From the NCBI RefSeq assembly GCF_008933165.1, contig NZ_WBVQ01000001.1, forward strand, positions 124,001 through 188,000: 64,000 nt of DNA. Direction: 5' to 3'. This document shows positions 1 through 64,000 of the stretch, piece by piece (the first letter of the stretch is position 1; the number at the start of each line of letters is the position of its first letter). The DNA is from Phaeocystidibacter marisrubri. GTDB lineage: Bacteria; Bacteroidota; Bacteroidia; Flavobacteriales; Schleiferiaceae. The notes under the pieces were generated by a model that was not told where the DNA came from, did no database searches, and was given only the letters and a program-made list of their open reading frames with translations. Position numbers and translations under genes: made by a program.

Positions 1-267
1 CCGGGGATGTCTACTCAGTTCCAATTCACTCCTTCATTGACCACTGCTGAAATGCGTCAAGACGCTGGCATCATTGAGAAGGTGAATCGCATCAACGCAA
101 TTCGCGCTGAAGCTGGAAAAGACGCCTACGAATTCGACTACGTATTGTTGTGTAATAAGATCTGTGGAGCTTCACACTACAACATGCGTTTCCCGATTAC
201 TGTAGTTACTCCTGAGGAGTACGACGAATGGATTTCAGAACAAACGACTTTCGCTGAAGCTCAATAA
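1..267 (+). CDS. ctaC: Cytochrome c oxidase subunit II, C-terminal part (5' end outside window)
   Basis: Only the C-terminal periplasmic CuA domain is present; the reading frame is open through base 1, so the gene starts upstream. This subunit accepts electrons from cytochrome c at the binuclear CuA centre and passes them to subunit I. The CuA signature is visible as CNKICGASHYNM (codons at about 151-186): two Cys, a His and a Met in the usual spacing. The residue between the cysteines that is normally Glu (its backbone binds CuA and its side chain helps hold Mg) is Lys here. Subunit I follows after 22 bp, so the two are surely co-transcribed. Identification is firm; the N-terminal membrane hairpin cannot be seen. 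Confidence 0.93.
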   Translation, partial: PGMSTQFQFTPSLTTAEMRQDAGIIEKVNRINAIRAEAGKDAYEFDYVLLCNKICGASHYNMRFPITVVTPEEYDEWISEQTTFAEAQ

Positions 268-289
268 GCTTCTCGATTAAGAATATTTA

Positions 290-2083
290 ATGCGTAATAC
301 TATGTCGGCAGAAGCACACGCACACGACGAACACCACGAGCATCATCAGACCTTCTTTACGAAGTACGTGTTCAGCACGGACCATAAGATGATTGCGAAG
401 CAATTCTTGATCACGGGTATGATCATGGGTATTATTGGTGTTGCCATGTCCCTTCTTTTCCGTCTTCAACTAGCTTGGCCAGGTGAACCAATGCCTATCC
501 TCAATACTCTATTGGGCGATAAGTTTGCTCCAGGTGGAGTTATGGATCCAAACATCTACTTAGCCCTTGTAACGATTCACGGTACCATTATGGTGTTCTT
601 CGTGTTGACTGCAGGCTTGAGTGGAACGTTCTCGAACCTCCTTATTCCATTGCAGATTGGTGCACGTGATATGGCGTCTGGATTCCTCAACATGCTTTCA
701 TATTGGTTCTTCTTTGCGTCGAGTGTGGTCATGTTGGCTTCTCTCTTTGTTGAAGCTGGGCCAGCCTCTGCAGGTTGGACTATTTATCCACCATTGAGTG
801 CGCTAGAAACAGCGATCCCTGGTTCCGGTATGGGTATGACACTTTGGTTGGTGTCTATGACACTCTTCATCGTTTCATCTTTGATGGGTTCATTGAACTA
901 TATCGTTACGATTTTGAACTTGCGTACAAAGGGTATGAGCATGACTCGTCTTCCTTTGACAATCTGGGCCTTCTTTGTAACAGCAATTCTTGGTGTTCTT
1001 TCCTTCCCTGTTTTGTTGAGTGCAGCCCTTTTGCTTGTATTCGACCGTAGCTTTGGAACTAGCTTCTACCTTTCTGACATCATGTTGGGTAGTGAGTTAT
1101 TGACAAACCAAGGTGGTAGCCCTGTACTTTTCGAACACTTGTTCTGGTTCTTGGGTCACCCTGAAGTTTACATCATCCTTCTTCCTGCGTTGGGTATCAC
1201 TTCAGAAGTAATTTCTACTAACGCTCGTAAGCCAATCTTCGGTTACCGCGCGATGGTAGGTTCGATCTTGGCCATTGCATTCCTTTCGTTTATCGTTTGG
1301 GGTCACCATATGTTCGTGACAGGTATGAGTCCTTTCTTGGGTTCTGTCTTTACCTTCACCACATTGTTGATTGCGATTCCGTCGGCTGTAAAAGCATTTA
1401 ACTACATCACTACCTTGTGGAAAGGTAACTTGCAGTTTACACCTGCGATGTTGTTCTCGGTTGGTTTGGTATCCACATTCGTTGCCGGTGGTCTTACAGG
1501 TATTATTCTTGGTGACTCTGCATTGGATATCGCCGTTCACGATACATACTTCGTAGTGGGGCACTTCCACATTGTAATGGGACTATCTGCTATCTTCGGT
1601 ATGTTCGCCGGTGTTTACCACTGGTTCCCTAAGATGTTCGGCAGAAGAATGAATAAGATGTTGGGTTATATCCACTTCTGGGTGACGTTTGTGTGTGCCT
1701 ATGGAGTATTCTTCCCAATGCACTTTACAGGTATGGCTGGTTTACCACGTCGTTACTTTGAGAACACTAACTTCCCAATGTTTGATGACCTTCAAGACAT
1801 CAACATCTTGATTACTGTCTTTGCTATCATTGGTGGTTTGGCACAGGTGTTCTTCATCTTCAACTTCTTCTACAGTGCACTTCGTGGTCCAAAGAGTTCT
1901 CAAAACCCTTGGAGAGCGAATACTTTGGAATGGACAACTCCGGTTGAGCATATCCACGGTAACTGGCCAGGAGAAATTCCAGAAGTTCACCGTTGGGCTT
2001 ACGATTACAGCAAGCCAGGTGCCGATGAGGATTTCATTCCTCAAACCGTTGCACTCCGACCAGGTGAAACATCAGGACACTGA
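290..2083 (+). CDS. ctaD: Cytochrome c oxidase subunit I (A1-type heme-copper oxidase)
   Basis: This 597-residue polytopic protein is the catalytic subunit that reduces O2 to water and pumps protons. All expected ligands are visible: His97 (heme a) in TIHGTIMVFF, the CuB His290 and cross-linked Tyr294 in GHPEVY, the CuB pair His339-His340, and the heme ligands in HDTYFVVGHFHIVM (His425, His427). Glu292 inside GHPEVY marks an A1-type D-channel. The N-terminus is rich in His (six between residues 10 and 19). A second start four codons downstream (ATG at 302) is equally possible. Subunits III and IV are not here but at 24-26 kb, so the oxidase genes are split over two loci. Confidence 0.97.
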   Translation: MRNTMSAEAHAHDEHHEHHQTFFTKYVFSTDHKMIAKQFLITGMIMGIIGVAMSLLFRLQLAWPGEPMPILNTLLGDKFAPGGVMDPNIYLALVTIHGTIMVFFVLTAGLSGTFSNLLIPLQIGARDMASGFLNMLSYWFFFASSVVMLASLFVEAGPASAGWTIYPPLSALETAIPGSGMGMTLWLVSMTLFIVSSLMGSLNYIVTILNLRTKGMSMTRLPLTIWAFFVTAILGVLSFPVLLSAALLLVFDRSFGTSFYLSDIMLGSELLTNQGGSPVLFEHLFWFLGHPEVYIILLPALGITSEVISTNARKPIFGYRAMVGSILAIAFLSFIVWGHHMFVTGMSPFLGSVFTFTTLLIAIPSAVKAFNYITTLWKGNLQFTPAMLFSVGLVSTFVAGGLTGIILGDSALDIAVHDTYFVVGHFHIVMGLSAIFGMFAGVYHWFPKMFGRRMNKMLGYIHFWVTFVCAYGVFFPMHFTGMAGLPRRYFENTNFPMFDDLQDINILITVFAIIGGLAQVFFIFNFFYSALRGPKSSQNPWRANTLEWTTPVEHIHGNWPGEIPEVHRWAYDYSKPGADEDFIPQTVALRPGETSGH

Positions 2084-2098
2084 TATTATCCTACTACT

Positions 2099-2141
2099 CA
2101 ATACAAGAAGGGCTCCGAATTTCGGAGCCCTTCTTGTATTG
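2099..2141. terminator. Bidirectional terminator between ctaD and the HTH gene
   Basis: A perfect 21-bp inverted repeat (2099-2119 and 2121-2141) with the core AAGGGCTCCGAA/TTCGGAGCCCTT lies between two convergent genes. A-rich and T-rich edges on both sides make it suitable for both strands. It starts 16 bp after the ctaD stop and ends 7 bp before the stop of the opposing gene. Confidence 0.85.
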
Positions 2142-2147
2142 CTATAC

Positions 2148-3140
2148 CTAATAGTATTTCAGATCGATGTCCAGAATCTTCTGCATAGCAGATACTTGAT
2201 CTCGGAGTTTTCTGAAGAATTCAGATCTCTGCTTTTCTGCACTGCCCGATATCAATACCCCCAAGTTGGCGTGTTGCTTGAATGCTCTTTCGTACTCTTC
2301 GCAAAAATTTGGATTGGTGGTGTGCACAAAGTTGATCCCGTTAAAGGCTACCCAAGCAATTCGGTTTTCACCTAACACCGCAAGAGCTCCATTGGACATC
2401 ATGAGGAAATCACAAGAGTACAATTCAGCCTTGATATTGTCCTTCTTTTCGTTTTCTCGGGCTCTGTACTCTCTTTCATCAATCACTTGTGCTACGTCCT
2501 CTAAAACGCGTTTGGCGTCTTGTTGACGTAGTAAGCCCGACTTGTAGTAGTACTGAATTTGTTCAAAAACGTTAGCCATGGTCCTGGGTGTCCATATCTC
2601 CGAGGTCGACAAGTCGTAATACGTTTGGTTGAGTTGATAACCCAAATCCGTGATCTTTTCGGGTACTTTATCAAAGTCGAATACTTCGTTTTTTTCCAGA
2701 AAGTCAGATCCAGAGTCTTTCAACCACACCAAAGTCTTGAATGCACCAAGGGAGGGAAATCGATAATAGAAGAAGAGAGGTAGGTCCCTAGCTGCATAGT
2801 ATAAGGTGGCCTCCGGCATATTGCGAAGTGCTTGAAGTTGCGCCAAGGTGTTGTGGAAATAAATCTCTAACGAGTCTATCGACACAACGTCTTGTGTCTT
2901 TTTGAAGATCACTGCCTGACTGGGATCTGAATACATCGCTTCATCGAGTGAAATGCGATACTGAGAACACAAGGTGGTAATGTCTTCTATGGTAAAGGGG
3001 CTGTCGGCTTTTATTTTGCGATAGGCCGAAGCAGTTGAACAGCCGAGTACGGCAGCGATTTGCTCAGCGGGCTTAGTGTTCTTGGGAAGTTGGCGGAGCA
3101 ATACTTTCACAAAAGCCAACTGAAATGTGTTTGAAGTCAT
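2148..3140 (-). CDS. Helix-turn-helix protein with a large unknown C-terminal region
   Basis: A 330-residue soluble protein. Residues about 20-65 look like a helix-turn-helix (AEQIAAVLGCSTASAYRKI, then a segment about choosing ordered steps TIEDITTLCSQY), resembling the BetR-like N-terminal domains found in many Bacteroidota proteins. The remaining 260 residues are helical, mixed in charge, and match no family I recognise; there is no signal peptide or membrane segment. It is monocistronic: a terminator lies beyond its stop, and five operator-like repeats lie directly upstream of its start. The natural reading is a self-regulated transcription factor, possibly sensing something through its C-terminal region, but the ligand and targets are unknown. 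Confidence 0.72.
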   Translation of the reverse strand: MTSNTFQLAFVKVLLRQLPKNTKPAEQIAAVLGCSTASAYRKIKADSPFTIEDITTLCSQYRISLDEAMYSDPSQAVIFKKTQDVVSIDSLEIYFHNTLAQLQALRNMPEATLYYAARDLPLFFYYRFPSLGAFKTLVWLKDSGSDFLEKNEVFDFDKVPEKITDLGYQLNQTYYDLSTSEIWTPRTMANVFEQIQYYYKSGLLRQQDAKRVLEDVAQVIDEREYRARENEKKDNIKAELYSCDFLMMSNGALAVLGENRIAWVAFNGINFVHTTNPNFCEEYERAFKQHANLGVLISGSAEKQRSEFFRKLRDQVSAMQKILDIDLKYY

Positions 3141-3147
3141 AGAATCT

Positions 3148-3297
3148 TTCTCACTGTATGTGAATTAAGATATAAATTTTCTCACGCTATGCGAAAGTAT
3201 TCATGAAATCATTTAAAAATCGCATGTGGTGCGAAAATTAAAGTTTGTATTTGCGTATTTCGCAAATAACGAAGACGATTGTCGCATGCGGTGAGAA
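3148..3297. promoter_or_regulatory. Phased array of operator-like repeats upstream of the HTH gene
   Basis: Four copies fit the 16-bp pattern TTCKCACNNNATGYGA: 3148-3163 and 3179-3194 on the plus strand, 3220-3235 and 3282-3297 on the minus strand. A fifth, related palindrome with 8-bp arms TATTTGCG/CGCAAATA lies at 3248-3268. Starts are spaced about 31, 41, 30 and 32 bp, close to 3, 4, 3 and 3 helical turns, so all would face one side of the DNA. Sites 1 and 2 overlap the likely leftward promoter (a TATCTTAA element read on the minus strand at 3172-3165); the last site covers the -33 region of the rightward promoter. Binding by the adjacent HTH protein is inference. Confidence 0.7.
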
Positions 3298-3317
3298 TAT
3301 GCTGTTTTGAGGTACAG

Positions 3318-3325
3318 TATATTTG
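3318..3325 (+). promoter_or_regulatory. Rightward -7 promoter element TATATTTG
   Basis: This octamer matches the Bacteroidota -7 consensus TAnnTTTG exactly. No TTTG is seen at the -33 position; instead the fourth 16-bp repeat (3282-3297) ends there, suggesting activation or repression through it. Transcription would start near 3332, ahead of the candidate small RNA. Confidence 0.55.
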
Positions 3326-3331
3326 TCACAC

Positions 3332-3456
3332 CAATAAGGTCATTAAGGCCTCACCACCAAACTGGAGTTCTACGCTCTCTCACTGACCGCATATAGATAC
3401 TCCTATTCCTGAGCACAAAAGGCTCGTATCATATGGATGCGGGCCTTTGCTTTTTG
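3332..3456 (+). ncRNA. Candidate small RNA (about 125 nt) or terminated leader ahead of ruvB
   Basis: The stretch lies between an exact -7 element (3318-3325) and an intrinsic terminator (3418-3455), and holds no credible open reading frame. I do not recognise it as 6S, tmRNA, SRP RNA or RNase P RNA. It could be an independent small RNA under control of the HTH protein, or a leader whose terminator attenuates read-through into ruvB at 3503. The start point is an estimate from the promoter. Confidence 0.45.
3418..3455 (+). terminator. Rho-independent terminator of the candidate small RNA
   Basis: A 13-bp stem (3418-3430 with 3436-3448, loop ATATG) is complete only if two U-G pairs are allowed, which holds for the plus-strand RNA but gives A-C mismatches on the minus strand. 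It is followed by GCTTTTT. An alternative outer stem CACAAAA/TTTTGTG (3414-3420 with 3452-3458) is also possible. Confidence 0.7.
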
Positions 3457-3502
3457 TGACCCATCCTGTTCACATCATCGCGAGTTTGGCTATTTTTAGC
3501 CC

Positions 3503-4528
3503 ATGGATAGATTGCTAGACGGAGACGAGAGCGGTTTTTCACCTGAAGAACTGGATCTAGAGAAGAAGCTTAGGCCGGCGTCGTTTGACGACTTTGCTGG
3601 ACAGGATAAGGTTCTCGACAACTTGCGTGTCTTCGTTGCGGCGGCAAAGGGAAGAGGTGAAGCGTTGGATCACGTCCTTCTACATGGCCCTCCAGGTTTG
3701 GGAAAAACCACCTTGGCCAATATCATTGCCAATGAGCTCGGCGTGGGGATTAAGATTACCAGCGGGCCTGTATTGGACAAACCAGGTGATTTGGCCGGAC
3801 TACTGACCAATTTAGAGGAGAATGATGTCCTCTTCATTGACGAAATACATCGATTGAGCCCTATTGTAGAAGAGTACTTGTATTCCGCAATGGAGGATTA
3901 TAAGATCGATATCATGATAGAAACGGGACCCAATGCAAGATCGGTTCAGATTGGATTGAATCCGTTTACCTTGGTCGGTGCAACTACCCGTTCAGGTTTA
4001 TTGACCTCTCCACTTCGGGCACGTTTTGGGATCAACTCCCGACTCGAATATTATTCAACGGAACTCTTGTCCAACATCGTCGAACGATCGGCAATCATCC
4101 TAAATGTGCCAATGTCAGCTGATGCATCGGTAGAAATAGCGAGAAGAAGTAGAGGAACACCGAGAATCGCCAATGCATTATTGCGTCGTGTAAGAGACTT
4201 TGCACAGGTGAAGGGCAACGGATCCATTGATGTTGAAATCGCTCAGTACGGTTTGAATGCACTAGATGTAGATGAACACGGATTGGACGACATGGACAAC
4301 AAGATATTGACGTCCATTATCGATAAGTTTAGAGGTGGACCTGTTGGATTGAACACCTTGGCAACGGCTGTTTCAGAACAAGCCGACACCTTGGAAGAAG
4401 TGTATGAGCCCTACCTCATTAAGGAAGGATACTTAGTTCGTACCCCTAGAGGCCGAATGACCACGGATAAGGCGTACAAGCACTTGGGTAGAAAGCGCCC
4501 TGCGGATCAAAGAGGTCTTTTCGATTGA
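3503..4528 (+). CDS. ruvB: Holliday junction branch migration ATPase RuvB
   Basis: The 341-residue motor drives Holliday junction branch migration with RuvA during recombinational repair. The AAA+ signatures are clear: Walker [10 protein letters not shown] (62-70), Walker B FIDEIH (111-116), and the sensor region [18 protein letters not shown], followed by the winged-helix C-terminus with [16 protein letters not shown]. Length is normal for the family. The stop overlaps the start of queG, so the two are translationally coupled. Its partner ruvA is 8 kb away at 12080 next to sprA rather than adjacent, as often in Bacteroidota. Confidence 0.97.
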
Positions 4529-5451
4529 TGACGCTTCGCGAAAGATCAGAGCTCATTAAGCGCAAAGCTTCAGAGTTGGGTTTTGCTGGATGCGGTATTT
4601 CTCCTGCTGGTTTTTTAGAAGAGGAAGCTCCCCGACTGGAGAAGTGGTTGCGAGATGGTAATCACGGAACCATGGGATGGATGGAGAATCACTTCGACAA
4701 ACGCCTTGATCCAACCTTGCTCGTTCCTGGAGCAAAGAGCGTGATCAGCTTCACTTTGAATTACTTTCCTGAAAGCGTTCAGTCGGATGCCAACGCCCCT
4801 AAAATTGCGAAGTATGCCTATGGCGAGGATTATCACTTCGTCATTAAAGATAAGCTCCGGGAAATGGTCGATTTCATTAAGTCTACCATTGGAGATGTAG
4901 AAGGAAGAGCATTTGTGGACTCTGCACCTGTTCTCGATCGTGCTTGGGCGGCAAAGAGCGGATTGGGTTGGATTGGAAAGCACAGTCTCTTACTGACGAA
5001 GAAATCAGGATCTTTCTTTTTTATTGGGGAACTGATTTTGGATTTGGAGTTAGAACCAGATGGACCGACTACTGATCACTGTGGGTCATGTACGGCATGC
5101 ATGGATGCTTGTCCAACCGATGCGATCACCGCTCCTTACGTGGTAGATTCTAACAAGTGTATTTCCTACTTGACGATTGAATTAAGGGATGCTATTCCAG
5201 AGTCGTTTGCAGGTGAAATGAACGATTGGGCCTTTGGATGCGATGTTTGTCAGGATGTTTGTCCTTGGAATCGCTTCTCCAAACCGCATTCTGAACCGAG
5301 ATTTAATCCCAGAGATGGAATGCTAGAAATGAGTAGGGAAGAGTGGATGGATATCTCCGTTGATGTTTTCAACGAGATTTTTCGAAAATCCGCAGTGAAG
5401 CGAACAAAGTATGAAGGCTTGATGAGAAACTTGAAATTTCTTCAGAAGTAA
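4528..5451 (+). CDS. queG: Epoxyqueuosine reductase QueG
   Basis: A cobalamin-dependent iron-sulfur enzyme that reduces epoxyqueuosine to queuosine in tRNA, in the cytoplasm. The catalytic-Asp motif [11 protein letters not shown] begins near residue 130. Two [4Fe-4S] clusters are indicated by Cys185, 188, 191, 195 ([12 protein letters not shown]) and Cys238, 241, 245 ([10 protein letters not shown]). I chose the ATG at 4528, which shares its A with the ruvB stop TGA; a TTG one codon earlier is possible. The 3' end overlaps the convergent barrel gene by 10 bp. A queD-like gene occurs at 45 kb in the same window. Confidence 0.95.
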
Positions 5452-6047
5452 AAATACAGAGCCATAGCAATTGTCACGGAATGCTTCCCTTTGATCCAAT
5501 CATCAAAAAGTCCTGGACCTCTATAAACGATTCTCCCGTCTTGAATTCTACTCAAACTGTAATGTGACCTCAAGTTGATGATCGTCGCATCAGTGAGCTT
5601 ATAACTCACTCCTAGGATGCTGTTCAATACCAAAGGGTAGTACGCAGGATCTGGCTCGTAGCTCCCATACAGATTACTCTCTTTGGTAATGATGTTTAAA
5701 TCTGCCGAAAGCCCGCCTTCAAACACCAATCGTTTGTAATTGTATTGGGCAATGAGAGGAATGGAGATTTGATGTAAATCTGCGCGGAAGAGGTTGCTGG
5801 TGTCGGATACCGGTTCTCTAGAACCTCTCCAGATGTACATCAACTCCAATTGTCCAGCCCACTTTCCTCCGAGGTCACGGTTGGTGAAGAAACCTGCTTG
5901 AAGGCCGATGTGGTCATATCCCCCTAAGCCATCTCCGTCAATTTGATTAGCGGTGATACCTAGTTGGAATCCCCCAGAAAAATACTGGCTCCTCGCGGTT
6001 AGTGAAACCAGGAGGAGCCAGAGGAATATGAGTGTTTTTTGGATCAT
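5442..6047 (-). CDS. Outer membrane beta-barrel protein (PorT-like fold)
   Basis: A 201-residue protein with a signal peptide (residues 1 to about 20, ending TARSQ) and alternating hydrophobic/polar strands ending in an aromatic residue (ALYFYF), as expected for an outer membrane beta-barrel. It belongs to the general small-barrel group of Bacteroidota; no specific function is visible. Its ATG overlaps the stop of the upstream Omp28 lipoprotein gene (ATGA), making it the last gene of the thiol-redox cluster. Its 3' end overlaps queG by 10 bp, leaving no room for a classical terminator. Confidence 0.8.
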
Positions 6048-6889
6048 TGAACGTCTTCAGAGATAACTTGCATTACTTCTTGATTGGCATCATCAATCAC
6101 TAGGCAAATTACTTTCAGATTGCTAGTATTCCAACTAGCGTCCAAGGCCGTGGTATAGTTGACATCAAAAGAAGCGCTATCTGAAATCGCGCCACTTGCC
6201 AAGGCGTCGCCCATAGGCTGTGTGATGGCCTTTCGAAGAACGTTGTGGTGAACGTAGTTCGCATCACGTGTGTCGTCTGGCATAAGTTGCGGAGCTACCA
6301 CGTCATTTTCAACGAGGTAGATGGCAATTTTATAAGTGCCGTTTTGGTCGCCTATAAAGGTAACTGTGGCATCTGTCAGTAAATTCGATCCAGAAACCGT
6401 TCCCGTTGCTTCAATTTTGGCAATGGCCAGTTGGTCAATCAAAGCCGCAGATTCACCGGCCCATGAATTATAGAGCTTAAAGTGGCTAATGCCAGTTCCG
6501 GTATAATCCAAACGGCTTACCATTCCAATGGGCTGAGCGGGAACTCCTCCAAAGAAGGAAGCGATAGCATCACCATCTGCCGTTCTAAAATCAGTTGGAT
6601 AATCAGGAGGTAGTGGTGCCGTGAACTCAGATGGCCCTGAATGGATACCAATTGCAACGACTCTGTCTCCGTACAAATCAGTGATTTGTTCTATGGCCTT
6701 TGAAGCCTTTGGACAGTTCTTGCAACGGTGTCCGGTGAAGTCTTCGATGAGAACATTACGGTACACGGTATCGTTGCTCGGAGGGTTTACTACTCCGCCA
6801 TCCTTCAATGGATCTTCAATTACGTCACAACTCATTATTCCGAAGATGAATGAGGTGAAGATGGCAACAGGAATCAATAATTTCTTCAT
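6044..6889 (-). CDS. Omp28-related lipoprotein with thioredoxin-like CxxC
   Basis: A 281-residue predicted lipoprotein: signal peptide with lipobox GIMSC (Cys21), a short linker, then a thioredoxin-like region with EDFTGHRCKNCPKA (Cys56 and Cys59). The Omp28 family is named after a Porphyromonas outer membrane protein; the CxxC suggests thiol-disulfide chemistry, but no enzymatic role is established here. The second half is beta-rich. It sits between the DUF6029 barrel and a small barrel gene, and is translationally coupled to the latter. A second Omp28-type protein with a T9SS tail is encoded upstream at 9162-11105. Confidence 0.85.
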   Translation of the reverse strand: MKKLLIPVAIFTSFIFGIMSCDVIEDPLKDGGVVNPPSNDTVYRNVLIEDFTGHRCKNCPKASKAIEQITDLYGDRVVAIGIHSGPSEFTAPLPPDYPTDFRTADGDAIASFFGGVPAQPIGMVSRLDYTGTGISHFKLYNSWAGESAALIDQLAIAKIEATGTVSGSNLLTDATVTFIGDQNGTYKIAIYLVENDVVAPQLMPDDTRDANYVHHNVLRKAITQPMGDALASGAISDSASFDVNYTTALDASWNTSNLKVICLVIDDANQEVMQVISEDVQ

Positions 6890-6908
6890 GATCTTTCTTC
6901 GTTTCCCG

Positions 6909-8600
6909 TTAGAAATTGGTGGTTACAGAGAGGCTCAAACCGTTGCTTGGAGGAACCACTCGACAGATGCCGCCCACACAGAAGATACCCGCTTGTTGTC
7001 TACCGTAACTCATTTGAATACGGGTTTGTCCCGAGTAGTAAGTTACAGATCCTATTGGATAAGTTAGACGTTGAGCTGGGTCAGTATGACCGTAATTGTG
7101 AATGGTTTGCATGGAGAAGAACCAGTGAGGGCTCCATCCGTATTCCAGCAAAACCATGGCCATGTCACCACGGTATTGATCAGAGAATGCTCCCTGCAAT
7201 TCCATACGTATGCTATGTTGTGGACGATAGTTCCAGATCAATTCGACCACACCTGCGTTCACAAATGCAATTTCTTGAACGTTAGGATTATTCATCACCA
7301 CTTGGTCTGCTACACCATCTTCCAAAACAGACTTGTTGTAGAAGAAGTTGTAGTATGTACCGATCACCTTCCATTCGCGTGAAATCTTCTTGCGAATTTC
7401 AATGTCGAAGTCGGTGTAATAGTGCACTTGTCCCTGCTTGAACCAGTCGGTTTTGTAACCATCTGTTCCCGCTTCTCCGATCGGCACACCAGGCTCCACT
7501 TCTTCTTTGTAAAGACTATAAGCATCGGCATAATTCACGGTAACGAGTGTTCCGTATTTGCCACCGAGCAGGGTGCTGCGATCAAACTTGTAGCTCACCT
7601 GAATTTGTCGACCAACCTCTCCATTGATTTGCGTTGCATAAGGGAAGAGGGCTGGAAGGGAATAGGTGTGCAGCTTGGTGGTAGGAGGAAGGTAGTTGAT
7701 AAACGCTTCGAATTCCTTGCCATTGCGATCGCTGCGGAAAGCCATGTTGTCGATTCGCTTAAAGCTCGCAATAATTCCCAAACCGCGTTGGGTATAGGTG
7801 AGCGTAGACAATAAACCTTGGCCATCGCGGAAGATATTACCATTGTCAGCCGATGGGTCATTTGCCTTGTAAACGTATTCGGTGTTCCAAATAAACCCTC
7901 CGCGTTGTACCGTTAGTCGACCAGCACCAGCCCCTACGTTTTCTGGTAGGTTGTAGAAAGGATCGTTGGCCGATTGGTACTTACTCACAAAGCTACCACC
8001 AATGGTAAAGCGCCACTTGTTTTCCGCCATGGCGGGAATGGCTTCGTTCAGGCTCATGTTTGCATCTAGACCGCGAACAACGCCTGGGGCTTTGTCGAAA
8101 TAAACGCGTTGCTTTCCGATCACGCCTGTAAGTTGTAGACCCTTCATCGGAGCGTATTTCAATCGAACACCATCCATCACGTTATCCAGACCGAGGCCGC
8201 GCTCTTCGTAAGCGCGGAAGATCATACCCGAACCAAACTGCTCGTAAAAGTTACCTACCGTAACATCCAATCCATCTTTCACAAATTGGAGGTAGCGGTA
8301 AGTAATGCCTTCCCCGGTATATCCAGTTGGGAAGCCAAGAATTACGTTTTGATAGTTCTCGTAGCGCAAACCTGCGCGGAAGTTTCCGTGAGAATAATTG
8401 AAGTTGGCGAAACCTTGACCTAGGAATCTTTCATCGGGGTAGAATTCCCCTAATGGGTCAATAGATTTATCGCGAACGTATAGTTGACCATCAAACTGGA
8501 AGTTCCCATGGAGGGTTCCCCAGTTCTCTTGGTTTTCTTGCGCATGTAGACTTTGGAATCCGGCAAGGATGCCAAGTCCAAGGAGTAGTTTCTTCTTCAC
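6909..8600 (-). CDS. DUF6029-type outer membrane beta-barrel protein
   Basis: A 563-residue protein with a signal peptide (cleavage near LHAQ, residue 21) followed by many amphipathic strands ending in SLSVTTNF, consistent with a large outer membrane barrel. I match it to the DUF6029 family of Bacteroidota, which has no known function. The start is GTG, overlapping the TAG stop of the upstream TlpA-like gene by one base (TAGTG), so expression is coupled. The surrounding genes encode thiol-redox proteins, so this barrel may be a partner or substrate of that chemistry; that is inference. Confidence 0.82.
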   Translation of the reverse strand: MKKKLLLGLGILAGFQSLHAQENQENWGTLHGNFQFDGQLYVRDKSIDPLGEFYPDERFLGQGFANFNYSHGNFRAGLRYENYQNVILGFPTGYTGEGITYRYLQFVKDGLDVTVGNFYEQFGSGMIFRAYEERGLGLDNVMDGVRLKYAPMKGLQLTGVIGKQRVYFDKAPGVVRGLDANMSLNEAIPAMAENKWRFTIGGSFVSKYQSANDPFYNLPENVGAGAGRLTVQRGGFIWNTEYVYKANDPSADNGNIFRDGQGLLSTLTYTQRGLGIIASFKRIDNMAFRSDRNGKEFEAFINYLPPTTKLHTYSLPALFPYATQINGEVGRQIQVSYKFDRSTLLGGKYGTLVTVNYADAYSLYKEEVEPGVPIGEAGTDGYKTDWFKQGQVHYYTDFDIEIRKKISREWKVIGTYYNFFYNKSVLEDGVADQVVMNNPNVQEIAFVNAGVVELIWNYRPQHSIRMELQGAFSDQYRGDMAMVLLEYGWSPHWFFSMQTIHNYGHTDPAQRLTYPIGSVTYYSGQTRIQMSYGRQQAGIFCVGGICRVVPPSNGLSLSVTTNF

Positions 8601-9082
8601 TATTCAGCGGCTTCGCGAATGACTTCCATCAAGTGAATTTCATCACCTGGGTTGTACTTGTTACTCGTGTAAACTAACTCTCCACTCTTGTTGTACACCA
8701 TGGTGTGTGGAACGTTGTTTACCCCCATTGTTCTGCGGAGGTCACTATTCGTGTCTAGGTATACGTCGTATTCCCAACCGCGAGAATTCACTTCTACACC
8801 AACAGTAGAGGCAGTTCTTGGGTCGTCAATAGAAACGGCAATTACCAATACATTGGTTTCATCTTGAAGGTCGATGTAATACTCGTTCAGCGCTTCAAGT
8901 TCTTTTTTACAAGGAGAGCACCAAGTAGCCCAAAAGCTAACGACCACTGGACCGTCGTGCTCAATGGTGGATGCATCTACCGTTTGGCCATCAAGAGTTT
9001 TGATGGATACTTGTGGGAAAATCTGCGCTTTGGCAGCTGTGCCCAATACTAAAAAGCTAAGTGCGAATAGAAAACTTCTCAT
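8600..9082 (-). CDS. TlpA-like periplasmic thiol-disulfide reductase
   Basis: A 160-residue thioredoxin-fold protein with a signal peptide (residues 1-20, TAAKAQ). The active site WATWCSPCKKE (Cys55, Cys58) and the cis-Pro loop NVPHTMV are both present, and the extra strand-helix insertion typical of TlpA/ResA lies between them. It should reduce or exchange disulfides in the periplasm. Its stop codon is fused to the start of the DUF6029 gene, and Omp28 genes lie on both sides, which suggests a dedicated thiol system rather than general cytochrome c maturation. Confidence 0.9.
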   Translation of the reverse strand: MRSFLFALSFLVLGTAAKAQIFPQVSIKTLDGQTVDASTIEHDGPVVVSFWATWCSPCKKELEALNEYYIDLQDETNVLVIAVSIDDPRTASTVGVEVNSRGWEYDVYLDTNSDLRRTMGVNNVPHTMVYNKSGELVYTSNKYNPGDEIHLMEVIREAAE

Positions 9083-9100
9083 GGTGTATTATTAAATGAG

Positions 9101-9132
9101 GAACACCGACGGAGTTTCCCTCGTCGGTGTTC
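9101..9132 (-). terminator. Hairpin terminator after the Omp28/T9SS gene
   Basis: An 11-bp perfect stem GAACACCGACG/CGTCGGTGTTC (9101-9111 with 9122-9132) lies between the stop of the upstream gene (9162) and the start of the TlpA-like gene (9082). It is followed on the minus strand by an AT-rich but not U-pure run, so partial read-through into the cluster is likely. Confidence 0.65.
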
Positions 9133-9161
9133 TATACTATTCAATGTTTGTGCCGTACTAC

Positions 9162-11105
9162 TTAGTGAGTAACGTTCAAACGAAGAGTTTTAACAGTGCT
9201 GTTCTGACGAACTTGTACCACGTAAACTCCAACAGGAAGGTCAGCCACATCAAGAGTGATGTTTTGAGCTCCTGCAGAAACTTCAGTGTTCAATGTGCTT
9301 ACTGTACGTCCGTTAAGATCAACTACATTCACTTCAACTGCACCACCTTCAACTGCATCGAAGCTAAGTTGAGCAGTGTGGTTAGCTGGGTTAGGGAAGA
9401 TGATCATTTCAGCAAGACCTTCTTCATTAACACTCAAAGGAGAGTTAGAAAGCCATACGTTGTCGATGAACAAGTTGTTACCGTAATCAGAAGTTGCTTT
9501 GAACTTAACGATAAGCTCAGTTGCACCTTGCATAGATGAAGGGATACCTGCTTGCGCCATCTTCCAATCGCTAGCTGCAGTTGGGAAGTAAGGGCTAGTA
9601 GAAGGAGCAGCAACAGTGTTCAAGTTAGAACCAGCAGCACTCCATACAGTAGTCCAAGTTTGACCACAGTCATCCGATATCATTACTTCAAGCATATCGT
9701 TTTCTCCTGCGTACGTCTTAGATGCTCTTGAGAAGAACAAGCTAGTGTACGTAGAGTTGCTAATATCAACCTTAGGCATGATCAATTCACTAACGGTGCC
9801 AGACTCAAGGTAGAAGAAACCGAACAACATTGACTTGTTCGATGCAGCGTAACCGCCCATCATACCTGATCCGTTTACGAATGCAGCATCAATAACAGTG
9901 TTGTACGTTTTGTTTCCACTCAAGATCATGTTGCTAGGAACGCTTCCTGAAGTAGCATTTTCGAAGTTTGCATCGAATGGAGCAGACTGAACGATTGGAG
10001 AAAGAACGTTCAAAGTGAACGGCTCAATATCGTTGTCCAATTTGTTGATTTCGATAGCACCACCGTTTGCATTCGTCACCTGAGCTTGGAAGTTGTTCGA
10101 AGCGTAAGGAAGAGAAATGTTAGGGAAGTTCACTGTTGCAGTTGCACCAGAAGCCAAAGAACCAGTCCATGCTTGAGTAGTCCAAGCTCCACCGTTGATT
10201 CTGTAACGAACGTCAGCAGAAGTTACGGTAGCCTGACCTTCATTGGTGATTTCGAAAGAAGGAGTGGCGTTTCCAGCACAAAGATCATTTCCAGATGCAG
10301 TAAGGTTTGCAATAGAAAGATCTGGGTTGCTAGTTACAAGGTTGCCTGCTGCTGAATGAGAAGCCTGCATGATTTCCTTTGTACCATTTTCTTGGATGTA
10401 AGCTACCACACCAACTTCGTTGTAGTTGTAGATGTGAGTAGGAAGAGCTTCCGCAAAAGTGTAAGTCATCGTTGCGTTAGTAGGCCATGAATCTTGCATA
10501 GCTGTACCAGCAGCGCTTGGGTACATTTTGCGAGATACGTGGTAGAAATCTTTCTCTCCATTGGTTCCTGGAGGCGTTGCGAAGTTGATTTCTTCCTCGA
10601 TAACGTTAACGTGAAGACGAAGTGATCCAGCTGATTGTGCGTTAACAGTGAATCCGTCTACGTTCGTTACAACAACGGTAATGTAAATTGAATCTAGGTC
10701 GCTAGAAACAGTGTGTGACGTACTCATCGTGAAAGATGAAGATACTTGAGCGCGTGAGTCAATAATTGACTGGGTCAAGTAAGCTGGGTGCGTCTGATTG
10801 CTTCCAAAAGTAGATCCGTCAAGACGACCATTTGGAGCAGAGTTCACACCGTAATAAGTAAGGCGTGCGTTTGCATCTGTTGGCCATGCGTTGTAAATAG
10901 GTCCTGCTGATGGAATCGGCACTTGGTGCTTCAACATCAAAATTTTAGTAGGGTTCGATTGAACCAAAGCATCTAAGCCAGGGTTCGTCGAAGCACAAGG
11001 TCCACAGTTTTCACCTGTGTACTCTTCGAATAGGGCAAGGCGTTGGGTTTGCCCGATAGCCGCCATGCTCAAAAGCGCAAGCGACAAGGTGTAAAGCTTC
11101 TTCAT
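9162..11105 (-). CDS. Omp28-related secreted protein with T9SS type A sorting domain
   Basis: A 647-residue protein: signal peptide (residues 1-19, AAIGQ), an N-terminal Omp28/thioredoxin-like domain with ENCGPC (Cys34, Cys37), a CARDB-like beta domain near the middle (SNPDLSIANLTASGNDLC), a jelly-roll-like segment, and a C-terminal type IX sorting domain of about 80 residues beginning IIFPNPANHTAQLSF and ending LRLNVTH. The tail directs export through SprA-type translocons and surface attachment. It heads the minus-strand thiol cluster and is divergent from another sorted protein. A surface thiol oxidoreductase role is inferred from CGPC only. Confidence 0.88.
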   Translation of the reverse strand: MKKLYTLSLALLSMAAIGQTQRLALFEEYTGENCGPCASTNPGLDALVQSNPTKILMLKHQVPIPSAGPIYNAWPTDANARLTYYGVNSAPNGRLDGSTFGSNQTHPAYLTQSIIDSRAQVSSSFTMSTSHTVSSDLDSIYITVVVTNVDGFTVNAQSAGSLRLHVNVIEEEINFATPPGTNGEKDFYHVSRKMYPSAAGTAMQDSWPTNATMTYTFAEALPTHIYNYNEVGVVAYIQENGTKEIMQASHSAAGNLVTSNPDLSIANLTASGNDLCAGNATPSFEITNEGQATVTSADVRYRINGGAWTTQAWTGSLASGATATVNFPNISLPYASNNFQAQVTNANGGAIEINKLDNDIEPFTLNVLSPIVQSAPFDANFENATSGSVPSNMILSGNKTYNTVIDAAFVNGSGMMGGYAASNKSMLFGFFYLESGTVSELIMPKVDISNSTYTSLFFSRASKTYAGENDMLEVMISDDCGQTWTTVWSAAGSNLNTVAAPSTSPYFPTAASDWKMAQAGIPSSMQGATELIVKFKATSDYGNNLFIDNVWLSNSPLSVNEEGLAEMIIFPNPANHTAQLSFDAVEGGAVEVNVVDLNGRTVSTLNTEVSAGAQNITLDVADLPVGVYVVQVRQNSTVKTLRLNVTH

Positions 11106-11159
11106 TAAACAAACAAATTAAGGGTTACGGACGCCCAAATTAAGATTTGTTTAAATTTG
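11105..11159. promoter_or_regulatory. Divergent promoter region of two T9SS cargo genes
   Basis: The plus-strand -7 element TAAATTTG (11152-11159) matches TAnnTTTG. A minus-strand near match TTAATTTG lies at 11121-11114. The region carries a perfect 9-bp inverted repeat TTAAACAAA/TTTGTTTAA (11105-11113, 11146-11154) and a direct repeat AAATTAAG (11115-11122, 11137-11144) 22 bp apart, about two helical turns. Shared control of both genes is inference. Confidence 0.5.
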
Positions 11160-11201
11160 TGCCTACTGTTTAGCAGGTTTTTTACACTTGAAACCATATT
11201 A

Positions 11202-11909
11202 ATGAAGAAGATTTACACTTTAGGAATAGCGTTATCATTGACATTGAGCTCTTTTGTACAGGCTCAAAGCTTGTCTTTGGTAACCATGGATACCAATACC
11301 GTGGCTAATTCATCTTATTTACATGAAGTAAAGGCGCACGTTACTGTAACGAACAATGGTCCTGAAGCCACTTTCGAAATGGCTCGCATTTATAATGGTT
11401 CCGTTGGTATTGCCGACAGTAACTATTTCTGCTGGGATTTATGTTACGGCGTTGGTACCGATAGCTCTCAATTCGGTGGAGTTACTTTGGCAAACGGTGC
11501 TCGAAATTCAGATTTCTACATCGGTTGGTATATCAAAGGCAACAACGTTACCGAGAGTGATTCTGTTATCTACCGTTACTACAATGCGGCGGATGTGAAT
11601 GATTACTTGGATATAGTTTTTCATTTGAGCGTTGCTCCGTCGATTTCTATCCGCGAATCAAAAGCGGTTACTGTGAACGCTTATCCTAACCCTGCCAAAG
11701 ATCGCCTTACAGTTCAAGTGGGAAACATGGATCACGGAGTGGTTCGATTGATGAACTTGGCAGGTATGATGGTGTCTCAAAAGAATTTTACAAGCAATTC
11801 TACTCCCGTTGAAATGGAAGTAAGAACGCTTCCTGCTGGAGTTTACATGCTTCAAGTTGTAAACGACGGTCAAATTCTAAATACGCAAAGAATCGTTGTA
11901 TCCCACTAG
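11202..11909 (+). CDS. Small secreted protein with T9SS type A sorting domain
   Basis: A 235-residue protein with a signal peptide (MKKIYTLGIALSLTLSS..., cleavage near VQAQ at residue 21), a beta-rich domain of about 130 residues I do not recognise, and a C-terminal sorting domain starting NAYPNPAKDRLTVQV and ending TQRIVVSH. I chose the ATG at 11202, where the signal peptide begins; 15 further codons upstream are open but unlikely. It should be exported through the type IX system; its function is unknown. It has its own promoter and terminator. Confidence 0.85.
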   Translation: MKKIYTLGIALSLTLSSFVQAQSLSLVTMDTNTVANSSYLHEVKAHVTVTNNGPEATFEMARIYNGSVGIADSNYFCWDLCYGVGTDSSQFGGVTLANGARNSDFYIGWYIKGNNVTESDSVIYRYYNAADVNDYLDIVFHLSVAPSISIRESKAVTVNAYPNPAKDRLTVQVGNMDHGVVRLMNLAGMMVSQKNFTSNSTPVEMEVRTLPAGVYMLQVVNDGQILNTQRIVVSH

Positions 11910-11934
11910 TAGAGCGGGTTTATAAAGAAATGTT

Positions 11935-11964
11935 AAAAAGGGTTCTCTTCGGAGAGCCCTTTTT
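11935..11964 (+). terminator. Terminator with UUCG tetraloop
   Basis: A 13-bp stem (11935-11947 with 11952-11964, one U-G pair) closed by a C(UUCG)G tetraloop follows the small T9SS cargo gene; the stem itself supplies the A5/T5 edges, so it can also act on the opposite strand. Confidence 0.88.
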
Positions 11965-12010
11965 CTTTTATAGAATTGTAAATCATTCATTTCTAGGTGT
12001 ACGATTTTTC

Positions 12011-12065
12011 TATTTTTGGCGTTTTGATGCCGCCCTCCCACCACAAAGGAGGGGGTAACTTATAA
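12011..12065 (+). promoter_or_regulatory. ruvA promoter and structured leader with a 12-codon mini-ORF
   Basis: A -7 element TATTTTTG (12011-12018) is followed by ATG at 12027, opening a 12-codon frame (MPPSHHKGGGNL, stop at 12063). The same stretch forms a hairpin CCCTCC/GGAGGG (12033-12038 with 12048-12053). GGAGG here is a strong Shine-Dalgarno match but lies 27 bp before the ruvA ATG, too far to serve it directly. Whether the mini-ORF is translated is unknown. Confidence 0.4.
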
Positions 12066-12079
12066 AAACAACTTCCTGC

Positions 12080-12655
12080 ATGTATCACCATCTCAGAGGT
12101 CGCCTCGTAGAGAAGAGTCCCACATTTGTCGTTATTGAGTGTGCGGGTGTAGGGTATCATGTACATATTTCATTGAGTACCTATGCAAAATTGGGTGCGG
12201 ATGAAAATGTGCTGCTGTATACCCATCTCGCTGTTCGAGAAGATGCGCATACTCTTTACGGTTTTGCCGTGAAGGAGGAACGCGAAATATTCCGCCAATT
12301 GATTGGTGTGTCTGGTGTAGGGGCGAATACAGCTAGAATGATTCTAAGCTCTCTCCAACCTGAAGAGGTTGAATCTGCCATCCGTTCGGAAAATATCGGA
12401 CTGTTAAAAGGCGTTAAAGGCATCGGTGCTAAGACCGCTCAAAGAATCGTTGTCGATTTGAAAGACAAAGTGGGTCTGCATCTTGACAGTACATCTATGG
12501 CTGCCGTGAAGTCGAGTAGAGAAGAGGCTGTTGCAGCCTTGGAAATTTTAGGCTTCTCCCGCGTGTCCGTAGATAAAGTGGTGAGTGCGCATCTTAAAGA
12601 AGATGCCAATGCCTCGGTTGAATCGATTATTAAAAACGCCCTCCAGAAACTCTGA
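12080..12655 (+). CDS. ruvA: Holliday junction DNA-binding protein RuvA
   Basis: The 191-residue protein binds four-way junctions as a tetramer and loads RuvB. It starts with the OB-fold (MYHHLRGRLVEKSPTFVVIE), continues with two helix-hairpin-helix motifs (LIGVSGVGANTARMIL and LKGVKGIGAKTAQRIVVDLKDK), and ends with the RuvB-binding three-helix domain (EEAVAALEILGFSR). Its stop lies two bases before the start of sprA, so the DNA-repair and secretion genes are in one transcript, a linkage common in Bacteroidota. Confidence 0.97.
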   Translation: MYHHLRGRLVEKSPTFVVIECAGVGYHVHISLSTYAKLGADENVLLYTHLAVREDAHTLYGFAVKEEREIFRQLIGVSGVGANTARMILSSLQPEEVESAIRSENIGLLKGVKGIGAKTAQRIVVDLKDKVGLHLDSTSMAAVKSSREEAVAALEILGFSRVSVDKVVSAHLKEDANASVESIIKNALQKL

Positions 12656-12657
12656 GT

Positions 12658-15600
12658 TTGAGAGTACCCGTTGCAAAACCGTTCCTATTGGCTGTTGTGA
12701 TCACGCCTATTCTCCTGTCGTTTGGATGGGTGAATTCTAGCGTTGATGCCGTTGATCTCATTATTGAAGATGGGCGATTTGCCCTTGATACAGGGGATCC
12801 AGATTCGCTGATATATCCCATTCCTGAAAATGGCGATGGCGGCTTGTACCTTAACAATCCTTCCAACTTTAGGGAAGAAGTGACCTATGATCCCGAAACA
12901 GGACTTTATACGATTCAGAAGTACATCGGTAGTGTTCCTGTTGGGTCTCCAACTATCCTAACTCAAGATCAATACAAAGAACGAGCGTTTGGAGAAATTG
13001 ATGCTGAGTATTTTCCTCAGCGCGTTCAAATGTCTTCACGTGCTGAATCTATGGGAGGTGGAGACGATAGAGAGTCGGATGGTTTGATTCCTGAAATCCG
13101 AATCAATAGCCAAACTTTTGCTGACATCTTTGGAGGAAATACCATTGAAATTCGTCCGCAGGGTACTGCAGAAATCCGAATCGGTGCCCGATATCAAAAA
13201 ATTGAAAACCCAATTATCCCTGTTCGAAATCAAAGAACCTTCGCGTTCGATTTCGATCAACGTATTCAAATCAATATCACGGGTAAAATTGGTGAACGCT
13301 TGTCGCTAAGTACAAACTATGATACTGAAGCCACCTTCGCTTTTGAGAATAAGATGAAGTTGGGCTTTGAAGGACAAGAAGACGATATTATTAAGAATCT
13401 GGAAATGGGTAACGTTTCCCTTCCAGTAAACAGTTCTCTCATCACTGGGGCGCAGAGTCTCTTCGGGGTGAAAGGCAAGTTCCAGTTTGGTAAAACAACG
13501 GTAACAACGGTTTTCTCAGAACAGCGCTCTCAATCCCAATCTATTAGCGTTCAGGGTGGGGCAACGCAACAAGAATTTGAAATTTGGGGCGATCAATACG
13601 AAGCGAACCGCCACTATTTCTTGAGCCAGTATTTCCGCGATCATTACGAAGAGTGGTTGGCTTCTATGCCGGTGGTTAACTCACCTGTTCAAATTACAAA
13701 GGTTGAAATCTGGGTAACCAACCGTAGATCGGTTACAGAAGACGTGCGAAACATTGTGGCTTTCATGGACCTTGGTGAAAATCAAGGAGACGCCTATCGT
13801 GATGGTAACCGACCACTTGGTGGACCGGATATTTTCCCAGGTTCGTCATCTAGCCAGTTTCCAAACAACGGAGCTAACCAATTGGAGCCATCTGCATTGG
13901 CAAGTGCCTATCCAGGCGTGCGCGATATTGGCGATGCGAATGCCGTTTTGAATTCTGCGGGCTTTATTGAAGCGACAGAATTCGTTGAGTTGACGAATGC
14001 TCGTAAACTTCAACCTTCGCAGTTTAAACTCGATCCTCAATTGGGTATCCTTTCCTTGAATGAGGCACTCAACCAAGATGAAGTCCTTGCTGTGGCCTTT
14101 CAATACACGGCTTTTGGTCAAACTTACCAAGTGGGGGAATTCTCGAACGACGGGGTGAACCCTCCAAGCACACTCATCTTGAAAATGTTGAAGAGTACCA
14201 TCTTGGATGTGAAAACACCACTTTGGGACTTGATGATGAAGAACGTTTATTCACTCGGAGCCTTCCAAGTGTCTCAAGAGGATTTCCGCCTCCAGGTTCT
14301 TTACATGAACGATGAAACAGGAACCCCAGTTCCATATCTTCCGAATTCCAACTTGGATGACTCATTGCTTCTCAACGTAATGTCTCTCGACCAGTTGAAC
14401 TACAACAACGACCCGGTTCCCGATGGTTTGTTTGACTTTGTGGAGGGAAGAACGATCAATTCACAGAACGGTCGGATTTTCTTCCCCGTATTGGAACCTT
14501 TTGGAGAACGATTGTCGAGTAACTTGACGTCTCAGGAAGCGAGGGAGAAGTATGTTTTCCAAGAGCTCTACGACAGTACGCGCTTTCGGGCTCAAGAGCA
14601 GACTCAAAAGAACAAGTATTTGCTGAAAGGTCAGTACAAGTCTTCTTCAGGTTCTGTTATCCAATTGAATGCTTTCAACATTCCTCAAGGATCGGTAACG
14701 GTTTCTGCGGGTGGTGCAAAACTAACCGAGAACCAAGACTATACGGTAGATTACAACCTCGGACAAGTTCGGATTATCAATGAGAGTATTCTCAATTCCG
14801 GTGTTCCTATCAATGTGAGTTTCGAGAATAACTCACTCTTTAATTTCCAGACGAAGACTTTCGCAGGGGCTACCTTCGATCATAAGTTCAGCGACAATTT
14901 CAATGTGGGAGGTGCTTTGCTCCACTTGCGTGAACGTCCACTGACTCAGAAAGTGAACTTGGGTGATGAGCCTATCGCCAACACTATCTGGGGGCTCAAT
15001 ACACAATACAATACTGACGCTCCTTTCTTGACAAGAATGGTAGATGCCATTCCATTCATCGATACCAAAGAGCCATCTTCCATTACTTTCCAAGGGGAAT
15101 TCGCACACATGATTCCGGGATCTCCAAGTGGGATTAAGATTGGGGAAGATGGTGCAACAACGTACATCGATGACTTTGAAAGTAGTCAGACGAACATTGA
15201 TATTAGAGGGGCCACAAGCTGGTTGCTCGCTTCAACCCCAGCTGGACAGCCAAGTCTATTTCCAGAGGGGAATCTCACACAAGACTTAGCTTACAACTAC
15301 AATCGTGCTAAGCTAGCTTGGTATATCATCGATCCAGTTTTCTATCAGGACAATGCCCAAACGCCGGATAATATCCGAAGTGATAAGAACCTTATTTCAG
15401 ATCACCGTACTCGTCAAGTTCCTATCAAGGAGGTATTCCCGAATACGAGTTTACAACAGGGTACAACGGTTCAGAATATCGCCACTTTCGATTTGGCTTT
15501 TTACCCAGAAGAACGCGGTCCATACAATTACGAAGTAGGTCCTACCAACTTCTCTGCAGGTATGGGTGCTGATGGTAAGTTGAATGATCCCGATTCTCGT

Positions 15601-18600
15601 TGGGCTGGGGTAATGCGACCGCTTCAGGTAAACAACTTCGAAGAACAAAATATCGAGTTTATCCAGTTTTGGATTATGGACCCTTATGCGGAAGATTCCG
15701 TTGCTGCAGATGTAGGGGATTTGTACTTCAATTTGGGTTCGATTTCTGAAGATATCCTCAAAGACGGAAGACAGAGTTTTGAGAACGGTCTAGATCCAAC
15801 AGGAGATATTTCGGACCTAGATTCTACAGTTTGGGGGTATACGACACAGAATCAACCTATCGTAGATGCGTTTGATAACGATCCAACAGCTCGTGCTAAT
15901 CAAGACGTTGGTCTGGATGGATTGAGAACTGAAGACGAAAGAACTTGGAGATACCTCAATCAGCCATCTTACACGGAACGAGTGGAAAGTGAATTTGGGG
16001 CTGCATCTGTTGCCTATACAAAAGCTAATGCCGATCCATCTGCTGACAACTTCGGCTACTACAGAGGGTCTTCACTCGATAATGCGAATGCAGGTATTCT
16101 GAGAAGATACCGCGACTTCAACGGTACAGAAGGCAACTCGAGCATCGAACAAGTAGATGGATATCCAGCCTTTGCTACCAACCTTCCAGATAAGGAGGAT
16201 GTGAACCGTGATCTCACTTTGAGTAAAACGGAAACGTACTTCCAGTACAAAGTTTCCATGGCAGAGGCGGATTTACAAACGGTGGGTCAGAACTACATCA
16301 CTGATATACGTTATGCTAGGAATGTGAAGGTGCCGAATAGTGAAGTGCCGCGAGAAGTGAAATGGATTCAATTCAAGATTCCAATTTTTGAACCTGATCA
16401 AACCATTGGTCAGATTGGTGACTTCCGCTCTATTCGCTTCATCCGTATGTTCTTGAAAGGCTTCAACCGTCCTGTTGTATTGCGTTTTGCGCGATTGGAT
16501 TTGGTGAGAGGAGAATGGAGAAGATACCGATTCGACCTAAATGTGTTGAACGAAAACGTTCCTATTGATGGTGACGGTTCTACGATATTCAACGTGAATG
16601 CCGTGAACTTGGAAGAAAACGGAAGTAGAGATCCAATCAACTACGTTCTACCTCCGGGCATTGACCGTCAGGTGCTCTTTGGAACCACTTCTACCGTGCA
16701 GGCCAATGAACAGAGTTTGTCCCTTTACACTTGTGGTCTAGAAGATGGCGATGCGAGAGCGGTATTCCGCAACCTGTCTATGGACATGAGAATGTACGGT
16801 AACTTGAAGATGTTCGCTCACGCTGAAGCTGGAGGACTCAACGAGATTCTCCGCGATGGTGATGTCAACCTCTTCGTTCGAGTAGGTTCCGATTACAATA
16901 ACAACTACTACGAGTACGAGATTCCTCTTACCGTAACACAGTTTGGCGAAACCGATCCAGATCGAATTTGGCCTTCTTCCAACGACATTGACCTCGATCT
17001 TGATTTGTTCAAAGAGGTGAAGTTGGAACGCGATCAGATGATGCAAGGAAACCCGAATTTCAGTCGTCAAACACTGTATTCTGTTCCAAGGGGTAGAGGT
17101 TCTGTGAGTGTATTGGGTAGTCCAAACCTCGGCAATGTTCGCACCATCCTTATCGGTATTCGAAATCCTAAAAAACGCCTCAATGATCCTACTGATGACG
17201 GTCAGGATAAGTGTGCGGAAGTTTGGGTGAACGAATTGCGCTTAACAGACTTCGACAACCGCGGAGGTTGGGCTGCAAACGCGAGAATGACCGCAAAGCT
17301 CGCGGACTTCGCGAATGTGTCGCTAACCGGTAACTACAGTTCTGTTGGGTATGGTAGTTTGGATCAAGGTCCTCAAGAGCGAAATCAGTTCGAAGCATTG
17401 AGCTACAACCTTCAGACGAATGTTGAAATGGGTAAGTTCTTCAATGACGATATCGCCCTTCGTATACCGGTGTTCTTCAACCTTAGTGAGGAGTGGCAGA
17501 ATCCAATGTTCAACCCATTGGATCCAGACATTGAATTCCCAACTGCATTGGAGAATTTGGAGACTACCGCTCAGCGAGATTCACTTAAAGCCCTTTCTCA
17601 AGATTACACGTTACGCAGAGACATCAACTTGACGAACGTTCGAAAGGATCGATCGGGCTCCAGTACAAGACGTCCACAGTTCTATGATATTGAAAACTTC
17701 TCCGTGAGTTACAGCTTCTCTGAAGTGTATCGGAGAAATGTCAACACCCAATTGGATAGAAGGGTAGATCACCGAGGAACCTTGAACTATACCTTCCAAA
17801 CCAGCGCGAAGCCTTGGAAGCCACTTGAGAATGTAGTGACTAGTGAGTATTTGAAATTGATTCGCGACTTCAACTTCCAGTGGTATCCACAGCGATTCTC
17901 GTTCCGAGGAGATGTGGTGCGTAGCTATCAGCAGCTACAGATGCGAAATGTGGACAACCCAGATCCGAAGTTTGCACTTCCTGAAAACTGGAACAAGAAC
18001 TTCCGCATGGATCGGAACTACAACGTGGCTTGGGATCTAACCGAAAGAATTAAGATTGACTATACCGCTTTGCAGCGCGTGCGCTTTGACGAGCTAGCGG
18101 GCCCCATTAGCAATCCAGCTGCTCAAGAGTACCTGAGAAACAATCTTGAAGATTTAGGACGACCAACCAACTACCACCAAACCCTACAAGTTACGTGGCA
18201 GCTCCCGGTGGACAAGATTCCATACTTCGAGTTTGTCAATGCGAGTTTGAGATACACAGGTGATTACGATTGGCAGGCCATTTCACTGATTGCTCGAGAA
18301 GATACTGCATTGAATTACGGGAATACCATTCAAAACTCTGCGAACTGGCAGGCGAACTTGAATTTGAACATGTCTACATTGTACAACAAGTTTCCTTTCA
18401 TCAAGAGGTTGAGTCAGCCTGCGGGTGGAGGTAATCGTAGACTTGGGCCGGTGAGAAGACAGTTGCCGGGATCGGGCAATGCAGCGGCCGAGGATCAAGC
18501 AGACGACGACAACAAGGATGGATTCGGAATGAAGCTCGCTCGATTTGGGGTAGGGCTACTCACCATGGTGAAGAACGTGAATGGTACGTATACCATCAAC

Positions 18601-19998
18601 CAAGGTACCTTGTTGCCGGGGTATCTTCCAGAGCCGGTCTTCTTCGGTATGTCCGATGTCTCGGGATGGTCTCCAGGTGCTGCTTTTGCGTTGGGTTGGC
18701 AAGTGCCTGTTGCCGAACAAATGGCAGAATTGGAACTCGCAGATGATCCAGCACTCACCAATGATAAGTACCTCACGCAGCGCAGAGGTCAGCCGAACCG
18801 CTATACCGAAATGGAGAACACCAACCTTCAAGTGCGCGGTACAATCGAACCCATTTCTGACTTGCGAATTGATGTGAACTTCACACGGACGACGGGTTAT
18901 AACTACAATTCTGTATTCCGATATATCGGTACTAATCCAGATGATCAAGTATTGAGAGACGCCTTCGGAACCGGTTTCCAGCATCTCAATCCTATGTCGG
19001 TAAACACCTACAGCATCTCTTGGTTGGCATGGGGAAGTGCATTTGAATCGAGTTCAGATCGTGAGTCGGTAGCGTACAACCAGTTCCTCGAAAACAGATT
19101 TGTGTTGTCGGGCAGATTGGCGGAAGATTACGCCCTACAGGATCCTAACTACAACCCAACCTTTGATCCCGATAGTGGATATTCAGGTTATAGTGTGTTC
19201 TCACAACAGGCCATGATTCCAGCCTTCATATCTGCCTATGGTGGTGCGCCATCTGATCAGATTGGTATGACTTTGAATGAGCTTCCAAAGGTTCCGATGC
19301 CTAACTGGAGATTGAATTACACTGGTCTGATGCGCTTGGAGTGGTTCAAGGAGAATTTCTCCAGTTTTGCCTTGAGTTCATCGTATAGCTCAACGCTACA
19401 AGTGGCAAATTATCAAACCAACTTGCTTCGTCAACAGCAATTGTTAGAGAATCCGAATGTAAACCCTAGAGATCTTTCGGGCGACTTCATGCCGGAATTC
19501 CAGGTGAGTCAGGTTTCCATGACTGAAGCTTTCCGACCGTTGGTGGGTTTCAACATGAGAATGAAGAACAACACCACGTTCAAGTTCGATTACAATCGCG
19601 ATCGGAACATATCCATGAGCTTGGCCAACCAGCAAATCACAGATACCAAGGGCAATGAAATTACCGTTGGTGCGGGTTACATCATCAAGGATGTGAAGTT
19701 CAACTTTATCACTACTGGTGCTTCAAGAACTCCAGTGAATTCAAACCTAGAGTTGCGTGTTGATCTATCCATTCGGGATAATGTTACGGTGATACGAAGA
19801 ATTGCAGTGGGGCAGAACCAGATTACCGCAGGGCAGAGGCTCACAACCATCAAGTTTACAGCCGACTATAAGATCTCTCGTAGAATCACAGCTCAGTTGT
19901 ACTACGATCAGAATATCGCTGTCTTCAAAACGTCCAGTGCATTCCCTACCAATCGCATTCAAACGGGTATCAGTATTCGTTTGAGTTTGGCCAACTGA
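12658..19998 (+). CDS. sprA: SprA, outer membrane translocon of the type IX secretion system
   Basis: At 2446 residues this is the giant single-chain barrel through which type IX cargo crosses the outer membrane. It has an N-terminal signal-like hydrophobic segment, conserved N-terminal motifs (RINSQTFADIFGGNTIEIRP, then QRIQINITGKIGERLSLSTNYDTE), long central periplasmic/plug parts and a strand-rich C-terminus ending SIRLSLAN. The only reasonable start is TTG at 12658, two bases after the ruvA stop; no in-frame ATG precedes the signal segment. Mature partners in this window are PorU, GldJ and a PorP/SprF-like protein at 58-64 kb, and cargo proteins at 9162 and 11202. Required for gliding and secretion in characterised flavobacteria. 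Confidence 0.96.
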   Translation: MRVPVAKPFLLAVVITPILLSFGWVNSSVDAVDLIIEDGRFALDTGDPDSLIYPIPENGDGGLYLNNPSNFREEVTYDPETGLYTIQKYIGSVPVGSPTILTQDQYKERAFGEIDAEYFPQRVQMSSRAESMGGGDDRESDGLIPEIRINSQTFADIFGGNTIEIRPQGTAEIRIGARYQKIENPIIPVRNQRTFAFDFDQRIQINITGKIGERLSLSTNYDTEATFAFENKMKLGFEGQEDDIIKNLEMGNVSLPVNSSLITGAQSLFGVKGKFQFGKTTVTTVFSEQRSQSQSISVQGGATQQEFEIWGDQYEANRHYFLSQYFRDHYEEWLASMPVVNSPVQITKVEIWVTNRRSVTEDVRNIVAFMDLGENQGDAYRDGNRPLGGPDIFPGSSSSQFPNNGANQLEPSALASAYPGVRDIGDANAVLNSAGFIEATEFVELTNARKLQPSQFKLDPQLGILSLNEALNQDEVLAVAFQYTAFGQTYQVGEFSNDGVNPPSTLILKMLKSTILDVKTPLWDLMMKNVYSLGAFQVSQEDFRLQVLYMNDETGTPVPYLPNSNLDDSLLLNVMSLDQLNYNNDPVPDGLFDFVEGRTINSQNGRIFFPVLEPFGERLSSNLTSQEAREKYVFQELYDSTRFRAQEQTQKNKYLLKGQYKSSSGSVIQLNAFNIPQGSVTVSAGGAKLTENQDYTVDYNLGQVRIINESILNSGVPINVSFENNSLFNFQTKTFAGATFDHKFSDNFNVGGALLHLRERPLTQKVNLGDEPIANTIWGLNTQYNTDAPFLTRMVDAIPFIDTKEPSSITFQGEFAHMIPGSPSGIKIGEDGATTYIDDFESSQTNIDIRGATSWLLASTPAGQPSLFPEGNLTQDLAYNYNRAKLAWYIIDPVFYQDNAQTPDNIRSDKNLISDHRTRQVPIKEVFPNTSLQQGTTVQNIATFDLAFYPEERGPYNYEVGPTNFSAGMGADGKLNDPDSRWAGVMRPLQVNNFEEQNIEFIQFWIMDPYAEDSVAADVGDLYFNLGSISEDILKDGRQSFENGLDPTGDISDLDSTVWGYTTQNQPIVDAFDNDPTARANQDVGLDGLRTEDERTWRYLNQPSYTERVESEFGAASVAYTKANADPSADNFGYYRGSSLDNANAGILRRYRDFNGTEGNSSIEQVDGYPAFATNLPDKEDVNRDLTLSKTETYFQYKVSMAEADLQTVGQNYITDIRYARNVKVPNSEVPREVKWIQFKIPIFEPDQTIGQIGDFRSIRFIRMFLKGFNRPVVLRFARLDLVRGEWRRYRFDLNVLNENVPIDGDGSTIFNVNAVNLEENGSRDPINYVLPPGIDRQVLFGTTSTVQANEQSLSLYTCGLEDGDARAVFRNLSMDMRMYGNLKMFAHAEAGGLNEILRDGDVNLFVRVGSDYNNNYYEYEIPLTVTQFGETDPDRIWPSSNDIDLDLDLFKEVKLERDQMMQGNPNFSRQTLYSVPRGRGSVSVLGSPNLGNVRTILIGIRNPKKRLNDPTDDGQDKCAEVWVNELRLTDFDNRGGWAANARMTAKLADFANVSLTGNYSSVGYGSLDQGPQERNQFEALSYNLQTNVEMGKFFNDDIALRIPVFFNLSEEWQNPMFNPLDPDIEFPTALENLETTAQRDSLKALSQDYTLRRDINLTNVRKDRSGSSTRRPQFYDIENFSVSYSFSEVYRRNVNTQLDRRVDHRGTLNYTFQTSAKPWKPLENVVTSEYLKLIRDFNFQWYPQRFSFRGDVVRSYQQLQMRNVDNPDPKFALPENWNKNFRMDRNYNVAWDLTERIKIDYTALQRVRFDELAGPISNPAAQEYLRNNLEDLGRPTNYHQTLQVTWQLPVDKIPYFEFVNASLRYTGDYDWQAISLIAREDTALNYGNTIQNSANWQANLNLNMSTLYNKFPFIKRLSQPAGGGNRRLGPVRRQLPGSGNAAAEDQADDDNKDGFGMKLARFGVGLLTMVKNVNGTYTINQGTLLPGYLPEPVFFGMSDVSGWSPGAAFALGWQVPVAEQMAELELADDPALTNDKYLTQRRGQPNRYTEMENTNLQVRGTIEPISDLRIDVNFTRTTGYNYNSVFRYIGTNPDDQVLRDAFGTGFQHLNPMSVNTYSISWLAWGSAFESSSDRESVAYNQFLENRFVLSGRLAEDYALQDPNYNPTFDPDSGYSGYSVFSQQAMIPAFISAYGGAPSDQIGMTLNELPKVPMPNWRLNYTGLMRLEWFKENFSSFALSSSYSSTLQVANYQTNLLRQQQLLENPNVNPRDLSGDFMPEFQVSQVSMTEAFRPLVGFNMRMKNNTTFKFDYNRDRNISMSLANQQITDTKGNEITVGAGYIIKDVKFNFITTGASRTPVNSNLELRVDLSIRDNVTVIRRIAVGQNQITAGQRLTTIKFTADYKISRRITAQLYYDQNIAVFKTSSAFPTNRIQTGISIRLSLAN

Positions 19999-20002
19999 TT
20001 CC

Positions 20003-20034
20003 TTTGAAAACAAGAGTGGAATCTGCTACATTTG
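20003..20034 (+). promoter_or_regulatory. gcvH promoter (TTTG-N20-TACATTTG)
   Basis: A -33 TTTG (20003-20006) and a -7 TACATTTG (20027-20034) are separated by exactly 20 bp, matching the Bacteroidota sigma factor consensus. Transcription should start near 20041, about 10 bp before the gcvH ATG. Confidence 0.8.
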
Positions 20035-20051
20035 TGAAAAATTAGAGCCTC

Positions 20052-20432
20052 ATGAATATTCCTGCTGAACTGAAGTATTCCAAAGACCATGAATGGGTAC
20101 GCGTAGAAGGCGACGTAGCTGTTGTTGGTATTACCGATTTCGCTCAAGGTGAGCTTGGCGATATCGTTTTTGTTGATATCGATCAAGAAGGTGAGACCCT
20201 TGACGCCGAAGAGGTATTCGGTTCTGTTGAGGCTGTTAAAACCGTTTCTGACTTATTTATGCCCATTTCTGGTGAAGTGGTTGAAGTGAATGAGGGTCTT
20301 GCTGATGAGCCTGAAAAGGTAAATGCGGATGCTTACGGCGAAGGATGGATGGTGAAGATCAAGTTCTCAGATGCATCTGAAATTGACAACTTGATGTCTG
20401 CCGATGAATACAAAGACCATATTGGTGGATAA
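20052..20432 (+). CDS. gcvH: Glycine cleavage system H protein
   Basis: The 126-residue lipoyl carrier shuttles the aminomethyl group between the P, T and L proteins of the glycine cleavage complex. The lipoylation site is Lys63 in [12 protein letters not shown], with the flanking fold motifs [20 protein letters not shown] and [11 protein letters not shown] typical of the family; length is normal. It has its own promoter after sprA, and its end overlaps the VanZ-like gene. No other glycine cleavage gene is in the window. Confidence 0.97.
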
Positions 20433-20802
20433 GAAATCCCCTATTTTATATTACACCCCAGTGATTAGCTGGGGTGTTTTTGTTTTGGTCATGAGCCTTC
20501 TTCCATCTCGTGACCTCCCTGATGCACTTATTGAAGTGAGTGATCTATTCATTCATGCATGTATTTACGTAGCGTGGACGATGCTGGCGTGCTGGGGTTA
20601 TGTTCAAGTACACCAGAGAATGAAGCAATCGGCGTACATGGTTATACTCTGCTGCGCGCTTGTATTTGGATTGGGGGTGGAGTTCGCTCAAAAGTACCTC
20701 ACTGATTATCGCCATTTTGAATGGGCAGATATCCTTGCCAATTCTACTGGATCCATTGTTGGATTGGGGATTACCTTCATCCTTTCCAGAAGAAAAAAAT
20801 AA
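20404..20802 (+). CDS. VanZ-like membrane protein
   Basis: A 132-residue protein with about four membrane helices and the VanZ-family pattern: SLLPSRDLP after the first helix, [14 protein letters not shown], then [27 protein letters not shown]. The family is named for a teicoplanin-resistance protein, but most members have no known role in resistance. The ATG at 20404 overlaps gcvH by 29 bp; GTG at 20425 would shorten the overlap to 8 bp and is a good alternative. It is coupled to gcvH. Confidence 0.8.
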
Positions 20803-20859
20803 TTCTTCTTTTTTGGTCTGATTCTTGTGTCTTTTCATGCGTATTAAAAACTTATATGT

Positions 20860-21582
20860 ATGAAGTCATCAGCCAACAAAAAACTAGAGAGGTATCGTGC
20901 CACCTTCTTCCTCGTTGGATTGGTGCTTGCTCTCTTCGCTGCTCTCACAACGTTAGAATACCAAGCGCAATCTACACTGGCCTACAAAGGTCCTGCATTA
21001 CCTCTTGAAGAGGATACCATACTCATCATTCCCAACACGCATATTCAAGATCCTAAACCTCCACAACGAGAGTTTTCGGAAGCGAGTGATTTAGATGATA
21101 TCGTTAAGCCCAACCCTACCAATTTTAAAATCGTGTTTGATGGTGTAGATATCCGTTCGGATGAATTTACATCAGGAGATGAGGAGATCCCTCTTATTGA
21201 AGGAGAGGAGCTGTTAGATTCTATCCCTGTTGAAGATTTTATGATGGATAGATATCCCATCTTTTCAGGATGTGAAAGTCTCAAAGACAACTTAGAGCGT
21301 CAGCGTTGTTTAGTTCGCGGAATTCATGAGAAAGTTCAAAATCAACTGAGAGTTTCAAGTAGTTCGGTACAAACTTCTGGAAGAGTGAGAATGCTTGTGG
21401 AGTTTGTCATAAAAACGGATGGCTCTACAGAGGTGGTGGACATTTCATATGCACCGAATATGGATGTAGAAATGCAAGTGAAACGTATAATTGAAGGTCT
21501 TCCGGAGTTTGTTCCGGGACTATACCAGGGGAGGGAGCGCTCCACTAAAATGTCGCTTCCAATTTTGATTGTACTTAATTGA
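20860..21582 (+). CDS. TonB-like protein, first of a tandem pair
   Basis: A 240-residue protein with a single N-terminal membrane anchor (ATFFLVGLVLALFAAL), an acidic periplasmic linker, and a C-terminal TonB domain (VRMLVEFVIKTDGSTEVVDISYAPN...). It shares the layout and the Y/P-x-F-x-GC pattern (YPIFSGCE) with the next gene. Compared with that gene it lacks the poly-proline stretch that lets TonB span the periplasm, and the end of its domain is diverged (PILIVLN), so it may not energise a receptor in the usual way. Transducer of proton-motive force to TonB-dependent receptors is the family role. Confidence 0.8.
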   Translation: MKSSANKKLERYRATFFLVGLVLALFAALTTLEYQAQSTLAYKGPALPLEEDTILIIPNTHIQDPKPPQREFSEASDLDDIVKPNPTNFKIVFDGVDIRSDEFTSGDEEIPLIEGEELLDSIPVEDFMMDRYPIFSGCESLKDNLERQRCLVRGIHEKVQNQLRVSSSSVQTSGRVRMLVEFVIKTDGSTEVVDISYAPNMDVEMQVKRIIEGLPEFVPGLYQGRERSTKMSLPILIVLN

Positions 21583-21611
21583 GGCTAAGTTTAGAGTTTA
21601 CCTTATCTTAG
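21579..21611 (+). promoter_or_regulatory. Possible promoter of the second TonB gene
   Basis: TTG at 21579-21581 (overlapping the stop of the preceding gene) and TATCTTAG at 21604-21611 are separated by 22 bp, a weak match to the -33/-7 pattern. Confidence 0.35.
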
Positions 21612-21629
21612 CAGCACAAATTTCTTCGG

Positions 21630-22340
21630 ATGAAATCGAGAAAAAACTTTAAAGCCGACTTAGAGAGCAAGCGTGGCCTCTTCCGCGACATAGGGTTAGT
21701 CCTAGGTTTGTTTGCGGTTTACATCATGTTTGCTCATAAGACGTACGCTCCTCAAGTAGAAGCGTTACAGGTCACTGCGACCTTCGACGATGAAATGATT
21801 ATTCCGATTACGGAAAGACCGCAGGAGCCGCCTCCGCCGCCACCTGAAGCGCCGCCTGAAGTTTTGGAAATCGTTGAGAACGATGTGGAAATTGAAGAAA
21901 TCGAGTTCGAAAGTACAGAGGTTACTGAAGATACTGAGATTGCTTTGATTGACGAAATTCCAGAGGCATCTGATGAAATTATGACCTTCGTAAACGTTGA
22001 AAACAAACCTGTTTTCCCTGGTTGCGAAGATGAACCGACCGAAGACGCTAAGTTCTTGTGTTTCCAAACACAGATTAACAATCGTCTTGTTCGTGAGTTT
22101 GAGTTCCCTGAAATGTCCCGTCAAATGGGTTCACAGGGTAAAGTTTGGATCGATTTCGTAATCGAGAAAGACGGATCTGTAAGTAATGTTACCGTAGCTC
22201 GTTCGAGTGGTGATGAGTATATCGATCGTGAAGCAGTTCGTTGTGTTCAACAAGAGTTGCCAAAGTTCGTGCCTGCTAAGTCGGGTGGTAGAGCTGTTCG
22301 TATGAGATATACTGTGCCTATCAACGCGAAGCTTCAGTAA
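21630..22340 (+). CDS. tonB: Energy transducer TonB
   Basis: A 236-residue inner membrane anchored protein: membrane helix at about residues 22-38 (IGLVLGLFAVYIMF), a proline-rich segment (EPPPPPPEAPPEV, near residue 68), an acidic linker, and a C-terminal TonB domain (GKVWIDFVIEKDGSVSNVTVARSSG...AVRMRYTVPINAKL). It couples the proton-motive force to TonB-dependent outer membrane receptors. It has the FPGCED motif seen in many Bacteroidota TonB proteins. ExbB/ExbD are not in this window. Confidence 0.93.
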   Translation: MKSRKNFKADLESKRGLFRDIGLVLGLFAVYIMFAHKTYAPQVEALQVTATFDDEMIIPITERPQEPPPPPPEAPPEVLEIVENDVEIEEIEFESTEVTEDTEIALIDEIPEASDEIMTFVNVENKPVFPGCEDEPTEDAKFLCFQTQINNRLVREFEFPEMSRQMGSQGKVWIDFVIEKDGSVSNVTVARSSGDEYIDREAVRCVQQELPKFVPAKSGGRAVRMRYTVPINAKLQ

Positions 22341-22358
22341 TTCATCTATAGAAATTTT

Positions 22359-22386
22359 AAACCCCTGGCTGTTTTGTCAGGGGTTT
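22359..22386 (+). terminator. Terminator after tonB
   Basis: A 9-bp stem AAACCCCTG/CAGGGGTTT (22359-22367 with 22378-22386) is followed by a T run to 22389. It ends the ruvA-to-tonB block. Confidence 0.9.
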
Positions 22387-22415
22387 TTTCATTCCATATC
22401 CAACCAACCTAGATT

Positions 22416-23213
22416 ATGAATAATGATGTAGCTGCTATCAAGGCAGCACTACTTGGAGGTAAGGCCATACTTGAAGTTTACCACCGTGAGGATACCATTC
22501 AAGTTTTAGAGAAGGATGATAAGTCGCCATTGACCGAAGCTGATACTGCCGCGAATGCGGAGATCGTGGAGATTCTAAAGGACACTCAAATTCCCATTCT
22601 AAGCGAAGAGGGAAAGAAGAATGCGTATTCCGAACGAGCTGAATGGAAAACGCTTTGGGTTGTTGATCCATTGGATGGAACGAAGGAGTTTATCAAACGC
22701 AATGGAGAGTTTACCGTCAACATCGCACGCGTCATTGATGGTGTTCCTGTTTTCGGTGTCATTTATGTTCCCGTTCAGAATACGCTATACTTCGGAGGAA
22801 CTGATTTAGGTGGTTCTTACAAAGTGGAGCGAATTGATAGCAATACTCAGTTTGAGACATTAGAAGAGCTCATCAAAGCTGCTACATCACTGCCAGAAGA
22901 AAGCAAACGACCATTTACTGTGGTGGGAAGTCGTTCTCACATGAATGAGGATACGGAGAAATACATTACTGAGCTAAAAGAAAAGCACGGTGAGGTAGAT
23001 ATGATCTCTGTTGGATCATCTCTGAAGATATGTATGGTGGTGGAAGGCAAGGCCGATGAATACCCTCGTTTTGCACCCACCATGGAGTGGGATACTGCAG
23101 CGGGACACGCATTGGTGCTTGGAGTTGGAAAGACGATGGTGATCCCATCTTCAGGTGAATCCCTTCAATACAATAAAGAAGATCTACTCAATCCGTATTT
23201 CTTAGTTCGATAG
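22416..23213 (+). CDS. cysQ: 3'(2'),5'-bisphosphate nucleotidase CysQ
   Basis: A 265-residue Mg-dependent phosphatase of the inositol monophosphatase superfamily that removes phosphate from PAP/PAPS, relieving inhibition of sulfotransferases and RNases. Metal-binding motifs are visible: the ILSEE pair (61-65), DPLDGTKEF (84-92), and EWDTAAGHAL near the C-terminus. Length is normal. It lies between the tonB terminator and the ctaB promoter, apparently as a single-gene unit. Confidence 0.93.
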   Translation: MNNDVAAIKAALLGGKAILEVYHREDTIQVLEKDDKSPLTEADTAANAEIVEILKDTQIPILSEEGKKNAYSERAEWKTLWVVDPLDGTKEFIKRNGEFTVNIARVIDGVPVFGVIYVPVQNTLYFGGTDLGGSYKVERIDSNTQFETLEELIKAATSLPEESKRPFTVVGSRSHMNEDTEKYITELKEKHGEVDMISVGSSLKICMVVEGKADEYPRFAPTMEWDTAAGHALVLGVGKTMVIPSSGESLQYNKEDLLNPYFLVR

Positions 23214-23228
23214 AACCTGAGATACATC

Positions 23229-23259
23229 TTGGTGGAGGAGACTTTGAAGCGTATCTTTG
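23229..23259 (+). promoter_or_regulatory. Promoter of the oxidase assembly operon (TTG-N20-TATCTTTG)
   Basis: TTG at 23229-23231 and TATCTTTG at 23252-23259 fit the Bacteroidota consensus with a 20-bp spacer. The ctaB ATG is only 10 bp downstream of the -7 element, so the mRNA should have almost no leader. Confidence 0.75.
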
Positions 23260-23269
23260 TGCCCCTGAA

Positions 23270-24178
23270 ATGAAAGGTTCAATTTCTACATCTCAAACGG
23301 AGAGAATGCCAGCTGAAAGTGCAAGACTTTCTGATTATGCGATGCTATTAAAGTTTCGCCTAACTTCCAGTGTGGTGTTTTCTGCAAGCGCAGGTTACTT
23401 GCTAGCCGCTCCTTTTTTTGAGGTTTCTACCTTTTTAGCTCTTATCCTTGGCGGATTTTTGGTGGTGGGCGCATCCAATGCTTACAACCAAGTTTGGGAA
23501 CGTGATAGAGATGCATTGATGAACAGAACTAAGAATCGTCCGGTTGCCACCGGTCGCCTATCAGTTCTTGAAGCCCTCATCGTGAGTACAGTTGCGTTGA
23601 TTGGAGGAATTAGTCTCCTGTATTCCATCAATCCATTGAGCGCGATTTTTGGACTAGCTTCAGTAGTCTTGTATACTTTGGTATACACACCGATGAAAGC
23701 CAAAGGTCCGTGGGCCGTGTTTGTGGGCGCTTTTCCAGGTGCCATTCCATTTATGTTGGGATGGGTGGCTGCAACCAACGACTTCGATATTGAACCGGGA
23801 ATACTATTTCTCGTACAGTTCCTATGGCAGTTTCCGCATTTTTGGGCTATTGGTTGGGTTGCATACGACGATTATGCGAAGGCAGGGTACTATTTATTGC
23901 CCAATCGCAAGCCTGATGAAACGGCTTCAAACTTGATCATAGTCTACACCATGTTCATGATTGTGGCGAGTGTACTTCCCGTCTTTGGCTTTACTGGAAC
24001 TCTTGTGCTTTCTGATCCCGCCGCTTTGATTGTCCTTGTTCTCGGAGCATGGATGTTGAGATCAGCGATCTTACTTAAGAAGAATCCATCGAAAGAATAC
24101 GCTAGAAAACTCATGCTTACGAGTGTGGCTTATCTACCGCTTGTTCAAATTGTATATGTGATTGATAGATACATCTAA
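23270..24178 (+). CDS. ctaB: Protoheme IX farnesyltransferase (heme O synthase)
   Basis: A 302-residue UbiA-superfamily integral membrane enzyme that attaches farnesyl to heme b to make heme O, precursor of the heme a in the oxidase. The first Asp-rich motif NAYNQVWERDRDALMNRTKNRP and second loop YDDYAKAGYYLLP are present, with about eight or nine membrane helices. It heads the operon of the remaining oxidase subunits and assembly factors, overlapping the next gene by one base. It is distinct from the isoprenoid UbiA gene at 41 kb. Confidence 0.95.
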   Translation: MKGSISTSQTERMPAESARLSDYAMLLKFRLTSSVVFSASAGYLLAAPFFEVSTFLALILGGFLVVGASNAYNQVWERDRDALMNRTKNRPVATGRLSVLEALIVSTVALIGGISLLYSINPLSAIFGLASVVLYTLVYTPMKAKGPWAVFVGAFPGAIPFMLGWVAATNDFDIEPGILFLVQFLWQFPHFWAIGWVAYDDYAKAGYYLLPNRKPDETASNLIIVYTMFMIVASVLPVFGFTGTLVLSDPAALIVLVLGAWMLRSAILLKKNPSKEYARKLMLTSVAYLPLVQIVYVIDRYI

Positions 24179-24768
24179 TGGCAATGGCAGATTCAGCGCT
24201 AAAGAACGATAGAAGAAGAGCCGCTAAACCACTCTTGTGGATTGGCATAGCTTCCATGATTATGGCCTTTGCAGGTCTAACTTCTGGATACATCGTCTCG
24301 CGATCGTCGCTTATTGAAGCCAATACATGGTTGTATTTCGATATTCCGTCGGAATTCTACATATCAACAGCGATTATTATCGCGAGTAGTTTTGTGATGA
24401 CATTTGCTGTTCGATCTGCTCGAGCAGGATCGATGGGAAAGGCAAAATTGCTATTGTTGCTCACCTTGATCGCTGGACTTGTTTTTTCAGGTTTTCAGGT
24501 AATGGGGTGGAGTCAACTCACTCAAAATGAGATTCGTTTTACAGGAGAAGGTAGTAATGTGGCCGGCTCTTGGTTTTATATAATCACTTGGTTTCATCTC
24601 CTTCACGTAACGGGAGGGGTGATCACTTTGTTGGTTACTTGGGTCAAAGCGCAGATGGGGAAATACAGTCAGGATGACTACCTAGGAATTGAAATGGCTG
24701 CCATTTTCTGGCATTTCGTTGACATCTTATGGATTTTCCTATTCCTGTTTTTGGCAATTTTTCGTTAA
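24178..24768 (+). CDS. Cytochrome c oxidase subunit III (first copy, short form)
   Basis: A 196-residue protein with five predicted helices, corresponding to the five-helix, short form of subunit III. Family features include WLYFDIPSEFYISTAIII, FQVMGWSQL, and the terminal FWHFVDILWIFLFLFLAIF motif. Subunit III stabilises subunit I and proton uptake. It overlaps ctaB by one base and is followed after 28 bp by a second, longer subunit III gene, so the complex may contain two different subunits of this family. Confidence 0.92.
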   Translation: MAMADSALKNDRRRAAKPLLWIGIASMIMAFAGLTSGYIVSRSSLIEANTWLYFDIPSEFYISTAIIIASSFVMTFAVRSARAGSMGKAKLLLLLTLIAGLVFSGFQVMGWSQLTQNEIRFTGEGSNVAGSWFYIITWFHLLHVTGGVITLLVTWVKAQMGKYSQDDYLGIEMAAIFWHFVDILWIFLFLFLAIFR

Positions 24769-24796
24769 ACTTGCACCGCAATTTAATCCGGTAAAC

Positions 24797-25744
24797 ATGG
24801 CGACGAATACGTCTGTTGAAGTGCCTCAAGAGAAACTATGGGGCGGAGGGAACCAGCCGATGGGCGCGAGCTACGGCAAAATGATGATGTGGTTCTTCTT
24901 GATTTCAGATGCCTTGACATTCTCAGGCTTCTTAACTGCATATGGCCTTATGCGCTTCAAGTATGAAGAAACATGGCCAGTTGCTGAAAACGTGTTTACC
25001 CACTTCCCGGGTATCGATGGTGATCAACCATTGCTCTACGTAGCATTGATGACCTTCATCCTCATCTTGTCTTCTGTAACCATGGTTATGGCAGTACACG
25101 AAGGGAAGCACAAGAAAAAGATTCGCGTTGGGCTTTGGATGTTGGCAACCATCGTTGGTGGTGCTATCTTCTTGGGATCACAGGCGTGGGAGTGGTATCA
25201 CTTCATTGTTGGTGATAACGGCGCAATCGAATTGTCTTCAAGAGAGATTATCCGTCCAGCGGATGCAGAGGGTAACTTCATTTCTCTTTCTGAACTGGTT
25301 CATCCAGGTGCGGAAGGTCATGGTCACCACGAGCACTTCACTATAGAGCAAGTTCGAACTTCTTTCGCAGAGGGAGATTTTACCCTTCGTTACCCTGGTA
25401 AAGGGGTGCGCGGCGAAGATGGCGGGTATACCCACACCGTTATTCCTCACGATGAAGCGATGAAGCTTTTGAATGAAGAGAATACCATGGTGGTGCAAGG
25501 TGCTAATATGACTCGTAACGAATACGGTCATGTTCAATTTGCAAACTTCTTCTTCTTCATTACCGGTTTCCACGGTTTCCACGTGTTCTCAGGTGTGGTG
25601 TTGAACTTCATCATTTTCTACAATGTGATGTTGGGTACATACGAGAGAAGAGGTCATTATGAAATGGTTGAGAAGGTTGGTTTGTACTGGCACTTTGTCG
25701 ATCTCGTTTGGGTATTCGTATTTACCTTCTTCTACCTAGTTTAA
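24797..25744 (+). CDS. ctaE: Cytochrome c oxidase subunit III (second copy, with long insertion)
   Basis: A 315-residue subunit III. Family motifs include MMMWFFLISDALTFSGF near the start, GFHGFHVFSGVVLNF, and the terminal YWHFVDLVWVFVFTFFYLV. An extramembrane insertion of about 110 residues (139-247) separates helices and contains a His-rich stretch (GHGHHEH, residues 174-180). I chose the ATG at 24797; longer in-frame sequence upstream overlaps the preceding gene and is not membrane-like for this family. It is flanked by the short subunit III and subunit IV. Confidence 0.93.
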   Translation: MATNTSVEVPQEKLWGGGNQPMGASYGKMMMWFFLISDALTFSGFLTAYGLMRFKYEETWPVAENVFTHFPGIDGDQPLLYVALMTFILILSSVTMVMAVHEGKHKKKIRVGLWMLATIVGGAIFLGSQAWEWYHFIVGDNGAIELSSREIIRPADAEGNFISLSELVHPGAEGHGHHEHFTIEQVRTSFAEGDFTLRYPGKGVRGEDGGYTHTVIPHDEAMKLLNEENTMVVQGANMTRNEYGHVQFANFFFFITGFHGFHVFSGVVLNFIIFYNVMLGTYERRGHYEMVEKVGLYWHFVDLVWVFVFTFFYLV

Positions 25745-25762
25745 TTCTACAGAATAAGAGTT

Positions 25763-26092
25763 ATGTCTGATAATCACGCACACGGAGGAGTTCGTAAACT
25801 CGTTATGATTTTCCTTCTACTACTCGTTGTAACGTTTGTAGAAGTAATGTTGGGTATCTACAAAAGCGATTTAGGAGCACTGTTGAATGAACCAGGAGGA
25901 TTCACTTCTTGGTTGAACATCATCTTCATCTTGCTTACCCTTGTAAAAGCCTATTATATTGTTGAGGTGTTCATGCACTTGGAAGGGGAACGGAAGAATT
26001 TGCGTCTTTCGATCTACTTGCCAGTACTCATTCTGATACCTTATTTGACCTTTATTCTACTTACTGAAGGTAGTCACTTGTTCGGTGTTTAA
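25763..26092 (+). CDS. Cytochrome c oxidase subunit IV (prokaryotic type)
   Basis: A 109-residue membrane protein with three helices and the characteristic central segment LVKAYYIVEVFMHLEGERKN seen in small bacterial subunit IV proteins. Its last base is the first base of the SCO gene start, giving a one-base overlap. It is small and not catalytic; it probably helps hold the complex together. Confidence 0.9.
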   Translation: MSDNHAHGGVRKLVMIFLLLLVVTFVEVMLGIYKSDLGALLNEPGGFTSWLNIIFILLTLVKAYYIVEVFMHLEGERKNLRLSIYLPVLILIPYLTFILLTEGSHLFGV

Positions 26093-26820
26093 TGGCTCAG
26101 CAAGAGAACAACAAAAGAAAAAAGGCAGTGTTAATTATCTTATTAGCACTGCCTGTTTCAGTTTATTTAGCCGCTGTTTTTATCAGTGGTGAAATAACTT
26201 TTCGCTCGTTGGACTTCGTTGGTCCAAAAGAAGTGACAGTAAATGATGAGGGGGAAGAGGAGACCGTTTACTACACGGTTCCCGATTTTTCTTTCACGGA
26301 TCAAGATGGGAATACGGTTACCCGTGAGTCCATGAAGGGAAAGATTTACGTGGCTTCATTCTTCTTCACGCGTTGTCCTACCATTTGCACACCTATGAAT
26401 TACCACCTCAAGAGTGTGTACGATAGGTTGTATGCCTTTAAGGATATTGCCTTCATCTCTCACACGATTGATCCCACTCACGATAGCATTGCCCAACTCA
26501 AGGCATATGCGCTTGAACGCGGCATTAACAACAGCGAGAAATGGCATTTCGTGACAGGGTCGAAGGAAGACATCTATTCAATGGCTAGTTCATATTACTT
26601 AGCTGCTAATGAAGATTCTACCATGACCAACCACGCTGGATTCTATCACAGTGGTCAGGTGGTGTTAGTGGATTGGGATGGACGTATTCGTTCGGGAATT
26701 GACGATGACGGAAACCCAGTTGGCGGTTACGATATTACAGAAGCAAAAGACATCGATCAATTGGTAGATGACTTACGCGTTCTTGCGAAAGAGTACAGGA
26801 AAGTGAAAATGCGAGGATGA
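26092..26820 (+). CDS. SCO-family copper chaperone for the CuA centre
   Basis: A 242-residue thioredoxin-fold protein anchored by an N-terminal helix (about 11-31). The copper motif CPTIC (Cys95, Cys99) and the conserved His in FYHSGQVVLVDWDG (His186) are present, which is the complete ligand set of SCO/SenC proteins. It delivers copper to, or reduces, the CuA site of subunit II. It overlaps the subunit IV gene by one base and the DUF420 gene by four. Confidence 0.93.
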   Translation: MAQQENNKRKKAVLIILLALPVSVYLAAVFISGEITFRSLDFVGPKEVTVNDEGEEETVYYTVPDFSFTDQDGNTVTRESMKGKIYVASFFFTRCPTICTPMNYHLKSVYDRLYAFKDIAFISHTIDPTHDSIAQLKAYALERGINNSEKWHFVTGSKEDIYSMASSYYLAANEDSTMTNHAGFYHSGQVVLVDWDGRIRSGIDDDGNPVGGYDITEAKDIDQLVDDLRVLAKEYRKVKMRG

Positions 26821-27350
26821 GAAAGCAAGACCAAATTTGGAAACCGATTATCATTGGATTGAGCATTGTCATTCCGGTTGCAGTAGCCGTGTTGTTTCTG
26901 CTTCCTGAGGATATGAAGCTGAATTTGGGCAACGCAAACCTTCGTAGCCTTCCATTTTTTCATGCAACTTTGAACGGTAGTACGGCTATTCTCCTACTTG
27001 TGGGGAAAGTTTTGATCAAAAAGAAGCAAGTGACTTGGCATAGATTCTCCATGCTGGCGGCCTTTGTCTTGTCTTCCGTTTTCTTGATTAGCTATGTTAT
27101 TTATCACAGTAGCACGCCTGATTCGAAGTATTTGGGGGATATGGGATACATCTATTATCCCATACTGATATCACACATTGTATTGTCCATGGCGGTTTTG
27201 CCTTTGGCGTTGTTTGCCATCTATCGCGGACTGACCAATGAGATTCAAAAGCACCGCAAAATAGTCAAGTGGACCTATCCAATTTGGCTCTATGTTGCGG
27301 TTACTGGAGTGTTGGTTTATGTATTTATGGCTCCGTACTATGTTCACTAA
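26817..27350 (+). CDS. DUF420 membrane protein (CtaM-like oxidase assembly factor)
   Basis: A 177-residue protein with four to five membrane helices, with the DUF420 pattern PFFHATLNGSTAILLLVG, WHRFSMLAAFVLSS, LISHIVLSMAVLPLALFA and HRKIVKWTYPIWLYVAVTGVLVYVF. Three intramembrane His (positions about 43, 63 and 121) look like metal or heme ligands. In Firmicutes the family member CtaM is needed for aa3-type oxidase maturation; that role fits its place here. Confidence 0.88.
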   Translation: MRKQDQIWKPIIIGLSIVIPVAVAVLFLLPEDMKLNLGNANLRSLPFFHATLNGSTAILLLVGKVLIKKKQVTWHRFSMLAAFVLSSVFLISYVIYHSSTPDSKYLGDMGYIYYPILISHIVLSMAVLPLALFAIYRGLTNEIQKHRKIVKWTYPIWLYVAVTGVLVYVFMAPYYVH

Positions 27351-27594
27351 GTCTATCAAGATCGTTTTCATCACATTGGCTTTGGTATTGATTGCTCAAT
27401 CCGCAGAAGCCCAGTGTGCCATGTGTAAGGCAACCGCAGAGAGCAATGCTCAGGGCGGCGGCGGAATTGCAAGTGGCCTCAATGAAGGAATCCTTTGGTT
27501 GATGTTCTTCCCTTATATGCTCTTGGGTGGAGTAGCCTATTTGTGGTATCGTCACAATAAAAAGACGAAAAACCAGGTTGCTAATGAGAACTAA
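27340..27594 (+). CDS. 84-residue CAMC membrane protein of the oxidase operon
   Basis: A small protein starting at ATG 27340, inside the end of the DUF420 gene. It has a signal peptide (residues 1 to about 24, ending AEAQ), then immediately QCAMCKATAESNAQ, a Gly-rich turn, one membrane helix (about 49-68, ILWLMFFPYMLLGGVAYLW) and a short basic tail. The CxxC next to the predicted cleavage site would face the periplasm. I do not know a characterised family; similar proteins with CAMC(R/K)A follow DUF420 in other Bacteroidota from memory. A role in copper or heme delivery is inference from the motif and operon. Confidence 0.8.
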   Translation: MFTKSIKIVFITLALVLIAQSAEAQCAMCKATAESNAQGGGGIASGLNEGILWLMFFPYMLLGGVAYLWYRHNKKTKNQVANEN

Positions 27595-27606
27595 CTAGTT
27601 CTCATT
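27583..27606 (+). terminator. Weak terminator hairpin ending the oxidase operon
   Basis: A perfect 11-bp inverted repeat AATGAGAACTA/TAGTTCTCATT (27583-27593, 27596-27606) overlaps the stop codon of the CAMC gene; the T run after it (CCTTTC) is poor, so termination may be partial. Confidence 0.55.
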
Positions 27607-27628
27607 CCTTTCATGTGGTTGCAAATTT

Positions 27629-27636
27629 TATCTTTG
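27629..27636 (+). promoter_or_regulatory. -7 promoter element TATCTTTG of the efflux operon
   Basis: Exact TAnnTTTG match 36 bp before the tolC-like start. No clear -33 TTTG at the right distance. Confidence 0.6.
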
Positions 27637-27671
27637 TTAGGCTACAGAACTGATCAAGCCTAACTCAACCT

Positions 27672-29093
27672 ATGAGAAAATCTGGATATCTCTTACTATC
27701 TATTTTTCTAAGCTATTCTTCATTTGCTCAGGATAAAAAAGCCTGGACCTTAGAGGAGTGTATTCATTATGCACTGGAGAATAACATCGACGTTAGGCAA
27801 CAAGGCCAGAACGTCCAGATGGCAGATTACAATCGCGATGCGAATTCAGCCAACTTTTTTCCTAATCTGACCTTCTCGAGTGGGTACAACTGGAACTTCG
27901 GTTACAATATTGACCCCGTAACGAACTTGCCATCTTCTGCTAACCGTCAAACTGGGAACTTCAGTTTGAGTTCACAGTGGGTTCTCTTTGATGGATTGGC
28001 CAATGTGAATCAACTTCGTCAGGGACGTATTGATTATCTAGCGGCAACGTATCAGTTGGAGTCGATAAAGAATGACATCACAGTCAACATTTCTTCTACT
28101 TATTTACAGATACTGATGAATAAGGAGATTGCGGCTGTAGCGCTAGAGCAGAAGAATACGAGTGCCCTAATGCTCGAAAGCTCGAAAGCGCAATACGATG
28201 CTGGATCTATTGCCTACGGCGATTATCTTCAGGCAGAGTCGCAATTAGCTTCTGATGAACAGCGATTAATTCAGGCGCAGAACAATGTAACCTTGAGTAT
28301 TCTCTCATTAGCGCAACTTCTACAATTGGAAGATCCTACCTCCTTTGACGTGGTATCGCCAGAGTTGGACTTGCCTGCAGGTTCTGTTCTTGCTCGAACT
28401 CCCACGGATATCTACACTACAGCGCGAGAGGTACAACCCATTGTGAAAGCGAGTGAGCTGAATATTCAAAGTGCTCAGTACTCCTTGTATCAGTCTCAAT
28501 CTTCTTATTGGCCTACCATCAGTTTACAAGCGGCGATCAGCACGAACTATTCGAATAGAATTTTCGCCTATGAAGGAGTTTCGGATCAAACCATTCCCAT
28601 TGGTTTTTGGAATAACTCGGGTTCAGCGGTTCCGGTTTATACAACCACGAGCGTTCCGTACGGACGTTACAGCAAGAATTTTGGCACTCAGTTTTCAGAC
28701 AACTTGAACGAGTATGTCGGTGTGAACTTGGTGTGGCCAATTTTCTCTCGATTCCAGATTCGAAACCGCGTTCGTCAACAGGAGTTTGCTGTTTCTCAAG
28801 CGGAACTCGAATTGGATAGAGTAGAGAACCAGCTTCGCCAAACGATACAAAAGGCTCACGCAGATGCACAAGCTTCACTAAAGAGTTACACGGCTTCTTC
28901 CAAAGCTGCCGAAGCGGCAGAGGAAAGTTTGGATTACGCTCGTATTCGAAGAGAAGAGGGGGCGATTTCTCAATATGAGTATGAATCAGCTCGAAACAAC
29001 TATCTCGCTGCTAAATCGCAACAGCTTCAATCCAAGTACGATTACATTTTTAAGGTTCGCGTGCTCGAATTCTACCTGACCAACCAGCTTTAA
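27672..29093 (+). CDS. TolC-family outer membrane efflux protein
   Basis: A 473-residue protein with signal peptide (MRKSGYLLLSIFLSYSSFAQ) followed by the two OEP repeats: WTLEECIHYALENNIDVRQQ begins the first, and long coiled-coil helices (SYLQILMNKEI..., QAHADAQASLKSYTASS...) form the periplasmic tunnel. It makes the outer membrane channel of a tripartite pump or type I exporter. It is two bases from the membrane-fusion protein gene; no inner membrane pump follows. Confidence 0.92.
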   Translation: MRKSGYLLLSIFLSYSSFAQDKKAWTLEECIHYALENNIDVRQQGQNVQMADYNRDANSANFFPNLTFSSGYNWNFGYNIDPVTNLPSSANRQTGNFSLSSQWVLFDGLANVNQLRQGRIDYLAATYQLESIKNDITVNISSTYLQILMNKEIAAVALEQKNTSALMLESSKAQYDAGSIAYGDYLQAESQLASDEQRLIQAQNNVTLSILSLAQLLQLEDPTSFDVVSPELDLPAGSVLARTPTDIYTTAREVQPIVKASELNIQSAQYSLYQSQSSYWPTISLQAAISTNYSNRIFAYEGVSDQTIPIGFWNNSGSAVPVYTTTSVPYGRYSKNFGTQFSDNLNEYVGVNLVWPIFSRFQIRNRVRQQEFAVSQAELELDRVENQLRQTIQKAHADAQASLKSYTASSKAAEAAEESLDYARIRREEGAISQYEYESARNNYLAAKSQQLQSKYDYIFKVRVLEFYLTNQL

Positions 29094-29094
29094 T

Positions 29095-30372
29095 ATGAAA
29101 AATCGAAAATCGCTTTTTATAGTTCTAGGTATTGTCCTAGTAGTTGTACTGCTCGTTGTCGCTAGAGTTTCTGGTGCTTTTGGAGAACCAGAAGGACTCG
29201 AAGTAGAAGTGGGTGTGGTCACTAAACGCACCCTTGTAGAGACTGCCAGTGCAAGTGGGAAGATTCAACCCGAAGTGGAGGTGAAATTGTCGCCAGAAGT
29301 AAGTGGTGAGATCATTGCCTTGCCTGTTGTAGAGGGCCAGTACGTGGAGGCTGGACAGTTATTGGTGAGCATCAATCCAGATTTATACCGAGCTGCTGTT
29401 AACCGTACTCAAGCTTCTGTGAATGCTTCGCGTTCGGCCTTGGCACAAGCCAAAGCTCAATTCGTGGAAGCGGAAAAGAGCTATCGCAGAAATGAGAATC
29501 TCTTCAAGCAAAATGTAATTTCTCAAGCGGAATGGGATGCGGCTCAACGAGCTTATAGCGTAAGTGAATTGTCGGTAGAATCTGCTGAATATCAATTACA
29601 AAGTGCTCAAGCTACACTGAGAGAAGCTCAAGATAACTTGAAGAGAACCACCATCACAGCTCCAGTTTCAGGTACCATCTCCGCGCTCAATGTTGAGTTA
29701 GGGGAAAGGGTAGTGGGTACGGCGCAAATGGCCGGTACAGAGTTACTACGCATTGCCAATCTGAATGACATGGAGGTACTGGTGGAGGTCAATGAGAACG
29801 ACATCGTAAAGGTGGCGTTGAATGATACTGCCGATATCGAAGTGGATGCCTATCTAGGTGAGAAGTACTTGGGTGTAGTTACAGAAATTGCCAATAGCGC
29901 GAATACCAATGGAACATCCGCGGATCAAGTAACTAACTTTGAAGTAAAGGTTCGCATTTTGAGAAGCAGCTATGCTCCGGATTCAGAAGAGCAGCCGTTT
30001 AGACCGGGTATGACCGCTTCTGTGGATATTCGAACCAACCGTAGAGAGGGTATTTTGACGGTTCCAATTGAAGCTGTAACCGTTCGTGAGGATACTTCAT
30101 CAACGGGAAGTAGACCCAAGTTTAGCTCTCAGAATGAAACCGAAGAAAAGGAAGAGTTTGAGGTAGTATTTGCCCCTGACAATGGAAAGGCGAAGATCAT
30201 TGTAGTGAAAACCGGAATTCAAGATGAGCGTTTTATCGAAATTCTTGAAGGTTTGTCGGACGGACAAGAGATAATTGTCGGTTCGTATGAGGCGGTGGCG
30301 AAAAAACTCAATGCTGGTGATGCCATCGTGTCCCAATCTTCGGGTGGATCAAAGGATGAAGGAGAAAAGTAG
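29095..30372 (+). CDS. Periplasmic adaptor (membrane fusion) protein of an efflux system
   Basis: A 425-residue HlyD/MacA-like protein: N-terminal membrane anchor (about 5-27), lipoyl halves with IALPVVEGQYVEAGQLLVSI and ITAPVSGTISALNVELGERV, a coiled-coil hairpin (about 100-180, NASRSALAQAKAQFVEAEKSY), a beta-barrel domain and a C-terminal region ending in low-complexity Gly/Ser/Lys. Hairpin length and overall size suit a MacA-type ABC pump or an RND pump. It is co-transcribed with the TolC gene; the pump must be encoded elsewhere. Confidence 0.9.
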   Translation: MKNRKSLFIVLGIVLVVVLLVVARVSGAFGEPEGLEVEVGVVTKRTLVETASASGKIQPEVEVKLSPEVSGEIIALPVVEGQYVEAGQLLVSINPDLYRAAVNRTQASVNASRSALAQAKAQFVEAEKSYRRNENLFKQNVISQAEWDAAQRAYSVSELSVESAEYQLQSAQATLREAQDNLKRTTITAPVSGTISALNVELGERVVGTAQMAGTELLRIANLNDMEVLVEVNENDIVKVALNDTADIEVDAYLGEKYLGVVTEIANSANTNGTSADQVTNFEVKVRILRSSYAPDSEEQPFRPGMTASVDIRTNRREGILTVPIEAVTVREDTSSTGSRPKFSSQNETEEKEEFEVVFAPDNGKAKIIVVKTGIQDERFIEILEGLSDGQEIIVGSYEAVAKKLNAGDAIVSQSSGGSKDEGEK

Positions 30373-31071
30373 ATGATTAACCCCATTTTTCTTTGCATTG
30401 AAACGAGCACGCATAATTGCAGCGTTGCCGTATTTCGTGGAAGTGAAAGATTATCGCTGGTTGAACAATCGAGTGATAGCTACATCCACGGCGAAATGCT
30501 TCACATCTTTATTCAACGGGCACTTGCCGATGCGGGAATAGAAGCGCATAATCTCACTGCGGTTGCAGTGTCTAAAGGGCCGGGCTCATACACTGGATTG
30601 CGAATAGGTGTCTCTGCTGCTAAAGGACTTTGTTTTGCACTTCAAATTCCATTGTACAGCGTTAACAGTCTACGGGTTTTGTCCAACGGACTTACGAAAG
30701 CTGAAATAGGTGATGCTGATGTATTGTCGGTTATTGACGCTCGAAGAATGGAGGTTTATTCTTCAGTTTTCGATTCGGAAGGAACCGAATTGAGCGAAAC
30801 CCAAGCCGAGATTGTAGAAGCCGATACTTTTGAAGATCGAAGGAGAACAAAGTTTGTCTTAGTCGGAGATGCTCAAGAGAAATTGAAAGAGGTGTTGCCT
30901 ATTGCTCATTACAATTTCACCACGCACATCTATCCTTCCGCTGCCCACATGGGATCTATCATCTTAAAGAAGATAGAAAATGAGCAGGCAGAGGATGTGG
31001 CTTACTTTGAACCGTTTTACTTGAAGGACTTTGTGGCTGGTAAACCCAAGAAGTCCCCCCTAGCTCAGTGA
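30373..31071 (+). CDS. tsaB: TsaB, tRNA threonylcarbamoyladenosine synthesis factor
   Basis: A 232-residue ASKHA-fold protein that dimerises with TsaD for t6A37 modification of ANN-decoding tRNAs. The motifs FLCIETSTHNCSVAVF, SKGPGSYTGLRIGVSAAKGL and VIDARRMEVYSSVF are characteristic. Its ATG follows the adaptor gene stop with no gap, so it is in the same transcript although functionally unrelated. Its 3' end overlaps the convergent tag gene by 12 bp. Confidence 0.95.
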   Translation: MINPIFLCIETSTHNCSVAVFRGSERLSLVEQSSDSYIHGEMLHIFIQRALADAGIEAHNLTAVAVSKGPGSYTGLRIGVSAAKGLCFALQIPLYSVNSLRVLSNGLTKAEIGDADVLSVIDARRMEVYSSVFDSEGTELSETQAEIVEADTFEDRRRTKFVLVGDAQEKLKEVLPIAHYNFTTHIYPSAAHMGSIILKKIENEQAEDVAYFEPFYLKDFVAGKPKKSPLAQ

Positions 31072-31623
31072 GTTTCTAAAATCGCAATCTACTACGTGAT
31101 CATTGATGATTCCCGTAGCTTGAAGATGAGCGTAAATCACGGTACTTCCCACGAATTTGAAACCTCTTTTCTTCAAGTCTTTGGAGATGGCATCTGACAA
31201 ATTAGAAGTTGCTGGAACTTCTTTTAGGCTAGCGGGAGAGTTCACAATTGGGGTGTGATTCACCCACTTCCAAAAGTAGTCGGATAGCCCTATTCCTTCT
31301 TCATCCCTCATCCGTACAATCAATTGAGCATTGCTGATAGCCGATTGAATCTTCAATCTATTGCGAATAATGCCCGGGTCATTCTGAAGTCTTTCTATGT
31401 CTTTGGCAGTAAAGTTTGCTACGGCATCCACATCAAAATCTGCGAAGGCGTTTCTGAAGTTTTCTCTTTTTCTGAGGATAGTGATCCAACTCAATCCAGC
31501 TTGAAACGTTTCGAGCAGGAGAAATTCGAACATTTTTTGATCGTCAGAGAATGGCACACCCCACTCTTCGTCGTGGTACTTCACATAGAGTGGGTCGTTT
31601 CCGCACCAGCTGCATCGTTTCAT
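31060..31623 (-). CDS. tag: DNA-3-methyladenine glycosylase I
   Basis: A 187-residue monofunctional base-excision glycosylase that removes 3-methyladenine from alkylated DNA. It opens with [24 protein letters not shown]; Cys4 and His17 plus the terminal DHVVDC residues are the zinc ligands of Tag. [22 protein letters not shown] is the family's substrate-pocket region. Its start overlaps the DUF255 stop (ATGA), so they form a two-gene operon. Confidence 0.96.
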
Positions 31624-33701
31624 TGATCTTCAATTTTAACGGGAATCAAAGCTTGGGCCTCTTCAATAGATCTAACGGGAAGTTGGCATCGGCGATCTTC
31701 GCATACATAGATGAAAGTTTCTCCTGGAATAAATCGGCTTTCAAAAGGAGGCTCATTCGATTTTGTGTCTGACGATAGGATGAGTGCACTAGGATGATAT
31801 GTGGCGCCCATTTCGAAGGCCAAATCACTTCCATTTTCCCCTACCAAAGCAACTTCACGGAAAGGTCCGTGCATATCCAAAGCGCATTGCGCCCATTCTG
31901 TGTATGATTCAGGATAGGATTCTGCTTGAGGAATAACTAACTCCGTCATAGCTTGTGCTCTTTCTTCCCATTCACTCTTTCCCAACGCTCGAGCTAACTG
32001 AAATAAATTCCGAGCCATGAGTCCATTGGCAGAAGGAATAACGTTGTCTTCGGTTTCTTGTGATTTGGCGACCAGCTCTTCATGCGAGGAGGAAGTATAC
32101 CACAACAGTGGTGAATCTGGGTTACCGAATAAGTTGAGGGCAGATTCTGTGATTTCTTCTGCTCTTTGTAGCCAAATTTCATTACCACTAATGGTGTTTA
32201 GCTTGAGGAATAATCGAATCGACAAGGCATAATCGTCAGCAAACCCTTTGATATATCCTCCATTCTCTCCGTAGGCGTGCCAAACGTGATTGCCCTCAAT
32301 AAAAGAAGTGTAGTATAGGTTTCCCAGTTCGATACACTCGGATTTGAGGTTATTGTCTTGCAGCGCTAGAGCCGACTCAATCATGCCGCTAATGGCAAGT
32401 GCGTTCCATGCCGAGAGCAATTTCGTATCCGTTGAAGGACGTATGCGTTCATCTCGTTTTGCAGAAAGAAGGCTCATCCATTTTGTCCATTCCGGTAGGG
32501 TGGGAGTATTTTTGGGATGAATAAGGATCACGTGATTTTCGTCTTCCCAATGGGCTCTGCCATTCCAATCGGTCAGCTCAGCAAATCGATCAAAATCATC
32601 TCCAAGAACAGATTTGATTTCACCAGTGGTCCACACATAGAATTTTCCTTCTTCTCCTTCACTGTCGGCATCAAGTGCGCTGTAAAAGAGACCGTTTTCA
32701 GCTTTCATTTCACGATTTAGAAAACCGATGGTTTGTCGCATCACGTGCTCGTAATTCTCATCCTTCCAAACCTTGTAGGCATTGGCGTAGAGTTCTAGTA
32801 ACTGACCGTTGTCGTAGAGCATTTTCTCAAAGTGTGGAATACGCCATTGAGCATCGGTTGAATATCGCGTGAAACCTCCACCAACGTGATCGTAGAGTCC
32901 GCCTTTGAACATGGCGTCCAAGGTCAATTTGGTTTGATTAAGGGCGGCTGAATCTTCAAATTGAATGCCGTAGCGAAGTAGGAACTGATAATTGTTGGGG
33001 AGGGGGAATTTTGGTGCCTTGTTCGGGCCGCCCTCAGTGGTATCCCATCTTCTGGACCAATTATGGCGCATCACGTGAAAGAGTTCTGTGTCCATTGGCA
33101 CAGGGTCTTCCGAAGCTACTAGGGTTGAACTGATTTGCATACCTTCTTGAAGCTTGGAGGCATAATCAATCACCGACGCAGGGTCATCTTTTCGGACTTC
33201 AAGAATCTTAGAAAGGCTAGCTACCCAGCGATCTTTCGGAAAATAGGTACCGCCCCAAATCGGTCTTCCATCTGGAAGGGCCACGCAGTTGAGGGGCCAT
33301 CCACCTTGCCCCGTCATCATTTGGACCGCTCGCATGTACACTTGATCGATATCCGGGCGTTCTTCGCGATCCACCTTAATACAGATGAAGTTTTCATTCA
33401 TGAAAGCAGCAACACTGTCGTCGTCAAAGGTCTCGTGTGCCATCACGTGACACCAGTGACAAGTAGAATATCCAACTGAAATGATAATCAATTTGTCTTC
33501 TTCAACTGCCTTTTGAAGGGCTTCTTCACCCCATGGATACCAGTCAACGGGCTGATGTGCGTGCTGCAACAGGTAGGGGCTCGAAGAATTTTTCAAGTGA
33601 TTCATGGAAGAAGTGTTGTTTGGGGTGCAACTTAACATAGCGAAAAGGGCGCTAAATAAGTATAAATGAAGGCGGAAGGTGATAGTTCTCTGGATTGTCA
33701 T
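31620..33701 (-). CDS. DUF255 thioredoxin-domain lipoprotein (YyaL/SPATA20-like)
   Basis: A 693-residue protein with a signal peptide and possible lipobox (AMLSC, Cys25), an N-terminal thioredoxin-like domain ([24 protein letters not shown], then STCHWCHVM) and a C-terminal (alpha/alpha) barrel resembling glycosidase-like N-acyl-glucosamine epimerase folds. The family's function is not established. Two alternative starts exist: the one used here gives a signal peptide; an ATG at the conserved MNHLKNSSS would give a cytoplasmic form, as in most family members. The lipobox suggests export in this organism. It is coupled to tag. Confidence 0.85.
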
Positions 33702-33788
33702 TATTTTGCGTTAAACCGCGAAACTTAACATTGGCTTAAAATTGGACCGTTCGGGTCAAAGTACTTTCGCGTCAAATTATTCCGACAG

Positions 33789-36032
33789 ATGGATACATAC
33801 TATTGGCTGGTTTTACTGTTGTTTGTTTTAGCAGCAATTGACCTTATCGTAGGCGTTAGTAACGATGCGGTAAACTTCCTAAACTCAGCAATCGGTTCGA
33901 AGGTAGCTAAGTTCAAAACAATTCTGGTTATAGCCAGCGTCGGGATACTCGTCGGGACGATTTTTTCTAGTGGTATGATGGAAGTGGCGAGAAAAGGGAT
34001 TTTCAATCCTGGGTTCTTCTCGTTTGAACACATCATGATTCTCTTCCTAACGGTGATGTTGACCGACATTTTGTTGCTCGACCTCTATAATAGTTTGGGA
34101 TTGCCTACTTCTACTACGGTTTCTATTGTATTCGAACTCTTGGGTGCCGCATTCATGACTGGATGGTTGGTTTCTATGAGCTCGGATTCGCCTGTAGTGT
34201 TTGACGAGTTTCTAAACTTTGCCAGTGCGTTTAAGATTATCAGTGGGATATTCCTGAGTGTCATCATATCCTTTACGGTGGGTATGATCGTTCAATACCT
34301 CGCACGATTGTTATTCTCGTTTAACATCGAGCGCACCATGAAGAAGTTCGGTGCCATCTTTGGAGGGGTCGCCATCACACTGATCACCTACTTCCTTATC
34401 ATTAAAGGGGCTAAGGGGAGTTCATTGGTTTCTACCGAAACTCTAGACAGTATAAAAGAGCACACTGCTCTTCTCATGTTGATTTCATTTGTGGCTTGGA
34501 CCATCATCACACAAGTTATGATGAGTGCGTTTAAGTTTAATCCTCTTCGTTTGATTGTATTGTTAGGTACTTTCTCATTGGCAATGGCCTTTGCAGGAAA
34601 CGACTTGGTGAACTTCATCGGAGTGGCTGTGGCCGGTATGCAATCGTATGCGAGTTGGTCCGGCAGTGGAATTCCTGCAAGTGAGTTCTATATGACCGCG
34701 CTAGATGCGAAAGTGGCAACTCCTACATACCTATTGTTAGGCGCAGGTGTAATTATGGTGATCACTTTGTGGGTTTCATCTAAGGCTAAGAAAGTAACAG
34801 AGACCGAAGTGAACTTGAGTCGCCAGAGTGAAGGTGACGAACGCTTCCGCCCGAATATGATTTCCCGAGCAATTGTCGGATCTGCCATGGCTGTTTCACG
34901 AACTGTTGGGTTCGTTGTGCCAGAAAATGCCCGAAAGTTCTCTGCTAGCCGTTTTGAGCAGTTAAAATCGAGTCACATTGACGAGAAGAATCAACCTGCA
35001 TTCGACTTGATTCGCGCTTCTATCAATTTGATGGTAGCGAGTATTTTGATCGCCTATGCAACATCATTGAAGTTGCCTCTTTCTACTACATACGTTTCCT
35101 TCATGGTAGCGATGGGTACATCCCTCTCTGACCGTGCTTGGGGACGTGAATCAGCGGTTTACCGTGTGGCAGGTGTTCTCAGTGTAATTGGAGGTTGGTT
35201 GATGACAGCAGTTATTGCTTTCTTAGCTTCTTCCATCATTGCCTTGGTCTTGTTCTACACAGGTTCAGTTGGTGCATACGCCTTATTTGCCATTGCTGGA
35301 TTCGTGCTCTTTATGACTCACTCTTGGTTCAAGAGAAAGTCGAAGGAAGACGCAGAGAACGAAGCTTTGTTGAATCCTGCCAATATTGATGATGTTATTG
35401 CGAATAGCAAAGATGATACAGCAGAGCACTTACAAACTGTAAGTTCATTGGTATTGCTTTCTTTAGGTGCATTGGTTGGAGATAATGACGATGTACTGAA
35501 TAGAAATGCGAAACTCTTGAAGAAGCGCATTGAGAAGTCAGCCAAGTTTAGAGGAAAACTCATCAAGTACATTCGCAAGATGGGCGAAGGGCATACCGAC
35601 GCAGGTCGTTTGTATGTAACCGTTTTCGATTTGCTTCAAGAATACGAAAGACATTCTCAGTCTGTAGTGAGAATGTGTCACGATCATGTAAAGAATCACC
35701 ATTCACTCCCTTCAAGAGAGTTTTTGGATGACCTTATTGATATTCAAAATTCATTGAAGGAGTTCTTGAGTGAAATTTCAGAAAGTATTGTCAATCTAGA
35801 CTTCACAAAAGCCGAGAATGTAGCTGAAGACAAAAGAGCATTGTTGGCTTACTTGAGAGAGCGTTTAGATCGTCAAATCACCCTTATTCAAGAAGACGAA
35901 TTGGGGAATAGACTAGGTGGTTTGCAAGTGGAATTGATTCTTGAGGTTGAGGACATGGTTGCCTTGTCTGCACGAATCATGAAGCTGTACAGCACATACG
36001 CTAATCGTCCTTTGACAGAAGACGAGGAGTGA
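33789..36032 (+). CDS. Pit-type inorganic phosphate transporter with PhoU-like C-terminal domain
   Basis: A 747-residue protein. The N-terminal part is a PHO4/Pit permease with the two signature repeats (IGVSNDAVNFLNSAIGSK... and FAGNDLVNFIGVAV) and about ten to twelve membrane helices. From about residue 525 a soluble helical domain resembles PhoU/DUF47 proteins (TVSSLVLLSLGALVGDNDDV... VTVFDLLQEYERHSQSVVRMCHDHV). Such fusions occur in Bacteroidota and could let phosphate status act directly on the transporter; that role is inference. A phosphate-type porin gene follows after 94 bp. Confidence 0.92.
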   Translation: MDTYYWLVLLLFVLAAIDLIVGVSNDAVNFLNSAIGSKVAKFKTILVIASVGILVGTIFSSGMMEVARKGIFNPGFFSFEHIMILFLTVMLTDILLLDLYNSLGLPTSTTVSIVFELLGAAFMTGWLVSMSSDSPVVFDEFLNFASAFKIISGIFLSVIISFTVGMIVQYLARLLFSFNIERTMKKFGAIFGGVAITLITYFLIIKGAKGSSLVSTETLDSIKEHTALLMLISFVAWTIITQVMMSAFKFNPLRLIVLLGTFSLAMAFAGNDLVNFIGVAVAGMQSYASWSGSGIPASEFYMTALDAKVATPTYLLLGAGVIMVITLWVSSKAKKVTETEVNLSRQSEGDERFRPNMISRAIVGSAMAVSRTVGFVVPENARKFSASRFEQLKSSHIDEKNQPAFDLIRASINLMVASILIAYATSLKLPLSTTYVSFMVAMGTSLSDRAWGRESAVYRVAGVLSVIGGWLMTAVIAFLASSIIALVLFYTGSVGAYALFAIAGFVLFMTHSWFKRKSKEDAENEALLNPANIDDVIANSKDDTAEHLQTVSSLVLLSLGALVGDNDDVLNRNAKLLKKRIEKSAKFRGKLIKYIRKMGEGHTDAGRLYVTVFDLLQEYERHSQSVVRMCHDHVKNHHSLPSREFLDDLIDIQNSLKEFLSEISESIVNLDFTKAENVAEDKRALLAYLRERLDRQITLIQEDELGNRLGGLQVELILEVEDMVALSARIMKLYSTYANRPLTEDEE

Positions 36033-36039
36033 TGACCTA

Positions 36040-36075
36040 GCAGACTCCTAGGGGTGTTGTGACCTAGGAGTTTGC
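36040..36075 (+). terminator. Hairpin between the Pit and porin genes
   Basis: A 13-bp stem with one G-U pair (36040-36052 with 36063-36075, core ACTCCTAGG/CCTAGGAGT) lies right after the transporter stop. The following TTTAAAAAGC is not a clean U tract, so it may be a leaky terminator or an mRNA-end stabiliser. Confidence 0.6.
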
Positions 36076-36126
36076 TTTAAAAAGCAATTGCAGCACAGAA
36101 AAGACAGAACGGACAATTTTATTGGT

Positions 36127-37341
36127 TTGAAGACACTGAAGAAGGTGTTACTGCTCGTGGTTGGGACAGTAGCATCCGTATCAGCGCATTCACAGGCGAA
36201 CGACGATTCACCTCTGAGGCGTGGTCTCGTATTTCAAGATGTTGAGAACGAGACGTACAAAGTGAAGCTTGGGTTTAGAATCCAGCCCTTGTTCACCACC
36301 AATTTTCGTGATTTTGAGGTTCTTGATGATCCTCAATTAATTGAGACAGGCATGCAGATTCGCAGGGCTCGAATCAAACTTGATGGCTATTTGGGAGATC
36401 CCAGATGGGTGTACAAGCTTGAACTGGCCTTGGGAAACCGCAATCTCGGTGGTACGAGTGGTCACACCAGTCTCGGTGCACGAATCATTCTAGACGCTGT
36501 TGTTAAGTACCAAATCGATGGAGGGAAGTATTCCTTTTGGTTTGGTCAGACCAAGCTACCGGGAAACCGAGAGCGAGTGGTGTCAAGTCAGAAACTTCAA
36601 TTCGTAGACCGAAGTTTAGCCAATTCACGATTTAATTTAGATCGTGACATGGGCTTCCAATTCCACGGTAAAGAGAAATTCTTGAACAGCGATTGGAAGT
36701 GGGCCGTAGCCATCTCTCAAGGTGAAGGTAGAAACATCACAGACCTCAATGCAGGAGGTTTTGAGTACACCGCCAGAGCCGAGTGGCTTCCCTTGGGACA
36801 ATTCACCAATAAAGGAGATTACTTGGAGGCGGATATCTACCGAGAAGAATCCTTGAAATTGAGCATTGGTGCTACCTACGACTTTAACAATGATGCGGTT
36901 CGCACACGTTCTAATCAAGGGAGTTGGTTAGAAGATGCAGCTGGTACTTTTTATCCTAGAGATATCAGTACTGTTATCATGGACGTTATGGCCAAGTACA
37001 ATGGATGGAGCATGACCGCTGAGTGGTTTGATCGTACCGTGAATGACCCTGTAATTTACGACGAGCAAGGTAATTTCCTTGACGTATTCTATGCGGGTTC
37101 AGCATGGAGTTCTCAATTGGGCTACGTCTTTAAGAGTAATTGGGAAGTTGCAGGGAGGTATACCCGAGTGACTCCAGACGAAGTAGTGGGAGGGGCGTTT
37201 GAACAGTACACCTTAGGTGTTTCTCGATATGTGTATGGACACAATATCAAGGTTCAAACCGATGTCAGTTTCACCAATATGGTGGAAACAGCCGAAAGTG
37301 ATCCTCTAATGTTTCGCTTCCAGATTGAGATCGGTATTTAA
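36127..37341 (+). CDS. Phosphate-selective porin (OprO/OprP family)
   Basis: A 404-residue outer membrane porin: signal peptide with cleavage near AHSQ, then the OprP-like pattern VKLGFRIQPLFTTNF, MQIRRARIKLDGYLGDPRWVYKLEL, FWFGQTKLPGNRERVVSSQKLQFVDRS, and a C-terminus ending FRFQIEIGI. No ATG precedes the signal peptide. I chose the TTG at 36127 because the signal sequence begins there; the TTG at 36088 would add 13 unlikely residues. Placement after the Pit gene suggests joint phosphate import across both membranes. Confidence 0.88.
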   Translation: MKTLKKVLLLVVGTVASVSAHSQANDDSPLRRGLVFQDVENETYKVKLGFRIQPLFTTNFRDFEVLDDPQLIETGMQIRRARIKLDGYLGDPRWVYKLELALGNRNLGGTSGHTSLGARIILDAVVKYQIDGGKYSFWFGQTKLPGNRERVVSSQKLQFVDRSLANSRFNLDRDMGFQFHGKEKFLNSDWKWAVAISQGEGRNITDLNAGGFEYTARAEWLPLGQFTNKGDYLEADIYREESLKLSIGATYDFNNDAVRTRSNQGSWLEDAAGTFYPRDISTVIMDVMAKYNGWSMTAEWFDRTVNDPVIYDEQGNFLDVFYAGSAWSSQLGYVFKSNWEVAGRYTRVTPDEVVGGAFEQYTLGVSRYVYGHNIKVQTDVSFTNMVETAESDPLMFRFQIEIGI

Positions 37342-37399
37342 TACAGTGCGGTGGAGATGTAATGTGTTTCGAACAACCTACCTTATATTCCACCCATAT

Positions 37400-37433
37400 A
37401 AAAAGTCCAGGGCATTGATGTTCTGGACTTTTT
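37400..37433. terminator. Bidirectional terminator between porin and Omp85-type gene
   Basis: A perfect 11-bp stem AAAAAGTCCAG/CTGGACTTTTT (37400-37410, 37423-37433) with T runs on both strands sits between convergent genes. Confidence 0.9.
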
Positions 37434-37455
37434 CTTTTTATAGAAGGATGAGTGA

Positions 37456-38523
37456 TTATCGTCCGAACGCTTCTCCAATTCTGAAGTAAATTCCCCAATC
37501 CCCTTTTCCTGCGGCTATATCCAAGCCAATGTTCACTCGTTGTTCCGGGATAAGCATATATCGTAACCCAAGTCCTGCGCCTGGTAAGATCTCTCCATCT
37601 GCGAGTTGAGCAAAGTTCTCAACGGCTGAGGCGATTCCGGCAAATCCAACCATTCCGAAATTATTATAGAATCGCCATCTATACTCGGCCTGAATGGCAT
37701 ATACCTGATTGTCTCGATATTTTCCAGAGGAGTAACCTCGAATGTCGTCTTGACCAATTACACTTTGACCTTGGAAGGGAACATCGCCAATGGAAGACTC
37801 TACGCGAACTCGAGTCGCTAAAATCTGAGTTTCATCCACTATCGGGTAATAGTGATTGTAGGTGAGTTGAACCTTTTGGAAGTCGTTATCACTTCCAATT
37901 GCATCTCCATAGAACACATCCAAAAGTTCGATGTTGTAGCCTTTGTATGGATTGATTTGATGGTCTCTTTTGTCAAAATTGAATAGATATCCAATGTTGT
38001 TGAGGTTACGTCGATCAAATCGCAAGTCATCCGGCAAGTTATCCGGTACATCATAAGAAGTGAGGGCGTTACAGTACATTGCTCGCACACCAAAGTACAG
38101 TTCGTCGTATACTTTTCTTTCCACTCGAGCCAACACAAAGTCAGCTTTTGTATCAAACCCAATGAAGCTTCCTCCAATTACTGGTAATTCCTGCCAAAAT
38201 TGAAAATTGATGTCGCCATGTCCTGCTCCCATCATCACTCGCCAGCGGTCTTCGCTTAGGTATAGTCGTTGGAAAGCCGCAAAAAAGTAGGTTTGGTTGG
38301 TTGTGTACATCCCAAACACCCCAGTTGATGACTTGGGCGAGGTTGTATCGTCTGAGTCAAAGGCATAGTAAGCTTGCCCCATCACACCCACCGTAAACCC
38401 CATGGTCGTGCTATAATTTAGTATGGGAATTGCGGCATATTTTACGTGTTTGGTTGTGTCCTGTACTTGTCCACTTGCAGCAAGACCAAAGCCGATTAGA
38501 AAGGAGAGAAGCCGTATTCTCAT
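37456..38523 (-). CDS. BamA/TamA-type outer membrane barrel protein without POTRA repeats
   Basis: A 355-residue protein with a signal peptide (to about 18, AASGQ) and a 16-strand-like barrel. The motif VIGQDDIRGYSSGKYRDNQ resembles the conserved RGF/RGY loop of Omp85 proteins, and the end ...GIYFRIGEAF fits a barrel end. POTRA domains are missing, so it is the barrel-only type (bacterial surface antigen D15-like) often found in Bacteroidota, with unknown function. It stands alone on the minus strand. Confidence 0.8.
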   Translation of the reverse strand: MRIRLLSFLIGFGLAASGQVQDTTKHVKYAAIPILNYSTTMGFTVGVMGQAYYAFDSDDTTSPKSSTGVFGMYTTNQTYFFAAFQRLYLSEDRWRVMMGAGHGDINFQFWQELPVIGGSFIGFDTKADFVLARVERKVYDELYFGVRAMYCNALTSYDVPDNLPDDLRFDRRNLNNIGYLFNFDKRDHQINPYKGYNIELLDVFYGDAIGSDNDFQKVQLTYNHYYPIVDETQILATRVRVESSIGDVPFQGQSVIGQDDIRGYSSGKYRDNQVYAIQAEYRWRFYNNFGMVGFAGIASAVENFAQLADGEILPGAGLGLRYMLIPEQRVNIGLDIAAGKGDWGIYFRIGEAFGR

Positions 38524-38590
38524 AGTGGGTGTAAGTGTGTTGGATTAATGCTCTGCGCTTTGCATGAAGTTACTTCATACGCGCGAGAAT

Positions 38591-38902
38591 TCATTGAACC
38601 CCTAAACCGCCTATAACATGTAAAGCTAATCCACCCTCAGGATTGCCTGCTAGCAGTGGGATGGCTGTCGAGATGAGGTTTTTTATCTCGACTGATTTCA
38701 ACGAATTGTCATGGTCTTCTTTGGTGTCCCAAATTTCCGTAATCCAGATATCGTCAGGCACACCTTCTTCGACACTGACTGCATACAATTGGCAGCCATT
38801 GGCCGACTGAAGCATATCGGCTGCACGCAACAGTATTTGGGAAAGTTCATGTCCCTTACCTTCTTGTGCCCTTAGTTTTCCGTGGAGTAGATAGCGATTC
38901 AT
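38591..38902 (-). CDS. Antibiotic biosynthesis monooxygenase (ABM) family protein
   Basis: A 103-residue cytosolic protein of the ferredoxin-like ABM fold: YLLHGKLRAQEGKGHELSQILLRA, then NGCQLYAVSVEE, DDIWITEIWDTKEDHDNSLKS. Members include quinol monooxygenases (YgiN) and other small dimeric oxygenases or heme degraders. No specific substrate can be named, and the name of the family should not be read as antibiotic synthesis. It stands alone, with no operon partner. Confidence 0.82.
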   Translation of the reverse strand: MNRYLLHGKLRAQEGKGHELSQILLRAADMLQSANGCQLYAVSVEEGVPDDIWITEIWDTKEDHDNSLKSVEIKNLISTAIPLLAGNPEGGLALHVIGGLGVQ

Positions 38903-39095
38903 TGGACTTTGTTTTGAAAATGAATTTTAGTCTTTAAAAAGTTCTGTAGTGAGATGGGGCAGAATGTGGTGAAAAATCAATAGTGGGTAATATTTGGCCC
39001 ACCTCCCCTTGGCGACAAGCTACTCATAGCATGCATCCAGTGCAAACTCTATCCGATTACAAACGAATACACATGTTTGCATTTGGAGAGATATT

Positions 39096-39542
39096 TCAAT
39101 CCCAATCTTCATCCAGTTCGCTCAGCAACTCTATCTGTTCCTCCACGAATAGTATCAGATTGGAATACACTTCAAGGTCTTCGTGATTCCAATCGATCGT
39201 GAGTGTTTCAGGATTTCGATAGTCGTTGATGTAATCAAAGTCAACAACCCAAACTCTTTCGTCACTTTCGTTTTCAGAAATCGCAATTAAGTTGCCTGCA
39301 CCATCGTGGCCAATGACGATGACGTGGGGTAGGTAAAATGGTCCGCTTTTGGAATCTCGCGATTCAACGTTTGCGGCTATCATCCAATTTGAATCTCTTG
39401 AAATAAAGATGTTATCTTCATTTTCAGCAAGGTCGAGGAGTTTGGAAACGCGATCACCGTGCTCTGAAATAAACTGAGTAAAGTGAGTGGGCAAGGCAAT
39501 GCTTGAATTTTTTTCGAATTCCAAGTAAGGGCTGAGGGGCAT
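39096..39542 (-). CDS. SMI1/KNR4 (SUKH)-like protein
   Basis: A 148-residue acidic protein. IALPTHFTQFISEHGDRVSKLL matches the opening of SUKH domains, and VIGHDGAGNLIAI fits the typical GDGNxI-like strand. SUKH proteins are often immunity proteins against nuclease or other toxins, or protein-interaction modules in eukaryotes. No toxin gene, Rhs repeat or polymorphic-toxin marker is nearby, so an immunity role here is only one option. Assignment is moderate because I rely on weak motifs. Confidence 0.6.
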   Translation of the reverse strand: MPLSPYLEFEKNSSIALPTHFTQFISEHGDRVSKLLDLAENEDNIFISRDSNWMIAANVESRDSKSGPFYLPHVIVIGHDGAGNLIAISENESDERVWVVDFDYINDYRNPETLTIDWNHEDLEVYSNLILFVEEQIELLSELDEDWD

Positions 39543-39591
39543 GAGTACAGGTTGAATGGATATCTATCAAAGGTAGGGTGTAGGCATGAAA

Positions 39592-39621
39592 AAAGCCCCT
39601 CTCTTTTGGGAGAAGGGCTTT
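39592..39621 (-). terminator. Terminator of the M20 dipeptidase gene
   Basis: A 12-bp stem with one mismatch (39592-39603 with 39610-39621, core GCCC/GGGC) followed on the minus strand by a T run. It lies just after the dipeptidase stop. Confidence 0.85.
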
Positions 39622-39639
39622 GTGATTTTATGAAGATAT

Positions 39640-41028
39640 TCACTTCATTTCTTCGGTATAGGCTTCAAACCAAAGAGGGATAGTCTCGATACCCATAAAG
39701 TAATTTTTAACGCCATAGTGCTCGTTTGGTGAGTGAATGGCATCGGAATCCAAACCAAATCCCATAAGGATGGATTTTGCACCTAGCTCACGCTCAAACA
39801 AACTGAGGATAGGAATGGACCCCCCTGAACGCATAGGCAGGGCTTCCTTGCCAAAGGTTTGTGACATTGCTGAAGCAGCTGCACGATAACCTGGATGATC
39901 TATACCTGTTACATAAGGTTCTCCGCCATGATGAGGGGTGACTTGAACTTTTACGCTTGAAGGGGCAATCTTCTCAAAATGCGTTTTGAAGAGCTGAGTG
40001 ATTTCAGCTGGGTCTTGGTCGGGTACCAAACGCATTGAAATTTTAGCTTCTGCATAACTCGCAATTACGGTTTTCGCTCCTTTGCCAATGTAGCCACCCC
40101 AAATGCCGTTTACGTCTAGCGTAGGACGAATACTCGCTCGTTCAATGGTGCTATATCCCTCTTCACCCCAAACATCGCTGAGGTCAAGAGCTTTCTTGTA
40201 TTCCTCTAGGCTGAATGGAGCTCGGGCCATGCCTTCACGCTCTTCATCACTTACAGGAAGCACTTTGTCGTAGAAACCTTCTACTGTTATTCGATTGTGC
40301 TCATCGTGTAAGCTAGCAATCATTTGAGTTAGGATGTTGATAGGGTTCGCAACGGCTCCGCCGTAAAGTCCGGAGTGAAGGTCTCTATTCGGACCTGTTA
40401 CTTTTACTTCAACATAGCTCAAGCCGCGAAGGCCAGTTGTGATGGAAGGTTGATCAGGACCGATCATTCCAGTATCAGAAATCAAAATCACATCACAAGA
40501 TAGTTTCTCGCGATTGCGCTCAACAAACCAACCGAGATTGGCTGAACCCACTTCCTCTTCACCTTCAATCATAAACTTCACGTTACAAGGAACACCACCA
40601 TTTTGCATCATGGTTTCAAAGGCCTTGACGTGCATGAAGAATTGACCTTTATCATCACAGGCTCCGCGAGCAAAAATGGCTCCTTCTGGGTGTAAGTCGG
40701 TTTTTTTAATGATAGGTTCAAATGGAGGGGATGTCCAAAGCTCAATAGGATCTGCGGGTTGTACGTCGTAGTGACCATAAACCAATACAGTTGGCAACTT
40801 GGGATCGACAATTTTCTCGCCGTAAACCACTGGGAAGCCAGGTGTGCTAGCAACTTCAACGTTGTCAGCTCCAGCCTTGCGCAGGTGTTCTGCTACTACT
40901 CCAGCCGCTTTGTGAACATCTTCACTGTAATCTGAATCTGCACTTACAGATGGAATTCGAAGCAATTCGAGTAGTTCATCGAGCATACGCTCTTTGTTAC
41001 CCGCTATATAAGAAGAGTATTTACTCAT
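39640..41028 (-). CDS. M20-family dipeptidase
   Basis: A 462-residue cytosolic zinc exopeptidase. The metal motifs are clear: YGHYDVQP (first metal His and Asp), CDDKGQFFMHVKA, EGEEEVGS (catalytic Glu pair), and the dimer/lid domain followed by SGGSIPILSLFE and HSPNEHY. It belongs to the carnosinase-like branch that cleaves dipeptides. It has its own terminator and no linked genes. Confidence 0.93.
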   Translation of the reverse strand: MSKYSSYIAGNKERMLDELLELLRIPSVSADSDYSEDVHKAAGVVAEHLRKAGADNVEVASTPGFPVVYGEKIVDPKLPTVLVYGHYDVQPADPIELWTSPPFEPIIKKTDLHPEGAIFARGACDDKGQFFMHVKAFETMMQNGGVPCNVKFMIEGEEEVGSANLGWFVERNREKLSCDVILISDTGMIGPDQPSITTGLRGLSYVEVKVTGPNRDLHSGLYGGAVANPINILTQMIASLHDEHNRITVEGFYDKVLPVSDEEREGMARAPFSLEEYKKALDLSDVWGEEGYSTIERASIRPTLDVNGIWGGYIGKGAKTVIASYAEAKISMRLVPDQDPAEITQLFKTHFEKIAPSSVKVQVTPHHGGEPYVTGIDHPGYRAAASAMSQTFGKEALPMRSGGSIPILSLFERELGAKSILMGFGLDSDAIHSPNEHYGVKNYFMGIETIPLWFEAYTEEMK

Positions 41029-41111
41029 GTGAATTGAGTTTAATTTGGAGGTGTGAAGGTACGGAGAATGCGAAGCCTCTCAAAGGAATGTAGGGGTTGA
41101 AATGCACTAGA

Positions 41112-41999
41112 TCAGAACAGTACAATAGCCAAAATACTCGCCACTAGAACGGCCTTCACTGCAAAGTTAAACCGCGTATATCCTTTGGGGTGTCCTGTGT
41201 CAGATGGACTTAATATCAATGCGGCAATCGACATAAATGAGGCCAATAGCAAGGGAATAAAACGGATGATTCCGTCATTGGTTAGTGCGAACATAGCAGC
41301 AGGCATGAAACACAGTCCGATTACGCCATAAATCAGTTGAGTGGTTTTGGTGATTCCCCAAATGGCTGGAAGAGTGGGGTAGCCGAAAATGACATCGCCT
41401 TTAAGCGCCTCAATATCCTTCGTTAGATTTCTGATGACTTCAACAAAAACGAGAAAGCATACGTAAAGAATGACATCCACTCGATGCAAACCATAATAGA
41501 AGAAAACCGCGAAGAAGGGCAGTATGGTGAGGACCGCAGCCGTCACATTTCCCAATAAGGTAATTTTCTTGAATTTGTGTGAGTATAGCCAAAGTCCTGC
41601 GGCGTAAACTACAAAGAATGCAAACGCCTTGAGCGACATAAATAGTCCGATCACACTGGCGATAAAATTGAAGGTAAGATAGAGCTGAATGCTCTGCTGC
41701 TTATTAATCAATCGCTCGAATAGAGTCTTTGACGGACGATTGATCATGTCCTTCTCCCTATCGTAGTAGTTGTTGATGATAAACCCACTCGCTACCGTTA
41801 AGTTTGAAGCGAGCACGATGAGGTGGAGTCGCCAATCAAGCACAACATTCATGTATTGGGAAGGATCGTTCATAATGAACAATGCCGCCAAGTACTGTGC
41901 GATTGAAATGAGCAATAAATTGTACCATCGCACTACGGATAATAGTGCAACTCCCTTAAGTGCGGTCGATTTCTTTTGCTTTACGACCGCTGGGCTCAA
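41112..41999 (-). CDS. UbiA-family prenyltransferase (geranylgeranylglycerol-phosphate type)
   Basis: A 295-residue membrane protein with about nine helices. The first Asp-rich motif is NNYYDREKDMINRPSK and the second region is NLTKDIEALKGD (about 190-200). The family transfers prenyl chains to aromatic or glycerol acceptors; the motif pattern and the neighbours resemble the flavobacterial group annotated as geranylgeranylglycerol phosphate geranylgeranyltransferase, though archaeal-type lipids are not known here. Its start overlaps the mevalonate kinase stop, so it is part of the isoprenoid operon. The true acceptor is unknown. Confidence 0.85.
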   Translation of the reverse strand: MSPAVVKQKKSTALKGVALLSVVRWYNLLLISIAQYLAALFIMNDPSQYMNVVLDWRLHLIVLASNLTVASGFIINNYYDREKDMINRPSKTLFERLINKQQSIQLYLTFNFIASVIGLFMSLKAFAFFVVYAAGLWLYSHKFKKITLLGNVTAAVLTILPFFAVFFYYGLHRVDVILYVCFLVFVEVIRNLTKDIEALKGDVIFGYPTLPAIWGITKTTQLIYGVIGLCFMPAAMFALTNDGIIRFIPLLLASFMSIAALILSPSDTGHPKGYTRFNFAVKAVLVASILAIVLF

Positions 42000-42934
42000 A
42001 ATCGATAAATGACTTCTGGGTTGTGCTCTTCTAGTAATTCAAGGGCTTTGTCGTAGTCTCTCGTAAAGCCTAGAATGTAACCGCCGCCACCTGATCCACA
42101 TAATTTAAGGTAGTAGGCATTAGTGTCAATTCCCTTTTTCCACAACTCGTGGAATTGAACGGGAATCATCGGAGTAAAGTTCTCAAGTAAGAGATGACTG
42201 AGGTGCTTAAGATTCGAAAACAAAGGGTGGATATCACCTTTCAAGAAAGCCTTGATACACTCGTCATTGTATTTTTTAAACTGATCCTTCATCAATTTAC
42301 GGAAACCTTCTTCTTTGAGCTTATCCATGAAGATGTTCACCATGGGCTGTGTATCGCCTGGCTGACCACTATTGATGAGGAAAATAGCGCCGCTTCCCGC
42401 TTTTTCAGCAGGGAGGTCTACGGTGCCTAAATCGTCTTTACCACTAATTAGCAGAGGTAAGTTGAGGTAACAAATGGTTGGATCAATCCCCGAACTCTTG
42501 CCGTGGAAGAAGCTCTCCATTTGTCCGAATTGTGCCTTGAGTTCTACGAGGTTCTCACGGCTCAAATCGGTTTCAGGATTGATTTTATCGATGGCGTATC
42601 TGTCGTAAATAGCAGCGACTAACGCACCAGAACTACCCACGCCAAAGCCTTGGGGAATACTTGAGTCGAAGAACCAACCCGCGTCAATATCCGTCTTGAA
42701 AGCATCTAGATCGAGGTTGGCCTTGAGCTTTCCACTCTCTTTCAGCGTTCTCAGATGATTCCAATATCTGAATAGGGAGGCGTTTGAGCTTTCGGTTCTT
42801 TCGTCTTGTACTTCGGGAAGTTGGAATGCTCCTTTGTAGTAATTGTATGGGATGGAAAGTCCCATGGCATCTTTGATGATACCATATTCTCCGAAGAGAA
42901 GAATCTTTGCGTAAAACAGAGGACCTTTACTCAT
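41996..42934 (-). CDS. Mevalonate kinase-type GHMP kinase
   Basis: A 312-residue GHMP kinase. It begins GPLFYAKILLFGEYGIIKDAMGLSIP (N-terminal domain, substrate strand), contains the GHMP ATP loop PQGFGVGSSGALVAAIY, and ends with a typical LKLCGSGGGGYILGF loop. In the mevalonate pathway it phosphorylates mevalonate. It overlaps mvaD and the UbiA gene by four bases on each side. Phosphomevalonate kinase cannot be excluded from sequence alone, but the GEYGI strand suits mevalonate kinase. Confidence 0.87.
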   Translation of the reverse strand: MSKGPLFYAKILLFGEYGIIKDAMGLSIPYNYYKGAFQLPEVQDERTESSNASLFRYWNHLRTLKESGKLKANLDLDAFKTDIDAGWFFDSSIPQGFGVGSSGALVAAIYDRYAIDKINPETDLSRENLVELKAQFGQMESFFHGKSSGIDPTICYLNLPLLISGKDDLGTVDLPAEKAGSGAIFLINSGQPGDTQPMVNIFMDKLKEEGFRKLMKDQFKKYNDECIKAFLKGDIHPLFSNLKHLSHLLLENFTPMIPVQFHELWKKGIDTNAYYLKLCGSGGGGYILGFTRDYDKALELLEEHNPEVIYRF

Positions 42935-43977
42935 TCCGTAATCTGTTTTGGACCTTCACCCACTTGGTCGTGAATGAAACGTCCATCCTTGCAATAGGAG
43001 GTTAGTTCTTCGGTAACAAAGGTATGTACTTTTTGTTCCACGTGAGCAGGGTACAGCAAATGTACATTGGCGCCTGCATCTAAGGTAAAATGTACCGGAA
43101 CTTTGTTTTCCTCTCTGAACGATTTGACCTTCTCTAAGATTTGAATGGTGTTTGGACGGAAGAGCATATAACCCGGTCGACTTGTCATCATCATGGCATG
43201 AAGGCTGAGCGCTTCGGCTTCAATCAGTTCACCAAACCCCCAAACATCTCCAGTTTGAAGGTGACTAATCATTTCGTCCATATTGCTTTTCGCCTGCGCA
43301 AAGCGAGCCTCTGCAAAAGCGTGTCCTTCCATCAAGCCGTGTCCTTTAGTGCTGGAAACGGCTTTTTCACCTACTTCTACCAAGAGAACCGTGTCTCTGT
43401 AGGTTGTAAATACGTGTTCAACGTGATGAGGGTAGGGAATACCAAAACTGTTACTGCTTCCGGGGATGGACTCATGTTGACCCCAAACAACCAAGCCTCC
43501 GTACACTGAGCGACTAGCGGAGCCGGAACCCAAGCGGGATAAGATTGAGCAAAACCTTTCAAAACCATCTTCTTCCAGGGCTCCCATTTCTTTTGCAATG
43601 GAACCCATGCACAGAGAAAGTGCACTCAGCCCGCTCGCAGAAGAGGCTATCCCTGAAGAATGAGGGAAGCTATTAGACGTGTGAATCTCCATCTTAATGC
43701 TGGGTAAGAATGGGAGGAGATCCGATGTTCTTTGAAAGAAGGTCTCAATTTTGGGCCTAAAGCTGGGAGACTCAACTCCATCAACATAAATTTCAAAGTG
43801 AAAGGGTGCACCTGTAGCTTCAATTTGTTCCCAACGAACCTCGGTTCGGGTATGGCATTGATCTAGAGTAAAAGAAATGGAGGCGTTGGCCGGAATTTGT
43901 CCGGCCTTTTTGCCCCAGTATTTTACGAGTGCAATATTTGATGGGCTTTGCCAAGCAACTTTATGCGCTAAACTCAT
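42931..43977 (-). CDS. mvaD: Diphosphomevalonate decarboxylase
   Basis: A 348-residue GHMP-fold enzyme that uses ATP to turn mevalonate diphosphate into isopentenyl diphosphate. Signature elements are SPSNIALVKYWGK (Lys19, Lys23), the ATP loop PHSSGIASSASGLSAL (105-120), SASRSVYGG (Arg156) and FTLDAGANVH with the catalytic Asp300. Compared with classical enzymes the loop reads HSSGIASS in place of TAAGLASS. It overlaps fabD and the kinase gene by four bases each. It could also prefer phosphomevalonate, which only assays would settle. Confidence 0.92.
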   Translation of the reverse strand: MSLAHKVAWQSPSNIALVKYWGKKAGQIPANASISFTLDQCHTRTEVRWEQIEATGAPFHFEIYVDGVESPSFRPKIETFFQRTSDLLPFLPSIKMEIHTSNSFPHSSGIASSASGLSALSLCMGSIAKEMGALEEDGFERFCSILSRLGSGSASRSVYGGLVVWGQHESIPGSSNSFGIPYPHHVEHVFTTYRDTVLLVEVGEKAVSSTKGHGLMEGHAFAEARFAQAKSNMDEMISHLQTGDVWGFGELIEAEALSLHAMMMTSRPGYMLFRPNTIQILEKVKSFREENKVPVHFTLDAGANVHLLYPAHVEQKVHTFVTEELTSYCKDGRFIHDQVGEGPKQITE

Positions 43978-44849
43978 ACTCCTGCAACTTCTGCCTCAGG
44001 AGCAATTTTACGTACCAAACCTTGTAGCACCTTGCCTGGGCCCACTTCTGTGAATAAAGTAGCGCCATCTTCGTGCATTTGCTTCACAGATTGAGTCCAG
44101 CGTACTGGAGCCGTCAATTGATGAATCAAGTTGAGTTGAATGTCTTTAGGATTGCGAACTGCGTGAGCTACCGTGTTTTGGTAGATAGGACAGATCGGCG
44201 TGTGGAAGGTTGTTTCTTCAATGGCCATGGCTAATTCTTCACGTGCCATTTCCATCAATGGACTGTGGAAGGCTCCACCTACGGGAAGAAGAAGCGCACG
44301 TTTTGCTCCCGCTTCTTTAGCCAGAGCACATGCTCTCTCTACGGCTGGAAATTCTCCAGAGATAACCAGTTGGCCTGGACTATTGTAGTTGGCAGCTACA
44401 ACGATACCATCGATAGAATCACAGATATCTTCTACCACCTTGTCTTCCAAACCGAGAACAGCGGCCATGGTTGAAGGGGTTGCTTCACATGCGCGCTGCA
44501 TGGCATTGGCGCGTTTTGCAACCAGTTTCAATCCGTCGATAAACGAAATTGCTTCTGCAGCTACGAGTGCAGAAATTTCACCCAATGAATGACCTGCAAC
44601 CATGTCGGGTTGGAAATCCTTGCCCATCATTTTTGCTGCAATCACCGAGTGGATGAAAACGGCCGGTTGAGTGACGTTCGTTTGCTTCAATGCTTCAGCA
44701 TCTCCGGTAAACATGATATTGGTGATGTCAAATCCCAATACGTTGTTTGCCTCTTGGAACAATGCTCTTGCTTCAGATGATGCATCGTATAGGTCTTTGC
44801 CCATTCCAGTGAACTGAGACCCTTGTCCAGGGAATACGTATGCTTTCAT
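43974..44849 (-). CDS. fabD: Malonyl-CoA:ACP transacylase FabD
   Basis: A 291-residue enzyme of type II fatty acid synthesis that moves malonyl from CoA to acyl carrier protein. The oxyanion motif GQGSQFTGMG (8-17), the nucleophile Ser88 in GHSLGE and GGAFHSPLM with the catalytic His are all visible. It heads a four-gene translationally coupled operon with mvaD, mevalonate kinase and the prenyltransferase, combining fatty acid and isoprenoid supply. Confidence 0.96.
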   Translation of the reverse strand: MKAYVFPGQGSQFTGMGKDLYDASSEARALFQEANNVLGFDITNIMFTGDAEALKQTNVTQPAVFIHSVIAAKMMGKDFQPDMVAGHSLGEISALVAAEAISFIDGLKLVAKRANAMQRACEATPSTMAAVLGLEDKVVEDICDSIDGIVVAANYNSPGQLVISGEFPAVERACALAKEAGAKRALLLPVGGAFHSPLMEMAREELAMAIEETTFHTPICPIYQNTVAHAVRNPKDIQLNLIHQLTAPVRWTQSVKQMHEDGATLFTEVGPGKVLQGLVRKIAPEAEVAGV

Positions 44850-44882
44850 GAATTGTGATTTTATCGGTTGAATTAAGAAACC

Positions 44883-45296
44883 TTATTCTCCGTAGTACTC
44901 TACAGAGTTGTTTTCAGTTTCCACTAATCGAATACAATGTAATGCTACTCCGTGTTCAGCAATAACCGGAGCAAGAATTTTCCAGACGGCGATAGCGATA
45001 TTCTCGGTTGAGGTCATTTGACCGGCAAGGAAATCTACATCGCGATTGAGGTTTTTGTGATCGAGCTTATCCGTCACAAGTGTCTTGACGATCTTCTTGA
45101 GATCTGCGAGATTCATCACAAAGCCTGTGTCTGGGTTCACTTCGCCCTTTACGGTAACAATCAGTTCGAAATTGTGTCCATGGAAGTTGTGATTGGCACA
45201 TTTTCCAAAAACAGCTTCGTTCTGTTCTTCCGTCCAGTTCGGATTGTAAAGCTGATGTGCAGCGCTAAAACGCTCTCGCCTTTGAATATAGATCAT
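44883..45296 (-). CDS. queD: 6-carboxytetrahydropterin synthase / 6-pyruvoyltetrahydropterin synthase
   Basis: A 137-residue T-fold enzyme. Zinc ligands are His14 (FSAAHQL), His39 and His41 (FHGHNFEL), and the catalytic Cys33 (GKCANHN). The Cys is six residues before the first His (CANHNFHGH), a spacing seen in eukaryotic PTPS rather than CxxxHGH of classical QueD, so its product could be either a queuosine precursor or a pterin. The queG gene elsewhere in the window supports the queuosine pathway. It has its own promoter and precedes fabD by 33 bp. Confidence 0.85.
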   Translation of the reverse strand: MIYIQRRERFSAAHQLYNPNWTEEQNEAVFGKCANHNFHGHNFELIVTVKGEVNPDTGFVMNLADLKKIVKTLVTDKLDHKNLNRDVDFLAGQMTSTENIAIAVWKILAPVIAEHGVALHCIRLVETENNSVEYYGE

Positions 45297-45318
45297 ATAG
45301 ATGGCCTATTTGAAGCTG

Positions 45319-45326
45319 CAAAGATA
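45319..45326 (-). promoter_or_regulatory. -7 promoter element TATCTTTG of queD
   Basis: The minus-strand octamer at 45326-45319 matches TAnnTTTG exactly and lies 23 bp before the queD start, leaving a leader of roughly 16 nt. There is no space for a preQ1 riboswitch. Confidence 0.65.
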
Positions 45327-45363
45327 GAGAAATAGAGTACGATAAAGTGTTATAAAAAATGAA

Positions 45364-45416
45364 AGACAGGCATCTGTGAACCGGCAAGAGTGAAATCGGT
45401 CCGACAGAGCCTGTCT
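45364..45416 (-). terminator. Long structured hairpin after the barrel gene
   Basis: A 53-nt fold with stacked stems AGACAGGC/GCCTGTCT (45364-45371, 45409-45416), TCTGT/ACAGA and ACCG/CGGT, followed on the minus strand by a T-rich tract (TTTCATTTTTT). It most likely terminates the upstream barrel gene. Confidence 0.65.
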
Positions 45417-45438
45417 GAAAGAATGGTTTGGTGGAGGA

Positions 45439-45972
45439 CTAGAATCTGTATCCGATTCCAGCATTGAAAGTGAGTGCCCCTGGTCCTCCTGGTTGAGAAC
45501 CTACAGCGGTTTTAAGATTGAGGTCTAGTCGATTGGTTATTGGCGCAGAGAATCCAAGCTGAAAGCCCATGGGAACAAATGAATTTGGACTGGCGATAGG
45601 GTTAGCTCCTTCATATACGGTGGACTTTACATTGGTGTATCCCATAAAAGCTCCTACGTAGAATCCTCTGAATGCTCGGCTGAAGTAGAAGTCCACACTT
45701 CCTCTCATGTCGAATACATTTCTATCAATATATCCAGAACCGTTTTTGATGTCTCTTCCGTAGAAGCCAAATTCGGTGTTGAGTGCCCAATGTTTTCCCA
45801 TTCCAGCCGATAAGCCAAAACCACCACCGAAGTATCCGTATTCATTTCCCCATTCAATACCATTCAAGCTTCCCACAAATGCATGTACCCGAGCGTTTTT
45901 AGTTTCATTGGTTTGAGCAGATGCTACAAGTCCGGCGAGAGCGAAAAGTGAAATTAAAAGTGTGCGTTTCAT
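45439..45972 (-). CDS. Small outer membrane beta-barrel protein
   Basis: A 177-residue protein. I chose the ATG at 45972, where the signal peptide MKRTLLISLFALAGLVASAQ begins; ten more codons upstream are open. The rest shows alternating strands with Gly/aromatic patterns (GYFGGGFGLSAGMGKHWALN) and ends in GIGYRF, the typical terminal Phe. It resembles opacity/OMP-type barrels with no specific function. It has its own terminator. Confidence 0.78.
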   Translation of the reverse strand: MKRTLLISLFALAGLVASAQTNETKNARVHAFVGSLNGIEWGNEYGYFGGGFGLSAGMGKHWALNTEFGFYGRDIKNGSGYIDRNVFDMRGSVDFYFSRAFRGFYVGAFMGYTNVKSTVYEGANPIASPNSFVPMGFQLGFSAPITNRLDLNLKTAVGSQPGGPGALTFNAGIGYRF

Positions 45973-46095
45973 AGTTGTTAGTTTCTGTTTGCGCAGGGAC
46001 AAAACAAAGGGTGTGCCAAAAGGGAAGGAGTATGCACAACTTGAAATCTGATATCTGGTTCCTGGAGCTTATTATCCGATGCTTGGGGCAAAAAA

Positions 46096-46126
46096 AACGC
46101 GCCTCAAGCATGGCTCAAGGCGCGTT
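46096..46126 (-). terminator. Terminator of the lipoprotein gene
   Basis: A 9-bp stem AACGCGCCT/AGGCGCGTT (46096-46104, 46118-46126) followed on the minus strand by a run of eight T, just after the stop at 46146. Confidence 0.88.
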
Positions 46127-46145
46127 CAATTCGGTTAGAAGCGTG

Positions 46146-46562
46146 TTATTCTTCGCTTTCTTCTTCTGCTGGAGCTAAAAGAGGCTTGATCTTTTTGCTT
46201 TTCTGATCGCCATCCATTTCATCTTTGTAGGTGATGATGGCGCAATCTGGATTTAAGTCGCTGTTAGAAGTAGCAGCAATAATGGTGAAGGTTTCATACC
46301 CTTTGAGGTTTAGAAGGGTTTGATTAGAACCGTCGGTCACTTTAAAGGTGGCACTCTCTGAGGCTTTAGTTTCAGAATTCATCAATCGAACGTCAATGAT
46401 TTCCAAGTAATCCTGAGCGTCTTTTTCAATAGACAAAACATATTCCGTGCGGTTCCCTTCAGCAGGCTGCATTCTGCTTGCCGTTTGTTTGAATGGGGAA
46501 CATGCAGTTGTAAAAACAACCAGTGATAAAAGGGTGGCTCTGAGGATTGTGTTCAATTTCAT
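46146..46562 (-). CDS. Small lipoprotein of unknown function
   Basis: A 138-residue protein starting at ATG 46562 with a signal peptide and lipobox FTTAC (Cys21). The mature part is acidic, with SIEKDAQDYLEIIDVRLMNSETKA and a short Lys-rich patch before an acidic end (EEESEE). No family recognised. It is a single-gene unit with its own terminator, between the barrel gene and the TPM genes. Confidence 0.72.
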   Translation of the reverse strand: MKLNTILRATLLSLVVFTTACSPFKQTASRMQPAEGNRTEYVLSIEKDAQDYLEIIDVRLMNSETKASESATFKVTDGSNQTLLNLKGYETFTIIAATSNSDLNPDCAIITYKDEMDGDQKSKKIKPLLAPAEEESEE

Positions 46563-46729
46563 AATCGTGTGTCGTAAATGATTACCTAACAAAGATGCAC
46601 TTTTATATGATTCCAAACTCATTGAGGCTCGTCAGCATATTCTGTCTTTTGCGAATGTGCGGTGTGCTGTGATACTACGCGCTAATTGAGGGGGAAGTCA
46701 ACATTAGATCCCGTAAATTTTGAGATCCT

Positions 46730-47485
46730 TTACCAACTACCAGAGGCTCCGCCACCTCCAAATCCACCTCCGCCGAAGCCGCCAAAACCTCCCCTACCTC
46801 CAAAGTTTCCTCCGCCAGAGTAACCGCCTCCAAAGCCGCCAATCCAGTAGCCACCTCGATATCTACCGCCTCCACGTCCTCCGCCACCTTTGTTTCGGAT
46901 GATGAAAACGAGAATGAATAAGCCAAGGATGATCAGAATGGCGAATGGATTTCCATCTTTTGGAGCCTTTGTTCCAGATCCTTGGAAGGTTCCAGCGAGA
47001 ACTTCAAAGATGGCATTGGTTCCACTTTGTAGTCCATTGTAGTACTCACCATTTTTAAAGTAAGGAATGATGCGGTTGTCGATGATCGACTTTGTGGTAG
47101 CATCAGTCATGTAGGGTTCAAGACCATATCCGTTCTGTATGGATATATGACGGTTTCGAGTGGAAGTTCTCGATTCCATGGTCATGAAGATGATACATCC
47201 ATTGTCTGATCCACCTTGTCCTACTCCCCATTGTTCAGCTAGTTCAGCCGCATAGAGGTTGACATCGTCATTTACAGGTTTTGAAATGTAAATAAGGATT
47301 TGAGTAGATGTGGTGTCCTCGTAGGCGAGAAGTTTTTGATTGAGTGCTTCTTTTTGAGTGGCAGAAAGAATTCCAACTCGATCAATGACTAACCCTTCTC
47401 TCAGATCGGGTCGGGTTGGGAAATCTTGACTAACAGCCGTAAAACTCAGGATGGCACTGATCGCGATGAAGAGAATCTTTCTCAT
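46730..47485 (-). CDS. TPM-domain (YgcG-type) membrane protein
   Basis: A 251-residue protein: signal peptide (to about 18), TPM domain (residues about 30-165; DRVGILSATQKEALNQKL, STQILIYISKPV, WGVGQGGSDNGCIIFMTM), one membrane helix (about 183-200, FAILIILGLFILVFII) and a Gly-rich tail with repeated GGFGGG/GGG motifs ending SW. TPM proteins may hydrolyse phosphate or have structural roles in the envelope. It overlaps the next TPM gene by four bases, forming a lemA-TPM-TPM operon. Confidence 0.9.
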   Translation of the reverse strand: MRKILFIAISAILSFTAVSQDFPTRPDLREGLVIDRVGILSATQKEALNQKLLAYEDTTSTQILIYISKPVNDDVNLYAAELAEQWGVGQGGSDNGCIIFMTMESRTSTRNRHISIQNGYGLEPYMTDATTKSIIDNRIIPYFKNGEYYNGLQSGTNAIFEVLAGTFQGSGTKAPKDGNPFAILIILGLFILVFIIRNKGGGGRGGGRYRGGYWIGGFGGGYSGGGNFGGRGGFGGFGGGGFGGGGASGSW

Positions 47486-47934
47486 AGATCGCCTTTTGAT
47501 ATTTCGTCAGATAATTCATTTACATCGTCGGAGCGATACGGGAAATGCTCAGCTAGTGCTTTCCCACAATGATCAATGCCATTGCATAGGCCTGCTGCAA
47601 AGTTTCCCTTTTTGAATTCTGAGATGACTTCGTCTTTTACACTGATCCAAAAGGAATCACTCACTTTTTCGTGAATTCCTTTGTCGCCAATGAGTGTGAA
47701 TTGGTGCTCGTCGGTAGCGAGATAGAAGAGAATGCCATTTCGTTGTTCCGTGGCTGTCATTCCAAGTTTTTCAAAAACCTCAACAGCACGTTTATAGGGG
47801 TCCCCACCCGAGATGTGTTCAAGGCGTACGCGAATTTCTCCCGATGTTGCCTTTTCAGCACGCTGAATGGACTCCATAATTTGGCGTTCCTCTTCCTCGC
47901 TAAAGAAAAATCGTTTTTCCTTTTCTTTACCCAT
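47482..47934 (-). CDS. TPM-domain cytosolic or membrane-associated protein
   Basis: A 150-residue protein without signal peptide. The opening FFFSEEEERQIMESIQRAEKATSGEIRVRLEHI and GMTATEQRNGILFYLATDEHQFTLIGDKGIHEKV match the shorter TPM group (YgcG-like). It overlaps lemA by one base and the larger TPM gene by four, so all three are coupled. No catalytic role can be claimed. Confidence 0.88.
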   Translation of the reverse strand: MGKEKEKRFFFSEEEERQIMESIQRAEKATSGEIRVRLEHISGGDPYKRAVEVFEKLGMTATEQRNGILFYLATDEHQFTLIGDKGIHEKVSDSFWISVKDEVISEFKKGNFAAGLCNGIDHCGKALAEHFPYRSDDVNELSDEISKGDL

Positions 47935-48533
47935 TAAAACTGCACTTGAGGTGCGTTCTCTGCGCCTTGGTTTGCTTCAAAATATCCAGTGCGAGTTTCC
48001 ATTCCACTCATTCCAGCTACAATGTAACCTGGGAATCTTCTCGCTTTGGCGTTATAAGATTGAACGGTGTTGTTGAATTTGTCGCGCTCAATTTTAATCC
48101 GATTCTCAGTGCCTTCCAATTGAGTTTGTAATTGAGAAAAGTTGGAGGTCGCCTTTAACTCTGGATATTTTTCAACGGTAACCAGAAGTCGGGATAATGC
48201 GCCCGAAAGTTGTTCTTGAGCGGCTTGAAAGCGTTGGATATTAGCGGGTGTGAGTTGATCCGCGTTCAAATTGATGGAAGTGGCATTTGAACGAGCTTGA
48301 ATCACATCTGTAATGGTGCTCTTCTCGAAATCAGCAGCACCTTGAACGGTGGCAACTAAGTTGGGAATGAGATCGGCTCTACGCTGGTAGGCACTCTGTA
48401 CATTTCCCCATTGAGCATCTACCTTTTCGTCGAGTGTAACCAACGAGTTATAGGTATTGAAATAGGTGAATACTGCAATGATGCCTAAGCCAGCAAATAC
48501 CACCACTAGAATGAGGAATAATTTCTTTGCCAT
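47934..48533 (-). CDS. lemA: LemA-family protein
   Basis: A 199-residue protein with one N-terminal membrane helix (about 5-24, LFLILVVVFAGLGIIAV) and a long helical region typical of LemA: NSLVTLDEKVDAQWGNVQSAYQRRADLIPNLVATVQG, YPELKATSNFSQLQTQLEGTENRI. LemA has no settled biochemical role; genes for it often adjoin TPM/YgcG genes, as here. It starts three bases after the MerR-type gene stop. Confidence 0.95.
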   Translation of the reverse strand: MAKKLFLILVVVFAGLGIIAVFTYFNTYNSLVTLDEKVDAQWGNVQSAYQRRADLIPNLVATVQGAADFEKSTITDVIQARSNATSINLNADQLTPANIQRFQAAQEQLSGALSRLLVTVEKYPELKATSNFSQLQTQLEGTENRIKIERDKFNNTVQSYNAKARRFPGYIVAGMSGMETRTGYFEANQGAENAPQVQF

Positions 48534-48536
48534 GAT

Positions 48537-48872
48537 TTACAGCTGATGTTTTAGTTTGACTAGTTTCTCACGTATCGTCATCAAACGGCCTACCACTTCG
48601 GCTTCTTGTGCCACATCGTCACGGTTCTCCCGTAGTTTCTTGCGTGCGCCTTCTATGGTGAAGCCTCTTTCTTTCACCAGGTGATAGAGCAAATGAATCT
48701 GCTCGATGTCCTTTGGTGTGTAAGATCTATTTCCCTTAGTGTTCTTCTTAGGTTGAAGTTTTGGGAACTCCTTTTCCCAGTATCTGAGCAGGGAAGCGTT
48801 CACTCCAAAAATATCGGCTACTTCTCCAATGGTGTAGTAGCGTTTGGTGAGTTCAGGTAATTTTAAGTGCAT
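48537..48872 (-). CDS. MerR-family transcriptional regulator
   Basis: A 111-residue protein with the MerR winged helix near the N-terminus (RYYTIGEVADIFGVNASLLRYWEKEF), a second wing (NRSYTPKDIEQIHLLYHLV) and a coiled-coil dimer helix (RENRDDVAQEAEVVGRLMTIREKLVKLKH). It lacks a C-terminal Cys metal-binding site and any ligand domain. It is the first gene of the lemA-TPM-TPM operon and may regulate it. Confidence 0.93.
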   Translation of the reverse strand: MHLKLPELTKRYYTIGEVADIFGVNASLLRYWEKEFPKLQPKKNTKGNRSYTPKDIEQIHLLYHLVKERGFTIEGARKKLRENRDDVAQEAEVVGRLMTIREKLVKLKHQL

Positions 48873-49014
48873 GAATCGAAGTTAAGGTAGAATCATCCCG
48901 TATCAAAGAGCTGACGTGGCTTTCGCGCTTTGGATAATCGAAAATAATGGAAATGTCAGAGATTAGAATGACATTTTGACTTCATCCTTGCGACTGAAAG
49001 TATATTTTTGCGGC

Positions 49015-49776
49015 ATGATTCGCGACAAAAAAGTGGTAATTGTACTTCCAGCTTATAATGCCGGGAAGACTTTGGAGAAAACCTACAATGAGATTCCATT
49101 CGACATTGTAGACGATGTAGTGTTGGTTGATGACAAGAGTTCGGATGACACCGTGGAAGTGGGGAAGAGGCTTGGCATTAAGCACATTATCTCTCACGAG
49201 CAGAACAAGGGATATGGCGGAAATCAGAAGTCTTGCTACAACAAGGCTTTGGAGATTGGTGGCGATATTGTCGTTATGCTCCATCCCGATTACCAGTACA
49301 CTCCAATGCTGATTCAGAGCATGTGTCACATTATCGCGAATGATTTGTATCCTGTTGTTCTCGGCTCTCGAATTTTAGGAAAAGGAGCGCTCAAAGGAGG
49401 TATGCCGTGGTACAAGTATGTAGCGAACCGCTTGCTGACGCTTTTCCAGAATATCTTGATGAGTCAGAAATTATCGGAGTACCACACGGGTTATCGCGCT
49501 TTCTCTAGAGAAGTGCTTGAGTCTGTAGATTACAATGTGAATTCAGATGACTTCGTTTTCGATAATCAAATGTTGGCTCAAATCTTCTACAAAGGTTTTG
49601 AAATTGGAGAAATTACTTGTCCAACTAAATACTTTGAAGAGGCCAGTAGCATCAACCTCAAGCGCAGTTCTATCTACGGATTGGGCGTGCTGAAGGTGAG
49701 CATGCAATACCGCTTGGCTAAATGGGGATTGGTGAAGCCTTCTTACTTACTCAACGCTGGGCGTTCGAAGAAGTAG
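49015..49776 (+). CDS. Family 2 glycosyltransferase (DPM1/DPG-like)
   Basis: A 253-residue cytosolic GT-A enzyme. It starts MIRDKKVVIVLPAYNAGKTLEKTY, has DDVVLVDDKSSDDT, the metal motif MLHPDYQY, and LGSRILGKGALKGGMPWYKYVANR..SEYHTGYRAFSRE, the pattern of dolichyl/undecaprenyl-phosphate glycosyltransferases. It lacks membrane helices. I chose the ATG at 49015, after a TATTTTTG -7 element (49003-49010); this leaves almost no leader. A GT39-type transferase convergent with it (overlap 34 bp) could use its polyprenyl-linked sugar. Confidence 0.92.
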   Translation: MIRDKKVVIVLPAYNAGKTLEKTYNEIPFDIVDDVVLVDDKSSDDTVEVGKRLGIKHIISHEQNKGYGGNQKSCYNKALEIGGDIVVMLHPDYQYTPMLIQSMCHIIANDLYPVVLGSRILGKGALKGGMPWYKYVANRLLTLFQNILMSQKLSEYHTGYRAFSREVLESVDYNVNSDDFVFDNQMLAQIFYKGFEIGEITCPTKYFEEASSINLKRSSIYGLGVLKVSMQYRLAKWGLVKPSYLLNAGRSKK

Positions 49777-51404
49777 AACCCATTCTTTTCATAGAGAAGT
49801 ACGGCGTCTGGAACCCGTCTTTCAAACTCTTCAACCTTGTTGATTTTTACTGAAATCCGCACGGGACGATCGGTTTCTCCATAGAGCAGCCATTTTCCAT
49901 CTGTTGCCATTTCGTTTTGATGCGGTTGAATGCGGCCATAATACCAAGGTACGTAGGATTTGTACCCGTAGGTGGTGACGTATACTTCCTCTCCCACACA
50001 GCCTTCAAAGAATGAGACGTTAGCGCGTTGAGAAATGCTTTCCACTTTGGCTACAAAGAAGATTAGCGCCGCGAAAACCCAAACCCCATTCCCGAAGAAA
50101 AGGATCTTTATAGAGGCGTTGAAGTTTTTCTTTCTGTAAACAAAGTATCCCGCCAACACAGCCATGGCTATCAACCCCGGCAAATAGTCGATGGCACTCC
50201 AATTCACCTCCGCATTCATGTTGGCTTGTGCAAAAGGATCGGCAGAAAGTAGCGGAATGAGTTTGTCGGGATGCATGCCGAGGTAAGGCAAAGCCAAACT
50301 CACAGCCACCATGATAAGGCCAACTAACCCCAACCCAATGTTCCACCACTTGGCATAGGAGCGCTTTTCACGAACGACGCGCCAGATACTCACTGCCGAT
50401 AGGAAAGTGATCGGGTAATAAGCCATAGAGCTGTAGTGAATGATCTTGGTTCCAACCAGACTGAACAGAATCAACACGACCCAAAATAGGATGATCATCC
50501 AGAGTTGGAAATCGCGTAGATGACCAGGAAGATCAGCGGCCTTGCGGAGAGATTGAATGGCGAAAATACTGGCAGGGAAACAACCGAAGAACAACACCAC
50601 AAAGTGATAGCCGATGAAACCGCTGTGTCCCGCATCCCCGGTTGTTAGAAGTTCCCACTGACGAATGGTGAATTCAATGAGGAAATCGGGACCCCTAAAG
50701 AGAAAATCAACGGCAAACCACAGAGCAAACGTTAGGAGTGCAACCGCAGAAAAGCCGATGAATTGAATCAGCTTAACGGGCATTTTTCCCCGTTTAACTA
50801 AGATGTAAACGGCCGTAGTGAGGAATACAAGGAGGTAGGCAACAGGTCCTTTGGTGAGTATGCCGAGTCCGATTGCTGCACCTCCTATCCATAGCATGGC
50901 TGTTTTGGAGAGTCTGAATTGTACTCCATCTTCTTTTCCCACCCATGAAGCGAGAATCAAGAATAAAAGTCCCGTGAAGATGAAGAAGTTGAAGTACGGA
51001 TCAATAATTCCACTTTTGAAATAGAGGAAGGGGAGTGTGCTGCCGAACCACGAAAGCGCCCAAAGTATCCCGAATTTCTGATCCACCAAAAATGAACCCA
51101 ACCGGTATAGAGCGGGAAGCACCAGGATGCCGAGCAAGGCGTTTGGGAAGCGTGCGGCGTAATCACCTATTCCAAAGAGTTCCATAGAACTCGCTTGTAA
51201 CCAAAAGAAAAGGGGCGGTTTTTCAGTAAATTCGGCATAGTTGATTTGCATCTTTAGCCAATCTCCAGAAACGACCATTTCACGCGCTAGCTCGGCAAAA
51301 TTGATCTCATCCCAGTCGAACAAGTGGACACCACCTAAAAATGGAAGGAAGAACACTGCTGCCAGTAGCGCCCAAAAACTCTTGTGATTTAACCAATCTT
51401 TCAT
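49743..51404 (-). CDS. GT39-type (ArnT/PMT-like) membrane glycosyltransferase
   Basis: A 553-residue membrane protein with about twelve helices in its first 450 residues and a small C-terminal soluble end. The GT-C signature FDWDEINFAELAREMVVSGDWLKM sits in the first periplasmic loop with the catalytic Asp-Glu, followed by TEKPPLFFWLQASSME. Such enzymes transfer a sugar from a polyprenyl-phosphate to protein, lipid A or other acceptors. The 3' end overlaps the family 2 glycosyltransferase by 34 bp, which is unusually long for convergent genes. Confidence 0.9.
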   Translation of the reverse strand: MKDWLNHKSFWALLAAVFFLPFLGGVHLFDWDEINFAELAREMVVSGDWLKMQINYAEFTEKPPLFFWLQASSMELFGIGDYAARFPNALLGILVLPALYRLGSFLVDQKFGILWALSWFGSTLPFLYFKSGIIDPYFNFFIFTGLLFLILASWVGKEDGVQFRLSKTAMLWIGGAAIGLGILTKGPVAYLLVFLTTAVYILVKRGKMPVKLIQFIGFSAVALLTFALWFAVDFLFRGPDFLIEFTIRQWELLTTGDAGHSGFIGYHFVVLFFGCFPASIFAIQSLRKAADLPGHLRDFQLWMIILFWVVLILFSLVGTKIIHYSSMAYYPITFLSAVSIWRVVREKRSYAKWWNIGLGLVGLIMVAVSLALPYLGMHPDKLIPLLSADPFAQANMNAEVNWSAIDYLPGLIAMAVLAGYFVYRKKNFNASIKILFFGNGVWVFAALIFFVAKVESISQRANVSFFEGCVGEEVYVTTYGYKSYVPWYYGRIQPHQNEMATDGKWLLYGETDRPVRISVKINKVEEFERRVPDAVLLYEKNGFYFFERPALSK

Positions 51405-51553
51405 GCTGGAATGTAATGAGTTACGCTATTTCTTGAACGTGTGTAAGTTGAAGGAATAGAACCCAGCGAAATTAACTTTTCGTTGGCGAAGGCCAAAAAC
51501 GACTCAATCATCTTTTTGCGATATTTGCAATCAACAGACCAATCGGGAAGCAC

Positions 51554-52387
51554 TTGAAAAAGACACTAACACTATTAAGCCTCGCTCTTTCGTTGACGGG
51601 CTTTTCGCAATATCGCGAATTTGCGGAGCTGGCTCCCGCTACACTGGAAGAAGAGCCGCTCACTCCTTCGTTTGATTATTTCCTAGAAGAACTTTCTGTT
51701 TTTCAATGGGAGTGGGACAATCACGAGTGCCACGTCGATTCGATTGACCTCTCACTTTCAGAAGATACCATTCACCTAAACTGGGTAGATCGTCGCCATG
51801 GAAGTTTTCAATTGCCTATGAATGGACAGTTGCGAAGCAAGTTTGGTTGGAGAGGGTCGCGCTACCACTATGGTGTTGACTTGAAGTTAAGTACAGGGGA
51901 CACAATTTATGCGGCATTTGACGGTAAGATCAGATATGCACAATACAACCGCGGGGGCTATGGCAATCTCGTTGTGATTCGTCATTACAATGGAGTAGAA
52001 ACTTACTACGCCCACTTGTCCAAGTTTCTAGTAGATACTAATCAATACGTTCGCTCAGGTCAGGCCATTGGTTTGGGTGGATCTACAGGAAGGTCTACGG
52101 GACCACATCTACATTTTGAGGTGAGATATCTTGGTAATGCGATCAATCCTGAAGAGGTCATCAATTTTGAAACAGGTGAATTGATTTCGAAAGAGATGGA
52201 CATTACTAGTGATGTGTTCTCCTACAAGAAGGAAATGCGCGCTCGTAGATATCACCGAGTTCGCTCAGGTGAAACCTTATCCGCCTTGGCTAGAAGATAC
52301 CATACTTCGGTTTCTTCCATTTGTCGACTAAATGGAATTTCGAGAAACTCCATTATTCGAATTGGACAAAATTTGAGAGTGCGGTAA
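51554..52387 (+). CDS. M23 (LytM) peptidase with C-terminal LysM domain
   Basis: A 277-residue secreted protein: signal peptide (to about 20, LTGFSQ), a short linker, an M23 domain with metal ligands His105, Asp109 (YHYGVDL), His154 (YYAHL) and His187 (PHLHFEV), and a LysM domain (about 233-277, YHRVRSGETLSALARRYH...). All zinc and catalytic residues are present, so it should cleave peptidoglycan cross-bridges. The start is TTG. Its stop (TAA) directly abuts the stop of the convergent M23 gene. Confidence 0.93.
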   Translation: MKKTLTLLSLALSLTGFSQYREFAELAPATLEEEPLTPSFDYFLEELSVFQWEWDNHECHVDSIDLSLSEDTIHLNWVDRRHGSFQLPMNGQLRSKFGWRGSRYHYGVDLKLSTGDTIYAAFDGKIRYAQYNRGGYGNLVVIRHYNGVETYYAHLSKFLVDTNQYVRSGQAIGLGGSTGRSTGPHLHFEVRYLGNAINPEEVINFETGELISKEMDITSDVFSYKKEMRARRYHRVRSGETLSALARRYHTSVSSICRLNGISRNSIIRIGQNLRVR

Positions 52388-53362
52388 TTAGTCGAATGAC
52401 TGATTACTGCGTGAGCTGATCTCAATCAATTCATCGTATTCTTCTGGCGACAAATCGTTATAGAAGAAGTTGATCGGATTGATTTTGCTCCCGTTTCGAA
52501 TTACTTCATAATGCAAGTGAGGAGCGGTAGATCGGCCCGAGTTTCCAACATATCCAATAATGTCACCGCGTTTTACTTCCTGACCTCTTCGAACCACTAC
52601 TCGGTTCATGTGACCATAAAGTGTTTCGTATCCAAAGCCGTGATCAATTTGAACATATCGGCCATAGCCGGAGCCGTTACGCGTTCTCGCGACAGTTACC
52701 TTGCCGTCGCCAGTTGCGTAAATCGGCGTGCCTGTTGGAGCTGAAAAGTCGAGTCCGGTGTGCAGCTTACGAACCTTGTATATGGGGTGGATGCGATAAC
52801 CAAAACCCGAGGCAATTCTTCTCAAATCTTGATTGGACACAGGCTGGATTGCTGGAATAGCCGCGAGAAGAGATTCCTTGTCTCTAGCCAATTCCATCAC
52901 TTCGTCAAATGATCTACTCTGTACCACTAAGCGCTTGGTGAGTTGATCGAGCTCTGCGGTGGTTTGAATGAGTAAGTCGCTGTGACTATATCCTTCCAAA
53001 GCCTCGTATCTATTCGCACCGCCAAAACCCGAATTGCGAACCTCTTTCGGAACCGGTTCAGCTTCAAATACCACGCGATAAATGTTGTCGTCTCGGTATT
53101 CAATATCATCCAACACATCAGCGAGTTCCTCCATCCTTCTGTTCAAATCCTCATATTGCAATTCCATATTGCTGAGGTCGCGCTTTAGGCGTTTTTCTTT
53201 CGGGGAATCAATGATGTTATCCGCAGCAAAAAACAAGAGAACGCCAAACAAAAAAGCAGAAGCTAGGAATACACCGGTATTTCTCAGTTTGTCTTTCCAC
53301 GTGCGCTCTATCTTTCGATAAGACAGCGTTCTTGGATCATAGTAATATTTGACTTTCGCCAT
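52388..53362 (-). CDS. M23 peptidase with membrane anchor and coiled coil
   Basis: A 324-residue protein with a short N-terminal cytosolic part, one membrane helix (about 30-47), a periplasmic coiled coil (about 55-100), a linker and a C-terminal LytM domain with HTGLDF (His201, Asp205), LYGHM (His251) and PHLHYEV (His282, His284). The layout resembles amidase activators and peptidases that act at the septum; here the catalytic ligands are complete. Its promoter element is at 53419-53426. A short relative of its N-terminal half is encoded at 53474. Confidence 0.92.
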   Translation of the reverse strand: MAKVKYYYDPRTLSYRKIERTWKDKLRNTGVFLASAFLFGVLLFFAADNIIDSPKEKRLKRDLSNMELQYEDLNRRMEELADVLDDIEYRDDNIYRVVFEAEPVPKEVRNSGFGGANRYEALEGYSHSDLLIQTTAELDQLTKRLVVQSRSFDEVMELARDKESLLAAIPAIQPVSNQDLRRIASGFGYRIHPIYKVRKLHTGLDFSAPTGTPIYATGDGKVTVARTRNGSGYGRYVQIDHGFGYETLYGHMNRVVVRRGQEVKRGDIIGYVGNSGRSTAPHLHYEVIRNGSKINPINFFYNDLSPEEYDELIEISSRSNQSFD

Positions 53363-53418
53363 ATTGCTTTTCTGAGTTTATATGCATCGATGTCAATTCA
53401 AGACGGAGGTATGCATTG

Positions 53419-53426
53419 CAAAGTTA
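53419..53426 (-). promoter_or_regulatory. -7 promoter element TAACTTTG of the M23 gene
   Basis: On the minus strand TAACTTTG at 53426-53419 matches TAnnTTTG, 57 bp before the ATG. The -33 box is weak. Confidence 0.45.
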
Positions 53427-53473
53427 ACTTTTTTGAGACGGGGCCAGGGAATCTTGTAGTCCGTTACCTATAT

Positions 53474-53773
53474 CTACTCGATCGCCTCGTCGAAAATGAG
53501 TTGATATAAAGTGTCATTCTCGCTGTTGGCTATTAATAATTCATTCACCTTAATGAGTCGAGAATTAAGCTCATAGATTTGTTGATGCATTCGTTCTATC
53601 TCTTGCTGATACAGGGTTTTTTGGAATGCGGTGGTGGTTGAATTTATGGCGATTAACGAACCTAGAATAAGGTTTAGTGTGATGGAGAAGATCAAGAGGA
53701 GAGATTTCATCTTTCTCCTTCTTTTGGTTTTGTTTGAAGAACTCAAATCCTTGTGGGTTTCAACCTTCGTCAT
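53474..53773 (-). CDS. Short membrane/coiled-coil protein related to the M23 N-terminal half
   Basis: A 99-residue protein with a basic cytosolic start (about 13-21, Lys/Arg-rich), one membrane helix (about 23-45) and a coiled coil ending YQLIFDEAIE. The end matches the same region of the neighbouring M23 gene (helix, ELNSRL / DLNRRM, then NDTLYQLIFDE / DDNIYRVVFEAE), but no peptidase domain follows and the frame simply stops. It may be a decayed duplicate or a real small protein that pairs with the M23 coiled coil. Start: ATG at 53773; ATG at 53710 is possible. Confidence 0.6.
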   Translation of the reverse strand: MTKVETHKDLSSSNKTKRRRKMKSLLLIFSITLNLILGSLIAINSTTTAFQKTLYQQEIERMHQQIYELNSRLIKVNELLIANSENDTLYQLIFDEAIE

Positions 53774-53788
53774 CGGCTTGTCTTTTCC

Positions 53789-53850
53789 TATTTTTGCTGC
53801 ATATTACATCACTTGTAATGAATGTAATAGAGGTGATCATCTCTATTTTT
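53789..53850 (+). promoter_or_regulatory. alaS promoter and possible attenuator leader
   Basis: TATTTTTG (53789-53796) is a good -7 element with TTCG 19 bp upstream. The leader has TATTACAT/ATGTAATA arms (53802-53809, 53822-53829) and an alternative ATTACA/TGTAAT pair (53803-53808, 53814-53819), then a near-palindrome AGAGGTGATCATCTCT (53829-53844) followed by ATTTTT. The last part looks like an intrinsic terminator; competing stems would allow attenuation. alaS starts 45 bp further on. No T-box motif is seen. Confidence 0.45.
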
Positions 53851-53894
53851 CAACCTGTGATATTGGATAATTGCTCAACCCATTCAAAGTTAGA

Positions 53895-56498
53895 ATGTTG
53901 ACTGCTAAAGAGATTCGCCAGGCTTACATGGACTATTTTAAGTCCAAAGCTCACACTATTGTGCCTTCTGCACCTATTGTCATCAAGAATGATCCAACCT
54001 TGCTATTTACCAATGCCGGGATGAATCAATTCAAAGACGCCTTTCTGGGTAATGCAGAGGCCATTGCCCCTCGTGTGGCAGATTCACAGAAGTGTTTGCG
54101 TGTTTCGGGAAAGCACAACGACTTGGAAGAGGTAGGTCATGATACCTATCATCACACCATGTTTGAGATGTTGGGCAACTGGAGTTTTGGCGATTACTTC
54201 AAAGAAGACGCCATTGCTTGGGCATGGGAGTTACTGACGGATGTTTTCAAACTCGATAAGGACCGCATTTACATTACCGTATTTGAGGGAGATGAAGGCG
54301 AAGGTCTCGCTTCGGATGATGATGCTCGCAAATACTGGTTGAAGTGGGTTTCGGAAGATCGAATCTTGAACGGAAACAAGAAAGACAACTTCTGGGAGAT
54401 GGGTGACCAAGGTCCATGTGGGCCTTCTTCGGAAATCCACTTTGATTTGCGTCCACAAGAAGACCGCGATAAGGTAGATGGAAAGTCACTTGTGAATATG
54501 GATCACCCAGAGGTGGTTGAGATTTGGAATCTCGTATTCATGGAGTTCAATCGCAAAGCTGATGGATCACTAGAGCGACTTCCAGCACAACACGTAGATA
54601 CAGGAATGGGTTTTGAACGCCTGTGTATGGTTATTCAAGGCGTACGTTCCAATTACGATACGGATGTGTTTACACCGATCATCTCGGAAATTGAGAAACA
54701 TTCAGGTGTGGTGAAAACACGTGACCACAAGAGCTTGGTGGCCATGCGCGTAATAGCCGATCACATTCGAGCTATTGCCTTCGCAATAGCAGACGGTCAA
54801 TTGCCTTCAAACAACGGTGCAGGTTATGTTATCCGTAGAATTTTGCGCCGTGCGACGAGATACGCCTATAGCGTATTGGATATGAACGAGCCGTTTATGT
54901 TCAAATTGGTGGATGTTCTCGACCGTGAAATGGGAGAATTCTTCCCTGAAATCAGAAGTCAGAGAACATTGGTTGAAAGTGTGATTCAAGAAGAGGAATC
55001 GGCTTTCCTTCGCACGTTGGAGCAAGGATTGAAGCGTCTAGATGATATCATTTCGCAAACCCAAGGAAAGGTGGTTGATGGCGCGAAGGCCTTTGAACTA
55101 TACGACACCTTTGGATTTCCTGTGGATCTTACCAGTCTCATTCTTCGCGAGAAAGAAATGGATTTGGATCAGGCTGGTTTTGATGAGGAGATGGCAAAGC
55201 AGAAATCCAGATCAAGAGCGGCAACAAAGATGTCAACCGATGATTGGGTTGAAATTCGAAAAGATGCACGTGAAGAATTTATCGGGTATGATCGATTAGA
55301 TTCTACAGTTCATGTGGCAAAATATAGAGAGGTTCGCACAACGAAGAAGAATTTCTATCAAGTAGTGTTGGACCACACACCTTTCTATCCTGAGGGTGGC
55401 GGACAAGTAGGCGATAAGGGCTGGCTTTCTGCCGGCGATGAAAAGATTCGCGTTTGGGATACGAAGAAGGAAACGGGTATGATTCTGCACTATGTAGATG
55501 AATTGCCTGAACGAATTGAATCGGCACTTAAGGCTGAGGTGGAGTCCGACTTGCGCAGACTCACGGCTAATAATCACAGTGCGACTCATCTCTTGCACGA
55601 AGCGCTGCGTGAGGTCTTGGGGACGCATGTGGAACAAAAGGGAAGCTTGGTGAACGAAGAGCATCTTCGCTTTGACTTTTCTCACTTCCAAAAAGTATCA
55701 GAAAGTGAAATTCGCCAAGTAGAAGATTTGGTGAACGGCAAGATTCGACAGAACCTACCATTGGAAGAATTCCGCAATATTGCCATGGAAGATGCGAAGG
55801 ACATGGGAGCTATGGCTCTATTTGGCGAGAAGTATGGCGATACAGTTCGCGCTATCAAATTCGGATCAAGCATTGAGCTATGCGGCGGAACACACGTCAG
55901 TGCTACGGGTCAAATAGGTTTCTTCAAGATCGTTTCAGAAGGAGCGGTTGCAGCTGGTGTACGCAGAATTGAAGCTCTTACTTCAGAGGCAGCCGATCAG
56001 TGGCTTCGCGATCAGATTGACAAGCTTCACGCCATTCAAGCAGAGCTTAAGGCATCCGATCCATTGGCTGCTGTAAAGTCGATGAAGGCAGAAAATTCCG
56101 ACTTGAAGAAGGCTTTAGAGGCAGCTCAGAAAGAGATGGCTGGAAACCTCAAGGAAGATTTATTGAAGGCCGCTGAGGTGGTAAACGGAGTTCGTTTTAT
56201 CGCTCAAAAGGTAGACTTGGACGCTGGAGCTATCAAAGACATGGCATTCCAACTCAAGGCTAAGAACAACGACTTGTTCATGTTACTCGCTACAGAAGGA
56301 GATGGGAAAGTTCAACTTCACCTCTTGATTTCTGATGCATTGGTGAAAGATAAAGGACTCAATGCGGGTTCTATCGTTCGTGAAATTGCCAAGCATGTGA
56401 AAGGGGGAGGCGGTGGAGCTCCATTCTTCGCAACTGCAGGAGGGAAAGATGCCGGAGGAATTCAAGCTGCTTTCGAAGCGGCTAAGTCTTATATTTGA
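53895..56498 (+). CDS. alaS: Alanyl-tRNA synthetase
   Basis: An 867-residue class II synthetase charging tRNA-Ala. From the ATG at 53895 it reads MLTAKEIRQAYMDYFKSKAH, with the catalytic domain (LLFTNAGMNQFKD, HHTMFEMLGNWSFGDYF, GHDTYHH), the editing domain metal site NNHSATHLLHEAL and ELCGGTHVSATG, and a C-Ala coiled region with the Gly-rich GGGGGAPFFATAGGKDAGG end. A longer frame from TTG at 53871 is possible but not needed. A barrel gene follows after 3 bp. Confidence 0.97.
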   Translation: MLTAKEIRQAYMDYFKSKAHTIVPSAPIVIKNDPTLLFTNAGMNQFKDAFLGNAEAIAPRVADSQKCLRVSGKHNDLEEVGHDTYHHTMFEMLGNWSFGDYFKEDAIAWAWELLTDVFKLDKDRIYITVFEGDEGEGLASDDDARKYWLKWVSEDRILNGNKKDNFWEMGDQGPCGPSSEIHFDLRPQEDRDKVDGKSLVNMDHPEVVEIWNLVFMEFNRKADGSLERLPAQHVDTGMGFERLCMVIQGVRSNYDTDVFTPIISEIEKHSGVVKTRDHKSLVAMRVIADHIRAIAFAIADGQLPSNNGAGYVIRRILRRATRYAYSVLDMNEPFMFKLVDVLDREMGEFFPEIRSQRTLVESVIQEEESAFLRTLEQGLKRLDDIISQTQGKVVDGAKAFELYDTFGFPVDLTSLILREKEMDLDQAGFDEEMAKQKSRSRAATKMSTDDWVEIRKDAREEFIGYDRLDSTVHVAKYREVRTTKKNFYQVVLDHTPFYPEGGGQVGDKGWLSAGDEKIRVWDTKKETGMILHYVDELPERIESALKAEVESDLRRLTANNHSATHLLHEALREVLGTHVEQKGSLVNEEHLRFDFSHFQKVSESEIRQVEDLVNGKIRQNLPLEEFRNIAMEDAKDMGAMALFGEKYGDTVRAIKFGSSIELCGGTHVSATGQIGFFKIVSEGAVAAGVRRIEALTSEAADQWLRDQIDKLHAIQAELKASDPLAAVKSMKAENSDLKKALEAAQKEMAGNLKEDLLKAAEVVNGVRFIAQKVDLDAGAIKDMAFQLKAKNNDLFMLLATEGDGKVQLHLLISDALVKDKGLNAGSIVREIAKHVKGGGGGAPFFATAGGKDAGGIQAAFEAAKSYI

Positions 56499-56501
56499 TT
56501 T

Positions 56502-57230
56502 ATGAAACATCTCACACATCTCTTACTTCTGGGTTGCATGATTCTTTCAAGTTGGGTCGGTATGGCTCAGCCAGACAAGGTCTATTACACCGATTCTGAT
56601 ATCGAGAAGCACTATGCAAGTTTCGGGATTCACTTCGACCCGTTGTACACACATCGTCGGTTGTTTGCTCTGAATAATGCAGACGCGAATAGCAACTATG
56701 ATAAGGACAACTTTCCAGCCTCAGGAGGTTTTGGTTACAATTGGGGAGGTTATGTGAATTTCAATATCAATAGTAGTCTTCGCCTTGGTGTAGGTGCCGG
56801 ACAAACAACCATCAACTATACCCTAGAGAAGTATAAGTACTATTACAACGGGGATACTTCTTCGGTTAATTTGAAGGTGAATGGGGTGTATAACACCTTC
56901 CCACTGCGTATAGGTTTTTCAACACCGATGAACGATGTGTACTCTTTGGAGATTTGGATTCCTATCGCTTACAATAAGCTTGTAACTTATCAGGAAAGCA
57001 CCTCAATTTCTGGAGAAAATTTGAATGAAGATTTGACGGAACAGGCCAATTCTGACATGTGGTCTGTGGCTATTCAAGTGGGAGGTGCATTTCATTTAAC
57101 TGATCATTGGTCGGTAATCGCCAGTGCTCAATTCCGCTACTTTACTACACCTATGATTGAAAAGGCCAATCGCCCTACAGAAACTCCTTATGGTGCGGGT
57201 TTGACATTTGGCTTGAGATATAGAATGTAA
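56502..57230 (+). CDS. Outer membrane beta-barrel protein downstream of alaS
   Basis: A 242-residue protein with a signal peptide (residues 1 to about 22, WVGMAQ) and a strand-rich mature part ending FGLRYRM. SSLRLGVGAGQTTINYTLEKYKYYY and YNTFPLRIGFSTPMNDVYSLEIWIP are typical of Bacteroidota porin-like barrels. No family recognised. It is three bases after the alaS stop, so co-transcribed with it. A 15-bp gap separates it from convergent murF. Confidence 0.75.
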   Translation: MKHLTHLLLLGCMILSSWVGMAQPDKVYYTDSDIEKHYASFGIHFDPLYTHRRLFALNNADANSNYDKDNFPASGGFGYNWGGYVNFNINSSLRLGVGAGQTTINYTLEKYKYYYNGDTSSVNLKVNGVYNTFPLRIGFSTPMNDVYSLEIWIPIAYNKLVTYQESTSISGENLNEDLTEQANSDMWSVAIQVGGAFHLTDHWSVIASAQFRYFTTPMIEKANRPTETPYGAGLTFGLRYRM

Positions 57231-57245
57231 GCGCCAAACGACGTT

Positions 57246-58520
57246 CTACAAATACGGATAAAGGGTTTCGAGGTGCATGCCTCTGGAACCCTTTAATAGT
57301 ATAGAGCTATTGGTAATAGGGTTCTCTTTCAGGTAATTCTCACACCTTTCGGTTGTGGTGAAAGACAGCATTGATTCGTGATCCGTAGCAGAGAAGTGTT
57401 CGCCTACAAGTATCGCATTGGTTCCCTCTTTTTGTTTCAGATAGTCAACAATGAGTTGATGTTCTTCAGCAGAAGCCTCTCCAAGTTCAAACATATCGCC
57501 AATAATGACAATGCGAGGAGTTGCCGCCTCGTCAATAAAACTCTTCAAGCTGGCCAACATGCTAGAGGGATTGGCATTGTAGGCATCTAGCATTACTCGA
57601 TTAGTGTTGGTTTTCGTCCATTGTGAGCGATTGTTTTCAGGCGCATAAGAATGAATCCCCAAAGCAATGTTAGCTTCGCTCACGCCTAGTATTTTACCGA
57701 TGGCAATCGCTGCACCAATGTTCGCAGTATGGAAGCTTCCCGTAAGTTGTGAGCGGTAGTCATTGCCGTTGAATCTCACCTGTGCTGGGTAGTTCACCTC
57801 GCTATACTCCATGGGGTACTCGCTTTGTTTCGAGCCATACACAATACGGTTACACTCACTGCTCTGCACGAGTTGAAGTTCATCCATGCCATTCACGATG
57901 CAAGTGCCGTTGATCTCTTTCATTCGAGCATAGAGTTCACTCTTTCCTTTAATTACGCCTTCAATGCCTCCAAAACCTTCAAGGTGGGCCTTGCCGAAAT
58001 TTGTGATATAGCCGTAGTTGGGAAGTGAAATCCCACTCAGTAGTTCTATTTCACCACGGTGGTTGGCGCCCATTTCAATGATGGCCACTTCGGTATCCAC
58101 AGGCATGCGAAGCAGGGTAAGGGGAACGCCGATGTGGTTGTTTAAATTACCAAAAGTAGCATGAGTTCTAAAGGAGGTGGATAGAACGGATTTCATGAGC
58201 TCTTTCGCGGTGGTCTTTCCGTTGCTACCCGTCAATCCAATAAATGTCGTATTTGAACATTGGGTTCGATGATGTCTCGCTAAATCTTGAAGCGTGGTGA
58301 GTACATCAATAGTTTGAAAGACGAGTGCACTTTCTGGTACCTCCACATCTTCATCTACTACCACGGCAATGGCTCCAGCTTCTATGGCTTGAGAGGCAAA
58401 TAGGTTTCCATTAAAGGAAGGTCCTTTCAGAGCGAAATAGATGTTTCCGCGTTCAATTGCACGAGTATCTGTGCTTACACCCGAGCACGTTAGATACGTT
58501 TGGTAGAGTTCTTCAAGCAT
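57246..58520 (-). CDS. murF: UDP-N-acetylmuramoyl-tripeptide--D-alanyl-D-alanine ligase
   Basis: A 424-residue cytosolic Mur ligase adding D-Ala-D-Ala to the peptidoglycan precursor. The P-loop GLTGSNGKTTAKEL, IIEMGANHRGEIELLS and LDAYNANPSSM with the Mur ligase fingerprint are visible. I chose ATG 58520; 14 open codons upstream are hydrophobic and unlikely. The gldJ terminator separates it from gldJ, but read-through is possible; gldJ and murF are neighbours in other Bacteroidota. Confidence 0.95.
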   Translation of the reverse strand: MLEELYQTYLTCSGVSTDTRAIERGNIYFALKGPSFNGNLFASQAIEAGAIAVVVDEDVEVPESALVFQTIDVLTTLQDLARHHRTQCSNTTFIGLTGSNGKTTAKELMKSVLSTSFRTHATFGNLNNHIGVPLTLLRMPVDTEVAIIEMGANHRGEIELLSGISLPNYGYITNFGKAHLEGFGGIEGVIKGKSELYARMKEINGTCIVNGMDELQLVQSSECNRIVYGSKQSEYPMEYSEVNYPAQVRFNGNDYRSQLTGSFHTANIGAAIAIGKILGVSEANIALGIHSYAPENNRSQWTKTNTNRVMLDAYNANPSSMLASLKSFIDEAATPRIVIIGDMFELGEASAEEHQLIVDYLKQKEGTNAILVGEHFSATDHESMLSFTTTERCENYLKENPITNSSILLKGSRGMHLETLYPYL

Positions 58521-58549
58521 ATCGCAAAGTAAAAGTATTGGCAATAAAA

Positions 58550-58574
58550 AAAGGCCGCCCAACGGACGACCTTT
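58550..58574 (-). terminator. Terminator between gldJ and murF
   Basis: On the minus strand an 11-bp stem with G-U pairs (58574-58564 with 58560-58550, loop GTT) is followed by a run of seven T. It lies 23 bp after the gldJ stop and 30 bp before the murF start. Confidence 0.85.
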
Positions 58575-58597
58575 CTGATATTTTATTCACTTCTCAA

Positions 58598-60193
58598 TCA
58601 CATACGGTAACGACGGAAGTTGTGACGGCTAGGCGGAGTGTGGCGCTTTTCGCGATCTGGATCTTGGTTTTGGAAACCTACGCGATCCATTGCACAGCGG
58701 AAACCGATGTCATCCGTAGCTTGATCTTCTTCAAGGAAGCGTCGTGTACCTGGGCTCAACCAGTATGCACGGTCTTTCCAGCTACCACCCTTGTATACTC
58801 GAGTAGTGTTACCTACCAAAGTAGTTTCTGAGTAGTCGTACATTGGAGCTTCACCTTCAGGTGGTGCTTCGTCGTAGTAGATTGAAGACTGAACATCACC
58901 GTCCAAGTAGTTGCGGTAATCGCTGTACTGGTAGTTGCGACGGTCGAGGTTTTCTTCTTGAGAAACCGCACGTGTAGGAAGCTGACCTGGAAGACGAGCG
59001 ATTACGCTATCACCGTTCTCATCTGTTTCCCACTGGATTTCCATAAGTGGCTCAAGCATACCAAGGTCTTGGTAGTTCTTGTCGAATGTTTCGTATTCGT
59101 TACCACGGAAAGATCTGTGGTCAGTTACTTCTGTAGAGGTCATTGGACGGTAGACATCCATCACCCATTCTGAAACGTTACCCGCCATATCGTAAAGACC
59201 GAAGTCGTTAGGTGGGTAGAAGCGAACTTGCATAGTGATGTCAGCTTGGTCATTCAACCAACCACCGCGACCCATCATGTCACCACGACCGCGCTTGTAG
59301 TTGGCAAGCATGTCACCACGCTCATCGTCGCTTGGGTTACGCATGCTAGATCCGTTCCAAGTGTACTTGTTCTCGTCAGTTGAACGGTCGTATACACGAG
59401 CGCCAACATTAGCGTATGCTGCGTATTCCCACTCAGCTTCTGTTGGTAGGCGGTACTTCGGAAGAAGAATACCGTCTTCGATACGAGCTGGACGACCTGC
59501 GTCACCGTTCGCGCTGTTAGGAGAAAGATCAGGAAGTCCTTTTTTGTCTTGAGCAGTGAAACGGCTACCTGGACGATAGAGGTAAACTTCTGTGTTGAAG
59601 TGATCACCATCCAATTGATCATTGGCTTCGTTGAGGATACCCTCATCGATCAAAATCTGTTCGTTAACACGGTCTGTACGCCATGAGCAATAGCGAGTAG
59701 CTTGAATCCAGTTAACACCGACAACTGGATAGAAGTTATAAGCAGGGTGACGCAAGTAATTCTCCACGTACATTTCATTGTACGCCAAAGGATCGCGCCA
59801 AACAAGCGTATCAGGCAATGCTGAACGATAAATCTCAGGGAAGTAATCTTGATCGTAAACGCGGTGTAGCCAATAAAGGTACTCGCGGTAGTCTACGTTA
59901 GTTACCTCGTTTTCATCAATGTAGAAAGAAGAAACAGTAACTCGACGAGGAACGTTGTTCCAGTCTTTGATGAAATCTTCTTCAACCTGACCCATTACGA
60001 AAGTACCGCCTTCAACGAAGACAAGACCTGGCCCTGTTTGCTGACCGTCGTAATCCAGATTGACATCAAATCCACCGTTGTCGGTGTCGTTGTATGCCAT
60101 TCCAGTGGTGTTTGAAGTTTCAGATCCACAAGATGCCATCAGGGCAGCGAGAGCTGCAATAGGCACATAGTTTTGCATTTTTGCTAGTTTCAT
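58598..60193 (-). CDS. gldJ: Gliding motility lipoprotein GldJ
   Basis: A 531-residue lipoprotein (lipobox ALMASC, Cys22) with a sulfatase-modifying-factor (FGE-like) domain: VEGGTFVMGQ, NEVTNVDYREYLYWL, FYPVVGVNWIQATRYCSWRT, PTEAEWEYAAYA and NTTRVYKGGSWKDRAYWLSPGTRRFL..IGFRCAM. GldJ forms helical tracks and supports the SprA-dependent secretion/gliding machinery; family members lack true FGE activity. I chose ATG 60193, giving an immediate signal peptide; a start at 60232 would overlap the PorP gene by 16 bp. The C-terminal RRYRM fits the family. Confidence 0.94.
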   Translation of the reverse strand: MKLAKMQNYVPIAALAALMASCGSETSNTTGMAYNDTDNGGFDVNLDYDGQQTGPGLVFVEGGTFVMGQVEEDFIKDWNNVPRRVTVSSFYIDENEVTNVDYREYLYWLHRVYDQDYFPEIYRSALPDTLVWRDPLAYNEMYVENYLRHPAYNFYPVVGVNWIQATRYCSWRTDRVNEQILIDEGILNEANDQLDGDHFNTEVYLYRPGSRFTAQDKKGLPDLSPNSANGDAGRPARIEDGILLPKYRLPTEAEWEYAAYANVGARVYDRSTDENKYTWNGSSMRNPSDDERGDMLANYKRGRGDMMGRGGWLNDQADITMQVRFYPPNDFGLYDMAGNVSEWVMDVYRPMTSTEVTDHRSFRGNEYETFDKNYQDLGMLEPLMEIQWETDENGDSVIARLPGQLPTRAVSQEENLDRRNYQYSDYRNYLDGDVQSSIYYDEAPPEGEAPMYDYSETTLVGNTTRVYKGGSWKDRAYWLSPGTRRFLEEDQATDDIGFRCAMDRVGFQNQDPDREKRHTPPSRHNFRRYRM

Positions 60194-60216
60194 ATGCTCG
60201 GTGTTTCTCTGCTTTT

Positions 60217-61197
60217 TTAGAATGTAGGACACTTCAATGCTTCCGCACGACTTGGTCTTCTACGACAATCAAAACGATAAGAAAGGGAGATTTCGTGTGC
60301 ACCATTTGAAGCTCCACCAAAATCCGATACAGTAAAGTCGTAACTGTAACCGAATTTGAATGGCCAATCAGGAGGTGTGAAACCGATAATCGCTACGATT
60401 GCATCAGGGTTGGTGTTACTGTTGCGATAGGCCAATCCACCTGTGATGAATGAGCGGTTAAATGACACGCCCATAGTTACTTGACCAATGTTCCCTTGCT
60501 GCTGAATCACCAAGTTTGGAATCAAATAACTCTGCGTACTGTTGTGTAGTCTTTTGTGCCCAACAGGAATGGATGCACCACCATGTAAGGTGTATTTTCT
60601 CGGAAGTTTACTGTCGGTGTAAAATGCCTCGTTCGGTTCTGTGAGGTGATGAACGGCAGCACCGAAGTAGTACCCTTTACCATATCCAATCAAACCAACG
60701 CTAATGTCTACATGTGAAGTAGTCGGTTGATCAGGTGGAAGTTCATTCGTTGGACGAACAAAACCATAGAACTGATCAATCTGATCAGGGAAGGTCAGTG
60801 CGTTGAAATCCAAACCTCTTTGTCTAAAGGTAGCTTGGAAACCAGCCAACAATTGGAATTTTCTACTCAAAGAAAGGTGGTACGAATAAACTACACTCGC
60901 TTCGGTAAGTGTGAGCGCCCCTTGAGCAGCCTCATCACGCATAACGAGAACACCTAGTCCCCCGTTAAGCCCGTTCACGTACTGATCGTACGATCCAGAG
61001 AAAGTTTCATAAACACCTAGAGTAGGATACTGATTCCTGTAATTCAACGACAGTTTAGGACAACGATCCACACCTGCAAATGCAGGGTTCAAGTACAGAC
61101 TATTTGCATAGAACTGACTGAAATGCGGATCCTGCCCGTATGCAAATACGCTGGTCAGGAGTGCGAAGAATAATATTCGAGCCGATGTTCGGTTCAT
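60217..61197 (-). CDS. PorP/SprF-family T9SS membrane protein
   Basis: A 326-residue outer membrane protein. From ATG 61197 it has a signal peptide (ending FAYGQ) and the family opening DPHFSQFYANSLYLNPAFAGVDRCPKLSLNYRNQYP, followed by a barrel pattern and an end RFDCRRRPSRAEALKCPTF. PorP/SprF proteins bind the outer membrane ring and anchor specific cargo such as SprB-type adhesins. It sits between porU and gldJ and precedes gldJ by 23 bp, so they are one transcript. Confidence 0.93.
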   Translation of the reverse strand: MNRTSARILFFALLTSVFAYGQDPHFSQFYANSLYLNPAFAGVDRCPKLSLNYRNQYPTLGVYETFSGSYDQYVNGLNGGLGVLVMRDEAAQGALTLTEASVVYSYHLSLSRKFQLLAGFQATFRQRGLDFNALTFPDQIDQFYGFVRPTNELPPDQPTTSHVDISVGLIGYGKGYYFGAAVHHLTEPNEAFYTDSKLPRKYTLHGGASIPVGHKRLHNSTQSYLIPNLVIQQQGNIGQVTMGVSFNRSFITGGLAYRNSNTNPDAIVAIIGFTPPDWPFKFGYSYDFTVSDFGGASNGAHEISLSYRFDCRRRPSRAEALKCPTF

Positions 61198-61230
61198 TGA
61201 GCCGCGAGTTTTCGAAACACAATTATACAA

Positions 61231-61286
61231 CAAATTTAACAGCACTTCTCAACTGTCGGGATTTTCGGACAACAATTAGAAGTGCT
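61231..61286 (-). promoter_or_regulatory. Promoter of the porP-gldJ operon with inverted repeat
   Basis: On the minus strand the -7 octamer TAAATTTG (61238-61231) lies 34 bp before the start. Just upstream, a 46-nt inverted repeat has 9-bp arms AGCACTTCT/AGAAGTGCT (61241-61249, 61278-61286) and an inner imperfect stem TGTC/GACA, covering the -33 area. It may be an operator. Confidence 0.5.
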
Positions 61287-61367
61287 CCTAAATAAGCAAC
61301 GTTGAAAGGTCTTCCGACGTATATCGTATGTATAAGAAGGTTACTTTCGTGCTGCAATATCCTAAAT

Positions 61368-61380
61368 TTACAAATTGTAA
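61368..61380. promoter_or_regulatory. 13-bp palindrome in the porU/porP divergent region
   Basis: TTACAA-A-TTGTAA (6-bp arms) is a possible operator between the divergent porP and porU starts. The rest of 61198-61487 is AT-rich with tandem AACATTT repeats (from about 61410) and no genes. Confidence 0.3.
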
Positions 61381-61487
61381 CGGCGACTAAATCGTAAATA
61401 TGTCGTCTTAACATTTAACATTTGAGTCAAAACAATACATACGAATCCATGGTTGAGTGCGTTATCAGGTCACCTAAAGCTCACTCA

Positions 61488-64000
61488 ATGAAACCTATAC
61501 TAACGCTGTTAGCCTTCGTTTTGTCCTTCTTCGCAATAGGACAGAAACACAAACTAGAATGGCAAGTGTCGGAGTATATTGGCGGCGAAGAACCTGTCGT
61601 GTATTTGACATTTGAAGGTGCATCCTACAACGGTTCACCTATGCCCAACGTTTCGGGTTCTTATTCTTTGCCTGTTGCTTCTAAGTCGCATTTGGAGCTT
61701 CTTTTTCCAGTTTACAGTGAATTGACTTCGGAAGAATTGAAAGCTTTTCAACCGGGGTGGATTTCATCGATAGAGAATTCTGAAATCACGCAGTCCTACG
61801 ATCCTGAAAGTGCGACCATCAATTACAGATTTATTCCATTCCGCATCAATCCTCAATCTGGACGCGTGGAGAAGTTGGTTTCTTTCGATCTCGTGGCGAT
61901 CACAGAACCCGAAGAGACTTATTCTTTCAAAACCAACAACTGGGCAGCGCATTCCGTATTGGCAAATGGTTCATGGGTTCGAATGCCCATTGCGGAATCA
62001 GGTCTCCATCGTGTAAAAGTTTCAGATTTGTCTTCAGGTGGATTGTCAATTGTGGGTGAACCAACCAGCGCATTGCAGCTCTATCACAATCCAGGTGGTA
62101 AACTCCCTCAGCGAATTTCTGATTTTCGATACGATGACTTGGCGCAAATAGCGATCCATATCGAAGATGGTGGGGATAATGTACTGGATGCGAATGATAT
62201 GGTTTACTTCTACGCAGAAGGCCCACATAGTATTGATTACAACGTTAGCAATGATCGCCTTCAGCACGATTACAATGAATATTCGGAGAGGTCGTATGTG
62301 TATGCTACGGTAAACTCACAAGTGACGGGTATTCGCGTTGAAACTCAACCTTGGACAGGTGGAGCGGCAACGACTACTTCTACAGGTTTTGATGAGCTTC
62401 AGTTCCACGAATTGGATGAGCGTAACATCACCGGAACGGGGAGAGAGTGGTACGGCGAAGTGTTTGACTTCAATCTTAGCCGAACATTCAACTTTTCGTT
62501 TCCCAATCGCGTTCTTACTGAAGATGTCACGCTTTTAGCGCGAGGAGCAGCAAGTTCACCCGTTTCGGGTACACGTTTGGAATATGTGGAGAATGGAACG
62601 ACTCAATTAGTGAGTACGTTTTCCCCTATTTTTTCTTCCATCGAATTTACAACGGCGGCTTCCCAAGTGAAGTTTTCAAGTCCGAATACGAACATTGACC
62701 TAACCGTAAATTACAATAGAGGGCAGAGTACGTCCTCTTCTGCTTATCTCGATTATATCTCTGTTCAAGCTCGAAGAAGTTGGATATATTCGACGGGAGG
62801 ATTCATCGCTCGCGACTTGCAATCCATAGCTACCGCTAGTGTGGTTCAATATACATTGAGCGATAACTCCGCATGGGTTTGGGATGTTACCAATCCAATT
62901 CGTCCGTTCATGCCAGCAAGAGGTGTTAATGGAGAATGGCGCTCACATGGTGATTCACTTCGAACCTTTGCCGTATATCGTCCGGGTGATGCTATGTCTC
63001 CAGGCAAAATGGAAAAGGTTGCCAATCAAGACTTACACGGTATAGACGATGTGGATATGGTGATCATTTCACATCCTGAGTTCTACGACGAAGCCGTTCG
63101 CTTAGCTGATTTCCACGTTCAATATGATGGACTTACCACTGTGGTTGTGACTCCTCAGCAAGTGTACAATGAGTTCTCATGTGGCGCTCAAGACATCACT
63201 GCTATCCGCGATTTCATTCGCATGCTTTACAAGAGAAATGCAGATCCTCTGGATTACGTGTTATTGATGGGCGATGCTTCCTACGATTACAAGGATCGCG
63301 TTCCGAATAAGCAAAATTTCGTTCCTATTTATGAGTCTGTCAATTCAAACTCGCTGTATTCATCCTTTATGACCGACGATTATTTTGTTTGTGTGGGAGA
63401 TAATGATGGGGTGAACGTGAGCGTGGAAAATTTGGATGTGATGATTGGAAGAATGCCTGTCAAATCCAAAGCAGAAGCAGAAGTTGCCGTATCGAAGATC
63501 ATCGATTATAAAACCGCTCCAGAATCTTTTGGTGATTGGAGAAATCGTTTGGCATTTGTGTCGGATGATGCGGATGAAGCATGGGAAACGGTACTTACAC
63601 AAGAACCCGAATACGTGGCTTCCATTGTAGATACTACCTATCCAGCTTTCAATATTGAGAAGATTTATTCCGACAGTTATACCCAAACGAGTTCTTCGGG
63701 TAGTCAATCTTATCCTGAAGCACGCGATGCGCTTTACCGTTCCGTACAGCGCGGAAATTTAGTGACTTCCTACACGGGGCACGGAGGAGAAGTGGGGTGG
63801 TCTTCTGAACGATTACTACAGCTAGCAGATATCGATAATTGGTCCAATGGTTTGAAGTTGCCGCTATTCATAACCATCACATGCGAATTCACTCGTTTGG
63901 ACGATCCGTTTAGAACCTCGGCAGGTGAGCAACTTTACTTGAAGAGAGGCGGAGGAGCCATCGCTTTGATTTCAACCACTCGCGTGGTGTTTGTTCCGGG
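61488..64000 (+). CDS. porU: PorU-type T9SS sortase (gingipain family C25), 3' end outside window
   Basis: Frame open from ATG 61488 to the window edge (837 codons). Signal peptide MKPILTLLAFVLSFFAIGQ, then a beta-rich region, and a C25 peptidase domain with YTGHGGEVGWSSERLL (His765) and ITITCEFTRLDDPFRTSAGE (Cys799), the catalytic pair of gingipains and PorU. PorU removes type IX sorting domains and joins cargo to A-LPS at the surface. An in-frame ATG at 61449 gives a longer, less likely start. It is divergent from porP-gldJ; porV would usually follow. Confidence 0.95.
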   Translation, partial: MKPILTLLAFVLSFFAIGQKHKLEWQVSEYIGGEEPVVYLTFEGASYNGSPMPNVSGSYSLPVASKSHLELLFPVYSELTSEELKAFQPGWISSIENSEITQSYDPESATINYRFIPFRINPQSGRVEKLVSFDLVAITEPEETYSFKTNNWAAHSVLANGSWVRMPIAESGLHRVKVSDLSSGGLSIVGEPTSALQLYHNPGGKLPQRISDFRYDDLAQIAIHIEDGGDNVLDANDMVYFYAEGPHSIDYNVSNDRLQHDYNEYSERSYVYATVNSQVTGIRVETQPWTGGAATTTSTGFDELQFHELDERNITGTGREWYGEVFDFNLSRTFNFSFPNRVLTEDVTLLARGAASSPVSGTRLEYVENGTTQLVSTFSPIFSSIEFTTAASQVKFSSPNTNIDLTVNYNRGQSTSSSAYLDYISVQARRSWIYSTGGFIARDLQSIATASVVQYTLSDNSAWVWDVTNPIRPFMPARGVNGEWRSHGDSLRTFAVYRPGDAMSPGKMEKVANQDLHGIDDVDMVIISHPEFYDEAVRLADFHVQYDGLTTVVVTPQQVYNEFSCGAQDITAIRDFIRMLYKRNADPLDYVLLMGDASYDYKDRVPNKQNFVPIYESVNSNSLYSSFMTDDYFVCVGDNDGVNVSVENLDVMIGRMPVKSKAEAEVAVSKIIDYKTAPESFGDWRNRLAFVSDDADEAWETVLTQEPEYVASIVDTTYPAFNIEKIYSDSYTQTSSSGSQSYPEARDALYRSVQRGNLVTSYTGHGGEVGWSSERLLQLADIDNWSNGLKLPLFITITCEFTRLDDPFRTSAGEQLYLKRGGGAIALISTTRVVFVP

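Follow-up and report, generated by a model that had tools for sequence, protein, structure and literature searches.

The locus

The window analysed here is a stretch of 64,000 nucleotides from Phaeocystidibacter marisrubri (contig NZ_WBVQ01000001.1), and all positions refer to it. A run of oxidase genes, ctaB-COX3-COX3-COX4-sco-ctaM (DUF420), ends in a gene for an 84-residue protein carrying the motif CAMC. The order of the upstream genes, given in an initial annotation made from the letters alone, is borne out by Pfam and TIGR profile matches. Neighbouring genes overlap or are separated by gaps of at most 28 bp, provided that the second COX3 gene begins at the ATG at 24797, and the start codon of the CAMC gene lies 11 bp within the DUF420 open reading frame. 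The features are as follows.

1..267, forward strand: 3' end of COX2; CuA loop C-N-K-I-C-G-A-S-H-Y-N-M, read on genome stretch L298
290..2083, forward strand: COX1, in an act-COX2-COX1 cluster of its own at the window's left edge, about 21 kb upstream
23270..24178, forward strand: ctaB, heme o synthase (TIGR01473, E 3.7e-74)
24178..24768, forward strand: cytochrome oxidase subunit III, first copy (PF00510, E 7.8e-18)
24797..25744, forward strand: cytochrome oxidase subunit III, second copy (PF00510, E 4.2e-12)
25763..26092, forward strand: cytochrome oxidase subunit IV, COX4_pro (PF03626, E 4.8e-15)
26092..26820, forward strand: sco, short type, with CxxxC and without a C-terminal helix (PF02630, SCO1-SenC, E 2.7e-27)
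26817..27350, forward strand: ctaM, DUF420 (PF04238, E 4e-42)
27340..27594, forward strand: gene for the 84-residue CAMC protein, by translation; signal peptide, QCAMC, one membrane helix
27340..27411, forward strand: predicted signal peptide, codons 1-24, with a probable cut between AEA and Q
27415..27426, forward strand: codons of C26-A-M-C29 (CxxC)
27484..27552, forward strand: membrane helix, about residues 49-71 (limits approximate), with conserved G50-I51 and P58
27583..27606, forward strand: terminator-like hairpin at the operon end, over the CAMC stop codon, a consensus match only

Terminator-like sites numbered 11, against 4.3 in shuffles. The next gene, for an outer membrane efflux protein, starts 77 bp downstream of the CAMC gene. 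TolC-like and HlyD-like efflux genes occupy 27672-30372, after the oxidase operon, and TolC-like genes also come after the oxidase operon in many relatives.

The CAMC protein

The frame at 27340-27594 on the forward strand is a real open reading frame, with the direct translation MFTKSIKIVFITLALVLIAQSAEAQCAMCKATAESN...GLNEGILWLMFFPYMLLGGVAYLWYRHNKK..., and a protein search found it in single copy in the source genome. From the N- to the C-terminus the protein consists of a hydrophobic signal sequence ending in AEA, the sequence Q-C-A-M-C, a short polar stretch, a membrane helix and a basic tail. Its AlphaFold2 model contains solely two helices (residues 4-38 and 43-82; mean pLDDT 81.5), and the signal peptide and membrane helix were read off the sequence together with this model. 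The original description of an 84-residue protein with a signal peptide and one helix is upheld by the translation, the relatives and the model.

C26, C29 and P58 are invariant across 50 diverse relatives, and the helix conserves the motifs G-L-N-x-G-I and P-Y. Conservation of the CxxC, on which the initial annotation had staked its reading, holds throughout: none of the 217 profile matches (E<=1e-3, fetched DNA) lacks it. The methionine of CAMC varies among relatives (CSIC, CSVC, CAVC), which weakens the case for Met as a copper ligand. Cleavage after AEA would leave a mature protein beginning Q-C-A-M-C, anchored by one helix with its N-terminus outside; from this topology the two thiols would sit at the periplasmic membrane surface.

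Neither Pfam nor NCBIfam gave a match to the window protein at E<=1. Its relatives show weak and scattered matches: the best Pfam E-value among 50 of them is 8.5e-4, any one family matching at most 5 of the 50, and the best NCBIfam value is 0.0028, any one family matching at most 3 of the 50 (the NCBIfam searches covered the CAMC type). Among solved chains of known residues none matches (best E 0.49), and searches of the open PMC subset turned up no paper on the protein. The protein is thus undescribed, as had been supposed, in that no curated family fits, and it represents a new protein family in a process of a known kind. The family combines a signal peptide, a CxxC, a single proline-bearing helix and linkage to the oxidase; linkage to ctaM has been lost in some lineages.

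Comparison with known families sets it apart from each. A thioredoxin fold of the TlpA/ResA kind is not indicated by Pfam or by the two-helix model, a weak Thioredoxin_4 match (E 0.032) occurring in one of the 50 relatives. The Sco domain (PF02630) gives no Pfam match to the window protein, which has the spacing CxxC and is too short to hold that domain; Cox11/CtaG (PF04442) and Caa3_CtaG (PF09678) do not match it either. In the CAMC relatives listed, the CxxC is followed by K, R, T, S, Q or A and never by the H of a c-type cytochrome CXXCH. The window protein also has no lipobox, since Gln precedes Cys in AEAQ-C. CcmH has a CxxC near its mature N-terminus and a membrane helix; unlike CcmH, the CAMC protein has no Pfam match, and its operon in the window contains no cytochrome c maturation genes. 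TlpA of Bradyrhizobium, described in PMC6696091 as a membrane-anchored periplasmic thioredoxin for ScoI and CoxB, resembles the CAMC protein as interpreted below in being a membrane-anchored periplasmic thiol protein at the proposed step, whereas the CAMC protein has no thioredoxin fold in its model, a predicted mature length of 60 residues and its CxxC at the N-terminus. COA6 is described as a mitochondrial disulfide reductase for SCO1, SCO2 and COX2 (PMC8773535); like the CAMC protein as interpreted below, it is small, has cysteines and serves CuA assembly specifically. In contrast to its CHCH arrangement (CX9C-CX9-10C; twin CX9C or CX10C), the window protein has two cysteines only, and a membrane helix. 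CtaM, described as having four or five helices (PMC9145763), is encoded by the neighbouring gene and belongs to the same oxidase set, but is of a different family.

Distribution and gene neighbourhood

A single-sequence search matched 124 of 196 genomes of the order at E<=0.01, with G041 and G182 weak. Across the phylum, a 27-row profile at the same threshold identified the protein in 90 of 395 sampled genomes, after the original 94 matches had been reduced by removal of four weak ones (G420, G403, G552 and G269; E 0.004-0.009), three of which contain internal stop codons. Of these 395 genomes, 187 have DUF420 and 228 have heme A synthase. All 90 carriers also have DUF420. Within the class of the window organism the protein occurs in 85 of 85 DUF420-positive genomes and in none of the 13 DUF420-negative ones, while in other classes it occurs in 5 of 102 DUF420-positive genomes; the link with ctaM is therefore near absolute within the class and loose outside it, and 97 of the 187 ctaM genomes do not have the CAMC type. 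The 13 negative genomes of the class also have no heme A synthase, and COX2 is absent from the seven of them in which it was sought. No CAMC-type match was found in six genomes examined that have heme A synthase (CtaA) and no DUF420, one of which (G221) has an A5 protein of the kind described below. The presence of the CAMC protein tracks ctaM and the heme A oxidase, in agreement with the association first suggested from the operon, and its linkage to an oxidase lineage is strong.

Among the best 80 of 551 candidates, the named carriers include Phaeocystidibacter, Owenweeksia, Pedobacter, Pontibacter, Adhaeribacter, Rufibacter and Flammeovirga. L153, a contig with the title Bifidobacterium breve, has an oxidase operon of Bacteroidota type; as its COX1 groups beside Cytophagales, it is probably a mislabelled metagenome bin. 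The window protein gave no match on viral contigs, and neither it nor one A5 protein gave a match on plasmids.

The suggestion in the initial annotation that similar proteins follow DUF420 in other Bacteroidota proved correct: the CAMC gene lies directly after ctaM on the same strand in 52 of 59 distinct genomes, a fraction that may be biased upward because it is taken from the best-scoring 3-kb loci only. A stricter automatic count gave 24/30, 24/30 and 64/80 named loci (best 80 of 551). Elsewhere the gene comes after sco with ctaM at another site (L030, L045), or, in other classes, after COX4 or COX3 and before sco (L089, L091), and in G014, G197, G202, G211 and G433 it is far from ctaM. Fusion to a neighbouring gene was considered for two long open frames and is supported by neither: that of G091 (L032) is a lone 83-residue frame, and that of G344 (L069) an open frame overlapping ctaM.

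Divergent relatives

Neighbourhoods were fetched for 20 genomes of other classes that have DUF420 and no CAMC type, one of them a wrong stretch, and a protein of the same build was seen in 3 of the 20. Profiles built from these three proteins and their matches define two types, A4 and A5. The A4 type has the motif ACP-x-C, and most A5 proteins have ACP-x-C-[YF]-G. The A4 gene is preceded by ctaM, sco or COX4 and followed by actA. Wherever the stretch extends far enough, the gene order around A5 is COX1-COX3-COX4-[A5]-COX2-ctaA-ctaB, and COX2 follows the A5 gene directly in all seven genomes having an A5. Pfam matches to the A4 and A5 proteins are weak (best 0.011 and 0.016). Some A4 relatives show LLAC- or VTAC-like sites, so a lipoprotein class is possible for them.

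Comparison of the CAMC, A4 and A5 profiles by hhalign gave 95.1, 95.7 and 96.7%, from alignments of 4 rows (A4) and 6 rows (A5). Signal-peptide and helix composition may raise these scores, though the long-Sco tail described below scored far lower when compared in the same way. In a whole-genome search of 80 genomes, the A4 profile gave 20 matches at E<=0.01, of which 16 lie beyond its 4 seeds. Every one of the 20 is an oxidase-linked CxxC protein; three are A5 proteins, and the profile recovers 5 of the 8 CAMC genomes in that set. Its sole match in the whole source genome is the window protein (E 0.001). By profile homology the three types can be assigned to one family. An A4 or A5 protein is present in 18 of the 56 genomes of the set that have DUF420 and no CAMC type, a CxxC relative not being found in the other 38; both types are absent at E<=0.01 from 16 DUF420-negative control genomes.

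Long Sco and the CuA loop

Most DUF420-positive genomes in which no CxxC relative was found carry a long Sco, of about 270-320 residues in the loci read, with a C-terminal tail bearing an invariant Cys and a membrane helix. Its gene usually lies just before COX2, or before COX1 in G279. The long Sco and the CxxC protein have near-exclusive genomic distributions, and the long Sco alone has a Sco domain (PF02630). A profile of its tail, run on 80 genomes, matched 33 at E<=0.01, of which two weak ones were left out of the counts: the CAMC genome G232 (E 0.004) and the A5 genome G458 (E 0.006). On these counts the tail was found in 0 of 31 CAMC, 0 of 12 A4 and 3 of 6 A5 genomes (the A5 cases on other contigs), in 22 of the 24 genomes tested among the 38 that have DUF420 and no detected CxxC relative, and in 6 of 6 genomes with heme A synthase and no DUF420. 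In G346 and G523, both DUF420-positive, neither a CxxC relative nor a long Sco was found, and their Caa3_CtaG matches are weak and below the cut-off. Homology between the CxxC protein and the long-Sco tail was considered and is unsupported, the hhalign comparison giving 56% and 23%.

The two modules are paired with different CuA loops. Near a CxxC protein the loop reads C-x-x-[LIV]-C-G-x-x-H-[YF], and near a long Sco C-x-x-Y-C-G-x-x-H-[SAH]. Counting distinct COX2 proteins within 12 kb, the [LIV]CGxxH[YF] loop was found 42 times with a CxxC protein and never with a long Sco, and the YCGxxH[SAH] loop 26 times with a long Sco and never with a CxxC protein. The fetched DNA gave 75 distinct COX2 proteins in all, and the remaining 7 have neither module in reach: four of the LIV type from CAMC genomes (G000, G264, G415, G197), one of the LIV type from G523, one of the Y type from G326, whose long Sco is encoded at another site, and the COX2 of the second oxidase of G212. 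G221 (L296) has two oxidase clusters, one with an A5 and one with a long Sco, each with the matching loop type; it has no DUF420 match, yet its A5 protein is encoded beside COX2.

In a COX1 tree a single branch (support 78/95) sets the long-Sco oxidases apart from the rest, so the counts of 42 and 26 are not independent, and the split may reflect one event of co-inheritance. The CAMC group has support of 82/100 and the A4 and A5 groups each 100/100, in a tree for which the program noted long branches. Three changes account for all four labels, and only one of them falls between the CxxC and long-Sco modules; a history of many independent swaps between the two is accordingly rejected. What the loop pairing shows is that the small CxxC protein lies on one side of the tree of oxidases; replacement of one module by the other does not follow from it alone.

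A candidate role in copper insertion

The route by which copper reaches cytochrome oxidase is known chiefly from a few model bacteria. The cysteines of CuA and of Sco lie in an oxidising compartment and need to be reduced before copper can enter, a need described as established at Sco and COX2 for TlpA and COA6 (PMC8773535, PMC6696091). Copper transfer by human Sco1 is reported to depend on the sequence of the CuA loop (PMC6696091). Since an unnamed family with two exposed cysteines accompanies one oxidase lineage, it is likely to be a missing part of copper insertion into the oxidase. The preferred reading, tentative and a little short of an even chance, is that the CAMC protein is an assembly factor of one cytochrome c oxidase lineage linked to alternative complex III (ACIII), a dithiol tethered to the membrane and serving to reduce the CuA cysteines of COX2, to load them with Cu(I), or both. 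It would keep this cysteine pair of subunit II in reduced form, hand it Cu(I), or do both, and would work beside the short Sco and CtaM of its operon. Counting against a role at CuA, the usual neighbour in the window's branch is ctaM and not COX2, half of the A5 genomes tested have a long Sco as well, and G523 has a loop of the LIV type with neither module. Conserved, unnamed, genetically linked to the oxidase and tied to a specific type of CuA loop, the CxxC protein is a directly testable candidate. Flavobacterium johnsoniae UW101 has gene-deletion tools, and ACIII has been predicted to be dispensable there owing to a bd oxidase (PMC8552683).

The main rival, because CtaM of B. subtilis has been proposed as a copper exporter feeding Sco (PMC13344008), is that the CAMC protein partners CtaM rather than COX2, taking copper that CtaM exports or handles and either serving CuB or loading Sco. 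The CAMC gene adjoins ctaM, often overlapping it, every one of the 90 carriers has ctaM, and several A4-type genes also come after ctaM. Furthermore, among 63 genomes (31 with CAMC and 32 with DUF420 and no CAMC), Cox11 matches occur in 2 (G212 and G261, both also with CAMC) and Caa3_CtaG exceeds the cut-off in 1, so that CuB would need another factor, a point in favour of CtaM as partner. Almost all of these genomes are thus without the known or tentative CuB factors; a distribution of CAMC complementary to Cox11 or Caa3_CtaG was rejected, both being rare with or without it. Partnership with CtaM nevertheless appears somewhat unlikely, given that at least 22 of the 97 ctaM genomes without the CAMC type have a long Sco, and that G221 pairs an A5 with COX2 where DUF420 is not detected.

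One-helix supernumerary subunits are common in oxidases, and the CAMC protein could be one of them, a small structural component of either the oxidase or the supercomplex that the oxidase forms with alternative complex III, with a CxxC that makes a stabilising disulfide. The conserved proline and glycines of the helix and the strict linkage to the lineage would suit such a subunit. Nevertheless the idea is improbable, since none of the solved chains matches by sequence, the gene stands away from ctaM in the five genomes named above, and the extreme N-terminus would be a poor site for a structural disulfide. A part in heme supply, as reductant for the cysteines of heme A synthase or in another heme step, is less probable still and would come as a surprise, even though ctaB opens the operon, ctaA and ctaB adjoin in A5 operons and cysteine pairs are described in CtaA (PMC8239418). 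The six genomes with CtaA and no DUF420 gave no CAMC match, G221 having an A5, and the variation that accompanies the CAMC protein is in the CuA loop. The initial annotation had left copper and heme handling side by side; the evidence leans to the CuA/COX2 branch over heme.

Loci with a cysteine-less Sco

The fetched DNA contains 142 distinct CAMC-type proteins, and for 116 of them the stretch also shows a recognised Sco. For 7 of these 116 proteins (loci L056, L077, L083, L120 with L128, L122, L150, L162) no Sco in the stretch has CxxxC, while the CxxC of the small protein is retained. The eight Sco frames concerned comprise seven with no Cys and one with a single Cys, and the His is lost in seven of the eight. 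COX2 keeps its CuA ligands in the five loci where it was read (L120, L122, L128, L150, L162). Unless a further Sco is encoded elsewhere, a protein that only reduces Sco would find no substrate at these loci; this favours COX2 itself as the target. Where Sco has no copper ligands (Pedobacter and relatives, G268, G318, G365), the QCxMC peptide itself might carry copper to CuA as a minimal, domainless metallochaperone independent of Sco. CuA would then be loaded by either of two alternative modules, this peptide or the long Sco with its Cys-plus-helix tail, which travel with two CuA-loop lineages; this bolder proposal is unlikely. Genomes with a cysteine-less operon Sco provide a natural experiment on the need for Sco thiols. 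Seven further loci (L038, L040, L041, L042, L046, L053, L098) have two sco genes per operon, one with CxxxC and one without, and the copy lacking the motif may be a partner without redox activity.
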